Position numbers and translations under genes: made by a program. This document shows, one piece after another, positions 1 through 64,000 of a stretch of 64,000 bases of DNA. The notes beneath the pieces are model-generated. The model was not told where the DNA came from. It ran no database searches and saw nothing but the letters and a program-made list of their open reading frames with translations. Origin of the DNA: Candidatus Gastranaerophilales bacterium (lineage in GTDB: Bacteria > Cyanobacteriota > Vampirovibrionia > Gastranaerophilales > Gastranaerophilaceae); contig CANPYC010000006.1 of the NCBI GenBank assembly GCA_947587615.1, positions 1 through 64,000 of the forward strand, written 5' to 3'. How positions within the stretch are numbered: position 1 is the first letter of the stretch; each line of letters starts with the position of its first letter.

Positions 1-125
1 CAAGATAACCAAGAAGAAAAGGAAGAAGAGGAGAAAGAAGAGGAAAACCAAGATAACCAAGAAGAAAAGGAAGAAGAGGAGAAAGAAGAGGAAAACCAAG
101 ATAACCAAGAAGAAAAGGAAGAAGA
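1..125. repeat. 48-bp in-frame tandem repeat, about 2.6 copies in the window
   Basis: caagataaccaagaagaaaaggaagaagaggagaaagaagaggaaaac at 1-48 and 49-96, partial copy 97-125; may continue upstream. Confidence 0.95.
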
Positions 126-2070
126 TTTTCTTCAAGAAGCAAACTTATCCGACATAAACGAAGATGAACTTCTTAAAGATGATTTTATTAATACAAATGA
201 TGGAATTATAAATATAGGAGATGACAAACAGGTCAATAACACAAAAACAGACAATATCGAACTTGATAACATCCCCTTTTCTCAACCGATTGAAGAAAAT
301 GAACAACAAAATGACATCGACAATCAACAGGAAGAAATTTTCTCAGATGGGGAAGAAATAAAACAACAAACAATTTCAAAAAATGACGAAGAATTGCCCG
401 AGATTGAGCAACAGGTTGAAAATCCACAAGAAGAAATAAATATTCAAAAAGAAGTTCAAAAAGAAAAAAAAATTGAAAATCAAAATATTTTACGGCAATA
501 TGGCGCTACTAATGATTTTCCAACGCAAAATTATGAACAAAGAATTGCTCCAAATACTCAAGATTTTACTCAAGATTTAATGTATAATAAACAAAGAAAT
601 ATTAGCGGTTCAAATATGTACAATCCCGACAATTATCAACAAAATAATCAATATAACAGGGACAATCAAAATCCATACAATCAATATAATTCTACTTATT
701 CAAACAATGCAAATATGTACTTTAGTGCAAATCAAAATATGTACCCCGGTGACATAGGAAGCTTTGGAGCAAATATGCCATACGGACACTTTGAAGATAA
801 CTACTATCCAAAATCAACAATGTTTCAAGATAATTACAATAGAGCTTACGGGTCAAATATGTATCAAAATCCTCAAGAATATGCTTTTGGAAGCCCTCAA
901 AGGATAATAAATGACATTAATCAAAATGTTAACAGGGGCTTGATTAATGGTATGCCCATGGTGCATAATTTTAATAATAACTATGGTCAAAATATGCAAA
1001 TGTATCAGCAGCAAAATCCGCAAATACCTATGGCAGGGCAGTATAGTCCTTACTATAATAACAACTGTCCCCCAAATTATTCCAATATGCAGCAAATGAA
1101 CAACATGCAAAATATGCAAGGTATGCCCAATATGCAAAATATACAAAACATACAAAACGTACAAAATATGCAAGGTATGCAAAACATGCAGCTGGATGAT
1201 TACGAAGTTTCAAATCTTTTGAACAATATTCGATTATCTGACGGCACAATATTGGCAAATAAAGTTATGTCTGAAGATCAATCTCCGCAAGGATATAATA
1301 TGCCTCAAAATTCACCAATGCAGCCTCAACAAATGCAGCAGCAGTCGTATCCTCCGATGTACCCGCAGCAAACGTTTGAATCACAACCTCAACAACCAAT
1401 GGTTTTAAATCAACAGATTCAATCGGCGCAACCAACGCCGCCTGCACCCCCCAAAAAATCCGAACCGAGAAAAATGGGTATATTGGAAGGCGCTTTTGAT
1501 GCCGTAGGACAGGATTTGGGCGAAGAATTTAATGATATTTCTCCAAATTCATTAAATGACGACCTGCCTGATTCTTCGGATTTATCCGGATCGGATAACA
1601 CGGATGAATTTGATGACATAAGTTTATTATCGGAATCTTTGGAAGCTCAAGAAAAACTTAGAGAATACGTTGTCTCCGAACTGTCTAAAAAGAATATCGA
1701 TGTTTCATTACCACAGCAAAACGGAGAAGTAAAAGTTGACGTGTCGGAAAAAACAATGAATATAATTGCCAAAAATATGGCAAAAAAAATTGCCCGCCAT
1801 GTCGGTATGATATGTATGCAGGAAGCAAAAGCTTCAAATGAGCTTGCAGAAATTCAGGAAAAAAATGAAAAACTGGAAAAAAGAGTAAAAGAACTTGAAG
1901 AGCAAAATAAAAAACTCCGTTTACTGCTTGCCGAGTCAAATAAAAATTTAAATTCTTATCAACCGGGCATGTTCGGATTTTATAAAAAAATAGATAAACA
2001 GCAGCAACAACAAATGCAACAGCAGCAGCAACAAATACAGCAAATGCAACAGCAGCAACAACAGCAATAA
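1..2070 (+). CDS. Partial CDS (runs off the left edge): acidic, Q/N/M-rich low-complexity protein with C-terminal coiled coil and polyQ tail
   Basis: Frame 1 is open from base 1 into the listed ORF 394..2070, so the ATG at 394 is probably internal. Begins with QDNQEEKEEEEKEEEN repeats, then N/Q/Y/M-rich sequence, (N/I)MQ repeats, a coiled coil and a polyQ end. Confidence 0.8.
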   Translation, partial: QDNQEEKEEEEKEEENQDNQEEKEEEEKEEENQDNQEEKEEDFLQEANLSDINEDELLKDDFINTNDGIINIGDDKQVNNTKTDNIELDNIPFSQPIEENEQQNDIDNQQEEIFSDGEEIKQQTISKNDEELPEIEQQVENPQEEINIQKEVQKEKKIENQNILRQYGATNDFPTQNYEQRIAPNTQDFTQDLMYNKQRNISGSNMYNPDNYQQNNQYNRDNQNPYNQYNSTYSNNANMYFSANQNMYPGDIGSFGANMPYGHFEDNYYPKSTMFQDNYNRAYGSNMYQNPQEYAFGSPQRIINDINQNVNRGLINGMPMVHNFNNNYGQNMQMYQQQNPQIPMAGQYSPYYNNNCPPNYSNMQQMNNMQNMQGMPNMQNIQNIQNVQNMQGMQNMQLDDYEVSNLLNNIRLSDGTILANKVMSEDQSPQGYNMPQNSPMQPQQMQQQSYPPMYPQQTFESQPQQPMVLNQQIQSAQPTPPAPPKKSEPRKMGILEGAFDAVGQDLGEEFNDISPNSLNDDLPDSSDLSGSDNTDEFDDISLLSESLEAQEKLREYVVSELSKKNIDVSLPQQNGEVKVDVSEKTMNIIAKNMAKKIARHVGMICMQEAKASNELAEIQEKNEKLEKRVKELEEQNKKLRLLLAESNKNLNSYQPGMFGFYKKIDKQQQQQMQQQQQQIQQMQQQQQQQ

Positions 2071-2082
2071 AAGAGGAAGAAA

Positions 2083-3534
2083 ATGAGTCAAATAATAATG
2101 ATTTTACTTATAAGCCTATTGGTATTGGTTCATGAAATCGGGCATTTTATAGCAGCCAGGCTATGCGGCGTGAGGGTTACCCGTTTCGGAATAGGAATGC
2201 CGATTGGACCGAGTTGGAAAATGTTCAAGTGGAACAACACTTCTTTTTATATTCATGCGTTCTTGTTTGGAGGTTATGTTTCTTTTGCGGATGACGAAAA
2301 AAACTTTGAGGATAGTTCAATCAAAATAGGGGAAGAATCTAAAGAAGAATCTAAAGAAGAAAAAAAGGATAAAAATGCACCCGCTAAAGATGAATACTTG
2401 CCTTCCGATTCACCTGAATTATATGACAACAAAACAATAACTCAAAAATTTTTCATAGTAAGCGCCGGCGTTTTAATGAATGTTATTTTTGCATATTTTC
2501 TTGTAATGCTTTGCGCTCTATGGTTCCATAAACTGCCCGCTTCAAAACAAGATATTTTTATAGAGAGCAGTACGGAAGAAATAACTTCAAATATTAACGA
2601 AAAAAATATTCAAAAGAATGATAAAATTATAAAAATCAATTCAAAAAATATTGACTCTTTTTATAAATTAATGTTCTTTACAAAAAATTCAAAATTGTTT
2701 GATGATTGGGCAGACAATAATTTAATCAATATTAATCTTGAAGAATTAAAAAAACTCAACCCCGAAATTAAACCCGATACAAATTTAAAAGGTAAAACAA
2801 TAATTCTTCCAAAACCCAAAGCTGAAGCTCCGCTTGATGTCAATGAAAATGTTTTAATGGGGCTTGAAAAATATAAAAAGAAAGATGTTTCTCTGAGTAA
2901 AACTCAGATAGATTTAAGAAACAAAATTTACAATCAAACTTCTTACACTCCCTCAGACGACATAGTTTTATCCGATGTTGCGCTGGCATTATCAGATACT
3001 TATAAACCCTTAAGCATTACACTTTTAAGGGATGGTAAAGAAATTAAAATCGATAATGTAATTTTAAATGAAAAGGGAATACTGGGTATTAACGTTATAG
3101 CAAATGATATTTATTATGAAATCCATACTTTTGGAGATGTTGTCGGAAAATCAATCGACTATATTAACTCAACTGTTTCAATGATGTTATTCAGCTTATG
3201 GCAATTGATTACGGGAAAAGTAAGCATTTCGGATATGCACGGAGTTATTGCAATCGTTAAAGTAGGCGGAGATATAATTGCTTCAAAAGGAATTTTAAAC
3301 GGACTTTTGTTAACGGCAATGATTAGCATTAACCTTGCTATTATGAATTTCCTTCCAATTCCTGCACTTGATGGCGGTCATGTAATGTTTTTAATTATTG
3401 AAAAATTAACGGGTAAAAAACCGAGCATGGAAACAAGCGAAAAGATAAATAATTTCTTTTTTATACTGTTAATTCTTTTAATGGTTGCAATTTGCTACAA
3501 TGACATATTTGCACTTATTACAAAGAAATTTTAG
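2083..3534 (+). CDS. rseP: RIP/site-2 membrane metalloprotease (RseP/M50 family) with an enlarged PDZ region
   Basis: N-terminal VHEIGHF zinc motif, C-terminal NFLPIPALDGGH motif, multiple TM segments. Confidence 0.9.
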   Translation: MSQIIMILLISLLVLVHEIGHFIAARLCGVRVTRFGIGMPIGPSWKMFKWNNTSFYIHAFLFGGYVSFADDEKNFEDSSIKIGEESKEESKEEKKDKNAPAKDEYLPSDSPELYDNKTITQKFFIVSAGVLMNVIFAYFLVMLCALWFHKLPASKQDIFIESSTEEITSNINEKNIQKNDKIIKINSKNIDSFYKLMFFTKNSKLFDDWADNNLININLEELKKLNPEIKPDTNLKGKTIILPKPKAEAPLDVNENVLMGLEKYKKKDVSLSKTQIDLRNKIYNQTSYTPSDDIVLSDVALALSDTYKPLSITLLRDGKEIKIDNVILNEKGILGINVIANDIYYEIHTFGDVVGKSIDYINSTVSMMLFSLWQLITGKVSISDMHGVIAIVKVGGDIIASKGILNGLLLTAMISINLAIMNFLPIPALDGGHVMFLIIEKLTGKKPSMETSEKINNFFFILLILLMVAICYNDIFALITKKF

Positions 3535-3669
3535 CCTTGTAAAGATGATAAACAATTAAACTTAAAATTTAATCGGTTACCGTAAAGGATAATTCTTAAT
3601 AGTACCATGGCGCATTTAAAAACCTTTTAAAATACATTAGATTAATAATGTATGTTAAGAGGTCAGAAT

Positions 3670-3978
3670 ATGCTCACAGATAAAAAATATAATAAAGATA
3701 CGCAGTATTACTGCTCAGAATTTAAAAATATTTCAAAAGAACTTCTCCCTTGGCTTGAAAATCTGGCATGGGAGTGCAGATGTAAAATTGACAAAAAAGA
3801 ATGGAAAAGTAAGTATAATAATTATGTTATATATGATTACGAGCCTTTTTGCTCTGATGGTTTTGAAATTAATTTGACACTATCTTCAAGACAAAATGAA
3901 TATTTGAATTTTGTAAGATATTTATATGAAGAAAAACTGCAAAAAATCGGTTATTTAAAAGCTTGTCTAACTTTATAA
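3670..3978 (+). CDS. Hypothetical protein (~102 aa)
   Basis: ORF 3652..3978; the internal ATG at 3670 follows AGAGGT and is the likelier start. Confidence 0.55.
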   Translation: MLTDKKYNKDTQYYCSEFKNISKELLPWLENLAWECRCKIDKKEWKSKYNNYVIYDYEPFCSDGFEINLTLSSRQNEYLNFVRYLYEEKLQKIGYLKACLTL

Positions 3979-3988
3979 TTTCTTATAA

Positions 3989-5413
3989 TTATTTTGCACT
4001 CATGGCTTTTATAATAGCGTCCGTTACTTTTTTAACCTGAATAACTTCAAGACCGATTTTTTTAATTTTTTCAAAATTTTTGTCTGAAACGGGAGGTATG
4101 ATAGCTTTTTTAAAACCAAGTTTAGCTGCTTCTTTTAATCTTCGCTCAATATTATCAACATAGCGAATTTCGCCCAATAAACCGACTTCACCTATGACTA
4201 TTGTCATAGGGGATATCGGGATATCCCTTGCGGAGCTTATAATGGAAAGACATAGAGCCAAGTCATAGCTGGGTTCAATTATATCAAGACCGCCGACAAC
4301 ATTAACATAAACATCCTGCTTTGATAAATTCAACCCGACTTTCTTTTCTATTACCGCTATAACCTGCAAAAGTCTGTTGTATTCAAGCCCTACCGCAACA
4401 CGCCTTGGGTTTGTGTAGCCTGTTGCGCCTACGAGCGCTTGAATTTCATGCAGAAATATTCTGCTTCCTTCTAAGGTAGCTACAACAGAAGCGCCTGTTG
4501 CGTTTTCCGTGCTTTCAATTAACATTTGAGAAGGAGATGCTACTTCCATAAGCCCGTCATCTTCCATCTTAAAAACACCGACTTCAGATATTGTTCCAAA
4601 GCGGTTTTTGATACATCTTAAAATTCTAAATTGCTTATATTTATCCCCTTCAAAATTGATAACCGTATCGACCATGTGCTCTAAAACCTTGGGGCCTGCG
4701 ATATTACCTTCTTTTGTAACGTGTCCTATTATAATTGTTGTAATATTTTTTTGCTTAGCTACTCTCATAAGCGCATTTGTACATTCTCGAATTTGAGAAA
4801 CGCTTCCTGATGATGAAGCAATATTTGCGCAAAAAACGCTTTGAATACTGTCAACTATTAAAAAATCTGGTTTTAATTCATCAATTTTATTAACAACTTC
4901 ATCAATACAAGTTTCATTTGTTAAATAAAGGTTATCGGGTTCAACTCCAAGCCTTTGCGCTCTTAATTTAACCTGCATGGGGCTTTCTTCAGCGCAGATA
5001 TATAACACTTTTAATTTTTCGCCGTTAAATTCAATTTCACAAATATTTTTTGTTGTTTGAAGTACAAGAGTTGATTTACCAATCCCCGGGTCCCCCGCAA
5101 GCAAAAGCAATGACCCTTGAACAAAACCGCCCCCTAAGACTCTATCCAGTTCACCTATACCGCTTTTAAACCTTGTTTTTTCATCAAGCTTGATATCTTT
5201 AATTTTATAAGTTTTGCAATCGGATAAAATTGTATTTGATAATTTAGCATTATCAGGTTTTTTAACAACATTTGTAATTTCTTCAACAAACGTTCCAAAT
5301 TGATTACACTCGGGGCACCTGCCAAGATATGAAACAGTTTCATATCCGCAAGATTGACAGACCCATTTTGATTTTACTTTTGCCATGGAAAAATTATAAC
5401 ATAAAATTAACAA
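3989..5413 (-). CDS. radA: DNA repair protein RadA
   Basis: N-terminal CxxC...CxxC zinc finger, GDPGIGKST Walker A, KNRFG motif, Lon-like C-terminus. Confidence 0.95.
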   Translation of the reverse strand: MLILCYNFSMAKVKSKWVCQSCGYETVSYLGRCPECNQFGTFVEEITNVVKKPDNAKLSNTILSDCKTYKIKDIKLDEKTRFKSGIGELDRVLGGGFVQGSLLLLAGDPGIGKSTLVLQTTKNICEIEFNGEKLKVLYICAEESPMQVKLRAQRLGVEPDNLYLTNETCIDEVVNKIDELKPDFLIVDSIQSVFCANIASSSGSVSQIRECTNALMRVAKQKNITTIIIGHVTKEGNIAGPKVLEHMVDTVINFEGDKYKQFRILRCIKNRFGTISEVGVFKMEDDGLMEVASPSQMLIESTENATGASVVATLEGSRIFLHEIQALVGATGYTNPRRVAVGLEYNRLLQVIAVIEKKVGLNLSKQDVYVNVVGGLDIIEPSYDLALCLSIISSARDIPISPMTIVIGEVGLLGEIRYVDNIERRLKEAAKLGFKKAIIPPVSDKNFEKIKKIGLEVIQVKKVTDAIIKAMSAK

Positions 5414-5509
5414 CCCTAAACAAATATAACAACGGCTCTAAACAACTTTTGTTTTTAATTTAATTGTTTATATATTTAAAATTAATCTTGTCTGTAATAA
5501 AATAATCTT

Positions 5510-6277
5510 ATGCTTTTAGTAATAGATATTGGTAATACTAATACTTCAATAGGTATTTTTGAAAAAGATAATTTAGTTAACACTTTTTCCATTTCATCAG
5601 ACATTAAAAAAACGCAGGATGAATACGGAATATTCCTGCTTGCAATTTTAAATCATAATAATATGGTATCAAAAATTAAAGGTGCGATTGTTTCTTCGGT
5701 TGTGCCGCAACTTTGTGAAGTTTTTAAGGGTGCGGTATTAAAATATCTCAATATTGAAGCAATAAGCCTCTCGCATAAATCAAAAATGCCAATTAAACTG
5801 ACTCTTGAAAATAATAAAGAAATCGGAGCAGACAGAATTGCTAACGCAACCGCTGCCGCAATTAAATATAAACTACCTTGTATTGTTATAGATTTTGGAA
5901 CAGCAACAACATTTGATATTGTTGACAAAAACGCTAATTTTATAGGAGGCATTATTGCCCCGGGACTTAAAATTCAGGCAAATTCTCTGTCGCAATTTAC
6001 TTCAAAACTTCCAAAACTCAAAATTGAAGCTCCAAAAAATGCCATAGGTAAAAATACAATCTGCGCAATGTTATCGGGTATTGTTTTAGGACATCAATGT
6101 ATGATTGAGGGAATGATAAAAAAATGCGAAAAAGAATTAAATTCTAAAGCAACTGTTGTTGCTACGGGCGGTTTTTCACCGATTTTATTTGAAAATAGCG
6201 AAAATATATTAAATTATATTGATAAAGACTTAACCCTGTTTGGTTTAAAAGAATTGTATTATATGAATAAGGATTAA
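5510..6277 (+). CDS. coaX: Type III pantothenate kinase
   Basis: MLLVIDIGNTNTSIGIF start, IGADRIANATAA and DFGTATTFD motifs. Confidence 0.95.
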   Translation: MLLVIDIGNTNTSIGIFEKDNLVNTFSISSDIKKTQDEYGIFLLAILNHNNMVSKIKGAIVSSVVPQLCEVFKGAVLKYLNIEAISLSHKSKMPIKLTLENNKEIGADRIANATAAAIKYKLPCIVIDFGTATTFDIVDKNANFIGGIIAPGLKIQANSLSQFTSKLPKLKIEAPKNAIGKNTICAMLSGIVLGHQCMIEGMIKKCEKELNSKATVVATGGFSPILFENSENILNYIDKDLTLFGLKELYYMNKD

Positions 6278-6281
6278 AAAA

Positions 6282-6737
6282 ATGCAAACTATGGAAAAAT
6301 TAGCTCTTAAAATTAAAAAATTACCCAACTTTGTTTCAATCCCGCAATATAAGACACAAGGCGCTTCTGCCATGGATTTAGTTGCAGCAATTGATGAAGA
6401 TATTATAATCCCATCAGGCGAAATAAGAATGATACCGACGGGAATTGCAATTGAGCTACCTCATAATACAGAAGCACAGGTTCGCTCCCGCTCGGGTCTT
6501 GCAATTAAAAAAGGAATAGCCGTTGTTAACGGTATAGGTACAATTGATGAAGATTATAGAGGCGAAATTTGCGTGGGCTTAATTAATCATTCCAAGGTTG
6601 ATTTTACAATTCAAAGAGGAGATAGAATTGCTCAAATGGCGATAATGGAAGTCCTAAAACCTGATATCATAGTTTGTGATGAGCTCTCCGACACTCAAAG
6701 AGCGGATGGCGGTTTTGGCTCAACAGGTGTAAAGTAA
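6282..6737 (+). CDS. dut: dUTP diphosphatase
   Basis: AQVRSRSGLA, GTIDEDYRGEI and RADGGFGSTG motifs. Confidence 0.95.
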   Translation: MQTMEKLALKIKKLPNFVSIPQYKTQGASAMDLVAAIDEDIIIPSGEIRMIPTGIAIELPHNTEAQVRSRSGLAIKKGIAVVNGIGTIDEDYRGEICVGLINHSKVDFTIQRGDRIAQMAIMEVLKPDIIVCDELSDTQRADGGFGSTGVK

Positions 6738-6762
6738 TAATTTTTGTGGAATTAAGAAACTG

Positions 6763-9093
6763 ATGTATGGATTTAACTTTCAATTAGATGATTTTCAGCT
6801 TGAAGCAATTAAACACATTCAAGAAGGTAAAAGTGTTGTAGTCTGTGCGCCAACGGGTGCGGGTAAAACTTGTATAGCGCAAAGTGCTATTCATCTGGCA
6901 ATTGAAAACAATGAAAGAATATTCTATACAACACCTCTTAAAGCTCTATCCAATCAAAAGTATAATGATTTTTCAAAACTCTACGGTGAAAATTATGTCG
7001 GTCTTTTAACGGGTGATACAACAATAAATAGAGACGCTCAAATTGTCATAATGACAACGGAAGTATTTAGAAATATGCTCTATGGTACAACGTTTGGAGA
7101 TGTCAAAGACAACCTGAAAAACGTTAAATATGTTGTACTTGATGAAGTTCATTATATGAACGATGAATCAAGAGGAACGGTTTGGGAAGAAAGTATTATC
7201 TATTGTCCTACAAATATTCAGCTTATTGCGCTATCTGCAACCGTAAAAAATTCAAGACAGCTAACGGATTGGATTAATACGGTTCATTCTAAAACAGAGC
7301 TTGTTTATACGGATTTTCGTCCCGTTCCTTTAAGATTCTTCTATTATGACTCTTCTAAACCCGATACAATCCTCCCGCTTTTAACTCCACAGGGTGAATT
7401 GAATAAAAAAATTAAACCCGAGAGCAAATATAAATATTTTAACAAAAGAGAAAAAATTAAAGACCCGACAACAAGTATTATTCGGGTTTTAAATGAAAAA
7501 AACATGCTTCCTGCAATTTATTTTACTTTTTCAAGAAAAAAATGTGACGATAATGCAAGGAAGTGTTTAAAGCTTGAACTTTTATCAAAAGATGAAATTC
7601 AAAAAGTCAGCTCAATTGTTGAAGATTATCTTAAAGAAAATCCCTATCTTGAAAATAATCCTCAGCTTGATTTAATTAAATCGGGAATTGCTTCTCACCA
7701 CGCCGGACTGCTTCCAGGGTGGAAAGCGTTAGTTGAAAAATTATTCCAACAAGGGTTAATTAAAGTTGTTTTTGCAACAGAAACGCTTGCAGCAGGAATT
7801 AACATGCCCGCAAGAACTACAATTATAAGCGCTATATCAAAAAGAACGGATACGGGTCATAGAACACTAAGCGCCAATGAATTCTTGCAAATGTCAGGCA
7901 GAGCAGGCAGAAGAGGTATGGATGAAATCGGCTACGTTGTAGTTATCGGAACACCTTTTCAAACGCCCGAGGAAGTTGCAACTTTAGCAAAATCTGAAGC
8001 AAATCCTTTAGAAAGTAAGTTTTCTCCAAGCTATTCCATGGTTTTAAATTTGCTTCAAAGATTTTCCGTTGAAGAAGCAAAAGAATTAATATTTAAAACG
8101 TTTGGCTATTTTTCTTCAACAGATAGATTGACTCCCTTGTTGGAAAAAAGAAAAAAAAGGCTTGAAGATATAGATAACGCTTGCGATTTTACCTGCAAGT
8201 GGAATTTATCCAATCAGGATTTTGAAGAATTTAATAAAGTTAAAAATCAATATGTTCAAACAAGGACTCTTTATAAAACCCTTAAACGTCAGGCAAAAGG
8301 TAAATATAAAGACCCTAATCAAGCGCCTGAAGTAGCTGAATTTCATAAAAAATCAAAGGAATTACAAAAAAAGTTTGAACGCTACGGCTGTAATACTTGT
8401 AAAATCTATAAAAAACATAAAAAATCCCTTGAACTTATTGAAAGATACAAAAAAGATTTAAAAAGTCTGGATAAAGAAATTGATTTTCAAAAAGATATCT
8501 ATTGGCAAAAGTTCTTATCTCATAAAACAATACTTGAGCTTGAAGGCAACCTGGAAGATAATTACCCGACAGATAAAGGTAAAATTACAATGGCTCTAAG
8601 GTGCGAAAATGAGCTGTATTTATCGGAAGTAATTTTATCGGGACTTTTGGATGATTTATCCGTTGTTGAACTTGCTTCTGTTGTTTGCGCTCTTGTTAGC
8701 GAAGATGTAAGAAAAAATGACGAGGAAATGGCAAAACCCTGTTCAAAGGAAGTAAGAAAAATCTTAAATCGAATTAAAGATATAAGAAGAAAAATATTTT
8801 TGCTTGAGCGTGATAATAATATTGAAAACCCGATGTATATAAATCCGCATTTTTGTTGGTTTATAGAATACTGGATAGGCGCAAATTTAAACCCTGACAA
8901 TAATTCTATGGTAACTTGGGAAGAAATGTTCTCGGATAGTGAAATTTCTCAAGGGGATGTTGTTAGAACATTCAAAAGGACAATTGATGTTTTAAGGCAA
9001 TTGACAATAATAGATGGGATATCGGATAAATTAAAACAGAGCGCAAAAGAGGCAATTAAGCTGATTAATGTTGAACCTGTCAGCGCTGATTAA
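6763..9093 (+). CDS. Ski2/Mtr4-like superfamily 2 RNA helicase
   Basis: APTGAGKT, DEVHY, SATVKN, MSGRAGRRG motifs; C-terminal Ski2-like helical region. Confidence 0.88.
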   Translation: MYGFNFQLDDFQLEAIKHIQEGKSVVVCAPTGAGKTCIAQSAIHLAIENNERIFYTTPLKALSNQKYNDFSKLYGENYVGLLTGDTTINRDAQIVIMTTEVFRNMLYGTTFGDVKDNLKNVKYVVLDEVHYMNDESRGTVWEESIIYCPTNIQLIALSATVKNSRQLTDWINTVHSKTELVYTDFRPVPLRFFYYDSSKPDTILPLLTPQGELNKKIKPESKYKYFNKREKIKDPTTSIIRVLNEKNMLPAIYFTFSRKKCDDNARKCLKLELLSKDEIQKVSSIVEDYLKENPYLENNPQLDLIKSGIASHHAGLLPGWKALVEKLFQQGLIKVVFATETLAAGINMPARTTIISAISKRTDTGHRTLSANEFLQMSGRAGRRGMDEIGYVVVIGTPFQTPEEVATLAKSEANPLESKFSPSYSMVLNLLQRFSVEEAKELIFKTFGYFSSTDRLTPLLEKRKKRLEDIDNACDFTCKWNLSNQDFEEFNKVKNQYVQTRTLYKTLKRQAKGKYKDPNQAPEVAEFHKKSKELQKKFERYGCNTCKIYKKHKKSLELIERYKKDLKSLDKEIDFQKDIYWQKFLSHKTILELEGNLEDNYPTDKGKITMALRCENELYLSEVILSGLLDDLSVVELASVVCALVSEDVRKNDEEMAKPCSKEVRKILNRIKDIRRKIFLLERDNNIENPMYINPHFCWFIEYWIGANLNPDNNSMVTWEEMFSDSEISQGDVVRTFKRTIDVLRQLTIIDGISDKLKQSAKEAIKLINVEPVSAD

Positions 9094-9098
9094 CTTAT

Positions 9099-12000
9099 TT
9101 ATTTAAAAATATCCAAAAAACTTTTCTTTCTGTAATTTGTTATTGTGTCATAAGTTAGCTCGGTATTTTTATCAAATACCCTATAAGCACACAAAAACGC
9201 ATTAGCCGTATCAATTGAAGTAAAACTTGGAATACAGTACATCTGCGCAATTGTTCTTATTTTAAAACCTGCGTTTTGAGAGTTTTTGCCCGTCGTGGGG
9301 GTATTTATAATAAAGCTTAAACGTCCGTCTTTCATACGTTTTTGAAGCTTATCAATCATAAATTTTTCAATCATTTTAGACGGTATTCCGTTTTTTTCAA
9401 GGAATTTATGCGTCCCCCAAGTTGCCATAATGAAAAAGCCTTGTCTAAAAAGCCTTCTTAGCATTGGAAGTGCGGGTTTTTTACAGTGGTCATTCAAAGA
9501 TACCAAAACCCTCTGTTTAGATTTTGAAAATTTATGCCCGCCCGCCAAAAATGCTTTATATAAAGCTCTTTTATACGTTGTATCAACACCTAAAACTTCA
9601 CCCGTTGATTTCATCTCGGGAGCTAGGGCAGGGTCAATTCTGTTTAATTTTTGCCAAGAGAACACGGGCATTTTAACAGAAACAAGGTTTGTTTTTCGAT
9701 ATAAACCGACACCAAAACCCGCTCTTCTGATTGACTTACCCAAAATAGCATCAACTGCTATTTTTGTCATCGGAATACCCGTTACTTTGCTCATAATCGG
9801 AACGGTTCTTGAGGCTCTCGGGTTAACTTCTATTACATAAACCTTATCATCTTTAATTATAAATTGAATATTCATTAAGCCTTTAATATTAAGCTTTTGA
9901 GCAATTCTTGTCGCATAGTTAACAAGTATTCTCTCATTCTTTTTAGAGATATTTTGACTCGGATAAATACTCATAGAATCACCCGAATGCACACCCGCAC
10001 GCTCGATATGTTCGCAAATACCCGGGATTAATATATCCCTTCCGTCGCTTATTGCGTCAAGCTCTACTTCCATACCTTCGATGTACTGGTCTATTAAAAC
10101 AGGATGTTCATTTGAAAACTTCAAAGCTTCCGTTATATAAGTTAAAAGCTCTTCATCATTATAAACAACCTGCATTCCTCTGCCGCCTATAACATAACTC
10201 GGGCGAACCAATACGGGATAATTAAGCTCTTTAACAGCACTTAGAGCAGCTGTTGCAGAAGTAACAGCACATCCTTTCGGTTGAGGTATTCTCAATTCTT
10301 TCAATAATTTTTCAAATATTTTTCTATCTTCCGTTGCATTAATGCTTTTTATGCTTGTACCAAGGATTTTAATTCCTTCCTTATCAAGCTTTTCAGCGAG
10401 ATTTATTGCCGTTTGTCCTCCAAATTGAACCAAAACCCCTTTAGGATTTTCTTTTTTTACAATATTCATTATGTATTCGATATTCATAGGTTCAAAATAT
10501 AACCTTGTTGCAATATCAAAATCCGTCGATAGCGTTTCGGGGTTAGAGTTAACCATAACAGCTTCCCATCCTTGACTTATAAGCTGTCTTGCCGCATGAA
10601 CCGAACAATAGTCAAATTCAATTCCCTGTCCTATTCTAATTGGACCTGAACCCAAAACAAGAATAGTACCTCTGGAATTTTTATATTCTTCTTCCAGAGA
10701 TTTTTTATATTCTTCAACTTCATCAAATTCATTATAAGTAGAGTAAAAATAAGGTGTTGTTGCTTCAAATTCGGCTGCACATGTATCAACAATTCTAAAA
10801 GAAGCTTCAACTTCAAACGCTGCAAGAGTTTCCTCCGTGGCACCCGTTAAGAGCATGATTTCACTATCCAAAAAACCAAACTGTTTTGCTTTTATATAGA
10901 GTTCTCTTGTCAATTCTTCGCAAGAGAGTGTTTTTTCCATATCAACAATTTCTTTTATTTTTGCAATAAACCATTTGTCAATTTTTGTAATCGTACACAG
11001 AGTATTAATTTCATTGTTATTATAAAGAGCTTGAGCAAGTCTGAATATTCTTCTGTCGTCTTGAATTGATAATTCACAAAGTAAATCATCATTGGATAAT
11101 TGTTCAAAACCACGGTGCAAAAGCCCCGTGTATCGCTCTTCAAGAGAAGCAACCGCTTTTTTAAACGAAGAATTAAACGTTCTTCCGATTGCCATAATCT
11201 CGCCCGTTGCTTTCATTTTTGTTCCAAGGATTCTGTCGCCGCTTGAAAATTTATCAAAAGGCCATTTTGGAATTTTTGTAACAATATAATCAAGAGCAGG
11301 CTCAAACGCTGCGGTTTTATTTGTTATAGGATTTTTAATTTCGTAAAGATTATAGCCTACGGCAATTTTTGTTGATATTTTAGCTATCGGATATCCTGTC
11401 GCTTTCGAAGCCAAAGCGGACGAGCGAGAAACCCTCGGATTAACTTCAATTACGTAATATTGATTTGACGTTGTATCAAGTGCAAATTGAACATTGCACC
11501 CGCCTTCAATTTTAAGCGCACGTGCAATTTTAATTGCGCTTGAGCGAAGCATTTGATATTCATTGTTTGTTAAAGTCTGGCTTGGTGCAACAACAAAACT
11601 GTCGCCCGTATGAATACCAATCGGGTCAATATTTTCCATATTACAAATTATTATACAGGTGTCGTTTGCGTCTCTTATTACTTCGTATTCAATTTCTTTA
11701 AAACCTGCAATCGATTTTTCAACAAGAACTTGATTAATAGGAGATTGCATAAGTCCGGAATGGACAATTTCTTCATATTCTTTGCCGTTTCTTGCTATTC
11801 CGCCTCCTGAACCGCCTAAAGTAAAAGCGGGTCTTATGATTATAGGAAAGCCGATTTTTTCATAAAATTGATAAGCTTCTTCGTAACTTGATACAATTGC
11901 GCTATCGGGGATAGGCTCGTTAATTTCATTCATTAAATTTTTAAAAAGTTCTCTATCTTCCGCTTTTTTGATAGATTCAATATTTGTTCCCAACAGTCTT

Positions 12001-12335
12001 ACTTTATACTCGTTTAAAATTCCGCTGTCATAAAGTTCACATGCCAGATTTAACCCCGTTTGCCCTCCGAGTGTTGCAATTAAACCCTGCGGACGCTCTT
12101 TTATTATAATTTCGCTCAAACAATCAAGCGTTAAAGGCTCGATATATACTTTATCGGCTATTCCTTCATCCGTCATAATCGTTGCAGGATTTGAATTAAC
12201 AAGGACAATCTCAATTCCTTCTTCTCTTAGTGCTCTGCAAGCTTGAGTACCCGCATAGTCAAATTCTGCCGCTTGTCCTATAACAATAGGACCTGAGCCT
12301 ATAACAAGAACTTTTTTAAGAGACTTATCTTTCAT
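9099..12335 (-). CDS. carB: Carbamoyl-phosphate synthase large subunit
   Basis: Two ATP-grasp halves, GSGPIVIGQAAEFDYAGTQACRALREEG. Confidence 0.97.
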   Translation of the reverse strand: MKDKSLKKVLVIGSGPIVIGQAAEFDYAGTQACRALREEGIEIVLVNSNPATIMTDEGIADKVYIEPLTLDCLSEIIIKERPQGLIATLGGQTGLNLACELYDSGILNEYKVRLLGTNIESIKKAEDRELFKNLMNEINEPIPDSAIVSSYEEAYQFYEKIGFPIIIRPAFTLGGSGGGIARNGKEYEEIVHSGLMQSPINQVLVEKSIAGFKEIEYEVIRDANDTCIIICNMENIDPIGIHTGDSFVVAPSQTLTNNEYQMLRSSAIKIARALKIEGGCNVQFALDTTSNQYYVIEVNPRVSRSSALASKATGYPIAKISTKIAVGYNLYEIKNPITNKTAAFEPALDYIVTKIPKWPFDKFSSGDRILGTKMKATGEIMAIGRTFNSSFKKAVASLEERYTGLLHRGFEQLSNDDLLCELSIQDDRRIFRLAQALYNNNEINTLCTITKIDKWFIAKIKEIVDMEKTLSCEELTRELYIKAKQFGFLDSEIMLLTGATEETLAAFEVEASFRIVDTCAAEFEATTPYFYSTYNEFDEVEEYKKSLEEEYKNSRGTILVLGSGPIRIGQGIEFDYCSVHAARQLISQGWEAVMVNSNPETLSTDFDIATRLYFEPMNIEYIMNIVKKENPKGVLVQFGGQTAINLAEKLDKEGIKILGTSIKSINATEDRKIFEKLLKELRIPQPKGCAVTSATAALSAVKELNYPVLVRPSYVIGGRGMQVVYNDEELLTYITEALKFSNEHPVLIDQYIEGMEVELDAISDGRDILIPGICEHIERAGVHSGDSMSIYPSQNISKKNERILVNYATRIAQKLNIKGLMNIQFIIKDDKVYVIEVNPRASRTVPIMSKVTGIPMTKIAVDAILGKSIRRAGFGVGLYRKTNLVSVKMPVFSWQKLNRIDPALAPEMKSTGEVLGVDTTYKRALYKAFLAGGHKFSKSKQRVLVSLNDHCKKPALPMLRRLFRQGFFIMATWGTHKFLEKNGIPSKMIEKFMIDKLQKRMKDGRLSFIINTPTTGKNSQNAGFKIRTIAQMYCIPSFTSIDTANAFLCAYRVFDKNTELTYDTITNYRKKSFLDIFK

Positions 12336-13431
12336 TTTTTACCTCGTTAATTCTAATAATATCCCTGCGAGCTATATTTATCCATTCGTCAAAAATTATT
12401 TCCGCATCTTTTGGTCCCGGGTTTGCTTCAGGATGAAATTGAACGGCATAAACTCTCTGACCCGAGATTTCAAACCCTTCAAGCGTTCTGTCGTTAAGAT
12501 TTATATAAGTCGGGCGCATTATGGCGGTAATTGAATTAATATCAACCGCATAACCGTGGTTTTGGCTTGTCATAATAACTTTTTGATTTTCCAAATTAAA
12601 CACGGGATGATTTGCGCCCCTGTGCCCGTATTTAAGCTTATATGTCGAAGCACCCGCTGCAAGAGCCAAAAGTTGATATCCTAAACAAATACCAAATATT
12701 GGCAGATTTCCCATTAACTCTTTTATTTGTGCTATTTGAAAAGTATAATTAGCAGGGTCTCCTGGGCCGTTTGATAAAAAGAGTGCGTCAAAATTTCCTT
12801 CCAAAATCTCTTGAGCGCTTACGGTTGCGGGGAAAACGGTAAGCTTACAGCCCCTTTTTGCAAGCGAGTTTAATATTCCTTTTTTTGCTCCGTAGTCAAT
12901 AAAAGCCATATTAATTTTACCGTCATTATTAAACTCATATTTTTGCTTGGGGCTAACATCAAGAATAATATCTTTTTTTGTATAAAAATTGTTTAATTTT
13001 TCAAGTTTTTCATTGATTTGAAAAACATCCAAATCCGAGCTTGTAATATAAGCCGCCATTGTACCGTATTCTCTAATTTTCTTAACAAGGCTTCTTGTAT
13101 CAATATTATCAAGAGCCACTATATTTTTTGATTTTAAATATTGCGTGAGTGTATCTCTGGATTGATAATGGCTTTCAACTTGCGATACATTTTTTACAAC
13201 AAAACCTAAAAGAGCAGGCTTATCTGATTCAAAATCGGTATTGTTAATTCCATAATTTCCAATTTCAGGGTATGTCATAACAATTATCTGCCCTGCATAA
13301 GAAGGGTCTGTTAAAATTTCCTGATAGCCGACTATTGAGGTATTAAAAACAATTTCCCCTTCATAAGCTCCGATTGCGCCAAAAGAATTACCTTTTATAA
13401 TACTCCCATCCTGTAATAATAATGTTGCCAC
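12325..13431 (-). CDS. carA: Carbamoyl-phosphate synthase small subunit
   Basis: Class I glutamine amidotransferase GICLGYQLLALAAG and QFHPEANPGP motifs; overlaps carB start. Confidence 0.97.
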   Translation of the reverse strand: MATLLLQDGSIIKGNSFGAIGAYEGEIVFNTSIVGYQEILTDPSYAGQIIVMTYPEIGNYGINNTDFESDKPALLGFVVKNVSQVESHYQSRDTLTQYLKSKNIVALDNIDTRSLVKKIREYGTMAAYITSSDLDVFQINEKLEKLNNFYTKKDIILDVSPKQKYEFNNDGKINMAFIDYGAKKGILNSLAKRGCKLTVFPATVSAQEILEGNFDALFLSNGPGDPANYTFQIAQIKELMGNLPIFGICLGYQLLALAAGASTYKLKYGHRGANHPVFNLENQKVIMTSQNHGYAVDINSITAIMRPTYINLNDRTLEGFEISGQRVYAVQFHPEANPGPKDAEIIFDEWINIARRDIIRINEVKNER

Positions 13432-14174
13432 TATATCACCTCTTGAACTTCTTTTTCAATTTCTTCATAAATCTTTTTAATTGCTTCAACTACATCAGGC
13501 GCCTTTGTAACGGCTCTACCCAGTACTATAAAATCAGCCCCGTTTTTTATGGCATTAGAAGGCGTATTAATTCTTTTTTGGTCGTCAACATTTGCCCATA
13601 GGGGTCTTATTCCGGGGGTTAAAACCAAAAAATCATCCCCCAGTTCTTTTTTAATTAGCCTAATTTCATTTGCCGAAGCAACAACACCATCCAACCCCGC
13701 TGATTTAGCGTTTTTTGCCAAGTCAAGCACAAACTCTTGAAGTGTTTTTTTATTTGAAAGCTCGTCTTTTAAAGTTTGCTCATCAATACTTGTTAAAACG
13801 CTAACACCAAGAATTAAAGGTTTTTTTGTATTAAAATCTTTGCTTGCTTTATTCGCCCCTTCTCTTGCGCTTTTCATCATCTTAATTCCGCCCGTGGTAT
13901 GGACATTAAAAAAAGTTGCGCCGTTTTTTATGATGTTGTATGAAGCACGCTCAACCGTATTTGGAATATCATGCAATTTAACATCCAAAAAAAAGTCGGA
14001 ATTTTTTTCTTTAATATAATTAATAATTTCTAATCCGCAGCCGCAAAAAAGCTCTAAACCGACTTTAAAAACTCCGACATAAGGACTTAATTTATCCACA
14101 AGAGTTTTTGCTTTTTCAATTGTTTCAACATCAAGCGCTAAAACCAGCTTCTGTCTGATTTTTTCATTAATCAT
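13431..14174 (-). CDS. pyrF: Orotidine-5'-phosphate decarboxylase
   Basis: DVKLHDIPNTV active-site motif. Confidence 0.96.
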   Translation of the reverse strand: MINEKIRQKLVLALDVETIEKAKTLVDKLSPYVGVFKVGLELFCGCGLEIINYIKEKNSDFFLDVKLHDIPNTVERASYNIIKNGATFFNVHTTGGIKMMKSAREGANKASKDFNTKKPLILGVSVLTSIDEQTLKDELSNKKTLQEFVLDLAKNAKSAGLDGVVASANEIRLIKKELGDDFLVLTPGIRPLWANVDDQKRINTPSNAIKNGADFIVLGRAVTKAPDVVEAIKKIYEEIEKEVQEVI

Positions 14175-15163
14175 ACTATTATTTTTCCTTTTAGCTCCAT
14201 ATTTTCAAAGGGTGTAATTTTGCATTTAGATTGCATTTTATCCCCCTTAACAACCCAAGTTGCATTTAAATTTACCCTTGTTTTTAAATTATTTTCAATT
14301 CTTAAAATTTTCCTTGGGTTATATGCCATTTTCTCAAGGGTTTTATCAAGCCCTAAAAGCGAATAGCTTAAGCTGAACGCCGTTTCTAAACCAATAACCC
14401 CGTTTAGCGCTTCATTATATGGTTTTAATTTTTCTTCAAGGCTGTGAGGTGCATGGTCTGTTGCTATAACATCAATTGTATCATCCAAAAGAGCGTTTAT
14501 TATTGCTTCTTTATCTTCTTTTTTACCTAAAGGCGGGTTCATTTTAAATTTTCCCGTATTATCGCCGATATTTACCACATCCTCTTTTGTAAAAGTAAAA
14601 TAATGCGGCGCAGTTTCAGCGCTTACCCCAAGCCCTTTTGATTTTGCTTTTTTAATAAGCTCTATACTTTCTTTTTTTGAAACATGGCAAAAATGAAGCC
14701 TCGGCTCAAACCCTTTGTTTTTAGCCAATTCAAAAAGCTCAATCTGCCAAGAAATTTCAGAAGCTTCATCTTCACAGTGCGATAAAATTAAATAACCGCT
14801 CTTTAGTGCCTTTAAAAAAACCTCTTTATCCAACAAAGGTAAACCGTCATTTGAAAAACCAACAGCGCCGCTTTGCGTAAGTTCATCAAAATTAACAAGC
14901 TCTAAACTATCAAGATTTTTTGTAATAGCAGCAATTGGGTAAATATTAAAATTTAGCTCTTTTGCTTTATTTAGAATATATTTAATTATTGAAGGATTAT
15001 CGCAAACGGGCTTTGTATTAGGCATTGTACAAACACCTTTAAAACCACCACAAATAGCGGATTTTACCCCTGTTTCAATGGTTTCTTTATAGGTAAACCC
15101 CGGTTCTCTAAAATGCACATGCATATCTATTAAAGAAGGTATTTCAACTGTTTGATTTTCCAT
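14171..15163 (-). CDS. pyrC: Dihydroorotase
   Basis: DMHVHFREPG and DVIATDHAPH motifs. Confidence 0.95.
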   Translation of the reverse strand: MENQTVEIPSLIDMHVHFREPGFTYKETIETGVKSAICGGFKGVCTMPNTKPVCDNPSIIKYILNKAKELNFNIYPIAAITKNLDSLELVNFDELTQSGAVGFSNDGLPLLDKEVFLKALKSGYLILSHCEDEASEISWQIELFELAKNKGFEPRLHFCHVSKKESIELIKKAKSKGLGVSAETAPHYFTFTKEDVVNIGDNTGKFKMNPPLGKKEDKEAIINALLDDTIDVIATDHAPHSLEEKLKPYNEALNGVIGLETAFSLSYSLLGLDKTLEKMAYNPRKILRIENNLKTRVNLNATWVVKGDKMQSKCKITPFENMELKGKIIV

Positions 15164-15171
15164 TTTTCCTT

Positions 15172-16062
15172 TTATAATCCTTGCGAAGCAAGCACCAAAT
15201 CAAGAATAGCCATTCTGACATAAACCCCGTTTTTAGCTTGATTTAGTATTGTTCTTGCGTTTTGAAGCTCTAAAACATCGCTTCTGATTTCAATATCTCG
15301 ATTAACAGGCCCCGGGTGCATTAAAAACGCAGCATAGGGCAGGTTTTCTTTTGTAATTTGAAAATTATTTATATAATAATCAAAATCAATATATTCTTGT
15401 ATTCTTTCTCTTTGTATTCTAAGAGCCATAATTATATCACTGCCTTCAAAGGCTTCAGGGAGGGATGTATAATACTTAACCCCTTCAATATGCGCCCCTT
15501 GAAAGTTTTCAGGGGCTAAAACACGCAAATTCATTCCGAATTTTTTCAACAGCACTATATTTGACTTTGCAACACGTGAATGTGCAACATCCCCTACAAA
15601 AGTTATTGTTTTTTGATTTAAGTCAAGAAAATGTTTTTTAATTGTATAAAAATCAAGTAATGCCTGTGTAGGATGAGCCGTAGCGCCACTTCCCGCATTT
15701 ATAAAAGAAATTTCCTGATAAAATCTTCTATTTGCAAGATTATTTACCAATAAATCGTCAGAATGTCTTAATATTACGGCATTCATACCAATTGCAGTTA
15801 AATTATTTATTGTGTCAAATATATCTTCTCCTTTGTTTAAAGAAGAAGTATTTGCGCAAAAATCATACATATTTGCATGGATTTTATTTGCCGCCATTTC
15901 AAAAGACATTTTTGTTCTTGTTGAATTTTCAAAAAACATTGTAGCAACATGTGCGTTAATGTGATTTGACTTTCTTATACCTTTTTCAAATTCACACGCA
16001 CGGTTGTAAATTTGTATAATGTCATCTGTTGTCAAGCTTTCAATATTAATCAAATGTTTCAT
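15172..16062 (-). CDS. pyrB: Aspartate carbamoyltransferase catalytic subunit
   Basis: FFENSTRTKMSFE, HPTQALLDF, HPGPVNR motifs. Confidence 0.97.
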   Translation of the reverse strand: MKHLINIESLTTDDIIQIYNRACEFEKGIRKSNHINAHVATMFFENSTRTKMSFEMAANKIHANMYDFCANTSSLNKGEDIFDTINNLTAIGMNAVILRHSDDLLVNNLANRRFYQEISFINAGSGATAHPTQALLDFYTIKKHFLDLNQKTITFVGDVAHSRVAKSNIVLLKKFGMNLRVLAPENFQGAHIEGVKYYTSLPEAFEGSDIIMALRIQRERIQEYIDFDYYINNFQITKENLPYAAFLMHPGPVNRDIEIRSDVLELQNARTILNQAKNGVYVRMAILDLVLASQGL

Positions 16063-16072
16063 TTTTCTAACC

Positions 16073-16645
16073 TTATTTTCTGCTTCCGGGTTTAATTAAC
16101 TCAATGCCTTGCTTGCACAAGGGACAATCTTTAGCTTCATAAGTTATTGGCGATGAAGTTAAAAGTGAATATATTTCAAATTTGTCTTTAAGTTTTCCCT
16201 GAGTTCTGTCTACTATACAACCCACGGCTGCAATTTCGCAATTATATTCTTTGATGGCTTCAATTGTTTCAAAAATCGTTTTTGCGGTTGTTATAACATC
16301 TTCAATTATTACGACTTTTTCGCCTTTTTTGAGCGAATAGCCCCGTCTTAGCTGCATTATGTTATCTTTTCTTTCCACAAAAAGATTTCTTTTTTTTGTT
16401 TGTTTTGCAACTTCGTACCCAAATATTATAGCACCGATAGCAGGAGCAACAATAGTATCAAACTTAATATTTTGTAACTTTTTAGCAAGCTCTTTGGCTA
16501 AGGTTTCGACTACATCAGGATATTGGTACAATTTTGCACATTGAAAATATGTATCGGAATGAAGCCCTGAAGTAAGGCAAAAATGACCGCTTAAAAGCCC
16601 GTCCGCTTTTGTTAACAATTCTTTAACATCAATTTTTTCAGTCAT
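16073..16645 (-). CDS. pyrE: Orotate phosphoribosyltransferase
   Basis: PRPP-loop VVIIEDVITTAKT; operon context. Confidence 0.95.
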   Translation of the reverse strand: MTEKIDVKELLTKADGLLSGHFCLTSGLHSDTYFQCAKLYQYPDVVETLAKELAKKLQNIKFDTIVAPAIGAIIFGYEVAKQTKKRNLFVERKDNIMQLRRGYSLKKGEKVVIIEDVITTAKTIFETIEAIKEYNCEIAAVGCIVDRTQGKLKDKFEIYSLLTSSPITYEAKDCPLCKQGIELIKPGSRK

Positions 16646-17579
16646 TTTTGATTGCTCCTTTTAACTTTTCTAAGTCCTCAAAATTATTTTTTACCATAAA
16701 ATCATTTAATTTAACAGCTAAATCATAACAAATTGTCGGATTTGTAAAGTTTGATGTACCAACCTGAAAAGCGTCCGCACCACAGAAGAAAAATTCAAAT
16801 AAATCATTTAATGTACTTATTCCGCCCATGGCAATTATGGGAATTTTTACCGCTTCTTTAATTTGTTTTATCATATAAAGCGCAACGGGTTTCACACAAG
16901 AACCCGAAAGCCCGCCTTGAGTGGTTTTTTTAACAAACTTATCATTTATATATTCAATTTTAACCCCGAGCGCTCTTATTGTATTAATTGCGCTGATACA
17001 ATCCGCACCCGCTTCTTGGGCAGCAATTGCAAGGGATTTAATTATGCTTGTATTGGGTGAAAGTTTAACAATCAAAAAACCTTTATAATTTTTTCTGATT
17101 TTTAGAGTAATTTCATAAAGGCTATCCGGGTTTAAACCAAACTCCAAACATCCCTTATTAACGTTAGGACAAGAAACATTTACTTCAAGCGCTTTAATAT
17201 TATTCTCGTTTGCTTTTTGTGCAAGCTTTTCATAGTCATCAGGGGTTGAGCCTGCAATATTCAAAAGAAAATCTATATTTTTTTCTTTCAAAATCGGCAG
17301 TTTTTCCCTTAAAAAGCTTTCTATTCCGATATTTTCAAGACCTATGCGATTAATTAAACCGCCCTTAACTTCAAAAAGCCGCTCTCCAGCGTTACCCGCT
17401 CTTTTTTCAAGGGTTATTCCTTTTGTTGAAATTGCACCAAAACAATTTAAATCGATAAAATTTTCATATTCGTCACAATAGCCGTATGTTCCGCTTGCGG
17501 CAATTATCGGGGATTTTAGAGTAAGGCTGTTATTTGTTTTTGGATTTCTTAAAATTGTTTTAAGTCTTTTTAATTCCAT
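16638..17579 (-). CDS. pyrD: Dihydroorotate dehydrogenase (class 1B type)
   Basis: NVSCPNV motif, adjacent to pyrK. Confidence 0.94.
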   Translation of the reverse strand: MELKRLKTILRNPKTNNSLTLKSPIIAASGTYGYCDEYENFIDLNCFGAISTKGITLEKRAGNAGERLFEVKGGLINRIGLENIGIESFLREKLPILKEKNIDFLLNIAGSTPDDYEKLAQKANENNIKALEVNVSCPNVNKGCLEFGLNPDSLYEITLKIRKNYKGFLIVKLSPNTSIIKSLAIAAQEAGADCISAINTIRALGVKIEYINDKFVKKTTQGGLSGSCVKPVALYMIKQIKEAVKIPIIAMGGISTLNDLFEFFFCGADAFQVGTSNFTNPTICYDLAVKLNDFMVKNNFEDLEKLKGAIKND

Positions 17580-18307
17580 AAAACCTCGCTTCCTGAAAAT
17601 ACGGGCCCGTCTTTACAAACTGAAGCGTTAATTTTTTCGTTATTTTTCAAAAGATTTATAACGCACCCTCTGCAAACTCCGATTGAGCAAGCCATTACTT
17701 TTTCAAGGGAAATTTCCGTTTCAATATTCATTTTATTTGTAATTTCACAAAGTTTTTGAAGAACGATATTAGGGCCGCAAGAATATATCTTCTCGATTTT
17801 TCTTTCTTTTATTATATTTTCAATATTATCTAAAACGCTTCCGCCAATTTTTGTTTCATCACTTCCTTTAATTATTTCATCATCAGCCCTAAAACCTGAT
17901 ATCAAATAATTTTTAATATTTTTCTTATTCATTTCTTCTTTTAAAAAAAGCATTGGCGCAATTCCAATCCCTGCACCGATAAGCAGCGAATTTTTATTTT
18001 CAATGTTAAAACCTCTACCCATAGGAGCAAGAAAATCAACTTCATCATTGGCTTTAAGGGTTTTAAAGTAGCCCGTTGCTTCGCCTTTAACTTTATATAG
18101 AATTTTTATGATATTATTATCAAAACCGGCAATGCTAAAAGGACGTCTTAGCGTTTTAAAGGGGCAGAGCATTGATACAAATTGCCCCGCAGAAGCACTT
18201 TCAAGGTCTGATTTAATTAACATCTTACAACAGTCTTTTGCAATTAAATCATTTGATATAACCTTGCCTTTATATTCTTTGTAATCTTTTTTATTGTAAT
18301 CTTTCAT
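17570..18307 (-). CDS. pyrK: Dihydroorotate dehydrogenase electron-transfer subunit
   Basis: FAD/NAD fold plus C-terminal [2Fe-2S] Cys cluster (CSIGVCRGCVINL...C). ORF track starts at a TTG (18310); ATG at 18307. Confidence 0.9.
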   Translation of the reverse strand: MKDYNKKDYKEYKGKVISNDLIAKDCCKMLIKSDLESASAGQFVSMLCPFKTLRRPFSIAGFDNNIIKILYKVKGEATGYFKTLKANDEVDFLAPMGRGFNIENKNSLLIGAGIGIAPMLFLKEEMNKKNIKNYLISGFRADDEIIKGSDETKIGGSVLDNIENIIKERKIEKIYSCGPNIVLQKLCEITNKMNIETEISLEKVMACSIGVCRGCVINLLKNNEKINASVCKDGPVFSGSEVLWN

Positions 18308-18327
18308 CAATTCCTCATACTATAAAA

Positions 18328-18353
18328 AAAGAAAGCCAAAAAGAGCTTTCTTT
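18328..18353 (-). promoter_or_regulatory. Attenuator-like intrinsic terminator in the pyr operon leader
   Basis: Minus strand AAAGAAAGC-TCTTTTTG-GCTTTCTTT followed by TTTTA; 18 nt upstream of pyrK, leaving no room for a promoter between them. Confidence 0.65.
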
Positions 18354-18358
18354 ATTTT

Positions 18359-18391
18359 TTATCTTGTTTTTTTATTTTTAAATACTCTCAT
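18359..18391 (-). CDS. Candidate 10-aa leader peptide MRVFKNKKTR upstream of pyrK
   Basis: ATG preceded by AAAGGTAGG (SD-like); stop codon lies 5 nt before the attenuator stem. Confidence 0.35.
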   Translation of the reverse strand: MRVFKNKKTR

Positions 18392-18497
18392 CCGACCTAC
18401 CTTTGATAATTATAAAACAAAAAAAATATAAATTAAAATACTTTGTTAAAAATATTTTAAACCAAACTTTAATGTGTTTAAATTTGTTAAATTTGCT

Positions 18498-18731
18498 CTA
18501 TTTCCAACTGAACTTTTCGGGAACGGGGTCATAGCCTCCTTTATGATAAGGATGACATTTTGAAATTCTTTTAATTCCAAGCCAAACTCCTTTAATAACT
18601 CCGAAGCGCTCTATCGCCTGATATGTATAAAGCGAGCAGGTAGGCTCAAACCTGCAAACGCTCGGAGTAAACTTTGAAAAAAATCTGTATATTGAAATGA
18701 GTTTTAAAAAAATAATTTTAAATATATTCAT
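18498..18731 (-). CDS. yidD: Membrane protein insertion efficiency factor
   Basis: Short protein with [19 protein letters not shown] and [14 protein letters not shown], diagnostic of YidD. Confidence 0.93.
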
Positions 18732-18780
18732 TCCCTATCTCACCTTAAAAGTATTATATATCAAAAGCCGCAATAAAACA

Positions 18781-20310
18781 TTATGAATAAACATAAGGAG
18801 GCCCGTTTTTAATTTCTATCAAAATATTTTCCGCCAGTTCTTTTAATTCTTCTTTAGATTTACCCTTCTCGAGCTGAACAATAAAGTTATCAATCATTGG
18901 GTTAATTGCGCTCATTTTCTTGGATTTAAAGTTTCTAACTTCAATATCAACAAGTTCTTTTCTTAGCTCAAGCTCGTTTTTAGTGTTTTCTTTATGCACC
19001 ATAACCTCTTTAACTGCGTCTGCTGCCGATTTTACAAGATAACCCGTTGCGCTTATCGTACTAAAAGTTAAGAAAAGATATTTGTTGAATTTGCTCTCGG
19101 GATTTAATATCCAGTTATATAAATGTCCTCTGTCTTCATTGATATAACAGTAATATTGAATTTTTTCGCTTATACCGCCTAATGCCTCGGGTGCTTGAGC
19201 ATAAATTTGAGAATTTCTGATTTCCTTTATTGCGCTTTGAACTTCATCATCGCTTATACCTTTTATTTTTCTTAAATAGGTATCCATTGTCGTTTCTTTG
19301 GCATTAATACTTTTTAAGATATTTACCGTTTCTTTTATGGCTTTTTCTTTAGATGTATTTTCACCCGCCTTAATCAAGCTTGCTTTGATAATTTTATCTT
19401 CATATCTTTCTTTAAAGGTATCAAGATTTTTAAGGGTTTTATGATAATTTTTAATTAATGCGTATGATAAAGCGACCGTTGCTCCAACCATTCCTAATGC
19501 CATCAAAATATATAAAGGCTTTTTATTTTTATCTTCTTTTTGGTTTTCTTTGGCTTTTTTTTCTTGGTTAGCCTCTTGTTTTTGTTCTCCTTTAAAATTT
19601 AAAAATTTCTTAAAAGCCGTGTTTGAAAATTTGTCACTCAAAGTCTTTTTAAAATAATCCGTTGTATCTTTTAAAAGAGTGTTAACCGTATCCAATTTTC
19701 CTCTAAAAGCGTCTGTTTCAACCTCAATAAGACTTTGTTGATAATCTCTTTCAATATCATAAGTTTGCTTTTTTATCCAAACTTCCTTAAAGGCGTCTGT
19801 TGCGTTTTTTGCAGCCAGAGTTATTCCGCTCATCAAGGCAACACCAACCAATCCCAAAACATTTTTTGTATTCGGATCTCTAAGCGCTCTATACATTGCA
19901 AAATGCGGTTCTTCCATGATATTTATATTTCTTGCTAAATCATCGGGTCTTATAAGAATTTCATCTTTTGCCATTGAAGCCGAATATTTTTTTGCACAAA
20001 TGCTTATTGCGCCGACCGCTCCAATTATGGAAAGTGTGCCTATAACAACAGGTTTTAGAATATTTTTATAATTTAGCTCTTCTTTGGTTTCTTTTTCTTC
20101 TTTTTTTGTTTTAACTTCATCAGGTATTAAAAGGCTTTGAGAAATCCTGTCAAAATCATCAAGACTGCCAATCTCACGATTTTTAATGTAGTTATTTAAA
20201 AGAACACCTTTAAGGGTTTCATTATTTTGATTTTTGTTTTCGCCCGATTTAATTACGGGAGATTTTTGTTGGGGTTGTTTTCTTTTTATATCAAGCGGTG
20301 ATATGCTCAT
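18781..20310 (-). CDS. Hypothetical membrane protein with internal duplication
   Basis: 509 aa ORF; two related modules (DAFKEV... / DAVKEV...), several hydrophobic segments. Confidence 0.8.
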   Translation of the reverse strand: MSISPLDIKRKQPQQKSPVIKSGENKNQNNETLKGVLLNNYIKNREIGSLDDFDRISQSLLIPDEVKTKKEEKETKEELNYKNILKPVVIGTLSIIGAVGAISICAKKYSASMAKDEILIRPDDLARNINIMEEPHFAMYRALRDPNTKNVLGLVGVALMSGITLAAKNATDAFKEVWIKKQTYDIERDYQQSLIEVETDAFRGKLDTVNTLLKDTTDYFKKTLSDKFSNTAFKKFLNFKGEQKQEANQEKKAKENQKEDKNKKPLYILMALGMVGATVALSYALIKNYHKTLKNLDTFKERYEDKIIKASLIKAGENTSKEKAIKETVNILKSINAKETTMDTYLRKIKGISDDEVQSAIKEIRNSQIYAQAPEALGGISEKIQYYCYINEDRGHLYNWILNPESKFNKYLFLTFSTISATGYLVKSAADAVKEVMVHKENTKNELELRKELVDIEVRNFKSKKMSAINPMIDNFIVQLEKGKSKEELKELAENILIEIKNGPPYVYS

Positions 20311-20319
20311 TTTTTTCCT

Positions 20320-21021
20320 TTAATTCTCTTTTTCTTCTTCAGCTTCTTTTTGCGATTTATCTTTTATTTTAAATATTCCTTTTAAAACTTTTTTCAGCTC
20401 TTTTGATTTAATTTTTTTCTTCTCTTCTTTTTCTTCTTCATCCTCTTCGCCTTGCGCAAAGAATGAAAGCAGGGTTTTCATTGCTTTTTTAACATTCTTT
20501 GTAAATGTTTCATTTATAAAGTTTTTAGCTTCTCCAAGTACGGCTGCTAATTTTTCACTTACTGAATTTACAAATTGATTTACATTTATAAAAAACCCCT
20601 GAATATTATTTATGAGCACGGGAAGTTTTGCAACTAAATTCATAATTGGTTGAATTATATTTTTAACAACAAATTTTATAGGGGCTTTTATTACTTGCGG
20701 TAAATTTTCAACGTTTTTCATAACGTTTTCAATATTTTTTTGAATTTTATCAAGTCCTTGTGTTATGCGATTTTCTAAAGACCTGACTTGCAGGTTTTCA
20801 AGTCTTTCAAGCTTAGCTTCAATTTTAGCATTCTGCGCAGCCTGAATTTTAATCCATGCCGCCATACACTCATTATAAGTCATCTCACCAGGCTTGCGGG
20901 GGGTGTTTCTGTCGGTTTTCCCGCCGCCACCCATACCGTTACAGATAGGACAAGCGCCAATAGGATATCCGTGCGGACATTTATTATTATTTTGAGTTCC
21001 TTGAATGAATGGTGCCGTCAA
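20320..21021 (-). CDS. Hypothetical protein with N-terminal CPHGYPIGACPICNG motif and acidic/basic C-terminal tail
   Basis: Likely start TTG at 21021 after GAGGAAG (minus strand), rather than the GTG at 21057 in the ORF track. CxxH-like/CxxC Cys motif suggests metal binding. Confidence 0.75.
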   Translation of the reverse strand: MTAPFIQGTQNNNKCPHGYPIGACPICNGMGGGGKTDRNTPRKPGEMTYNECMAAWIKIQAAQNAKIEAKLERLENLQVRSLENRITQGLDKIQKNIENVMKNVENLPQVIKAPIKFVVKNIIQPIMNLVAKLPVLINNIQGFFINVNQFVNSVSEKLAAVLGEAKNFINETFTKNVKKAMKTLLSFFAQGEEDEEEKEEKKKIKSKELKKVLKGIFKIKDKSQKEAEEEKEN

Positions 21022-21190
21022 ATTGCTTCCTCGTAATTTTCCGGGTCGCAATAGCACAATAAGAAGTTCAAAACGTCTTTGGAAATTCGCAAAATAACGT
21101 TTTCAGTATTCCGACTATACGGCTGCGACCCAGTCAGGGAATTTCACCCTTATTTCCTGTTTATGTTTATTTCTGTTTACGTTTATTATA
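21019..21190 (-). promoter_or_regulatory. Candidate cobalamin-type riboswitch with RBS-proximal kissing-loop platform
   Basis: Minus strand ACGTAAACAG...CAGGAAATAAGGGTGAAATTCCCTGACTGGGTCGCAGCCGTATAGTCGGAATACTGAAAACGT: resembles the B12-box GGTGAAAnTCC...ACTG...CGCAGC core. Closing helix 21179-21183/21096-21100. GGGTCGCA (21124-21131) is complementary to TGCGACCC (21043-21050), 11 nt before SD GAGGAAG. A -10-like TATAAT lies at 21185-21190. Confidence 0.6.
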
Positions 21191-21310
21191 TTAGCATAAA
21201 CAATAAAATTTGATAACAAATTTTCAAATGCTTATTGTTTTTTAGTATTATAGCCTTTACCTTTAGCGGCAGAGGCTATAGACAAATTTTAATTATATTA
21301 ATTTTATTTT

Positions 21311-22078
21311 TTACTTTTTTCTTATAAAGTCTAAAACTGCATTGATAAATGTTAAAGGATGTACGGGACATCCGGGGATGTATAAATCAACTTTATATTT
21401 TTGCAAAAATTCACGATTTATCTCGCTTGCTTCTTGATATACGCCGCCCGATATTGCGCAAGCTCCGCAAAGTATTACTATTCTTGGCTCAGGGGTTGAT
21501 TTATAGCAATCTTCCAAAGCATAAGCCATATTTTTTGTAATCGGACCCGTTACAACAATTCCATCAGCATGACGAGGTGAAGCTACAAAATCTATTCCAA
21601 ATCTTCCCATGTCAAAATTAGCGTTTGAGCAGGCATTAAGCTCCATCTCACAGCTGTTGCAGCCGCCTGCCGATACTTGTCTGAATTTAATTGAGCGATT
21701 ATAGATTGAATAAATTTCTTTTCTTACTTCAATTGCTTTTTTATGATAATCTTCAGGGGTTGTTCCATCAAGCACAACAAGCTTTTCAAGTTTATCCGCT
21801 CCTAATTTATAATAATTTGAAAAGTGTATTGCGCCGCTGCAGTTGTTTTTGCATATTCTTTCACATGCCCCGCAAAAAGTACATTTTCCAAGGTCAATTT
21901 TTAAAGGGTTTGTTGATATAGCGCCAGTCGGGCAAATATTAGCACAAGCATTGCAATTTTTGCATTTTGAATTGTCAAGCTCGGGTAAACCCCTGAATTG
22001 GCTTCTCATTGCTGCATTTTTTATATCAGGTATAAATTGATTTTTTTGAGTTAATTTCATTTTCAACGTATCAAACAT
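21311..22078 (-). CDS. Group-4 hydrogenase-like small subunit fused to an N-terminal 2x[4Fe-4S] ferredoxin domain (HyfI/NuoB-like + HyfH-like)
   Basis: CKNCNACANICP and CTFCGACERIC clusters, then SAGGCNSCEMEL, CGACAISGG, PGCPVHP. Confidence 0.88.
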   Translation of the reverse strand: MFDTLKMKLTQKNQFIPDIKNAAMRSQFRGLPELDNSKCKNCNACANICPTGAISTNPLKIDLGKCTFCGACERICKNNCSGAIHFSNYYKLGADKLEKLVVLDGTTPEDYHKKAIEVRKEIYSIYNRSIKFRQVSAGGCNSCEMELNACSNANFDMGRFGIDFVASPRHADGIVVTGPITKNMAYALEDCYKSTPEPRIVILCGACAISGGVYQEASEINREFLQKYKVDLYIPGCPVHPLTFINAVLDFIRKK

Positions 22079-22096
22079 ATTTTATTTTCCTTTGAA

Positions 22097-23548
22097 TTAT
22101 AAATCAAAACCGCAGTAAGAAAGGTCAAAACCTTTGTTACACAACGGAAAATCTGATACACCGTTGTTTCTTACCGCCATAGCTAAACCAAACCAGTTAT
22201 TAAAAGACGGGTCTTTAATTTTATAACGAGAAAGCTTGCCTTCTCCATCCGTTGTTGCAATATGAACAACTTCACCTCTCCAACCTTCAACAATGCTCAG
22301 CGCAAAGCTGTCCGGAATAAATTTTTTAGGTTCAAGATATAGTGCGTCAGCTCTTCTTTCTTCCATTTTTTTAAGTAATTTTTTAACAAAACGAATAGAA
22401 TCTTTAACTTCTCTATATCTTATACTAAATCTTGAATAAGCGTCATTTGTTGCTTTAAAAGGCTTCTTTTCAAGGTCTTTATAAAATTCATCACAAAAAT
22501 CAAATCTTGAATCAAGTTCAATTCCGCAAGAGCGACCTATCATTCCGACCAAATTAAGCTCAAGCGCCGTATCTTTTGATACAACCCCTGTTTTTTCAAG
22601 TCTTGACATAACGGTAGAACTCTTTAGCGCTGCTTTGGTCATTTTATTAACGGTATCTTTAACTTGAGAAAGCATTGAGATAATCTTATCAGACATTTTT
22701 TCATCTATATCAAAGTTAACCCCGCCAACGGTTATTAAGCCTTTACCAAATCTGCTTCCTGATATTTCAAGCATAGTGTTAATTACAAGAGTTCTTGTAA
22801 CCGCATAAACTTCTTTACCCATTAAATAGGCAATATCACCCAAAATTGCGCCCATATCGCCTATGTGTATTGCAATTCTTTCCATTTCAAGAGCAATTCT
22901 TCTAATCAACTTTGCTTTTGTTGAAATTACGCTCTCGCCAAGGCTTTCCATAACTTGAGAATAAGCCATGTTGTATGCTATTGTGCTATCTCCGCAGATT
23001 GATTCTGCCAGTTGGTTTGAAGGTTTTTTAACCATTAAATCTTCAACACCTCTGTGTTGATATCCGAGCATAATTTCTAAGTTATAGACTTTTTCTCCGG
23101 AGCACATAAATCTAAAATGCCCCGGCTCAATTACCCCCGCATGAATTGGCCCAACAGCTACTTGGTGAGTTTGTTCACCTTCCATCTTAAAAAATTCATA
23201 GCTGTCGAGATTTTTTCTGACAGGTTTAAGCCAAGGATGTCCTTTTGGAAGAATACCGAATTGTTCATAAAATTCACGCTCAAACATGTGATATTGATGA
23301 TTTTCTTTTGTAATTGAGTCGTATTCTTTTAAATTTTTATCAATTAAAGCAGAGCTTACTAAAATTTCACCTTTTTCATCATCGGCAAGCGCTGTATACA
23401 ATTTAATCTTATCGCCCCAATCGCTTCCAAAAAAAGCCAGAGGACGAAGATTGCTTATTGCGAGCTGTTCTTTTAAAGAATTAAATTCAACTGTCGGGAT
23501 ATCAGAGATATTTATTCGTTGATTATTTTTAATTGCTATATAGTTCAT
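22097..23548 (-). CDS. Group-4 hydrogenase-like large subunit (HyfG/HycE/NuoCD-like) with degenerate NiFe motifs
   Basis: NuoC-like N-terminus plus GYQHRGVEDLM; L1 motif reads ESICGDS instead of CGIC; C-terminus DLSYCGFDL instead of DPCxxC. Confidence 0.88.
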   Translation of the reverse strand: MNYIAIKNNQRINISDIPTVEFNSLKEQLAISNLRPLAFFGSDWGDKIKLYTALADDEKGEILVSSALIDKNLKEYDSITKENHQYHMFEREFYEQFGILPKGHPWLKPVRKNLDSYEFFKMEGEQTHQVAVGPIHAGVIEPGHFRFMCSGEKVYNLEIMLGYQHRGVEDLMVKKPSNQLAESICGDSTIAYNMAYSQVMESLGESVISTKAKLIRRIALEMERIAIHIGDMGAILGDIAYLMGKEVYAVTRTLVINTMLEISGSRFGKGLITVGGVNFDIDEKMSDKIISMLSQVKDTVNKMTKAALKSSTVMSRLEKTGVVSKDTALELNLVGMIGRSCGIELDSRFDFCDEFYKDLEKKPFKATNDAYSRFSIRYREVKDSIRFVKKLLKKMEERRADALYLEPKKFIPDSFALSIVEGWRGEVVHIATTDGEGKLSRYKIKDPSFNNWFGLAMAVRNNGVSDFPLCNKGFDLSYCGFDL

Positions 23549-23558
23549 TTTATTCTCC

Positions 23559-24992
23559 TTAACCCATTATTGTTGTTCTAATCATAATATCTAAAAACTT
23601 AGGAATATAAACCCCTAAAACAAATGCAATTGTAAGTAAAGCCATTTGAGGAATGTACATTGAAGGGGTAATTTTGTTCAAATTAGCCTTGGCTTTTTCA
23701 AAACGTTCTTCGTTCTTTTGTCCGAATACCATTTTAATAACAACTTTTGCCATTGCAAAAAGTATTATTGTTAAAAGAATTAAAAACAGAGCACAAAGTA
23801 TATAGTGTCTTTGAATTAAAAGCGTTTGAACAATGAAAAACTCGCTTAAAAATAAAATGCTTGGAGGAAAAGCGCAAATACCAAGGAAAGAAACTATCCA
23901 AAGCCATGATGTCTTTTTATCCAAATCGCCAAGTGCTCTTATTGATTTAATCTTTTTGGTTTTAAACAGTTCTAAAATATTGCCCGATGTCATAAAGAAC
24001 GAAGCTTTAATTAAAGAATGACCGATTAAATGAAGAACCATTGCAAAATACGCAACTCCACCCAGAGAAGCCGCTATTGCCAAAATTCCCATATTTTCAA
24101 TTGAAGAATAAGCAAGCATTCTTTTATAGTTTGTTGTTCTGTATAAAAATACGCTTGTTACAAATAACGATAAAAAGCCCATCGTCATAAGCATTGTTCG
24201 AGCGCAAAATATGCAATTAGCTAAAAGCATAATTTTATAAATATTTAAAATAACCAAAAAAGCACAGTTTAATAATGTTGCTGATAACAAAGCGCTAATC
24301 GGGCTTGGTGCTTGAGAGTGAGCGTCAGGCAACCAGAAGTGAACGGGAGCTAAGCCCATTTTTGTACCTATACCGAAAAGAATGAAAACAAAAGAAACAT
24401 TCAACCAAAAATGATTGAAATTTGCTGCATTTGCCATCATATCTTCGTAGTTTAGAGAATTTAAGTTGCCCGTTGCAATTGTCAGAAGAATAATTCCCAC
24501 AAACGCTAAAGCAATCCCGATTGAACAAATAAAAACATATTTCCAAGCCGCTTCAATAGAGTGTTTGGTTTTATTAAAGTAAATTAAATAAGCGGAAGCT
24601 AATGTCGTTCCTTCAATAAATATCCAAGCTAAACCCAGGTTATCGGCTAAAATACTTCCTGTCATTGATATTACAAAAATTAAAAGCATTACAAAGTAGT
24701 GCATCATTTTTTTGTTATCAAATTCCAAAGCTAAATTTCTTGAATAGCCGATATTGTAAATTGATACAGCCAAAAATACTACTGATAATATAATATAGAA
24801 AATTATATTTGAAGAATTAAGGTTAAAATATTGATTATTCAACATTATATCAGGGCGAATAAAATATATTGCACCCAATGAAGCGTGTAAAATTGCATAA
24901 AGAAGAGTAAAAATATTATTTAATTTGTTGTTTTTTATAAAAAACGCAAGTATGCAAAAAATTATAGGTATTATAAAAACTAAACTAATCAT
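23559..24992 (-). CDS. Proton-translocating antiporter-like membrane subunit (HyfF/NuoN-like)
   Basis: GIGTKMGLAPVHFWLPDAHSQAPSPISALLSA motif, many TM segments. Confidence 0.9.
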   Translation of the reverse strand: MISLVFIIPIIFCILAFFIKNNKLNNIFTLLYAILHASLGAIYFIRPDIMLNNQYFNLNSSNIIFYIILSVVFLAVSIYNIGYSRNLALEFDNKKMMHYFVMLLIFVISMTGSILADNLGLAWIFIEGTTLASAYLIYFNKTKHSIEAAWKYVFICSIGIALAFVGIILLTIATGNLNSLNYEDMMANAANFNHFWLNVSFVFILFGIGTKMGLAPVHFWLPDAHSQAPSPISALLSATLLNCAFLVILNIYKIMLLANCIFCARTMLMTMGFLSLFVTSVFLYRTTNYKRMLAYSSIENMGILAIAASLGGVAYFAMVLHLIGHSLIKASFFMTSGNILELFKTKKIKSIRALGDLDKKTSWLWIVSFLGICAFPPSILFLSEFFIVQTLLIQRHYILCALFLILLTIILFAMAKVVIKMVFGQKNEERFEKAKANLNKITPSMYIPQMALLTIAFVLGVYIPKFLDIMIRTTIMG

Positions 24993-25644
24993 TGTCGCAG
25001 TCCTTTAAATCAGATAAGTGAGTAACTTCCATATCGCCTAATTCAGTGTTAATTTCAGAAACAAACAGTCCTAAGATATAAATTGCAATAAATACATCCA
25101 ATAAAACACCGATATTAACAAGCATTGGCATTTCTTTTGCAACGGATAGCGATAAAAGAAAAATACCGTTTTCCATTGTTATAAACTCAATAACATTTGA
25201 TAAAATTTTATGTTTAATTGTAATAAGCCAAAGACTTATAATTATTGTTGAAAGAGCAATACCAAAGCAAATCGGGTTAATCATTGACAGGGAAGGAATA
25301 TCAACAACGGATATCATAAAACCGCCAAACAGTATTAAACTTGAAATTAAAAGGCAGTAAAAATGAGCGATGTTTGCGTCCGTATCACGATTTGAATGAG
25401 TTTTTTTAACAACTTTATTTAAAAATAAAGGAATTAAAATTGCTTTAACAATTAATGTTTCAACCGTTAAGAAAGTTATTGCAACTAAGGGCATGTGAGA
25501 AAAACCCATTGCACAAATTAAGAAAAGTAAAATTCCTTGAATCATAACGATTTTAACGTGTGCTATTAATCTACTTGTTGTAGATAAATAAAGCATTGTA
25601 AGACCAAAAAGTATTATTAAACCATTTACCATACTACACTCCAA
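24985..25644 (-). CDS. HyfE/NuoK-like membrane subunit
   Basis: Small polytopic protein in hydrogenase-4 gene order. Confidence 0.8.
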   Translation of the reverse strand: MECSMVNGLIILFGLTMLYLSTTSRLIAHVKIVMIQGILLFLICAMGFSHMPLVAITFLTVETLIVKAILIPLFLNKVVKKTHSNRDTDANIAHFYCLLISSLILFGGFMISVVDIPSLSMINPICFGIALSTIIISLWLITIKHKILSNVIEFITMENGIFLLSLSVAKEMPMLVNIGVLLDVFIAIYILGLFVSEINTELGDMEVTHLSDLKDCDND

Positions 25645-26563
25645 ACATTTTAACGGCTGCTAAGGAAGCTACAACAAGAGCAAATGAGCACATAACAAAT
25701 ATAAATTCAAACACATGGCTCATTCTAAATCTTGCTATGCCTGATTCAAGCGTACCTATTATAAGAGCTAAAACAAAAATAATTAAGAGAAATAATGCGC
25801 CGGATAAAGCTAAAGACAGGTCATTGGGAATAATAAAATTAGCAATTAAGCCCATTAAAATCACCATCTTTATACCGTTTGCCCAAGTGCAAAGCGCTAA
25901 ATCAACCCCTGAATTATCAAGTATCATAACTTCGTGTATCATTGTTAATTCCAAGTGCGTTGTAGGGTCGTCAACAGGAACTCTTGAGCATTCGCTCAAA
26001 AGCATAACTAATAGTGCTATAACAGCTATAATAGTAATCAAAACCCCGAAACTTCCCCAATTTTGTACTAAATTTGTTATTGAAGAAAAGTTATAATTTC
26101 CGCTAAGAGCTATTGTTGAAGCAAGAATAATAAAGAAAGCCGGTTCAATTATTGTTGTAAAACAAGCTTCTCTGCTTGCCCCCATGCCTTCAAAACTGCT
26201 TCCCGTATCCATTGCGCCAACAAGAGCAAAGAATTTTCCAAAACCCAAAACATAAGAAAATATTATAAATGCAGCTTCAACATCAACTATACTTACCCCT
26301 TTAATCATTGGAGCAAATAGACCCGCACACAGTGTTGTTGTTAAAACAACAATCGGAGCAATGCTAAATATCCATGATGTTGTTGTACTTATAACACGTC
26401 TTTTTTTGAATAATCTTAAAAAATCCCACAATGGCTGCATTATGGATACGCCATATCTTCCGCCCCAAAAGGCTTTTGTTTTTTTAATTATCCCGATTAC
26501 AAAAAACGGAGCAATTAAAAGGATTATAAAATTAACAATTGATATTAATAAATTATTTTCCAT
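25634..26563 (-). CDS. HycD/HyfC/NuoH-like membrane subunit
   Basis: SRVPVDDPTTHLELTMIHEVMILD, GRYGVSIMQPLWDFLRLFKK. Confidence 0.9.
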   Translation of the reverse strand: MENNLLISIVNFIILLIAPFFVIGIIKKTKAFWGGRYGVSIMQPLWDFLRLFKKRRVISTTTSWIFSIAPIVVLTTTLCAGLFAPMIKGVSIVDVEAAFIIFSYVLGFGKFFALVGAMDTGSSFEGMGASREACFTTIIEPAFFIILASTIALSGNYNFSSITNLVQNWGSFGVLITIIAVIALLVMLLSECSRVPVDDPTTHLELTMIHEVMILDNSGVDLALCTWANGIKMVILMGLIANFIIPNDLSLALSGALFLLIIFVLALIIGTLESGIARFRMSHVFEFIFVMCSFALVVASLAAVKMFGV

Positions 26564-26590
26564 TTTTTCTTTTCCACTTCGTTTAATATA

Positions 26591-28561
26591 TTATCCCAAC
26601 GCTACTACACCCGCTAAGGCAAGAACCAAGAAAATCAAACCATACATAATATAGCTTTGAATATTTCCGTTTTGAATTTTTTCAAATCCCGTTAAGAATT
26701 TTTCAATAGCGCTTATTACAGGCTGCAAGAAATATGCTTCTTCAACATCTTCCATGTGAAGCGAGTAATGGGCTTCCCCTTCAAACACTGCTTTTGGTTT
26801 TTTAATATCTGCAACCCTTTTAAATAGAGGAGTTAGAGTACTAATAAAAGGAGAAGCATAACTTGAAGCGCTATATTGCATATAAGGATTAGCTCTGTTA
26901 TAGCCACAGCCCCATGTTACGTGATTTTCAACATTTTTATAAATTTTAGATTTAAGAATATGTAAAAATACAATTGCAATTAACAAACCTAAGCTTACAA
27001 AAGATATTATCTGCATTAAATTTGTAATGTTGCTATAATCGCCGATTTCAACAAATATTGAAGCAGGTTTTGTTAAAACATCAAAAACAACTTCGGGGAA
27101 TATTCCAACAAATGTAATAAATAACCCTAAAATTGCCATAGGAAGAATAAATACGCTTGAATTATCTTCTTTAACCTTACTTGCGTTTTCACTTCTTGCT
27201 TCACCGAGGAAGATTATACTAAACGCTTTTGTAAAGCATAAAATTGCCATTGTGCCGACTAAAGCAAGTCCCGCAAGCGCTAAAATCATTGCAATAAATA
27301 CTATAAAATGATTAATCGTTAAACCTTTTAACATGCCGAAGTAAATTAAAAATTCGCTTATAAAACCGTTAAAAGGAGGTAAACCACAGATTGCAATCGA
27401 ACCTAGCAAAAAGAGCGCACCTGTTTTGGGCATTGATTTTAATAAACCGCCCAATATTTCAATATCTCTTGTATGGGTTTTAACATAAACGGAACCTGCC
27501 GCTAAGAATAAGAGTTCTTTAAATATAGAGTGGTTTAAAACGTGCAATATACCGCCCGTAAAACCTAGAACGGCAACGGGAGTGCAGTTATAAGTTAAAC
27601 CAATCATACCAACCCCGATACCCATTCCGATTATACCGATATTTTCAATACTATGATAAGCCAAAAGTCTTTTTAAATCATGCTGGCAAATTGCATATAA
27701 CACTCCATATAGAGCAGATATTGTTGATATTATAAGAACAAAAAAGCCTAATTTAGCGCTTGGTGTTCCTATTATATCAAGTGTTCTTAAAATTCCATAG
27801 ATACCTGTTTTAATCATAACACCCGACATTATACCCGATACATGGCTCGGTGCTGCGGGGTGAGCGTCAGGCAGCCAGTTATGAAAAGGTGTGAACCCTG
27901 CTTTTATACCAAAACCAATAAATGCCAAAATAAAAACAATATCGGCTATATAATTATCATTTGCTAAAACTGCCTTAAAGTGCGCAAAATCAAAGCTTGA
28001 AGTGTTAATTGTTAACAATACAAATGCTGCAATGATAAATACAACACTAACATGCATATAAACAAGATATTTTATACCCGATTTTATAACTTCAGCTTTT
28101 TCATGTTCAAAAATAACAAGGAAAAATGAAGATAAGCTCATTAATTCCCAAACAATTAAAAACGTCAGCGCATTTTGAACGGTTACAACCAAAAGCATTG
28201 AAGCTAAAAGCATTGGAAGAAAAATGCAGTGAGCACTTAAATCTTTTCCTTTTTCAATATAAGGTTTTAAATATCCGTTAGAGTAAATTACCCCTAAGGT
28301 TGACATAACGGAAATTACAACAACAAAAAATGCGCTTAAATTATCAAGCACAAATCTTACGTTTGGAAAAATTGTTCCAAAGTGAAGCGTGTATTCATAA
28401 TTACCGACAAATAAAGCGCTAAGTGCACTGAAGAGGGCAAAAATTGAACCTACAAGAGCGCCCAGCGTCACAAGTTTTAATTTTATTGATTGATTTTTGA
28501 CAAATAAACTCAAAAATGCGCCAAAAACCAATATAACAATTCCGATGAAAAAATTTTCCAT
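26591..28561 (-). CDS. HyfB/NuoL-like proton-pumping membrane subunit
   Basis: GFGIKAGFTPFHNWLPDAHPAAPSHVSGIMSGVMIKTGIYG; ~656 aa polytopic. Confidence 0.9.
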   Translation of the reverse strand: MENFFIGIVILVFGAFLSLFVKNQSIKLKLVTLGALVGSIFALFSALSALFVGNYEYTLHFGTIFPNVRFVLDNLSAFFVVVISVMSTLGVIYSNGYLKPYIEKGKDLSAHCIFLPMLLASMLLVVTVQNALTFLIVWELMSLSSFFLVIFEHEKAEVIKSGIKYLVYMHVSVVFIIAAFVLLTINTSSFDFAHFKAVLANDNYIADIVFILAFIGFGIKAGFTPFHNWLPDAHPAAPSHVSGIMSGVMIKTGIYGILRTLDIIGTPSAKLGFFVLIISTISALYGVLYAICQHDLKRLLAYHSIENIGIIGMGIGVGMIGLTYNCTPVAVLGFTGGILHVLNHSIFKELLFLAAGSVYVKTHTRDIEILGGLLKSMPKTGALFLLGSIAICGLPPFNGFISEFLIYFGMLKGLTINHFIVFIAMILALAGLALVGTMAILCFTKAFSIIFLGEARSENASKVKEDNSSVFILPMAILGLFITFVGIFPEVVFDVLTKPASIFVEIGDYSNITNLMQIISFVSLGLLIAIVFLHILKSKIYKNVENHVTWGCGYNRANPYMQYSASSYASPFISTLTPLFKRVADIKKPKAVFEGEAHYSLHMEDVEEAYFLQPVISAIEKFLTGFEKIQNGNIQSYIMYGLIFLVLALAGVVALG

Positions 28562-28743
28562 ATTTCCTCTTTTGTTAATGTATCAGCTACGAATTTTATT
28601 TTGTATCAAAGAAAAAGCATAATCAAGCATTAAGAAAAATTATTTTTTTCAATATACGGGTTTTTAAAATCATAATTTGTATAATTTGTTAAAAACTGCT
28701 CAAAAATACCCTTAAAAAGCTTGTAGCTGTTGAATATTAGGAA

Positions 28744-28911
28744 TTTTCCCGCTCGGTAAATTTTTGGTATTTTTGGAGTGATTTTTGATGAAATTTTCCC
28801 GCTCGGTAAATTTTTGGTATTTTTGGGGTGATTTTTGATGAAATTTTCCCGCTCGGTAAATTTTTGGTATTTTTGGGGTGATTTTTGATGAAATTTTCCC
28901 GCTCGGTAAAA
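28744..28911. repeat. 50-bp tandem repeat array upstream of hipBA
   Basis: ATTTTCCCGCTCGGTAAA begins at period-50 positions (gctcggtaaa at 28751, 28801, 28851, 28901); intervening TTTTTGGTATTTTTGGGGTGATTTTTGATGAA nearly identical. Confidence 0.95.
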
Positions 28912-28914
28912 AAA

Positions 28915-28943
28915 TTGATTTTTAGTAAAAATTTTAGTATTAT
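28915..28943 (+). promoter_or_regulatory. Putative sigma70-type promoter of hipBA
   Basis: TTGATT (28915-28920), 17-nt spacer, TATTAT (28938-28943), abutting the last repeat copy. Confidence 0.6.
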
Positions 28944-28964
28944 TTTACCTAGAAGGAAATTTTT

Positions 28965-29168
28965 ATGCAGATTGAGAACACGGACGACCTTGCAAATTTA
29001 ATTAAAACAACAAGAAAAAAGCTTAAAATAACTCAAAGCGAGCTTGCTCTTGTTTCTAATCTTGGTGTAAGGTTTATTGTTGATCTTGAAAAAGGCAAGA
29101 AAACCGCTCAAATAGGTAAAATTTTAGAAGTCTGCAATAAATTAGGCTTAAAAATTGAAATAGGTTAA
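28965..29168 (+). CDS. hipB: HipB-like XRE/HTH antitoxin
   Basis: 67-aa HTH (LKITQSELALVSNLGVRFIVDLEKGKKTAQIGKILEVCNKLGLKI), directly before hipA. Confidence 0.88.
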   Translation: MQIENTDDLANLIKTTRKKLKITQSELALVSNLGVRFIVDLEKGKKTAQIGKILEVCNKLGLKIEIG

Positions 29169-29183
29169 TAACTGAATTTTATA

Positions 29184-30407
29184 ATGAAAGATTGCTTAAA
29201 AGTTTATTTAAATAATAATTTTACGGGAATACTGAACAAAGACAATAAGGGCGGTTTTGAATTTTGCTATGATAAATCCGCCAAAAGGCAATTATCCCTA
29301 AGTTTACCCTTAAAAGAAACAAAATATTCAAACAGTGAATGCAGAGGCTTTTTTAACGGACTTTTGCCCGAAAGTGAAGGAGTGAGAATATCTATCGGGA
29401 AAAAATACGGAATTAATCCTAAAAATGATTTTTCAATCCTTAAAGCAATCGGGTATGATTGCGCAGGGGCGGTTGCTTTTTTGGATGATGACAAAGTAAA
29501 TGATTTAAAAGAATATTATGACATAAAAGGAAATATACTATCTGATGACGAGTTAGAAAACAGAATCATAAACTTACCCGAAAAACCCCTTCTGTTATCA
29601 TCCGATAAAAGATTATCCTTAGCCGGTGCGCAGGATAAAACAGCGGTAATATTAATCAACAATAAAATTGCCTCCGTTGAAGACAATACCCCTACAACAC
29701 ATATTCTTAAACCTGCAATAAAAAATTATTTTGAAACAATTGAAAACGAATATATTTGTTTAACTTCAGCAAAAAAGATGGGGCTTAGAGTTCCGAATAT
29801 TCAAATCGGGAAAGCCAATAACACAAAATATTTTTTAATAGAAAGATACGATAGAATAATCACGAATAACAAAATTAAAAGACTTCATCAGGAAGATTTT
29901 TCTCAAGCCTTGAATATTCCAAGCGCTTATAAATATCAAGCGGAAGGCGGTGCAGATTTTGGGCAGTGTTTTGAAATTTTAAACAAAACAACAAAACCGA
30001 CTGTTTCAATTATGAGATTTATTGAGTTGATGATTTTTAATTATTTAATCGGAAATAACGATGCGCACGGAAAAAATTTTTCTCTTTTATATTTAGAAAA
30101 CGATGAAATCGAATTTGCCCCCGTGTATGATATTTTATGCTCTCTTGCTTATGATGATATTTCAAACAAAATGGCAATGAAAATAGGCGGCTATTATGAG
30201 CATGATTATATTCAGCTGAGGCACTTTGAAAGGCTTGCAAAAGATTGCAATATTAATTTTACTCAACTTAAAAAAGTTATCAAAAAACAATGTGATATTT
30301 TACCCGATATTGTCAAAGAAACAATTGAAGAAATAGAAAACAATATCGGAGAAAAGATTTTAAAAATTGTTTTAAAAAATTGCAAAAATTTAACTAAAGA
30401 TTTATAA
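29184..30407 (+). CDS. hipA: HipA-like serine/threonine kinase toxin
   Basis: GFFNGLLPE, LSLAGAQDKTAV, FNYLIGNNDAHGKNFSLL, APVYDI motifs. Confidence 0.95.
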   Translation: MKDCLKVYLNNNFTGILNKDNKGGFEFCYDKSAKRQLSLSLPLKETKYSNSECRGFFNGLLPESEGVRISIGKKYGINPKNDFSILKAIGYDCAGAVAFLDDDKVNDLKEYYDIKGNILSDDELENRIINLPEKPLLLSSDKRLSLAGAQDKTAVILINNKIASVEDNTPTTHILKPAIKNYFETIENEYICLTSAKKMGLRVPNIQIGKANNTKYFLIERYDRIITNNKIKRLHQEDFSQALNIPSAYKYQAEGGADFGQCFEILNKTTKPTVSIMRFIELMIFNYLIGNNDAHGKNFSLLYLENDEIEFAPVYDILCSLAYDDISNKMAMKIGGYYEHDYIQLRHFERLAKDCNINFTQLKKVIKKQCDILPDIVKETIEEIENNIGEKILKIVLKNCKNLTKDL

Positions 30408-30426
30408 CAAGATATATTTATAATTT

Positions 30427-30452
30427 AAAAACCTGTTAATCAACAGGTTTTT
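30427..30452. terminator. Bidirectional intrinsic terminator between convergent hipA and pseudopilin gene
   Basis: AAAAACCTGTT-AATC-AACAGGTTTTT, 11-bp perfect stem with flanking A/T tracts. Confidence 0.85.
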
Positions 30453-30484
30453 AAATATATTTTGTATTTAATTTCAAGTTTAAA

Positions 30485-31159
30485 TCAATCACGTTGAAAT
30501 ACTGCACGTTGAGCCACAATTCCAAACGGATAAGCGTTTTTATCCGTTACAACAATCGGGAATACATCAAGTATTCTTGATTTTGATAATACATCAGGAA
30601 TCTTATAACCTTCTTCGCTCTTTCTGTCGGGATTGGGGTTTGGTTTTCTTTCACCGTTAACATCAACGATAACTAAACAGGGGATATTGTGTTCTTTACC
30701 TGTTTCATCCTGTACAGCTTTATCGTATGTGGCACAGCCATGGCTTACAAACGTTCCTACACCACCCGATAAGGTTGTAGGTTCAGCATAGTGCGGAAAT
30801 TCATATCTCATACCGTCAGCCGTAAAAAAGGCATAGTTTGATTTTCCGCCTAAAGTATAAGATGTTGATGTAGATATTACATTCATTCTGTTTTTGAACA
30901 TGCTAAAAAGGCTGTCTTCACTTTCCTGATCGTTAACTGTTTCAATAGGTCCGTAACCGTCAAGAGCAATATTAAGTTCAATTACCTGATTAATTGATGA
31001 CAAAGCTTTTTTTAAAGCCGTCTTATACTCATGTTGTTCCGTGCTTGAAATTACAGCAGGTATAGTTAAAGAAGCAATTAAACCAATAATTATGAGTGTA
31101 ATCAATGCCTCCGCTAATGTAAACGCTCTAAAACTTTTTATTATTTGTTTACTAATCAT
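30485..31159 (-). CDS. Type IV pilin/pseudopilin-like protein with prepilin N-terminus
   Basis: FRAFTLAEALITLIIIGLIASLTIPAV class III signal/N-methylation motif. Confidence 0.85.
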   Translation of the reverse strand: MISKQIIKSFRAFTLAEALITLIIIGLIASLTIPAVISSTEQHEYKTALKKALSSINQVIELNIALDGYGPIETVNDQESEDSLFSMFKNRMNVISTSTSYTLGGKSNYAFFTADGMRYEFPHYAEPTTLSGGVGTFVSHGCATYDKAVQDETGKEHNIPCLVIVDVNGERKPNPNPDRKSEEGYKIPDVLSKSRILDVFPIVVTDKNAYPFGIVAQRAVFQRD

Positions 31160-31226
31160 AATTTTCCACCTTTATTTGAGTTTAGTTTATTTATTTCTTT
31201 TTGTCAATATTTTAATCGGCTTATTT

Positions 31227-32075
31227 TCAATTCAGCAAAAATTCTTCTAGGGCTGCAATTTTCATAACTTTTGCGTCGGGTTTTTTCCCGCAGTATATTT
31301 CACAAGCCCTCTGTGCTTGATATACAAGCATATCAAGACCGCAAACATATTTTTTATTGTATCGTATTGCTTTTGAAATTAATGCCGTTCTAAGAGGATT
31401 ATAGACAATATCGTAAACAATTGCGTCATCTTTTAAGCTTTCAATGTTTTTATCATCAACGGGGGACAAATCCTGTTCAAAATTTTTCATTCCGAGAGGT
31501 GTTGTATTAACTAAAATATCAACATCCGATAAACCGTTCATACACGTTGTTTGAATTGCATTAATTTTAACCTTATCAAACCTTGCTCTTAAAGTATCCA
31601 TTGTGTCTTTAGAGCTTATCGCATTTCTTGTATAAAAATCTATTTGGGCTATTCCTTTGGTATATAAGCCCGCACAAATCGCCCTTGCAGCCCCTCCTGT
31701 TCCGACAACGGCAGCTTTTTTACCTTTCAGATTAACATTTTTAATTGCTTCGACAAAACCCCAAACGTCCGTATTATAACCCGACAAAGTTGAATTTTCT
31801 TCAATTTTTACCGTATTAACGGAGCCTGTCATATTAACAAATTCATCATACTTTGATAAAAACAAAGTTAAAGGAACTTTATGAGGAATTGTGACATTAA
31901 AGCCAAAATATTTTTCTTTTTTTAAAATTTTAATTTGATTAACCAAGTCCTCGCTTTTTGTTGGCAGTATTTCATAACTTCCTTCAAGTCCTAAATCATT
32001 AAATGCTGCTTTATACAATACGGGACTTAATGAATGACCTAAAGGATAACCAATTAGCGCTAATTTATAGAACAT
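31227..32075 (-). CDS. aroE: Shikimate dehydrogenase
   Basis: GYPLGHSLSP, FNVTIPHK, GTGGAARA, NTTPLGM motifs. Confidence 0.95.
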   Translation of the reverse strand: MFYKLALIGYPLGHSLSPVLYKAAFNDLGLEGSYEILPTKSEDLVNQIKILKKEKYFGFNVTIPHKVPLTLFLSKYDEFVNMTGSVNTVKIEENSTLSGYNTDVWGFVEAIKNVNLKGKKAAVVGTGGAARAICAGLYTKGIAQIDFYTRNAISSKDTMDTLRARFDKVKINAIQTTCMNGLSDVDILVNTTPLGMKNFEQDLSPVDDKNIESLKDDAIVYDIVYNPLRTALISKAIRYNKKYVCGLDMLVYQAQRACEIYCGKKPDAKVMKIAALEEFLLN

Positions 32076-34351
32076 TATTCTTCATCCATCTCTCTAGAAT
32101 ACTTGCAATTTTTATTTGAGCAGGCAATTTTATTTCCTCGCTTTAAATATTTCTTAACTAAAAGGCTTCCGCAATCGGGGCATTTTTCTCCCGTCGGTTC
32201 TGCCCAAAGAGCAAAAGAACAGTCGGGATATTTTGAACAACCCCAGAAAAATGAACCGTATCTTGATTTTCTTTTAACAAGTTCGCCATCTCTTCCCGCT
32301 TTTTCGCATTCAGGGCATTTTACCCCGGATGACTCTACAATTGAAAATCTTTTTTTGCATTTTTCATTTAAACATTGATAATATTTTCCGTAAGGCCCTG
32401 TTTTAATAACCATATCAGAACCGCATTTTTCACATTTTTTATCCGTCGCTTCATCCTGCGGGATTTCAACTTTTGCTCCATCCCCTTCCATTGGAAGCGC
32501 TGTTTTACACTCGGGATAACCCGAGCATGCTAAAAATTGCTTTCCAAAACGTGAAATCTTAACTACCATGGGTTTTCCGCAATTCGGGCAAACCTTATCC
32601 GTTTGAACATCAACCCTTTTCATATTCTTTTGAGCTTCATCCAGTGTTTTTGAAAAAGGCTGCCAGAAAGAATTTAAAAACTTAATACTGTTTTGCTTAT
32701 CTTCCGCTATGTCATCCAAACTTGCTTCCATTTGGGCGGTAAATTTATAATCCATAATATCAACAAAATATTCGTTCAACTGCTTGCAGATGGCTCTACC
32801 CAGAGGAGTTGGTTTAAGAGATTTATTTTCAATTTTCTCAACATAATTTCTCTGCTGAATTTTTGTAATAATGGGCGCATAAGTAGAGGGTCTGCCTATT
32901 CCGTATTCTTCAAGCTGTTTTACTAAAGACGCTTCAGAATATCTTGAAGGCGGTTGAGTGAAGTGTTGTTCGGGTTTTAATTCTTTTAATGTTAATTCAT
33001 CACCAACAGCTAAATCAGGGAAATTTTGAGCTTTTGTATCATCCTCATCAGCATAAACCTTAATAAACCCGTCAAAAACAATTTTTGATGAACCGAGTTT
33101 AAAAATATAATCATTTGCATTAATATCAACGCTTAAATTTTTAACTTTGGCGTTTGTCATCTGAGAAGCCATAAAGCGCTCCCAGATTAGTTTATAGAGC
33201 TTATACTGCTCATTAGTTAAATATTTTTTAATACTGTCAGGCGTCTTATCGATATATGAAGGTCTGATTGCTTCATGGGCGTCTTGAGTGTTTTGAGACT
33301 TTTTAATATAAATATTGGGAGTATTAGGGTAATAATTATCCCCGTAATTGTTTAGAATGTAGTCTTTAGCTGCTGCTTGAGCGTCATCAGATATTCTTGT
33401 TGAATCCGTTCTCATATAAGTAATTAAACCGACCGAACCATCACCTAAGTCAATACCTTCATAGAGCTTTTGCGCTATTTGCATTGTTTTTGATACACCA
33501 TAACCTAACTTTGAGCTTGCTTCTCTTTGAAGAGTTGAAGTTATAAAAGGCGCTTGGGGTTTTCTTTGAGTATCTCTTGTTGTAATTTTTGAAACAAGAT
33601 ATTTAGCTCCTTCAAGTTTTTTTAGAACTTTTTTAACATCATCTTCATTTTTAAGTTCTATTTTTTCATCTTTTGAATTAACTAAAACTCTTGATAATTC
33701 AGCGCTAAATTGGGTTTTACCTTTGTTTAAGAGAGCTTCAAGGCTCCAGTATTCCTGAGGTTTAAAAGCTTCAATTTCATCTTCTCTTTCACAGATTATT
33801 TTAAGCGCAACAGATTGAACTCTTCCGGCTGAGAGCTTATAATTTTTCATTTTTTCCCAAAGTATCGGGCTGATTTTAAAACCTACAAGCTTATCTAAAA
33901 TTTGTCTTGTTTTTTGTGCTTCAACTTTTAACATATCAATTTGATGATAGTTTGCAACAGCTTCTTTTATTGCTTTTGGGGTAATTTCATTAAAAACAAT
34001 TCTAAATATTTTATCTTCCGGAAATTTTAAACATTCTTTAACATGCCATGCAATGGCTTCTCCTTCACGGTCGGGGTCGGACGCTAAATAAACTCTATCT
34101 ACCGTTTTTGCTATTTTATTCAGCTCCGTTATTACTTTCTTTTTTTCAGGGATAACTTCAAAAGTCGGTTTAAAATTATTTTCAATATCAAACCCTAAGC
34201 CTTTTGAAGCTAAATCACGAACATGCCCCATAGAAGCCTGAATAATATAGTTACTTCCGAGAATTTTACCTATTGTTTTAGATTTTGCGGGTGATTCGAC
34301 TATTACAAGAATTTTATTATTATCAGTAGTTTTAGTGGATGTTTTTGCCAT
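32075..34351 (-). CDS. topA: DNA topoisomerase I
   Basis: VESPAKSKTIGKILG, YLASDPDREGEAIAWH, TYMRTDSTRIS; C-terminal zinc fingers. Confidence 0.97.
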   Translation of the reverse strand: MAKTSTKTTDNNKILVIVESPAKSKTIGKILGSNYIIQASMGHVRDLASKGLGFDIENNFKPTFEVIPEKKKVITELNKIAKTVDRVYLASDPDREGEAIAWHVKECLKFPEDKIFRIVFNEITPKAIKEAVANYHQIDMLKVEAQKTRQILDKLVGFKISPILWEKMKNYKLSAGRVQSVALKIICEREDEIEAFKPQEYWSLEALLNKGKTQFSAELSRVLVNSKDEKIELKNEDDVKKVLKKLEGAKYLVSKITTRDTQRKPQAPFITSTLQREASSKLGYGVSKTMQIAQKLYEGIDLGDGSVGLITYMRTDSTRISDDAQAAAKDYILNNYGDNYYPNTPNIYIKKSQNTQDAHEAIRPSYIDKTPDSIKKYLTNEQYKLYKLIWERFMASQMTNAKVKNLSVDINANDYIFKLGSSKIVFDGFIKVYADEDDTKAQNFPDLAVGDELTLKELKPEQHFTQPPSRYSEASLVKQLEEYGIGRPSTYAPIITKIQQRNYVEKIENKSLKPTPLGRAICKQLNEYFVDIMDYKFTAQMEASLDDIAEDKQNSIKFLNSFWQPFSKTLDEAQKNMKRVDVQTDKVCPNCGKPMVVKISRFGKQFLACSGYPECKTALPMEGDGAKVEIPQDEATDKKCEKCGSDMVIKTGPYGKYYQCLNEKCKKRFSIVESSGVKCPECEKAGRDGELVKRKSRYGSFFWGCSKYPDCSFALWAEPTGEKCPDCGSLLVKKYLKRGNKIACSNKNCKYSREMDEE

Positions 34352-34358
34352 AATTAAC

Positions 34359-35456
34359 CTATTTTAAGATATAATATTTATTGTTCATTTGTTTAATTAA
34401 ACCTTTTAATTCAAGCTCTGTCAAGGTGGTCATAATATCAACCGTATTTTGTTTTGAAATAAGAGCTATTTCATCAAAAGTTTTAGCTTCCATAGATATT
34501 ATATCTAAAATATTTTTTTGTATATCATTTAATTCTAAATTATAATCTTCAACAGATTGCATACTTTCCCAGCCAAGTTGCTCCAGTAAATCTGAAGCCT
34601 TTGAAACAATACCCGCCCCGTTTTTTATAAGATTATAAATTCCTGAAGTATTCGGATTCATAATATTACCCGGTATGCACATTAATTCTCTGTTATAATC
34701 AAGCGTTAAATTAGCACTAATCATTGCACCCGACTTTATTTGAGCTTCCGCAACAAGCGTTCCTTTTGACATGCCTGTTATAATTCTGTTTCTTTGAGGA
34801 AAATGATAGTTCACGGGTTGAACCTTTAAGGGATATTCACTGAAAATCAAACCGTTATTTTGAACAATATCAAAATACAGCTTCTTATTTGAATAAGGAT
34901 AGATAATATCTAATCCCGAGGCAATAACCCCAATTGTCGTTAAATTATTTTTAAGTGCGCTGATATGCGCCTGAGCGTCAATTCCGTAGGCTAAACCCGA
35001 AACAATAACAATTTTAGAATTATTCAAACCCGATATTATATTATCAAGAGCAATTTTAGCTTCATTTGTTGCTTTTCTTGAACCTACAACAGCTAAAGTA
35101 TAATCATAAGAAATTTTTTCAATATCTCCAAGATAATATAAAGCCAAAGGAAAATCGGGAATTTCTTTTAAAAGGGGAGGATATTTTTCATCTTCATAGG
35201 TTATAATATTAACTCTTTCATCCAAAAAAGCGTTTTTATAACACAAATCTACATCAATTTTATCTCTTTTATCAACATAAGTTCTTGGAATATTTATATC
35301 GAGCTTTTCACACATTTTTTGAATTTCTGTTTCATCTGCCAAAAAAGCATGCTTAATATCATAATCAAAATATTCAAAAATTTGCGACTTAAACAAAGGG
35401 TTAACAAAAAGATAACTGAAAGCAGAGTAATATTTTATTTTTTCTATATCTTTCAT
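34359..35456 (-). CDS. dprA: DNA processing protein DprA
   Basis: VGSRKAT, VSGLAYGIDAQAH, FPQRNRIITGMS motifs. Confidence 0.95.
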   Translation of the reverse strand: MKDIEKIKYYSAFSYLFVNPLFKSQIFEYFDYDIKHAFLADETEIQKMCEKLDINIPRTYVDKRDKIDVDLCYKNAFLDERVNIITYEDEKYPPLLKEIPDFPLALYYLGDIEKISYDYTLAVVGSRKATNEAKIALDNIISGLNNSKIVIVSGLAYGIDAQAHISALKNNLTTIGVIASGLDIIYPYSNKKLYFDIVQNNGLIFSEYPLKVQPVNYHFPQRNRIITGMSKGTLVAEAQIKSGAMISANLTLDYNRELMCIPGNIMNPNTSGIYNLIKNGAGIVSKASDLLEQLGWESMQSVEDYNLELNDIQKNILDIISMEAKTFDEIALISKQNTVDIMTTLTELELKGLIKQMNNKYYILK

Positions 35457-36379
35457 TTGTTTTTAAGCCTCAAATATTCCTGATTAACGGAACTTAAATC
35501 AAAAGTTAAAGTATTCTTATTTTCAAGTGCTAAAGCTAAATAATCAACTCTTGCTTTATTATCTGATTTTAATTCAAAAATTCTTGATAATAAATAATAA
35601 ACATCCCCGTTTTTAGAATTTTTTTCCAGAGCATTTAATATTTTTTGCGCTTCATTAATTTTATTTTTACTAATCAGAATTTGAATTAAAAGTTTTATTG
35701 CTTCCCAGTCTTTAGTATTCTTTTCAATTGTTTTTTTAAGCATTAAAATAGCGTCATCACTTCGATTTAACTCCCAGTATATTTGAGCAATATTAAAATA
35801 TGCCCATGCGTAATCAGGAGATAACTCCAAAACTTTTCTATATTCTAAAAGGGCAAAATCATACTGTTTTGTTTTTTTATATTCATTTGCAAGATTAAAA
35901 TGTGCAAAATAGTCGCTATAATTATATTCAATAGCTTTTTTATAACATTTAATCGCCATATCTGAATTATTTTCCTTGGAATATAATACTCCTATGGAAA
36001 AAAAAGCGTTAGCGTCCTCGTTTTTATAAAATATTACTTTTTTAAAGTTTTCCATCGCAGCTGTACTATCGCCAAGGGTTTCATAAACAAGCGCAAGGTT
36101 ATACAAAAAATCAGGCTCTTGGGGCTTTAATTCAACGGCTTTTTCATAAGCATTAAGAGCAAGTTTATAATTTTTCAGCTTCTCGTAGCATATTCCCAAG
36201 TTAAAGTATAAATCAGCGTCCGAAGGAAAAACCTTCAACAAATATTTAATATGAAAAAGAGCAGTATCTTCAAAACCAAAATCAAGGCACTGCATTATAA
36301 GCTCGCGCCTTGCTTGAAAATTATTCGGATTTAGTTTAATTGCCGTTTGAAGATTTTCAAATCTTTCAGTTTCGTTCAT
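35453..36379 (-). CDS. Tetratricopeptide repeat protein
   Basis: Multiple TPR units (e.g. ADLYFNLGICYEKLKNYKLALNAYEKAVELKP). Confidence 0.92.
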   Translation of the reverse strand: MNETERFENLQTAIKLNPNNFQARRELIMQCLDFGFEDTALFHIKYLLKVFPSDADLYFNLGICYEKLKNYKLALNAYEKAVELKPQEPDFLYNLALVYETLGDSTAAMENFKKVIFYKNEDANAFFSIGVLYSKENNSDMAIKCYKKAIEYNYSDYFAHFNLANEYKKTKQYDFALLEYRKVLELSPDYAWAYFNIAQIYWELNRSDDAILMLKKTIEKNTKDWEAIKLLIQILISKNKINEAQKILNALEKNSKNGDVYYLLSRIFELKSDNKARVDYLALALENKNTLTFDLSSVNQEYLRLKNK

Positions 36380-36818
36380 TTTGCTCTTCTATTGCTTTAT
36401 CAAGATCAAAATCAATTGTTTTTCCTTCAAGTTCCATTTGAGCTTCTTGTTCTTGCTGCGCTTCTTTTTCATCGTCATCTTGAATTATTTTTTCAATAAC
36501 TATTTGAGCCATATCCAAAGCTACTTTTTTCTTGGTCTCGGGAGCGCACTTTTCAAGCATTTGAATAGCCGTTCTTACGGTTGAGTCAATATCATACCAG
36601 CGAGAATGTCCTCTTTGTATTCTTCCGTCTTCAACAGCAGACATTATATCTTCAACATTTTCATATCTGTTATCTCTTATATTGTGTTCAATAATTACTT
36701 TAATTAAATTAAGCGCAACCGCAATTTGTCTTTCATCGGATGAATTAGCCAATGTTCTCATAGACATTGATAAAACAGGGTCTTTGTCATACCATCTTGA
36801 AAAATATTGATTTTCCAT
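36366..36818 (-). CDS. Hypothetical protein with duplicated SRWYD...VIExxI module
   Basis: Two internal repeats, SRWYDKDPVLSM...ALNLIKVIIEHNI and SRWYDIDSTVRT...ALDMAQIVIEKII. Confidence 0.8.
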   Translation of the reverse strand: MENQYFSRWYDKDPVLSMSMRTLANSSDERQIAVALNLIKVIIEHNIRDNRYENVEDIMSAVEDGRIQRGHSRWYDIDSTVRTAIQMLEKCAPETKKKVALDMAQIVIEKIIQDDDEKEAQQEQEAQMELEGKTIDFDLDKAIEEQNERN

Positions 36819-36837
36819 ATTTACTCCTTAATTACAT

Positions 36838-37137
36838 TTAACTATTTTTGTAAATCACACCGCAGCCGCTTGAAGGATATTTCCATTCTATTGAATTTTT
36901 TGTACAAGCTATTCTGCATGCTCCGCATTCAAGACAGTTTTCATATTGAACAACAATTTCTTGCGTATCCTTATCAACACTATAAACATTAGCAGGGCAT
37001 ATAAAAGTGCAGGTTTTTTCTTTGCAAAGCTCACATTTTTTTTGATTAACAACTAAATGAGCTTTATCATCACAATTATACTTAATTGTTGCTAATTTGT
37101 CTTGTATTGATTTTTTATTTTCTTCATTTTCAAACAT
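36838..37137 (-). CDS. fixX: FixX-like ferredoxin
   Basis: CELCKEKTCTFICPANVY and CLECGACRIACTKNSIEWKYPSSGCGV. Confidence 0.88.
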   Translation of the reverse strand: MFENEENKKSIQDKLATIKYNCDDKAHLVVNQKKCELCKEKTCTFICPANVYSVDKDTQEIVVQYENCLECGACRIACTKNSIEWKYPSSGCGVIYKNS

Positions 37138-37140
37138 TTT

Positions 37141-38469
37141 CTATTTTCCTAAAAGTATGTCTAATATAGACCTGAATACCATATTCATATCTTTTATGAG
37201 TTCTAAAAATTTTCTTTTTGTTAAAAATTCTTTAATATATTTTTTAATTTGTGAACTTTTTGAAATACAATTTGCACTTGTTATAATTTCAAAAAGTTCT
37301 TTAATTTTTTGAGGATAATAATTTTCTATTGAATCCGAGCGCTCTTTCAGTCTTGTAATTATATTTCTGTAAGAATAGAGGTCTTTTAGAATAAAAGATT
37401 TTTCAAGTTTTTTTCGATATATTGAAAGACTGCCTTCGGAAAAATCATTGTTATTAAGTGCAAAAAGCGCAGCTTCTCCCGCTAATTTTCCCGAGATTAA
37501 AGCAAAATTTGTTCCCTCAAAGTGCACACTGTTTACAAAACCCGCAGCGTCCCCTGCTATTATTACGCCGTCTGAAACAAGTTTTGGCATTTTCTTATAA
37601 CCCCCTTCAGGGATAAGATGAGCACTGTATTCCGTTCTTTGAGCGTCTTTAATCAAAGGGGCAATATCGGGATGTTTTTTTACTTCATCCAATACATCGT
37701 TAATATTAAGTCTGTTTTTGCTCAAGTCCTCTAAATTTGCGCCCACACCAATCATAACAGTATCTTTAAAAGTATAAAGATAACTCATCATAAAAAGATT
37801 TTTTGTACCCTTAAGAGCGCCGATTTGATTTCCAAAGTATTGCTTGTTAATTCCGTTTGATAAATCTTCTTTTAAGTTAAACCTTTCTTCAATTGTTTTC
37901 TTATCCAGCTTTAAGGTTTCTTTAACGGAAATTATAACATCCTCGCTTATATATTCATCTTTTAAGCCGATGTCACGGGCAAGAATAGAATTAACACCGT
38001 CAGCTAAAATAACAATGGGCGCATAGTATTGTTCAAGCTCGGTTTCAACACCGATTACAGCGCCGTCTTGATGAATTAACTTTTTTACAAGAGTATTTGG
38101 AGCGTAATATACTCCTTGTTTTTTTGCAATTTCTATCATCCAAGCTTCAAGATTAAATCTTTTAATTGCAAGTGCGGCTTTAGCCTCATCATTCTTGTAA
38201 GTTAGCTCAAATGAACCTGTGTCGTTTAAAAATACCCAGCTATGAGTATTTATTACTCTTTCATAAGGAATTGAGTCAAAATCATCCTTAAAAATTTCTT
38301 GAAGAGCGCTTGTATAAACAGCGCCGCCATACATATTTTTAGAGCCGGGGTATTTTGCTCTTTCAAGTAATACTACTTTTTTTCCGCCCCTTGCAACTTC
38401 AAGTGCTGCTGAAATTCCCGCAGGCCCCGCACCTATAACTATAACATCCGCATTAAATTCTATACTCAT
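37141..38469 (-). CDS. fixC: FixC/ETF-quinone oxidoreductase-like flavoprotein
   Basis: VIGAGPAGISAALEVARGGKKVVLLERAKYPGSKNMYGG; adjacent to fixX. Confidence 0.9.
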   Translation of the reverse strand: MSIEFNADVIVIGAGPAGISAALEVARGGKKVVLLERAKYPGSKNMYGGAVYTSALQEIFKDDFDSIPYERVINTHSWVFLNDTGSFELTYKNDEAKAALAIKRFNLEAWMIEIAKKQGVYYAPNTLVKKLIHQDGAVIGVETELEQYYAPIVILADGVNSILARDIGLKDEYISEDVIISVKETLKLDKKTIEERFNLKEDLSNGINKQYFGNQIGALKGTKNLFMMSYLYTFKDTVMIGVGANLEDLSKNRLNINDVLDEVKKHPDIAPLIKDAQRTEYSAHLIPEGGYKKMPKLVSDGVIIAGDAAGFVNSVHFEGTNFALISGKLAGEAALFALNNNDFSEGSLSIYRKKLEKSFILKDLYSYRNIITRLKERSDSIENYYPQKIKELFEIITSANCISKSSQIKKYIKEFLTKRKFLELIKDMNMVFRSILDILLGK

Positions 38470-38573
38470 ACTTTAATAATACAAGCTATTTAACTAAAAA
38501 ACAATAGAATAAAATATTAGTCTTAAAATTTAACATTTTTGCTTAAAAACCCTTAACATTGTAAAATAATTTT

Positions 38574-39680
38574 ATGTATTTATTAAGTCTTATAATACCA
38601 ATATATAACGAAGAAAAAACTCTTAAAGATATTGTCTATAATACTTTATCAATTGAAAAACTGCCTTATGCAATTGATAACAATATTAAACTTGAGCTTG
38701 TTTTAGTTGATGATTTCTCAAGCGATAATTCGCTAAAAATTGCGCATGAGCTTGAAAAAGATGATAACAGAATAAAAGTTTTTTCGCATAATAAAAACCA
38801 AGGTAAAGGAAGCGCTCTAAAAACAGGTTTTCTTGAAGCAAAAGGGGATTTTATCGGTATTCAAGACGCAGATATGGAGTATAATCCAAAGGATTATTTA
38901 AAGTTAATTAAACCTTTAATTGAAAATAGAGCCGATGTTTGTTTTGGTTCAAGATATCTAAAACAGGATACAAGAAGGGTTTTATATTTTTGGCATACGT
39001 TTATGAATAAAGGTTTAACTCTTTTAACAAATATGTATACTAATCTTGATATAACGGATATGGAAACATGCTACAAGCTTTTTAAAAAAGAGGTTATTAA
39101 AGAAATTGCACCAAAACTGAAAGAAAATCGCTTTGGTTTTGAGCCTGAAGTTACTATTTATACAGCTGTTGGAAAGTATCGAGTATTTGAGTGCGCAATT
39201 GACTACAATCCAAGAAGCTATGAAGAAGGTAAAAAAATTAAAGCTAAGGATGGTTTTAGAGCTCTTTATTGCATTTTACACTATGGAGCGCACAGCGCCC
39301 CATTACCAATGCAGTTTCTTTTATATATTCTAATTGGAGCAATAAGCGCAGTTGTTAATATTTTAAGCTTTTTGATTTTGGCGCAATTCAATTCAAGTCT
39401 TATTTTAAATATAGCCATTGCTTTTATATTATCTGCTTTAGTTAACTATTTTTTATGTATCTTGCTTTTATTCAGACACAAGGCAAGATGGTCAACATTT
39501 GGTGAAATTTTAGCATATATTCTAACCCTTGTTATAATGGGTACGCTTGACTATTTTATAACTTATCTTTGTTTAAAAGGGGGTTTAAATAATTTCTTTG
39601 CAAAATCTTTTTCAAGCTTATTCGGATTAGTAGGTAATTTTTTGTTTAGAAAATATTTTGTGTTTTTTGAAAAAAAATAA
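38574..39680 (+). CDS. GT2 glycosyltransferase (dolichol-P-mannose synthase-like) fused to GtrA-like membrane domain
   Basis: IIPIYNEEKTL, LVDDFSSDNS, QDADMEYNP; C-terminal four-TM GtrA-like region. Confidence 0.9.
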   Translation: MYLLSLIIPIYNEEKTLKDIVYNTLSIEKLPYAIDNNIKLELVLVDDFSSDNSLKIAHELEKDDNRIKVFSHNKNQGKGSALKTGFLEAKGDFIGIQDADMEYNPKDYLKLIKPLIENRADVCFGSRYLKQDTRRVLYFWHTFMNKGLTLLTNMYTNLDITDMETCYKLFKKEVIKEIAPKLKENRFGFEPEVTIYTAVGKYRVFECAIDYNPRSYEEGKKIKAKDGFRALYCILHYGAHSAPLPMQFLLYILIGAISAVVNILSFLILAQFNSSLILNIAIAFILSALVNYFLCILLLFRHKARWSTFGEILAYILTLVIMGTLDYFITYLCLKGGLNNFFAKSFSSLFGLVGNFLFRKYFVFFEKK

Positions 39681-39719
39681 ATAGTTTTGATGAAAAAATT
39701 AATTTAATGGTACTGGTTT

Positions 39720-40613
39720 ATGAAAATCAATTCAATACAACTCAATATTAACGGTAATAATATTAATAAGGCATTAAATAAAAATTCTAAATTTAAAAGC
39801 TCAAAAGATGTTAATTCATCAAACCCTCCTCAAATCAACACTTTGAGCGATGTTTTTTATTATCCTGTCGGATTTGAGAGAAAATATCAGGGAAAAACCA
39901 AGCCCGATAACGTTATTAAGGCGCTAACAAGTGCTATTAAGTACAATGAAGATAAAAAAGCGGTTAATATATTATGTGATTTTTATAAGGCAAATGGGGG
40001 CTATAGCTCTATAATAAACAATCCCAAGCTTAATTTTACTCCCCTTGAAGCTAATTTAAAAGATAACTCAAAAGAAGAAAACTATTCTCATAACTACTTA
40101 AAAAACTATAATCAAGAGTTGCTTTTAGGAGAAAATAAAATTGCTTATAGAGAAGGCAAAAATATTTACAGTGTTGATATTAATAAAAAGGACAAAAACC
40201 CTTCTTTAGAAATTAATGTTAACAATAAATATTTATTGAATGCTTTTTGTGCTGAAATTAATACAAAATTGCAAAACGGGGAAACGCAAAGCGCCGCTAA
40301 AACAATGCAAGATTTTTGGATTAAAAACAACGGCTTTAATTCTATTAAAAATATGATGGGAAGAAAAAGAGGACTCTATTACACAAAAGAGGATAAAAAA
40401 CCGGGTTTTAGAATAAATCTTGATAGCGGGGTTTTATTAGCTGAAGAAAATAAATTAAAATTTTACTCCAACAAAAGAAATGCAGAGCTTGATATGACAC
40501 CTAAAATTATCGTGGAATTTAATAAAGATAATGACATTGAAGTTTATGAAGCACAAGGATATTTTTCCGATTGCTTCGGAATAATTCATTCTTATTGCTG
40601 CGATAAATTTTAA
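39720..40613 (+). CDS. Hypothetical protein
   Basis: 297-aa ORF, internal related segments (ALTSAIKYNEDKKAVNILCDFYKANGGYSSI / AFCAEINTKLQNGETQSAAKTMQDFWIKNNGFNSI). Confidence 0.7.
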   Translation: MKINSIQLNINGNNINKALNKNSKFKSSKDVNSSNPPQINTLSDVFYYPVGFERKYQGKTKPDNVIKALTSAIKYNEDKKAVNILCDFYKANGGYSSIINNPKLNFTPLEANLKDNSKEENYSHNYLKNYNQELLLGENKIAYREGKNIYSVDINKKDKNPSLEINVNNKYLLNAFCAEINTKLQNGETQSAAKTMQDFWIKNNGFNSIKNMMGRKRGLYYTKEDKKPGFRINLDSGVLLAEENKLKFYSNKRNAELDMTPKIIVEFNKDNDIEVYEAQGYFSDCFGIIHSYCCDKF

Positions 40614-42026
40614 TTATTCTTTTATTACTTCAAGTTTTTCATAATTAAAAAGATATGGCAGATGTTCTTCTTTTATAATTTCCCCCGGCAGCAAAATTGA
40701 AATCCCCGGAGGACAAAGAGCAACAACTTCGGATGATATTCTTCCTATTGCGTCTTTTTTTAAGACAGATTCTTTTGGGGCAAAATATGCTTCTCTTAAA
40801 TTCATAACAATTTCAGGGTCGATTAAAGGCATGATTTTAACATTTGATTTTGAAGGTTTGTATTTTGTTTTTGAGATTTTCTCAAGGCAATTTAGTAAAT
40901 AATCAAATTCTTCTTTTTTGCCTCCGATATTTGATAAAATTAAAATTCCTTCATCTGAAGCCGATTCAATTTCAATTTTATAATCTTTTTCTAAGATATA
41001 TTCAAGCTCTAACCCATCCAGATTATCGGTTTTTATAAATATTTTAGTAGGGTCAATTTTTGTACTGTCGGATAAGACATGTAATTTATCAATATTTTTT
41101 GCTTTTTCTCTAAAATATAGCGCATTATCAATTGCGCAATTCAACATATCCTGACCTTTCTTAGAAGAGAGGTTTGCCCTTGCAGCGTCTAAACTTGTTA
41201 ATAATAATAAACTCGGGCTTGTTGTGTGAAGAAGTTTAAGTGCGTGAGTGATTTTTTCTTCATCAAAACAAGTATTTTGTGACAGATGAAGCATGGAAGA
41301 TTGAACCATAGCACCTCCCGTCTTATGAAGGGAATGAACAACTGCGTCTGCACCAAGTTTTAGAGCGGATTTTGGCAATCTTGAATTAAAACTCCATAAA
41401 GAACCGTGCGCTTCATCCACAATCAGAGCTGCTTTATATTTTTTGCAAATTTTTGCTATTTCTTCAACATCCGACACAACACCTTCATAAGTCGGGTTTG
41501 TAATCCAAACGAGTTTAATATTTCTGTTTTTTTTGAGTTTTTGTTCAATATCATCCGCTTGAATTGAACCAAAAATTGACCAATCATTAAGTTTTTTAGG
41601 AATTACCCAATTAACTTTAGCTCCCGATATAATAAGCCCTGTAAGAACCGACCTGTGGCAATTTCTTCCGATTAAAACTTCTTCAAAAGGGTTTGTAATT
41701 GCAAAAGCCAAAGCAAGATTTGCAACGGTTGAGCCGCCCGTCACAAAAAACGTTCTTGAAGCGCCAAAAGCCGCTGCTGCAAGTTCTTGTGCTTCTTTAA
41801 TTGCACCCGTTGCAGGATGAAGCGTACCTAAATTGTCAAATTCATCCGTCGTATCAAGTTTAAGGGCACTCTCACCGATTAAATTTAAAAATTCGGGGTA
41901 AATTCCAAGCCCTCTGTTATGCCCCGGGATATGAAACCCTGTCATAGGGTCGGTTTTATAGTTTAACATAGCATTAAGCAAAGGGGCAGCAGTTAAATTA
42001 TTTTCTTTTTTTTCATTCTTAGCCAT
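40614..42026 (-). CDS. Orn/Lys/Arg decarboxylase family PLP enzyme
   Basis: TDEFDNLGTLHPATGAI, VDEAHGSLWSF, HSLHKTGGAMVQSS (PLP Lys). Confidence 0.92.
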   Translation of the reverse strand: MAKNEKKENNLTAAPLLNAMLNYKTDPMTGFHIPGHNRGLGIYPEFLNLIGESALKLDTTDEFDNLGTLHPATGAIKEAQELAAAAFGASRTFFVTGGSTVANLALAFAITNPFEEVLIGRNCHRSVLTGLIISGAKVNWVIPKKLNDWSIFGSIQADDIEQKLKKNRNIKLVWITNPTYEGVVSDVEEIAKICKKYKAALIVDEAHGSLWSFNSRLPKSALKLGADAVVHSLHKTGGAMVQSSMLHLSQNTCFDEEKITHALKLLHTTSPSLLLLTSLDAARANLSSKKGQDMLNCAIDNALYFREKAKNIDKLHVLSDSTKIDPTKIFIKTDNLDGLELEYILEKDYKIEIESASDEGILILSNIGGKKEEFDYLLNCLEKISKTKYKPSKSNVKIMPLIDPEIVMNLREAYFAPKESVLKKDAIGRISSEVVALCPPGISILLPGEIIKEEHLPYLFNYEKLEVIKE

Positions 42027-42077
42027 GGTTATTATTATGGCATAAAAACATTACTTTATAATAAAATATTTAAAAAC

Positions 42078-44906
42078 TTATTCTAAATATTTTTTTAAAT
42101 ATTTTCCCGTATAGCTGTTTTTTGATTTTATTATTTGCTCTGGTGTGCCTTTAAATACAACATTTCCTCCTCCGTCACCGCCTTCAGGACCAAGGTCAAT
42201 TATCCAATCGGCACATTTTATTATATCCATGTTATGTTCGATAATCAAAACGGTATTTCCGCTATCAGCCAATTGTTCAAGCATTTTCATTAATTTATCA
42301 ATGTCGTAAAAATGAAGCCCTGTTGATGGTTCATCTAAGATATATAAAGTTTTTCCCGTTGCCCTTTTGTTTAATTCAAGTGCTAATTTTACCCTTTGCG
42401 CTTCTCCACCCGATAGAGTTGTTGCGCTTTGTCCGAGTTTAATATAATCTAAACCGACGTCATAGAGGGTTTGAAGCCTTGTTGCAATCTTTGGAACGTT
42501 TTTAAAAAACTCTAAAGCTTCGGCTACGCTCATATCTAAAACATCAGCGATACTTTTTCCTTTATATTTTACTTCTAAAGTTTCCTGATTATATCTTTTA
42601 CCCTTGCAAACATCACACGTAACATAAACATCGGACAAAAAATTCATCTCAATTTTTAAAACACCATCCCCTGAACATTTTTCACATCTTCCGCCTTTAA
42701 CGTTGAAAGAAAATCTGCCCTGTTTATAGCCTCTCATCTTGGCTTCAGGGGTTTGAGAAAAAAGTTCTCTTATATAGGTAAAAACTTCCGTATAAGTAGC
42801 GGGGTTAGAGCGTGGAGTCCTGCCTATGGGCGATTGGTCAACAATTACAAGCTTATCAATATTTTTAAAACCTTTAATAGAGTCAACCCCTTGGGGTTTT
42901 GGTTTGTTTTTTAAAAGCTCGCTTCTTGCATACTCTGCTATTATATCCTGAACCAGAGTTGATTTACCGGAGCCTGAAACACCCGTAATTGCAACAATTT
43001 TACCTAAAGGGATATTAACATTAATATTTTTTAAATTGTTTAAATGAGCGTTTTTAACTTCCAAAAATTCGCCGTTACCTTCACGTCTTGTTTTTGGAAC
43101 TTCGATTTTTAATTGACCCGATAAATATTTTCCCGTTAGAGAGTTTGGAGAGGTTTTTATATCTTCCAGCGAACCTTGAGCAACAATATTCCCGCCTTTT
43201 ACACCCGCATAAGGTCCTATATCAACGATATAGTCTGCTGCATTCATTGTATCTTCGTCATGTTCAACAACAATAAGCGTATTACCAAGGTTTCTAAGCT
43301 TCAAAAGCGTTGATATAAGCATATCATTATCTCTTTGATGAAGTCCGATAGAGGGTTCATCAAGCACATATAATACACCTGATAACCCGCTTCCTATTTG
43401 GGTTGCAAGACGTATTCTCTGTGCTTCTCCGCCTGATAGAGTACCTGATGAACGTGCCAGAGTTAAATAGCCTAAACCGACATCAATCAAGAATTTTAAC
43501 CTTGCTCTTATTTCTTCAAGCACCTGACGAGCGATTTTTAGTTTGAAATCGTCTAAAGATAAGAATAATTCCTGAATAAAATCGTATTCTTTTAAAATTG
43601 ACATTGAACAAAATTCAAAAATATTTTTTTCATTAATTTTAACGCTTAGCGCAAATTGGTTTAACCTTCCGCCATTACAAGCTCTACAAGGAATTGATAT
43701 CATATATTTTTCAATTTCCGCTCTTACAATGTCTGAATCTGATTCATATTTTTTAAATAAATATGGAATTACACCCATATAGCTCATTAAGTGGGTTCTA
43801 TAATTTTTTGTACCAAAATCGGCATAGGTTAATTTTATTTTTTCATCCCCATTCCCGTATAGAATTATCCCTTTTTGAGCGGGCGATAGAGATTTAAAAG
43901 GCGCTTCGTAAGGGATTTTATAATGCTCGCAGACACTTTGAAGAACATCAAAATAGTATGAATTAGCTGTTTTTGCCCATGGGTATATTGCACCTTCTTT
44001 TAAGGATTTATCGGGGTCAGGCACAACCAAATCAGGTGAAATTTCAAAATGCGCTCCAAGCCCATGGCAAACAGGGCATGCTCCTTGAGGATTATTAAAA
44101 CTCATAAGCCTTGGGGTCAGTTCTTCAAAACTTATGTTGCAGTTAGGACATGCCAGTTTTTCGCTAAAGATAATGTCTTCATCATTTTCTAATTTATTAA
44201 CGATTAAAAGCCCGTCAGACTTTAAAAGTGCGGTTTGAGCAGAGTCAAAAATTCTTGCTTTAGCACTTTCTTTAACAATTATTCTATCTACAACAATTTC
44301 AATATTGTGTTTTTGGGTTTTATTAAGTTCAATTTCATCTTCTTCAAGGTTATAGATTTTCCCATCAACCCTAACTCTCATAAAGCCTTCAGACAAAAGC
44401 CCCGAGAGCATTTGTTTGTATTCACCTTTTTTTGCTCTTACGATGGGCGATAGAAGCTGTATTTTTGTACCTTCTTTTAGAGAAAGTATTTTTTCAACAA
44501 TTTCATCAATTGTTTGAGGAGTAATGACATTTCCGCACTTTGGGCAGTGGGGTGTACCTATTCTTGAAAAAAGAAGTCTTAAATAGTCATAAATTTCGGT
44601 AATTGTTCCGACTGTTGAGCGGGGGTTATTTGAAGTTGATTTTTGATCAATTGAAACAGCAGGGCTTAAACCGTCAATTCGCTCTACATCGGGTTTATCC
44701 ATCTGTCCTAAAAATTGGCGTGCGTATGTTGATAAGCTTTCAACGTATCTTCTCTGCCCTTCTGCAAATATAGTGTCAAAAGCAAGAGAACTCTTCCCCG
44801 AGCCTGAAACACCCGTAAACACGGTCATTTCATTTTTTGGGATTTTCAGGTCAACGTTGTTTAAATTATGCTCATTGGCTTTATAAATTTCAATAAAATC
44901 ATTCAT
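42078..44906 (-). CDS. uvrA: Excinuclease ABC subunit A
   Basis: Two ABC ATPase domains, [40 protein letters not shown]. Confidence 0.98.
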
Positions 44907-44936
44907 AGTAAAATTATAGCACTGATAATTTTTTAT

Positions 44937-45076
44937 TTAAATTAATTTGATTATAAGATGTTTATTATGTTTAAATATGTTATCACAAATTGTGATAAGT
45001 TCCTTAAATTCATTCTCGTTAAGCTGAAACATAAAATCAAAAGTAAATCGGTGCTTTTGATTACTTATTAACACCT
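44937..45076 (-). pseudogene. ORF6N-domain remnant 1
   Basis: Minus-strand translation VLISNQKHRFTFDFMFQLNENEFKELITICDNIFKHNKHLIIKLI*, matching the C-terminal half of ORF6N domains; no upstream domain. Confidence 0.5.
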
Positions 45077-45089
45077 TCTAAATATCAAA

Positions 45090-45362
45090 CTATTCGTCAT
45101 CCAACAAAGAAAAATCTTCGCCTAATTTTTCCTCCAACATTTTGGCAAAATCAGAAAATTTTATACCCAAAGCCTGTGAAATTTTCCAACCTGTAGAAAA
45201 TTGTATATCAAAAAGTCCTCTTTCAATTTTACTCATGTTGCCTTTATCAAAATCAAATTCATTAGACAACTTATTAATAGAAACCCCTGTTTTTGTTTCT
45301 CTGATTTCTTTAATAACTAAGCCTAAAGCTTTTTTAAATTCTATAATTTTTTCTTCTTGCAT
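45090..45362 (-). CDS. XRE-family HTH protein
   Basis: INKLSNEFDFDKGNMSKIERGLFDIQFSTGWKISQALGI. Confidence 0.8.
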   Translation of the reverse strand: MQEEKIIEFKKALGLVIKEIRETKTGVSINKLSNEFDFDKGNMSKIERGLFDIQFSTGWKISQALGIKFSDFAKMLEEKLGEDFSLLDDE

Positions 45363-45431
45363 TTATTTATAATAGAATTTGTATTATCATAATATATGGT
45401 GCATTTACCAACAAAGGAGGTATAATTTGAT

Positions 45432-45665
45432 TTATAGATTTTTTAACAAATCATTTACTTTGCAGCCTAAAACATCTGCTATATCAAAAATAAGAGCAAG
45501 GCTGGGGGCTTTTTCGGCTCTTTCAATACACCCTATATAGTTTCTTGCGCTTGAAATACTAAAAGCAAGTTCTTCTTGGGACAATTTTTTAAGTTTTCTG
45601 TAATGTCTTATATTTTGCCCGAGTTTTATGTATTTATTGATATGTTTGCTTTTATCATGTTTCAC
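45432..45665 (-). CDS. XRE-family HTH protein
   Basis: LGQNIRHYRKLKKLSQEELAFSISSARNYIGCIERAEKAPSLALIFDIADVLG. Confidence 0.88.
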   Translation of the reverse strand: MKHDKSKHINKYIKLGQNIRHYRKLKKLSQEELAFSISSARNYIGCIERAEKAPSLALIFDIADVLGCKVNDLLKNL

Positions 45666-45740
45666 ACCACCAATTTTGGTGCATTTTTTTAATTTTATCT
45701 ACCACCTATTTAGTATCATTTTATTTAAAAGGAAAAATTT

Positions 45741-46130
45741 ATGAACAAAAAAAATATTTTAAATATTCAATCATACCAATTAAAATTTGGCATCGCAACA
45801 ATGGCACAAATTCTTAATGTGCATAAAAGAACCCTAAGAATATATGACAAAGAAAATATCTTGAAACCAAACAGAACACAAGCTAACAGAAGATACTATA
45901 CAATAGACGATGTTAAAAAAGGAAAAACTGTTTTATTTTTAACAAACAATTTAGGAATGAATTTAGCAGGCGTAAAAATAATACTAAACCTATTAGAAAT
46001 TATGCAGATAAAAGAAAGTGAAAAGTTAAAATATATAATAAAAAGTGCCGAAAAAACTAACATTGACGATAAAAAGCAGAAAGAAAACATCGAAAAATTT
46101 TCAAAAAGAGGAAGACCGTCATCAAAATAA
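45741..46130 (+). CDS. MerR-family transcriptional regulator (HspR-like)
   Basis: [41 protein letters not shown]. Confidence 0.85.
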
Positions 46131-46478
46131 CTTATTTTCTGTTTTTGAGGTCACAATTTGTGACCTCAAAAGATCAAACTCTTCTTTTGTAAGCTGAAAC
46201 ATAAAGTTATCGGGAAATCTTTGCAAATTTCTCTTAACCGCTTGGTTTAAAACTCTTGTTTCAACTCCGTATAGCATAGCGAGGTCTGAATCAAATGCGG
46301 TAGCCGGTGCGTAAGGGCAAAGCGATGAGCTTTGACCGTAGCACTACGATAGCGACGTAGGATAATCGAGGCTGTGAGGACAGATTTTGTCCGAACATTG
46401 CCGAGATACCCACAGGAGCTTTACCTTTTGACCTCTGATGGTATAAATTAAATTTCTGACTTCTATAATTTCATTCAT
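46122..46478 (-). pseudogene. ORF6N-domain gene disrupted by a ~123-nt insertion
   Basis: MNEIIEVRNLIYTIRGQKV | insertion with in-frame TAG | [58 protein letters not shown]. Confidence 0.75.
46299..46421. mobile_element. Hairpin-rich 123-nt insertion inside the ORF6N gene (MITE-like candidate)
   Basis: Splits a conserved domain; contains AAAGC-GATGA-GCTTT, CTACG-ATAGCGA-CGTAG and GGACA-GATTT-TGTCC hairpins; visibly more GC-rich than its surroundings. Confidence 0.45.
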
Positions 46479-46591
46479 AAACTAACTATATCAAAAAATA
46501 ATGTATTTTTAAACCTGAATAATAAGAGTTGAAAATTGTGCCTTAAATTAAATCAATTCTTTAAAGATCACAAATTGTGACCTCAAACAAT

Positions 46592-48988
46592 CTACCCTCT
46601 AAATAAATTATTCGACTCAACCTCTCCCTTAAGCAAAGGATAATCGTTAATATCTTTATTTTCAACAAATTCAAGCGCTTTTTGCCTTGCCAAATCCAAT
46701 ATTTCAGCGTCATTAACCAAATCTGCAAGCTTAAAATCAGGCAGACCCGACTGTCTTGTTCCCAAAAATTCCCCGGGGCCTCTTAATTCAAGGTCTTTTT
46801 GAGAAATAACAAACCCGTCATTTGTTTTTGTCATTATTTTTAATCTGTTTTTAACCTCGGCGCTTGATGAAGTTGTTATAAGCGCACAGTATGATTGAGC
46901 GTCACCTCTTCCCACCCTTCCTCTTAACTGGTGAAGTTGAGATAAACCGAAGCGCTCTGCATTTTCTATTACAATAACCGTTGCATTGGGATTATCAACC
47001 CCGACTTCAACAACCGTTGTTGAAACCAAAATATCAAATTTTTGCGCTTTAAAATCGTTCATTACTTCGTCTTTTTCTGTGTTTGTCATTTTCCCATGCA
47101 ATAAACCTATTTTATAATCCCTAAAAACGCCTTCCTGCAATTTTTGAGCTTCAATCGTCGCAGCCGCAGCCGTAATTGTTTCCGATTCGTCAATTAAAGG
47201 ATAAACAATATATGCTTGTCTTTTAAAGAAAATCTCCTGCTTGATAAGTTCATAAATTCGAGCTCTTTCGTTTTTTCCTCCCATGGTTGTAATAATCGGT
47301 TTTCTGCCCTTTGGAAGCTCGTTTATAATGCTGACATCCAAATCCCCATGTAAAGTTAAAGCTAAAGTTCTCGGTATCGGAGTTGCCGTCATATTAAGCA
47401 TTTGAGGCATTTTACCCTTATTTAAAAGCGCATTTCTCTGCTTAACTCCAAACCTGTGCTGTTCATCAATTACAATTGCGCCAAGGTTGTTAAATTCAAC
47501 TCCTTCTTGAATTAAAGCGTGCGTACCAACTGCAATATGAATTTGACCGTTTTTTAAATTGGTAAACATTTCCCTTCTTGCTTTTGTGCTTGTTTTACCC
47601 GTAAAAAGCCCGACACTAAGCCCAAGCGGAATTAACCACTTAGAAAAATTTTTAAAATGTTGAATTGCAAGTATTTCTGTTGGCGCCATAATAGCGCCCT
47701 GATAGCCGTTTTCAATTGCACACAAAAGCACAATACAAGCAACCACTGTTTTACCCGAGCCTACATCTCCCTGTAAAAGCCTCTGCATAGGTTGAGGAGA
47801 GTTCAAGTCTTTCATTATTTCATCGATTGCGTGCTTTTGTGCATTAGTTAATTCAAAAGGAAGATTTTTTATAAAATTATCAACAAGCTTACCTTTTTTA
47901 ACTTGTAGTCTTATTGACTCATTTTTTGAATTTTCTTTTCTTAAAATTGCAAGATTGAGCTGCATTGAAAAAAATTCTTCAAAAACAAGCCGATATCTTG
48001 CCTTCTCAGCTTCTTCAAGCGTTTTTGGCTTGTGCATATCAATTACAGCCTGTTTTTTATCAATTAAATTCAGCTCATCAATCAACTCTTTTGGTAACGG
48101 TTCATAAATTTTATCCTGAAACTTAACTAAAGCGTTATTTATGGCATTTGTAAGCGTTTTAGAATTCATTCCTTCAATTAGCGAATAAATTGGAACAAGG
48201 TTGTTTTTGCTCTCGATTAATTCCGCTCCCTGCCCCAGTACTTGAATTTGCGCTTTATCAAGAGTTGTTTTTCTTAAATAATCATCATACTTTACTTTCC
48301 CTAAAACCATAGCCGTGGAATTAATCGGATATTGCTTTTTATAAACTTCAATAAGCTTTCTGTTGTTTGTTTTATAAAAAAGAGTTATGGGGATGCTTCC
48401 CGTTGAATCTTTGATATTAATTGTAAAAATAGTTAATTTGTTGGCATTTGTTCTATGAACTACATTTGCAATCGTACCCCAAATTGCAACTTGTTCACCG
48501 AGTTTCAGGTCTTTTATTTTGCTCTGGGCTTTATAGTCAACATATTTTCTAGGATAATATTCAATTAAATCTTTAACTTTAAATATCCCCATTTTATTAA
48601 ACATTTTAGCAATTTGAGGCCCGACCCCTTTTACAAAAGTTATATCAACATCTTCAATTTCATCTTGAAATTCTTTTTGCACTTTTGTTTCTTTTTGTTG
48701 AATATTTTTTGGCTTAATTAATTTTCTCAACCTTGCAAATTCTTCAAGAGTCTTATCAATTGTATATTTTCGATTTTGCACGCTATCAATATGATAACTT
48801 TCAAACAGGTTAATAAGATGAGCAATATTTTGCTTTTCAACTTTATTTATGCGCTTTAAAACATCATACAATATACCAATCATAAATTTTGAAAAGTTCA
48901 TTTTTCTTCCGTCAAAATCAATGTATTGATATTTAATTTCAAGCGTTATTGCTTTTTTAATTTTTTCATAGATTTCATCAAAACCCAA
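46592..48988 (-). CDS. recG: ATP-dependent DNA helicase RecG
   Basis: LLQGDVGSGKT, DEQHRFG, MTATPIPRTLALT, LRGRVGRG motifs. Confidence 0.96.
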   Translation of the reverse strand: MGFDEIYEKIKKAITLEIKYQYIDFDGRKMNFSKFMIGILYDVLKRINKVEKQNIAHLINLFESYHIDSVQNRKYTIDKTLEEFARLRKLIKPKNIQQKETKVQKEFQDEIEDVDITFVKGVGPQIAKMFNKMGIFKVKDLIEYYPRKYVDYKAQSKIKDLKLGEQVAIWGTIANVVHRTNANKLTIFTINIKDSTGSIPITLFYKTNNRKLIEVYKKQYPINSTAMVLGKVKYDDYLRKTTLDKAQIQVLGQGAELIESKNNLVPIYSLIEGMNSKTLTNAINNALVKFQDKIYEPLPKELIDELNLIDKKQAVIDMHKPKTLEEAEKARYRLVFEEFFSMQLNLAILRKENSKNESIRLQVKKGKLVDNFIKNLPFELTNAQKHAIDEIMKDLNSPQPMQRLLQGDVGSGKTVVACIVLLCAIENGYQGAIMAPTEILAIQHFKNFSKWLIPLGLSVGLFTGKTSTKARREMFTNLKNGQIHIAVGTHALIQEGVEFNNLGAIVIDEQHRFGVKQRNALLNKGKMPQMLNMTATPIPRTLALTLHGDLDVSIINELPKGRKPIITTMGGKNERARIYELIKQEIFFKRQAYIVYPLIDESETITAAAATIEAQKLQEGVFRDYKIGLLHGKMTNTEKDEVMNDFKAQKFDILVSTTVVEVGVDNPNATVIVIENAERFGLSQLHQLRGRVGRGDAQSYCALITTSSSAEVKNRLKIMTKTNDGFVISQKDLELRGPGEFLGTRQSGLPDFKLADLVNDAEILDLARQKALEFVENKDINDYPLLKGEVESNNLFRG

Positions 48989-48993
48989 AACAA

Positions 48994-50955
48994 CTATTCC
49001 TGATTGACAAGTCTGATTACTTCATAGATATTAATTTTATTTGTCTTTCCCCTTATAACAACATTTTTAATTGTTATAACATCAACATATTCCTGCACTT
49101 GTTTATATGTTGTTTCACTTATTAAAAAGTTTGTTTTATAGACTTTATTATAGTTTTCTATTCTGCTTGCAGTGTTAACGGTGTCTCCGATAACGGTATA
49201 TTCAAGTCTGTCTTGCGAGCCTATATTTCCGATAAATACATCACCCGTTGAAATACCTACTCCTATTTCAATTTTTGGCTTTCCTTCATCAAGCCATTTT
49301 TCTTGAAGATATTTTACCTTTTTAAGCATTTTATAAGCGCACTTAACAGCGTCAAGCGCATGATTATCACTTTTTTTAGGTTCGCCGAATATCGCTAAAA
49401 CAGCGTCTCCCATAAACTTGTTTAAAATTCCGTTATGTTCTTCAACAATAGGAACAAGAGCGCTAAAGTATTCGTTTAAAATTTTTGTAACTAAATCAGC
49501 TTCCATATTCTCGGATATTGAAGTGAAGTTTCTAATATCTGCAAATAAAACGGTAACATTTGCCCTTTTTCCTCCAAGAGAAATATTATCAATATTTTTT
49601 ACAACATTTTCCATAACGTCATAGGAAAGATATTTTCCCATTGCCTTTTGAATTTTTGCTTTTTTATTATCTTCAATTAAATATCTGTAACAGTATGCGC
49701 AGCTAAGAGCAACAATTACCATGGTAAGAGGCAGAATTAAATTTATTGCAACAGAATTTGAATATATAAAATATGCAAAAATAGTATAGAGAAATATGGC
49801 TAAAACACTTGATAACAAAGCGTTTATAATTGACATTACACTTACGAGGTAAAAAATTAAAAGAAAGATAAATAAACACCCCAAAAAGTCATACAAAGGA
49901 GAAACAACTCTAAAATATTCGTTATTTAACAAATTATTAAAATTTGTCGCTTGAATATCAAGTCCTGAGAAATTTTCCGCTATCGGAGTGCGGGCAACAT
50001 CCGCAAGAGCTTGAGCATTAGCATTGGCGCCGATAAATATAACTTTGTTGTTAAATAATTCAGGGTCGAGTATTGGTTTTTCGCCTTTTTTAACTGCCCT
50101 ATAAGAATTAATAACATCCGAAGCACTGTATTTTATATGAGAATAACCGTCATCTTGTGTTTTATAAAAATGTATAAAGTCGGATGTAAACCCATTAGAG
50201 CTATTAGCGGGGATTTTTAAAGTATAGTCGTTTGAAACCCCTATAATATATTTATCTGTTAAAATAAAGTTGCTTATACCCGTATATTTTGAATACATTA
50301 AAAGCGCCAGAGAAGGATACAAAGAGTCTTTGTATTCAATTATCTGACTTGCTTTTCTTACATAACCGTCCGAGTCCTCGGGAACATTAACAAAACCAAG
50401 CGAGTTGATATTTTTAAAATATTCTCCCTGAAGCGCCGTAAAGCTTTTAAGATAACTTTTTGTTTTCTTTGTTTTATATCTTTTATCGAAAATTTTTAAA
50501 TTTGATTTTTCTTTCAAGAGCTTATCATACTCAAGCGAATTTATCCCTTTTTCAAATTCATCATAAGAAAAAGCATAGCCTGCGCTAAGTTTTTTGAAAT
50601 TTTTAACACCTTTGAAAAATTTTTCATCGCTCTTTGGATTTTCCGAATCGGGCGCCATTATAAGCCCGTCGTAACCCATTAGTTTTGCATTTGTATATGT
50701 TTCTATATAGTCAAATATTTCAAGATAATATTCACGCTTCCAAGGCCATCTGCCGATATCATGAAGCGATTTATCATCAATTACAACAAGGGCAATATCT
50801 GATGAAGCAACGTTTTTTTTATTATTAAGAGTTAATTTGCTCATTATATTGTAAGATTTCATCCGTGAAAAATCTGTCATAATTGCGTAAACAAGAGCAA
50901 ATATTACGATGAAAATTATAAATAGTGCTTTAGTGTTTTTTTGTTTAAACTCCAT
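48994..50955 (-). CDS. CHASE2-domain adenylate/guanylate cyclase
   Basis: Extracellular CHASE2-like N-terminus, three TM segments, class III cyclase VTVLFADIRNFTSISE and MGDAVLAIFG. Confidence 0.92.
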   Translation of the reverse strand: MEFKQKNTKALFIIFIVIFALVYAIMTDFSRMKSYNIMSKLTLNNKKNVASSDIALVVIDDKSLHDIGRWPWKREYYLEIFDYIETYTNAKLMGYDGLIMAPDSENPKSDEKFFKGVKNFKKLSAGYAFSYDEFEKGINSLEYDKLLKEKSNLKIFDKRYKTKKTKSYLKSFTALQGEYFKNINSLGFVNVPEDSDGYVRKASQIIEYKDSLYPSLALLMYSKYTGISNFILTDKYIIGVSNDYTLKIPANSSNGFTSDFIHFYKTQDDGYSHIKYSASDVINSYRAVKKGEKPILDPELFNNKVIFIGANANAQALADVARTPIAENFSGLDIQATNFNNLLNNEYFRVVSPLYDFLGCLFIFLLIFYLVSVMSIINALLSSVLAIFLYTIFAYFIYSNSVAINLILPLTMVIVALSCAYCYRYLIEDNKKAKIQKAMGKYLSYDVMENVVKNIDNISLGGKRANVTVLFADIRNFTSISENMEADLVTKILNEYFSALVPIVEEHNGILNKFMGDAVLAIFGEPKKSDNHALDAVKCAYKMLKKVKYLQEKWLDEGKPKIEIGVGISTGDVFIGNIGSQDRLEYTVIGDTVNTASRIENYNKVYKTNFLISETTYKQVQEYVDVITIKNVVIRGKTNKINIYEVIRLVNQE

Positions 50956-51106
50956 AGTTTAATTGTATAATAATTTTAAAAAAATTAAAATAAATACCTT
51001 TGTTTAATAAATAAGATTTAAATTTTATCTTTTTAGCTTAGAAAAATAAAAATTTATTACACTTTTGGCTATTTTAAAAAAATTAAATTTAAATTATTTT
51101 TATATT

Positions 51107-51496
51107 ATGAATAACACTTGGTATCAAACTTTAAACAAACCCGATTACACACCGCAAGCTAAAATTTTCAGCATTGTTTGGGCAATTCTTTACACTTTGA
51201 TTTTTATTTCATTTATGATTGTATTTTTTAATGATACAAAAATTAATAAATTTTATTCCTATGTAACTTTTTTTGCTCAAATGTTTCTTAATTTCTTTTG
51301 GGTGTATTGCTTTTTTAAATTGGAAAAAATAAAAATATCTTTTGTTGTATCAATTATGCTTAGCTTAACGGTTATGTTAAATATTATTGCTTTTTGGCAA
51401 ATATCACACCTTGCGGCATTTTTAATTATGCCATATTTTATCTGGTGCTGTTTTGCAATGTTTTTAAATTATAGAATTTTAAAGCTTAACAGCTGA
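51107..51496 (+). CDS. TspO/MBR-family membrane protein
   Basis: WYQTLNKPDYTPQAKIFSIVWAILYTLIFISFM; ORF track starts at 51065 but MNNTWY at 51107 is the likelier start. Confidence 0.88.
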   Translation: MNNTWYQTLNKPDYTPQAKIFSIVWAILYTLIFISFMIVFFNDTKINKFYSYVTFFAQMFLNFFWVYCFFKLEKIKISFVVSIMLSLTVMLNIIAFWQISHLAAFLIMPYFIWCCFAMFLNYRILKLNS

Positions 51497-52292
51497 TTAT
51501 TTTTTTAATCAGATTGCAGAGTTTAAGCCCTTGGGTTTTACCTGTTTCAAGCACTTCTTTATGATTTAATTTATTATCGGATACACCGGTTGCATAATTT
51601 GTTACAAGGCTAAAGGCAAGCGTTTTCATTTTCAGATAATTTGCAACAATCGCTTCAGGAACGGTGCTCATACCGATAACATCCGCACCGAGCATTCTAA
51701 AAGCATTAACTTCCGCTTTTGTTTCATAGCTTGGACCGCTCGTTGCAAGATATACACCTTCTTTTAGGTCTATATTAAGCTCCAGAGCACATTTTTTTGC
51801 AATTTGCCTTAAAGATTTACTGTAACAATCGCTCATATCGGGAAATCTTTCACCTAAGGTTTCATCATTCTTCCCTATTAAGGGATTGTCGCCCATAAAG
51901 TTTATATGATCTTTAATTAGGATAATATCGCCGATATTTAAACCTTTATGCGAAGCGCCCGCAGCGTTTGTTATTATAAGAGTTTCAGCTCCCATTTTTT
52001 TAAAAACCTTAAAAGGGTAAGTTGCCTGCTGCATTGTATAGCCTTCGTAGTAATGAAAGCGCCCCTGCATAATTGCGCAATTTTTATTTGCGATTTTGCA
52101 AAATAAAAGTTCGCCCTTGTGCCCTAAAACGGATGAAGAGGGAAAATTTGGAATATCGGAATATTTTATTTTTATTCCGTCAAGTTCATCACAAAAAACA
52201 CTCAATCCCGTGCCTAAAACAACCACAAACTCGGGTTTAAAGTTATTTGTTGTTTTGCTCAAATAATTGAGTGTTTCTTCCAATTTTTCCAT
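51486..52292 (-). CDS. Purine-nucleoside phosphorylase (trimeric type)
   Basis: VVLGTGLSVF, MQGRFHYYEGY, ITNAAGA, GMSTVPEAIVA. Confidence 0.93.
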   Translation of the reverse strand: MEKLEETLNYLSKTTNNFKPEFVVVLGTGLSVFCDELDGIKIKYSDIPNFPSSSVLGHKGELLFCKIANKNCAIMQGRFHYYEGYTMQQATYPFKVFKKMGAETLIITNAAGASHKGLNIGDIILIKDHINFMGDNPLIGKNDETLGERFPDMSDCYSKSLRQIAKKCALELNIDLKEGVYLATSGPSYETKAEVNAFRMLGADVIGMSTVPEAIVANYLKMKTLAFSLVTNYATGVSDNKLNHKEVLETGKTQGLKLCNLIKKIISC

Positions 52293-52306
52293 ATTTTTAA
52301 AGCCGA

Positions 52307-52552
52307 TTATCCAACCAGTCCGTCATCGTCAGACTCGGAAGCTTTTACCATAATTGCATGTTGAACGGGTTTTTCTTTTTTTACATTTGATTCAAAAGAC
52401 ATATCAACATCAAAACCGAAATCATCTCTGGGTCTTTTCATTTGTGATTCATCGACAAGTCTTTTTGCAAGTTCAATAAGTTCATAAACAAGTTGATATC
52501 TGTTAGGGGCTTTTTCGTTTAAATCCCAAGCGGTTTTAGTTATTTGGCTCAT
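52307..52552 (-). CDS. Possible RNA polymerase omega subunit (divergent)
   Basis: APNRYQLVYELIELAKRLVDE resembles the SKYxLVxxxAKRA core of omega; short 81-aa protein. Confidence 0.45.
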   Translation of the reverse strand: MSQITKTAWDLNEKAPNRYQLVYELIELAKRLVDESQMKRPRDDFGFDVDMSFESNVKKEKPVQHAIMVKASESDDDGLVG

Positions 52553-52661
52553 AATTATCTCCTATAATATAATCTTACAATGATAAGATTTTACATGCAA
52601 GTATCTTGTTGAATTAGGGTTGCGGGGTGGAATGGTGCGAGATGATATGCAGGGTGGGTTA

Positions 52662-52978
52662 GCAGCAATGGTAGACTAAAGTCTACCCTACAATTGCTAA
52701 AGGGGGTGTATTACAAGCCGTAGGGTGGACTTCAGTCCACCGTTTTATCTAAAGTCTACCCTACAATTATAATTCTCCGTCGTAGCGTAGGGTGGACTTC
52801 GCTCCACCATTTTATCAAGGACTAAGTTAAAAACTGTTTACGTCATTAACGAGGACGAGCTTTTCAAAAGGATGGAGAAGAAAGCTGTAGTTTTATCAAG
52901 GTTTGCCCCATGGTAATTAAAAGATGTTTAAAAAATAGAAAGCCGCAGCAATGGTAGACTAAAGTCTACCCTACAATT
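52662..52978. repeat. Cluster of REP/BIME-like palindromic repeats (GTAGGGTGGACTTnnGTCCACC / GGTAGACTAAAGTCTACCCTAC)
   Basis: Identical 34-mer gcagcaatggtagactaaagtctaccctacaatt at 52662-52695 and 52945-52978; gtagggtggacttcagtccacc at 52720-52741; half copy at 52749-52767; gtagggtggacttcgctccacc at 52787-52808. Confidence 0.85.
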
Positions 52979-53218
52979 ACCAAGGGGGATGTTGCAAGTT
53001 TCATCAAGGTTTTGCAAGGGTTTATTTATTCTATGACAAATCCAATTCATCCCCGCACTACACCCTCACTAATGACATGTAAGCTCCATAACTACAACAG
53101 CAGCAAGAGTATCAAGGAATGAACAATATAGCTACGCTTTCAACAACAATTACGCTCGGGCTTAAAGCCTAATCCCATAAATATCTAATACATGGGTTGA
53201 AGGCGAAAATGCGAATTT

Positions 53219-53857
53219 TTAAAATTCATCATATTTATAATACAAATCATCTGCATATTTTCTATATTGTTCATATTTTTCAGGACTTATCAATCTCAAA
53301 AAACCATCAATTAAGCCGACATCGTCCCTTTTTCTTAATTGAATTGAATCATTTCTCATCCTTTTAACAATTCTTCGAGAACTCAAAGAAGCAGGGAGGG
53401 CAACTCCCGTTATCATAGTATTTGACGAGGCAAGCTTTAATCTGTTTAATCTTTCTTTTTGAGGTGTATAAAGCCAAACTTTACCCAAAAGCTCATATTC
53501 CAAATTTTTCATTCTTTCTTCATCGCTAAATTCGGGGTATGTTCTTGGAAAATGTCTTTTTTCCATTACTTCAATATCATGTAGATCAGATTTTGAAAAA
53601 ATTACCGGAGCTTTTGTCGGTTTTGCATTTTTAATATCTTCTTTTGTTATTATAATTGTCTTAACTTTCGGTTGTTTAAATTCGATTAAACCTTTTGGAA
53701 TTGGTTCATTTTTTTCAACATCATCAACAATAAGATTATTGTTCGTTTCCTGAAATTCCCCTTGAGAGCAAAAAGCCGCAAGAGGCAAAAACAAAGAATA
53801 AAAAATAATTGCATAAATTATGCAATATAGTATTTGAAGTTTTATATATTTATTCAT
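53219..53857 (-). CDS. Hypothetical exported protein
   Basis: 212-aa ORF with N-terminal hydrophobic signal-like segment. Confidence 0.65.
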   Translation of the reverse strand: MNKYIKLQILYCIIYAIIFYSLFLPLAAFCSQGEFQETNNNLIVDDVEKNEPIPKGLIEFKQPKVKTIIITKEDIKNAKPTKAPVIFSKSDLHDIEVMEKRHFPRTYPEFSDEERMKNLEYELLGKVWLYTPQKERLNRLKLASSNTMITGVALPASLSSRRIVKRMRNDSIQLRKRDDVGLIDGFLRLISPEKYEQYRKYADDLYYKYDEF

Positions 53858-53951
53858 CTTTAATCACGGTCATACTAACTTAATTAAAGAATAGAATATT
53901 TCCCCTGTCGTTTAATCGCCTTTAGCGATATTATACTTTTTAGCCAAAAGA

Positions 53952-54773
53952 TTATAAAATTCCCCTAAGTTCAACTGTCTTTCCGTAAGGAAGGGTAATA
54001 TTATTGGTTTTATGCGTAATATCCAAACACCTAAAACAAGCGCAGCAAAATTTCTTTGAATAATCAAGCAATAAGTCGTCAAGCGCCTTATCCTCAATAT
54101 AAAAATCGCCAAAGATTATTCCTTTAATTTTTTCCTTTAATTTTTTATTGCGGTAAATTTCAAAAAGCATTTTATCAACTTTATACAAAGGCTCGTTTAA
54201 ATCCTCCAAAAAAAGAATAATATCATCGTCGCATATTAATTCATCATTTGATAAAATGCTTACAATACTTGATAAATTACCGCCCCAGAGTTTGCCTCTT
54301 GCCTGTTTATGATTTATCGAAGTAAGGTTAATGTTAAAAATATTATTTTCTATAATTTCAATATTTCTGTCTAAATTTTCAACAAAACCGTTAGACACCA
54401 TAAGCCCATGAAAGCATTGTACGTTTGTAAATTTATTCAATGCCGCAAGAAAAATTGAAGCGTCCGAAGAACCAAGATAAAATTTATTTGAATTTTCAAA
54501 CTTTTTAAAATTAATTTTATCAACTATTCTTATTGCACCAAACCCCCCTCTTAAAGACACAACTAAATCAACTTCATTATCGCAAAAAGCAGCCTCGAAA
54601 AATTTGACTCTATTCTCGTCACTGTCTGAAAGATAGTTGCAGGCTGCATTTTCGTTATAATACTTTTTAATTTTAAATTTTTTTTCAAGAATTTCTATTT
54701 TTTTATTTATCTCAGAGATATTTCTTATATCTCCGCTTGGCGCAATCAGCGCAATAGTTTCAATTTTTTTCAT
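53952..54773 (-). CDS. LD-carboxypeptidase (peptidase S66) family
   Basis: IALIAPSGDI, VVSLRGGFGAIRIVDKI, YLGSSDASIFLAAL motifs; start likely MKKIETI. Confidence 0.88.
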   Translation of the reverse strand: MKKIETIALIAPSGDIRNISEINKKIEILEKKFKIKKYYNENAACNYLSDSDENRVKFFEAAFCDNEVDLVVSLRGGFGAIRIVDKINFKKFENSNKFYLGSSDASIFLAALNKFTNVQCFHGLMVSNGFVENLDRNIEIIENNIFNINLTSINHKQARGKLWGGNLSSIVSILSNDELICDDDIILFLEDLNEPLYKVDKMLFEIYRNKKLKEKIKGIIFGDFYIEDKALDDLLLDYSKKFCCACFRCLDITHKTNNITLPYGKTVELRGIL

Positions 54774-54846
54774 GGTATAATTATAAAAGAGCATTAAAAA
54801 TTTTACAATATTTAATAAATTTTATCTTTAATCAAAAATAAACACT

Positions 54847-54890
54847 AAATAAAAACACACCTTAAAGGGAATTAAGATGTGTTTTTATTT
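54847..54890 (-). terminator. Intrinsic terminator downstream of rplI
   Basis: AAATAAAAACACAcCTTAA-AGGGAA-TTAAGaTGTGTTTTTATTT, long stem with one mismatch. Confidence 0.8.
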
Positions 54891-54918
54891 AAAAAGCTGT
54901 TAATTTTTAATAATTTAC

Positions 54919-55404
54919 TTAGGCTTGTTCTTCTTCGTAAACTTCTTTAATTGTTTCTGAAGCAACAACTTCAACATTCAATTGAGCTTTAACTTTTGAA
55001 GAAAGTTTAATCGTCATAACAAAATTGCCTATATGATTAATCGGGCTATCAAGTATGATTGATTTTTTATCAATTTCCATACCGCATTTTGCTAATAGTT
55101 CTTCTGATAATTTTTTTGTTGTAATTGTTCCGAATAATTTTCCCGATTCGCCTGCTTTAGCACTTAATTCAATTTTGCCGATTTTTTCAATTTCTTCTTT
55201 AGCGGCAAGTGCTTCTTGGTGTAATTTTTCTGCTTTTGCTTTAATACGGGCAATATTTCTTTCTCTTTGAGCTAAAGCGCCTTGAGTTGCAACTTCTGCT
55301 AAAGAGTTAGGAATTAAGTAGTTTCTTGCATAACCGTCTTTAACGTTAACCAGATCGCCTACTTCACCTATATTTTGAACGTCTTTTTTTAATATAACCT
55401 GCAT
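54919..55404 (-). CDS. rplI: 50S ribosomal protein L9
   Basis: MQVILKKDVQNIGEVGDLVNVKDGYARNYLIP. Confidence 0.97.
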   Translation of the reverse strand: MQVILKKDVQNIGEVGDLVNVKDGYARNYLIPNSLAEVATQGALAQRERNIARIKAKAEKLHQEALAAKEEIEKIGKIELSAKAGESGKLFGTITTKKLSEELLAKCGMEIDKKSIILDSPINHIGNFVMTIKLSSKVKAQLNVEVVASETIKEVYEEEQA

Positions 55405-55469
55405 TTGGTTTTCTCCTTTTATAGTTTCTTTATTTTGTGATGAGCTAAGATTTATAATATTTTAAAAAC

Positions 55470-55500
55470 AATTAAATATCAAGTTTGAAGATATTTAATT
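55470..55500 (-). terminator. Intrinsic terminator downstream of minE
   Basis: AATTAAATATC-AAGTTTGAA-GATATTTAATT directly after the minE stop, then a T-rich run on the minus strand. Confidence 0.7.
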
Positions 55501-56046
55501 TTAAGCTTGTTTGGTTTTTGTTTGTTTTTTATCCTTTATATTTTCATTTTGCAATTCTTCTTTATCTTCTTTGATGTTTTTTTCGGACGAGTTATTTTTT
55601 TCTTGCAAAACTTCAGCTTGTTGGTCTTTTGCATCTTCTTCAGTCATTGCTTCAGCCAGCTCTTGAGCTTTTTCTTTTACGAGTTCTTCAAGCTCGCCTG
55701 CAATTTTATGAGTTTTTTTAATTTTCTCGTTTTGAGCCAATGCAATTGCTTCATCAATTTCTTCATCCGTTTTTGGTCTTATGACCGGTATACTTAAATT
55801 TAAAACTGTTGTATTTTCTTTTGCGTCTATGCTTAAATCAAAAGAATCTATATCTATTTCTAAATATTTTGAAATTGAATCAAGCATATCATCTTTAAGC
55901 ATTTGCATTGCACGTTCTGAAAAACCGACCCTGTCTTGCATTAGAACACTTCTCAAACGACTTTTTGCAACAACTTTTGTTTCATCATTTTGTGAAGTAA
56001 AAAAACTTAAAACTCTGTCATATAAATCCGAAAATATATCTTTCAT
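55501..56046 (-). CDS. minE: MinE with ~90-aa charged C-terminal extension
   Basis: AKSRLRSVLMQDRVGFSERAMQMLKDDMLDSISKYLEID; adjacent to minD and minC. Confidence 0.9.
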   Translation of the reverse strand: MKDIFSDLYDRVLSFFTSQNDETKVVAKSRLRSVLMQDRVGFSERAMQMLKDDMLDSISKYLEIDIDSFDLSIDAKENTTVLNLSIPVIRPKTDEEIDEAIALAQNEKIKKTHKIAGELEELVKEKAQELAEAMTEEDAKDQQAEVLQEKNNSSEKNIKEDKEELQNENIKDKKQTKTKQA

Positions 56047-56047
56047 T

Positions 56048-56857
56048 CTAGCCCTGCGCTTTCTTAGAGAAGAATTTTTTAATTTTTTCCATTAATGTTG
56101 TAGGTACATCAATATCCAACAACGGCACTTCTTCACCGGTTATTCTTCTTGCAACATTGATATAAGCTGCACCTGCAAGAGATTTTTCATCATTTACAAC
56201 AGGTTCACCTTTATTTGTTGATGTAATTATATTCATATCCTCGGGAATTACCCCTATTAAATCGCATGATAGAATTTCAACAACATCATCAACGCCCATC
56301 ATGTCGTTTGATTTTATTAATTTTGGTCTTACACGATTAACCAAAAGGCGGTATCTTTCTACACCTTCTTTTGATTCTAAAAGTCCGATTATTCTATCTG
56401 CATCTCTTATTGCGCTCATTTCGGGAGTTGTTACAACTATTGCTTCATTGGCACCTGCAACGGCATTTTGAAAGCCTTGTTCAATACCTGCGGGGCAATC
56501 AACAAGAACATAATCAAACTCTTCTTTTAATTGTTCGCATATATTTTTTAACTGGTCTGAATCAACTGCTGATTTATCTCTTGTTTGAGCCGCAGCCAAC
56601 AAACAAAGATTAGGATTTTTCTTATCTTTTACAAGCGCCTGTTTTAATTTGCAACGTTCTTCAACAACGTCAACAATAGTATAGACAATTCTATTTTCTA
56701 AACCCAACAATAAATCCAAATTTCTTAAACCTATGTCTGTGTCAATAAGAACAACTTTATTGCCCAAATTAGCCAAGGCTGTACCTATATTAGCCGAGGT
56801 TGTGGTCTTACCTACCCCACCTTTTCCTGATGTAATAACTATTACAGAACCTGCCAT
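56048..56857 (-). CDS. minD: Septum site-determining protein MinD
   Basis: VIVITSGKGGVGKTTTSANIGTALA deviant Walker A; C-terminal amphipathic helix. Confidence 0.97.
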   Translation of the reverse strand: MAGSVIVITSGKGGVGKTTTSANIGTALANLGNKVVLIDTDIGLRNLDLLLGLENRIVYTIVDVVEERCKLKQALVKDKKNPNLCLLAAAQTRDKSAVDSDQLKNICEQLKEEFDYVLVDCPAGIEQGFQNAVAGANEAIVVTTPEMSAIRDADRIIGLLESKEGVERYRLLVNRVRPKLIKSNDMMGVDDVVEILSCDLIGVIPEDMNIITSTNKGEPVVNDEKSLAGAAYINVARRITGEEVPLLDIDVPTTLMEKIKKFFSKKAQG

Positions 56858-56872
56858 TTTTTTATTGCTCCT

Positions 56873-58021
56873 TTAATTTTGATTTATCTTGAATAACATA
56901 ATTTCACCATCAACAACCCTTGCTTCTTCGGGTGTGAAGATTGATGATCTGAGTATGTAAGGAATGTTTGTGCCATCAGGTCTTCTTGAATAACAGCTTC
57001 CTATTCTCAACTGGACGGCATTCATTTTCAGTGCTCTTATTTTTGCGTTTGTATTACCGCTCATTCCCGCATGCGCAATGCCCGATAAAACGCCCCAAAC
57101 GGTTATATCACCGATTGCACGAATTTCACTTCCGGGGTGACAATCACCAATTATAACAACATTGCCTTCAGACTCAAGAATTTGACCCGAACGCAATGTT
57201 TGATTAACATAAGTTGTACTTTTTGAATCGGATATTACAGGACTTGTTGTTGCTGTTTCATAAAAATCAACTTCTTCCCAACTGTCCTCTTGAAAATTGT
57301 TCTCATCATAGGCTTTTTTATAAACACCTATTGAATTTTTTTCCGCATTTTCAAATTCTTTCTCAAGCTCCATTGTTGCGGCTTTTGACATATTTTGTTG
57401 AACAAAAACGGCTGTATCGCTTTTAGAAAAGTTATCAGCTTCGTTTAAGACTTCTTGTGGTCTTGTATACTGCGAAGATACTTGATAGTCAATTGTGTGG
57501 AAGTCCTCTTTAGGGTTTATTCCCGCTTCTTTTAAGTCGGATGAAATGTCTATACTTTCCTGTTGTCTTTTAAGTGCGTCTAAATCAGCTTCAAAGTGTA
57601 AATTATTAACATCTTTAAGAGCTATTATATCTTTCTTTTCTTCAGCCTTTGGCATGGAAAACGGCTGAAAAGAATTTATTTCCTCTTGCGTGTCGTATTT
57701 ATCCGCAACCCTTTTTTCAATCGGCTTTTGCACAAAAATATTCATATTTTCAACAATTGCAATTGTTTCGGGATTGGTTGTTTCAATCGTGTCCAAACTA
57801 CATCCGTAACTTGTTATTAAAGATTGAATGCTTAACAGTTGGGATTGATTTAAATAATTATCGTTTAGTTTTAAAACTATGCTTTTACCGGTGTGGTTGA
57901 GCGTTTCCAGAGCTAAAGACAAATTGTTTATAATTTCACCTGTGGTGGTGCAATTACCCAAATCTACAACAAAATATTCGTTATCATACATAATTGTAAA
58001 ATACCTTAAAATAATACTCAT
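56873..58021 (-). CDS. minC: Septum site-determining protein MinC with long central linker
   Basis: C-terminal LRSGQILESEGNVVIIGDCHPGSEIRAIGDITVWGVLSGIAHAGMSGN beta-helix domain. Confidence 0.92.
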   Translation of the reverse strand: MSIILRYFTIMYDNEYFVVDLGNCTTTGEIINNLSLALETLNHTGKSIVLKLNDNYLNQSQLLSIQSLITSYGCSLDTIETTNPETIAIVENMNIFVQKPIEKRVADKYDTQEEINSFQPFSMPKAEEKKDIIALKDVNNLHFEADLDALKRQQESIDISSDLKEAGINPKEDFHTIDYQVSSQYTRPQEVLNEADNFSKSDTAVFVQQNMSKAATMELEKEFENAEKNSIGVYKKAYDENNFQEDSWEEVDFYETATTSPVISDSKSTTYVNQTLRSGQILESEGNVVIIGDCHPGSEIRAIGDITVWGVLSGIAHAGMSGNTNAKIRALKMNAVQLRIGSCYSRRPDGTNIPYILRSSIFTPEEARVVDGEIMLFKINQN

Positions 58022-58160
58022 TGTTACATTACATTAAACAAGCTTTAACTACAATTATTTATAAAGGAATGTAAATTTATAAATTTTAAAGTGTTGTATA
58101 TACACTATCCAATAAAAACATATATTATATATAGCTTATTCAAAATGATTAAATTATAAG

Positions 58161-58187
58161 ATAAAAAAAAGGGGCAATAAGCCCCAA
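58161..58187 (-). terminator. Orphan intrinsic terminator on the minus strand
   Basis: Minus strand GGGGC-TTATT-GCCCC followed by T8; no minus-strand CDS lies upstream within ~2 kb. Confidence 0.8.
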
Positions 58188-58400
58188 ACTGTCTGGAATT
58201 AAGAATAGCTGGAAGTATGAAAAAGATTAATTATATATAATAATATTTGAGATAAAAAAACAATTACTCACTCGGGTAGTTTATATGTACAAGAAAAAAA
58301 CATATAAATAATTGATTAAGTGTAAAATTAACAGTTAATCGATTATATCATAAAGTAAACTCTGAAAGGCTTAAATAGCTTGAAAAAAATAATTTTAAAA
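58188..58400 (-). ncRNA. Candidate small RNA ending at the orphan terminator (5' end undefined)
   Basis: Non-coding on the minus strand, contains TTTATATG...CATATAAA and other hairpins; a GATATAAT -10-like motif lies upstream. Confidence 0.3.
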
Positions 58401-58406
58401 AAAGAC

Positions 58407-58434
58407 TTGACAAAATTAATTTTAGGTGCATAAT
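58407..58434 (+). promoter_or_regulatory. Strong sigma70-type promoter for the 58503 gene
   Basis: TTGACA (58407-58412), 16-nt spacer, CATAAT (58429-58434), with GTGTTTAACAAACAC hairpin in the 5' UTR. Confidence 0.7.
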
Positions 58435-58502
58435 AAAAATATAAAGATAAAGTGTTTAACAAACACTAATAACTAAAGAAAACAAGAGGTGAGAAAACCA
58501 AA

Positions 58503-58778
58503 ATGTTATCAGTAAATGCAATAAAGAATGTACAAAGTACAATTAATAATAAAACAAACAACAACAGAAATATAAGTTTCAAATCCGGTGTTCAAACAAA
58601 TTATGGAGCTGATGTTATCAACAACGCTTCATCAATCGAAAGAGAAGGAAATTTCTTAACGGATTTCTTGGGAACAATCAAACAATCTCCACTGTTTTTC
58701 GAAGCATTCTTCCAAAGACAAGTAAATATTGAAAAAGGATTAGAAACTCAAACAAATAAAATTAACGCTTTAGCGTAA
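58503..58778 (+). CDS. Hypothetical small protein with N-terminal NISFKSG motif
   Basis: 91-aa ORF, own strong promoter, RBS (AAGAGGTGAG) and downstream terminator. Confidence 0.75.
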   Translation: MLSVNAIKNVQSTINNKTNNNRNISFKSGVQTNYGADVINNASSIEREGNFLTDFLGTIKQSPLFFEAFFQRQVNIEKGLETQTNKINALA

Positions 58779-58838
58779 TAGAAAAAGCATTATCAACACC
58801 TAACAACACAATCTCGAAGCATAAACAACAACACAACA

Positions 58839-58868
58839 GCCTTATCAATTCTGATAGGGCTTTTTAAT
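58839..58868 (+). terminator. Intrinsic terminator after the 58503 gene
   Basis: AGCCTTATCA-ATTC-TGATAGGGCT followed by TTTTT. Confidence 0.8.
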
Positions 58869-58946
58869 TTTTAAATTTAAATAGTTATTTTGGATAAGTT
58901 GATAATTTTCAAATAATTTGTATAATAATAAAAAAAGGAAAAAAGA

Positions 58947-59357
58947 ATGAAAGAAAGACTTTTAAACGTTATAAAATGGATTTTAATTACTTTGGGTGTT
59001 TTGTTTTTGCTTCAAATTTTATTCGTAGTAGGAGCCGTTATTGGCGCTTCCAACTTTGCAAAAACCGATACTAACATTGTAAACAGCTCAAAAAATAAGC
59101 TAAAACAAATTCAAAGCGTAATTGATTATGTTGAAGATTACAAAAATAAAAACGGAAAATATCCGCAAACCATTCAAAACGTTAAAGTTAAAAATAATGT
59201 TTATTATGATTATTCAACCTCTGATGATTTTAACTGCTACACCATAAAAACCAAAACCAAAAAAGACAACATGGTACAGCAATATCAACACTGTTCTTTT
59301 AAAAGCGAGGGCTCAAGCTCAAATTCGGAAAGTTACAGTGAATATAGCGAAAAATAA
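58947..59357 (+). CDS. Hypothetical single-pass membrane protein
   Basis: N-terminal TM helix then soluble domain (KLKQIQSVIDYVEDYKNKNGKYPQTIQNV). Confidence 0.7.
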   Translation: MKERLLNVIKWILITLGVLFLLQILFVVGAVIGASNFAKTDTNIVNSSKNKLKQIQSVIDYVEDYKNKNGKYPQTIQNVKVKNNVYYDYSTSDDFNCYTIKTKTKKDNMVQQYQHCSFKSEGSSSNSESYSEYSEK

Positions 59358-59442
59358 AATATTTAGAGAAATGTTAAGCATGCCTTACAAAAATATTTAA
59401 TTTTCTTTATTTTAAATTACAATATTTTTGTAAGGAGAATTT

Positions 59443-60258
59443 ATGAAAAAAGTTGTAATTGTTGTTTTTTGTTTATTGATTAATTTCTGCCACGCTGCAA
59501 CAAATTGGAACAGCGAAGCAAGTTTAAAAAGAGTTAATAAAATCGGCACAAAAATTTTACAAGCAAATAATGTAAATTATCCTATTGAATTTAAAGTTTC
59601 CGACACGGATGACGTTAATGCTTATGCAAATTTAGACAAAGAAATTTACGTTTTTCGAGGTCTTTTGGAATACGTTGAAAACGACGAAGAGTTAGCGGGA
59701 GTTATATCTCATGAAATGGGGCATATAGTTAACGGGCATTGCGCTAAGCAAGGCGTTCTCGGAACGGGGATTGCAATATTAACAAGCCTGTTTACAAAAA
59801 ATCAGGTAATAAACTCTTTTTCGCAGTATGCAGCAACAAGCAAAATCTCAAGAAATGATGAATATGAAGCCGATATCACGGGTGTAGACTTAATGACAAA
59901 AGCAGGCTACAACCCCCTTGCAATGATATCTCTGTTGAATAAAATTTCCCAAAATTATATTGACATCCTGCAATCTCACCCGAGCGGAGACAAAAGGCTG
60001 TTAAATGTTTATGATTACATTGAATACAATTATCCCGATATTTTGAAAAAAGGCTACAATACAGAGTCATACAACAAAGCTTTAATCTCGCTTCAAAGTG
60101 CGGTAAATGAAAGAAATTCATCAGCAAAATTAAGCGAAAAGTATGTTTCAAATCAAGAAAAACTCTTGACTAAAAAGGAAAAAAGAGCCGTAAAAATGCA
60201 AGGTACAAATTCTGTTTGGGACGGTTATTATTCAACTTTACAAAGCTTAGCCAACTAA
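59443..60258 (+). CDS. M48-family metalloprotease, exported
   Basis: Signal peptide, HEMGHIVNGHC zinc motif, EADITGVDLMTKAGYNP. Confidence 0.92.
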   Translation: MKKVVIVVFCLLINFCHAATNWNSEASLKRVNKIGTKILQANNVNYPIEFKVSDTDDVNAYANLDKEIYVFRGLLEYVENDEELAGVISHEMGHIVNGHCAKQGVLGTGIAILTSLFTKNQVINSFSQYAATSKISRNDEYEADITGVDLMTKAGYNPLAMISLLNKISQNYIDILQSHPSGDKRLLNVYDYIEYNYPDILKKGYNTESYNKALISLQSAVNERNSSAKLSEKYVSNQEKLLTKKEKRAVKMQGTNSVWDGYYSTLQSLAN

Positions 60259-60292
60259 AAAAATTATTATAATTATATAATAATATATATTA

Positions 60293-60772
60293 TCAGCCTT
60301 TAATTGTTAATCTTTCCAAAAATCTTGCAAAGCGTACTATCGGATTTTCTTCATCTTTAGATATGGAATCGACAAGTATTGTCATTGTATTTGCTCTAAT
60401 TCCCGCTAAAATATCGCTTAGGGGTCTGTCGCCTATCATTGCTGCTTGACTTGAATCAACACCAAAATCAAGGCAGGCGGTTAATAAAATTTCGGGATTA
60501 GGCTTGTTTGCCTTGTAGTAAATCGGTATATCTATTTGTTCTTTTGCTGTTTTTATATAATTTCTGTTTTTATTGTTTGTTATAATTGCAAGTTTAAAAT
60601 TCATTTTTAAATCATTCAAAAATTGAATTGTTCTAAAAGAAAATTTCCCGCTTTTTGATTTCATCAAAGTTGAGTCTAAATCAAAAAAAAGCGCTCTTAT
60701 TCCTCTTTTTTTAAGTTCTGTAATATCAATATCATAAATTGAATTTAAATTAAAGTCAGGTTTTAAAAGCAT
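60293..60772 (-). CDS. YqeG-like HAD phosphatase
   Basis: FFDLDSTLM, IITNN, KPNPEIL, MIGDRPLSDILAG. Confidence 0.88.
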   Translation of the reverse strand: MLLKPDFNLNSIYDIDITELKKRGIRALFFDLDSTLMKSKSGKFSFRTIQFLNDLKMNFKLAIITNNKNRNYIKTAKEQIDIPIYYKANKPNPEILLTACLDFGVDSSQAAMIGDRPLSDILAGIRANTMTILVDSISKDEENPIVRFARFLERLTIKG

Positions 60773-61996
60773 TTAAACCTCTTTCATTCCTTTCGTTCTA
60801 AGAAGAGCATGGCCTTCTTCTTTTTTCCATTCGTCATTATTGCATTCAAAGTATAAATTTATCTCATCATTTGTATTTGCGACATTTACTTCACCTAACT
60901 TCTTGTGAACAATTTTAGCTACTTTAGCTAAAGTGCTGTAATGTGGTGTTATAATTTCAATTTCATCATACAACAAAATTTTATTTTTAATTAAAACCTG
61001 ATAAAAATTATCTTCTTTTTTTTGAACTATTCCTAAAAAATCGGCTCCTGCTAAACCTTTTGAAATATCATAAGAATAAGAGTTTGTGTTGTTGTCTCCC
61101 ATAAAAAAGCCTTCGCAGTAGCCCCTGTTTCCAACTTTTTTTAATTCTTCAAAAGCAGCTTCACTATCTAATTTGCCATCAATTACATTTCTATATGTTT
61201 TAGCAACCGCTGAAACATAATAAAGACTTTTTGTTCTTCCTTCAACTTTAAATGAGTCAATTCCAAGATTTACAAGGTCTTTAATATATCTTACAAGGCA
61301 CAGGTCTTTTGTTGACATTATATGAGAGCCTTTATCGTCCTCTACAATTTCATAGTATTCATCGGGTCTGGTTTGCTCAACAAGTTTATAGCTCCAGCGG
61401 CAAGCTTGAGCGCAATTACCTTGGTTTGCTTGTCTTGAACCTTTTGTCATATAATCAGAGAGCAAACATCTGCCCGAATATGCCATACACTGCGCACCAT
61501 GGATAAACATTTCAAGTTCAATATCGGGACAATTTTTTCTTATTTTTTCAATTTGTTTATAGGAAAGCTCACGAGCTAAGATTACTCTTCTTGCACCCAT
61601 ATCCCGCCAAAATTCAACAGCTTTTGAATTTAGAATGTTTGTTTGAGTTGAAATATGAATATCGATATCAGGGATATTTTCTTTTATAACTTTTAATATT
61701 CCAAAGTCAGATATAATAAGCGCATGGGGCTTTGCTTCTTTAATAATATCAAGAGTATTATAAAGCTTTTCAATATCATCATCATAAGCAAAAATATTTA
61801 AAGTACAGTATACTTTTTTATTCAGTTTATTTGCAATATCAACCGCTGTTTTTAAGTTTGTTTCATCAATAAGTTCACCCTTCCTTAGAGCCCTTAGAGA
61901 AAAATCAACAAGACCCAAGTAAACAGCGTCTGCGCCATAATAAAACGCATATTTCATTTTTTCAATACTGCCCGCAGGCATTAATAATTCACTCAT
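60773..61996 (-). CDS. Peptidase U32 family (RNA hydroxylation-type) protein
   Basis: MSELLMPAGSIEKMKYAFYYGADAVYLG, ELEMFIHGAQCMAYSGRCLLSDYMTKGSRQANQGNCAQACRW. Confidence 0.94.
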   Translation of the reverse strand: MSELLMPAGSIEKMKYAFYYGADAVYLGLVDFSLRALRKGELIDETNLKTAVDIANKLNKKVYCTLNIFAYDDDIEKLYNTLDIIKEAKPHALIISDFGILKVIKENIPDIDIHISTQTNILNSKAVEFWRDMGARRVILARELSYKQIEKIRKNCPDIELEMFIHGAQCMAYSGRCLLSDYMTKGSRQANQGNCAQACRWSYKLVEQTRPDEYYEIVEDDKGSHIMSTKDLCLVRYIKDLVNLGIDSFKVEGRTKSLYYVSAVAKTYRNVIDGKLDSEAAFEELKKVGNRGYCEGFFMGDNNTNSYSYDISKGLAGADFLGIVQKKEDNFYQVLIKNKILLYDEIEIITPHYSTLAKVAKIVHKKLGEVNVANTNDEINLYFECNNDEWKKEEGHALLRTKGMKEV

Positions 61997-62057
61997 TACT
62001 AAATCCTATCATAAAAATAAAATTTGTGTTAATATAAATTAATATAAAGGAGTAATT

Positions 62058-63107
62058 ATGAAAAACGGTTTACTGTGTACTTTATTTTCCCTGTTATTTT
62101 GTGCTTGTACCAATGTTGTAAGTTCTAATACAGATATAGACCTTGTTACTTTATTCTCTTCAAAGCCTGAAACTCAAAATAGCGCTTGGGTAGGAACTTT
62201 TCAGCTTGCTTTTAATGATATGAAAGACAAAGTTCTAAAGCTTGATAAAATTGAATTTGCTAATGAAAAACCGACAGATGAGCTTATCGGATTAAACAAA
62301 GAAGAATTTAATTCTTCAATGTTAAATGAAAGTTCATACTATACAAGCTATGGATTAGTTTTACCCGCTGCAAAAGAAAAAATTAAAAAAGATATTAAAG
62401 AAAAATTCAGCGAAAATTCAGATGTAGTTGATGGAATGGATTGGACACCCGCCCCCGGAAAACACTACGCTTATGCAATGTTAAAAAAACAGTTTGAATT
62501 TTTAGAAGCATTTGATAAACTTTCTAAAGCTTCTTTTAATAATTCTTCTGAAGTTTATGATTACTTTGGAATAAATGAAAATTCAAACGAAGCTTTAAAT
62601 AAAAATCTTAAAGTGCTGTTTTATAACAATAAAGATGATTATGCCGTTTCTTTGCTTACCAAAAACGGAGATATTATATATCTATATAGAACAGATGAAA
62701 ATAACGACTTTAAAACACTGTATGAAAAAATGTTAAATAAAAAAGAAAACTATAAAGGTTCAACTAAATTTAACGACACTGACACTTTTAAAGCTCCAAA
62801 TTTAAAAATTAAAACAATAAGAAACTATGAAGAGCTTATTAATAAAACAATTAAAAACACTTCGCATTATTTCAGCAAAGCGCTTGAAACTATTGAGCTT
62901 GAGCTTGATAATAAAGGAGGAAAAGTTAAATCGGAAGCAATAATAATACAGGAAGATACCGTTGCAGCAAATATCGAACCTGTTATAGCACCAAGGCACT
63001 TTAATTTTGATAAACCGTTTGTAATGTTTTTAATTGACTCGGGTAAAGATGACCCTTATTTGGCTTTAAGGCTTGAAAATTTAACTCAAATCGGAACAAA
63101 TAAGTAA
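62058..63107 (+). CDS. Lipoprotein with serpin-like C-terminal layout
   Basis: Lipobox LLFCACTN; C-terminus FKAPNLKI...ETIELELDNKGGKVKSEAII...APRHFNFDKPFVMFLID...YLALRLENL. Confidence 0.7.
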   Translation: MKNGLLCTLFSLLFCACTNVVSSNTDIDLVTLFSSKPETQNSAWVGTFQLAFNDMKDKVLKLDKIEFANEKPTDELIGLNKEEFNSSMLNESSYYTSYGLVLPAAKEKIKKDIKEKFSENSDVVDGMDWTPAPGKHYAYAMLKKQFEFLEAFDKLSKASFNNSSEVYDYFGINENSNEALNKNLKVLFYNNKDDYAVSLLTKNGDIIYLYRTDENNDFKTLYEKMLNKKENYKGSTKFNDTDTFKAPNLKIKTIRNYEELINKTIKNTSHYFSKALETIELELDNKGGKVKSEAIIIQEDTVAANIEPVIAPRHFNFDKPFVMFLIDSGKDDPYLALRLENLTQIGTNK

Positions 63108-63126
63108 TATAAATAAGGAAAAAGTA

Positions 63127-64000
63127 ATGAAAAAAATATTTTTAATGCTATTAGCAGCTCTTACTCTTTGCGCTTGTTCAAATGTTGAACAAGTTCAAGC
63201 AGCCAAAGATTTTGAAATTACACCTTTGTTTTCAACAAAATCAAATGCTCAAAATAAAATTTGGGTGGGAACTTTTCAACTTGCTTTTAATGATATGAAA
63301 AATAAAGTCTTAAAGCTTGATAAAATTGAATTTGTTAATGAAAAACCGACAGATGAGCTTATCGGATTAAACAAAGAAGAATTTAATTCTTCAATGTTAA
63401 ATGAAAGCTCATACTTTACAAGCTATGGAGCGGTTTCTGAGCAAGCAAAAGAAGGAATAAAAAAAGGTATAAAAGAAAAGTTCAACGAAACTTCAGATAT
63501 AATTGACGAGCTCGACTGGACACCTGATGAAGGTAAATATTACGCTTACGCTATGCTAAAAAAACAATTTGAATTTTTAGAAGCATTTGATAAGCTTGAT
63601 GATGCGCCTTTTAATAATTCTGATGAAAAATATAAATATTTTGGTATAAAAGACGACTCTAAAAAAGAATTGGATAATAATATCCACGTATTTTTCTATA
63701 ACAATGAAAATGATTATGCAATATCTTTAAAAACAACAAATAATGATCAGGTTTATCTTTATAGAACGGATAAAAATGCCGATTTTAAAACATTGTATGA
63801 TGAAATGAATAAAAAAAGCTTAGCTTATGAAGGAGAAAGCGAATTTAGAGCAATTGATACTTTCAAAGCGCCCAATTTAAAAATTAATGAAATAAGAAAA
63901 TACACAGAACTTCTAAAAAAGACAATTGCAGGTACTTATAATCCTCCGATATGCTTTAAGGAAGCAATAGAAACAATTCAATTAGAGCTTGACAATAAAG
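63127..64000 (+). CDS. Paralogous lipoprotein, partial at right edge (not in the ORF track)
   Basis: ATG at 63127, MKKIFLMLLAALTLCACSN; open to the window end; co-linear with the 62058 gene. Confidence 0.85.
   Translation, partial: MKKIFLMLLAALTLCACSNVEQVQAAKDFEITPLFSTKSNAQNKIWVGTFQLAFNDMKNKVLKLDKIEFVNEKPTDELIGLNKEEFNSSMLNESSYFTSYGAVSEQAKEGIKKGIKEKFNETSDIIDELDWTPDEGKYYAYAMLKKQFEFLEAFDKLDDAPFNNSDEKYKYFGIKDDSKKELDNNIHVFFYNNENDYAISLKTTNNDQVYLYRTDKNADFKTLYDEMNKKSLAYEGESEFRAIDTFKAPNLKINEIRKYTELLKKTIAGTYNPPICFKEAIETIQLELDNK

Follow-up and report, generated by a model that had tools for sequence, protein, structure and literature searches.

Class-II cobalamin (AdoCbl-II or 'AdoCbl-variant') riboswitches (RF01689) combine a conserved core with a short P6 arm and a cis-regulatory position, and are marine in the survey table of Weinberg et al. 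2010 (PMC2864571). The env8 hydroxocobalamin riboswitch (PDB 4FRG, 4FRN) has a compact aptamer too; it is proposed to repress translation and carries its ribosome binding site in the L13 loop of its 3' hairpin (PMC10907184). Kissing loops usually comprise five to seven pairs (PMC10907184); in those known, CCG is the functional part of L5 (PMC10653944). As for Melainabacteria, B12 is absent from the main text of the founding genome paper (PMC3787301), and the literature that we searched held nothing relevant on a riboswitch in this group.

The locus presented here lies within the window, by which we mean the whole 64,000-nucleotide stretch of Gastranaerophilales DNA that was analysed. A first-pass annotation of the letters alone had proposed, on the minus strand, a candidate cobalamin riboswitch that looked compact, class-II-like and short in its P6 arm, and we find the sequence it quoted there. 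Scanning the whole window at Rfam gathering thresholds gives no match. In a focused scan of 4227 families the aptamer matches RF01689 with E 1.8e-6, its 34.2 bits lying below the gathering cut-off of 36.5 bits, so that a default scan misses it; this cut-off is a curated threshold, not a structural feature. The Infernal check suggested with the proposal agrees with it in class, if sub-threshold. Compared with the whole of Rfam by covariance model, the locus has RF01689 as its best family, aligned over the full model (1-81), and the window copy is the only match in the 2.13-Mb genome (genome-wide E = 2.3e-6). The class I cobalamin riboswitch, RF00174, stays under threshold at the locus (17.4 bits against a cut-off of 31.5), and matches to DsrA, Teg49 and IMES-5 were rejected as far under their own cut-offs. 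The conserved core elements GGAAA, GTGAAANTC, CGCANCCGT and AGYCGGAA follow one another in that order. The closing helix P1 is weak, as it is in many relatives, and the ACGT...ACGT element previously taken to close the core, though present, more plausibly forms the stem of a hairpin on the 3' side of the aptamer. The Shine-Dalgarno (SD) sequence and the TTG start codon of ORF1 (21021-21019) are as first described. We regard the identity of the riboswitch as close to certain.

Table 1. Features of the riboswitch-controlled operon, in window coordinates.
Feature	Position	Strand	Evidence
AdoCbl-II (class-II cobalamin) riboswitch aptamer	21096..21167	-	RF01689, 34.2 bits; orthologous leaders of relatives above cut-off; P3 and P6 covary (132 aptamers)
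L5 strand GGGTCGCAG, partner in downstream pairing	21123..21131	-	sequence; permutation and shuffle tests
Putative P13 hairpin AAAACGT...ACGTTTT, loop GCGAATTTCC (candidate L13, GCGA against L5 UCGC)	21070..21103	-	sequence; most leaders have a CG-loop hairpin 3' of the aptamer
Anti-L5 strand TTGCGACCC, proposed anti-aptamer strand, also in SD-sequestering helix	21043..21051	-	exact L5 complement; compensatory variants; 0/1000 within-set permutations as good; two-state folding
Shine-Dalgarno GAGGAAG of ORF1	21026..21032	-	sequence; pairing probabilities
ORF1, 233 aa, TTG start; invariant N-terminal C-P-H-G...C-P-I-C motif, rest helical; no known family	20320..21021	-	
ORF2, 509 aa, ATG start; membrane protein, long helices, internal duplication; no known family	18781..20310	-	

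The junction helices P3 and P6 are backed by compensatory changes across homologous leaders. Of 132 distinct aptamers, 123 form the outer P3 pair, with six pair types, against a shuffled mean of 73; P6 pairs 1-3 are formed in 130/132, 129/132 and 121/130 (shuffled means 86, 97 and 85), where the shuffling takes no account of sequence relatedness. All pair counts refer to motif-anchored positions, as MAFFT put the 5' strand in the wrong place in some alignment rows. Beyond P3, conservation of the P1 pairs is poor, with 35-49% paired across relatives.

Of 192 family genomes, 177 contain an RF01689 match, which is above the cut-off in 146, many of these matches standing ahead of ORF1; in the order sample the figure is 224 of 242. 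Homologues of ORF1 occur in 170 of the 192. Among the matches listed, 108 of 151 share the strand of ORF1 and stand 70-250 nt upstream of it, and several of the others precede ORF1 as well. By motif pattern, all 117 ORF1 loci examined that carry the CPHG..CPxC motif have an aptamer core upstream, compared with 0/4000 shuffled leaders and 0/798 unrelated windows; the pattern was tuned on ORF1 leaders, which makes 117/117 a non-independent estimate. Exceptions appeared among loci added later: one aptamer (L199) has a longer insert, and one locus (L205) has none. At the latter (genome G143, contig C84), ORF1 stands shortly after another gene with no visible riboswitch, in a genome with a MetH-type cap domain. 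In other families of the order, an aptamer-like leader, degenerate in some cases, precedes ORF1 in five of five loci examined. By sequence comparison, RF01689 and ORF1-ORF2 are conserved together across the order, as a putative B12-switched operon. We set aside the joint loss of riboswitch and ORF1 from the same genomes as functional evidence, since one deletion removes both. The sub-threshold Rfam score of the window copy might still be put down to a chance resemblance without function; order-wide conservation, covariation and conserved synteny rule this out for practical purposes, and we give it next to no weight.

The other targets of RF01689 in the order, at the loci examined, are mostly btuB-btuC-btuD-btuF, nrdD with nrdG, and metE (identities read from sequence by eye, FecCD being confirmed by Pfam). 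As these are classical members of the B12 regulon, a corrinoid is by far the likeliest ligand, and almost certainly still that of the copies ahead of ORF1, which belong to the same riboswitch class and have the same expected ligand. The first reading had also allowed for a shifted ligand. An aptamer that had lost corrinoid sensing would fit the uncharacterised target genes and the few known B12 enzymes of the host genome, but its core nucleotides are those of the btuBCDF, nrdDG and metE riboswitches of the same order, and we consider such a change very improbable. What sets ORF1-ORF2 apart from these sister operons is that their functions are known, whereas neither ORF matches a family. RF01689 also stands before genes outside the ORF1, btu, nrd and met groups, coding for a 94-aa protein in L192 and for a 473-aa protein of unassigned function in L182. 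Family-wide (e.g. L206-L222), the nrdD- and btuB-linked copies mostly share the L5 sequence CTGGTCCGCA, unlike most ORF1-linked copies, which suggests separate riboswitch lineages within one genome.

The L5 strand GGGTCGCAG (21131-21123) forms 9 pairs with TTGCGACCC (21051-21043), and only 0.2% of shuffles of the downstream sequence do as well. Over the 40 leaders of the GG type, the cognate pairing scores 16.8, against 10.7 +/- 0.4 for shuffled sequences and 15.5 +/- 0.3 for permuted partners, and none of 1000 permutations is as good. Compensatory variants are seen in L035 (GGGCCGCAG with TTGCGGCCC), L093 (GGGCCGCAA with TTGTGGCCC), L117 (GACCGCAGC with GCTGCGGTC) and L102 (GCCGCAGC with GCTGCGGC). 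In the unconstrained fold (MFE -43.9) the pairing of L5 with TGCGACCC grows to about 18 pairs, reaching the P5-side strand in a long anti-aptamer helix, and SD bases are paired with probability 0.23-0.64; when the aptamer is forced, the TTGCGACCC strand is freed, its neighbourhood pairs around the SD and the SD G bases are paired with probability ~1, all energies being those of secondary structure, which leave out ligand and tertiary contacts. In most leaders the aptamer is directly followed on its 3' side by a hairpin whose loop contains CG. In the window its candidate L13, GCGA, pairs with L5 UCGC; by eye, only some relatives keep this pairing.

The exact complement of L5 shortly before the SD, as first pointed out, stands at nine pairs, while the L5-L13 kissing-loop role assigned to it is probably mistaken: the pairing is long and further downstream than such a loop would be, and a separate GCGA-loop hairpin occupies the place where L13 is expected. 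Since kissing loops are usually of 5-7 pairs and there is a separate CG-loop hairpin 3' of the aptamer, we read TTGCGACCC as probably an anti-aptamer (ON-state) strand that competes with ligand binding. One could instead see L5:TGCGACCC as a kissing interaction stabilised by the ligand, so that cobalamin promotes the pairing and the adjacent SD is occluded. L5 is indeed the loop used in known cases, the functional CCG overlaps L5:TGCGACCC (PMC10653944), and in several relatives the complement is found in an SD hairpin loop or immediately ahead of the SD. With 9-10 pairs in place of the usual five to seven (PMC10907184), an MFE fold that extends into the P5-side strand and, in most leaders, a separate CG-loop hairpin just 3' of the aptamer, we think this version rather unlikely. 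Under the anti-aptamer reading the locus resembles env8 in its compact aptamer, its proposed translational repression and a 3' hairpin as candidate L13, and differs from it in that the ribosome binding site lies further downstream and the L5-complementary strand would compete with the aptamer.

In the 75 leaders outside the GG type, L5 complementarity is no higher than in shuffled sequences; therefore their platform works differently. An SD hairpin is present in 59 of them, against about 2 by chance, and in all 59 the anti-SD arm also complements the consensus of the 5' aptamer strand. From their structures, both platforms are predicted to be OFF with ligand.

We propose that this class-II riboswitch shuts down translation of both genes of the operon at high corrinoid levels. 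In the ligand-free state, the downstream TTGCGACCC strand would capture L5, disrupting the aptamer and leaving the SD partly accessible. Once ligand is bound, the four-way aptamer would fold, L5 would be free to dock on the candidate L13 loop 3' of the aptamer, and the released TTGCGACCC strand would pair with the SD region and block translation. Judging from the predicted structures, translational repression is likely; riboswitch identity and OFF direction taken jointly we hold to be a good bet, if well short of sure. A lineage-specific membrane module, ORF1 with ORF2, would accordingly be made when corrinoid is scarce.

The riboswitch class itself is already known, and its unusual and consistent target, the operon, is the more interesting part. 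Measured against RF01689 as surveyed, where the table lists marine copies (PMC2864571), the aptamer is here found throughout gut Gastranaerophilales; its P1 is often weak, and its commonest position is before this uncharacterised operon. The two genes, described at the outset as uncharacterised and as no B12 transporter, match no known family: against Pfam, NCBIfam and PADLOC, ORF1 and ORF2 give nothing above cut-off, only chance coiled-coil or low-scoring matches, and no FecCD or related BtuCDF-type domain exceeds the Pfam and NCBIfam cut-offs. Neither has sequence relatives in the PDB. Structure models of both are of low confidence, with no transporter or binding fold recognisable; a Foldseek comparison of the low-confidence ORF2 model with PDB folds returned nothing at E <= 0.001.

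Across 20 homologues the ORF1 motif CPHG.P.G.CPIC is invariant, as are residues C15, P16, H17, G18, P20, G22, C24, P25, I26, C27, E46, C52 and E164, which suggests a metal site. Three segments of ORF2 (residues 83-108, 148-171 and 263-287) are clearly hydrophobic, and the internal duplication of the protein is recovered by hhalign with probability 96.9 and E 1.6e-10. In many relatives (L066, L067, L072, L074, L080 and others) ORF2 is directly followed by a third gene, about 150-190 aa long and bearing a motif like NYxxxDxxKVDxFVKQxExALPY, which is absent from the window. The operon is flanked upstream of the riboswitch by a complex-I-like or Ech-like hydrogenase operon (21311-28561, minus strand) and downstream of ORF2 by a pyrimidine biosynthesis cluster (13431-18310, minus strand).

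The link to corrinoid physiology that the first-pass annotation had surmised for the two genes is borne out by way of the riboswitch upstream. In the genome of the window we found no BtuC (FecCD), no MetH-type B12-binding domain, no QueG and no full NrdJ; as visible users of corrinoid it has B12-binding radical SAM-type proteins. The same genome encodes, on contig C10 (L188:855-2138), a truncated, 427-aa NrdJ-like protein (NCBIfam E 5.5e-34, well under cut-off) in which no NPCGE motif is recognisable by eye, and the other genus members searched have weak NrdJ matches of about this length; the protein may possibly be a pseudoenzyme. Family-wide, FecCD is present in 16 of 192 genomes and a MetH-type cap domain in 23, and the ORF1-ORF2 operon is kept mostly in genomes without BtuC and MetH. 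A clear ORF1 also occurs in 12 of the 16 FecCD-bearing genomes; therefore it does not simply stand in for BtuC.

Our leading guess, a tentative one with the other outcomes together more probable, is that ORF1-ORF2 may form a new system for acquiring or trafficking corrinoids, common in Gastranaerophilales and found in most (BtuC-less) genomes of the family, with the riboswitch as its B12-sensing control. Uncharacterised B12-acquisition proteins of Bacteroides thetaiotaomicron offer a precedent for studying unknown proteins of B12-uptake operons as acquisition factors (PMC12751083); the parallel is one of possible role, and ORF1 and ORF2 are not known lipoproteins or B12 binders. As the main alternative, the operon would be a B12-sparing backup for a corrinoid-dependent process, repressed when B12 is available as nrdD and metE would be. 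Control of nrdDG and metE by the same riboswitch class in the order speaks for it, as does the persistence of ORF1 in a family most of whose genomes have neither BtuC nor MetH; against it, neither protein has an enzyme-like domain and ORF2 resembles a membrane scaffold, and we find it a doubtful, if serious, candidate.

With different expression platforms occurring naturally on a single aptamer class, these leaders lend themselves to experiments on how L5 links ligand binding to translation. Most gut Gastranaerophilales have not been cultured, and little is known of their B12 economy; a widely kept riboswitch-controlled operon of uncharacterised membrane proteins, in genomes that mostly lack BtuC or MetH, points to unrecognised corrinoid physiology in these bacteria.
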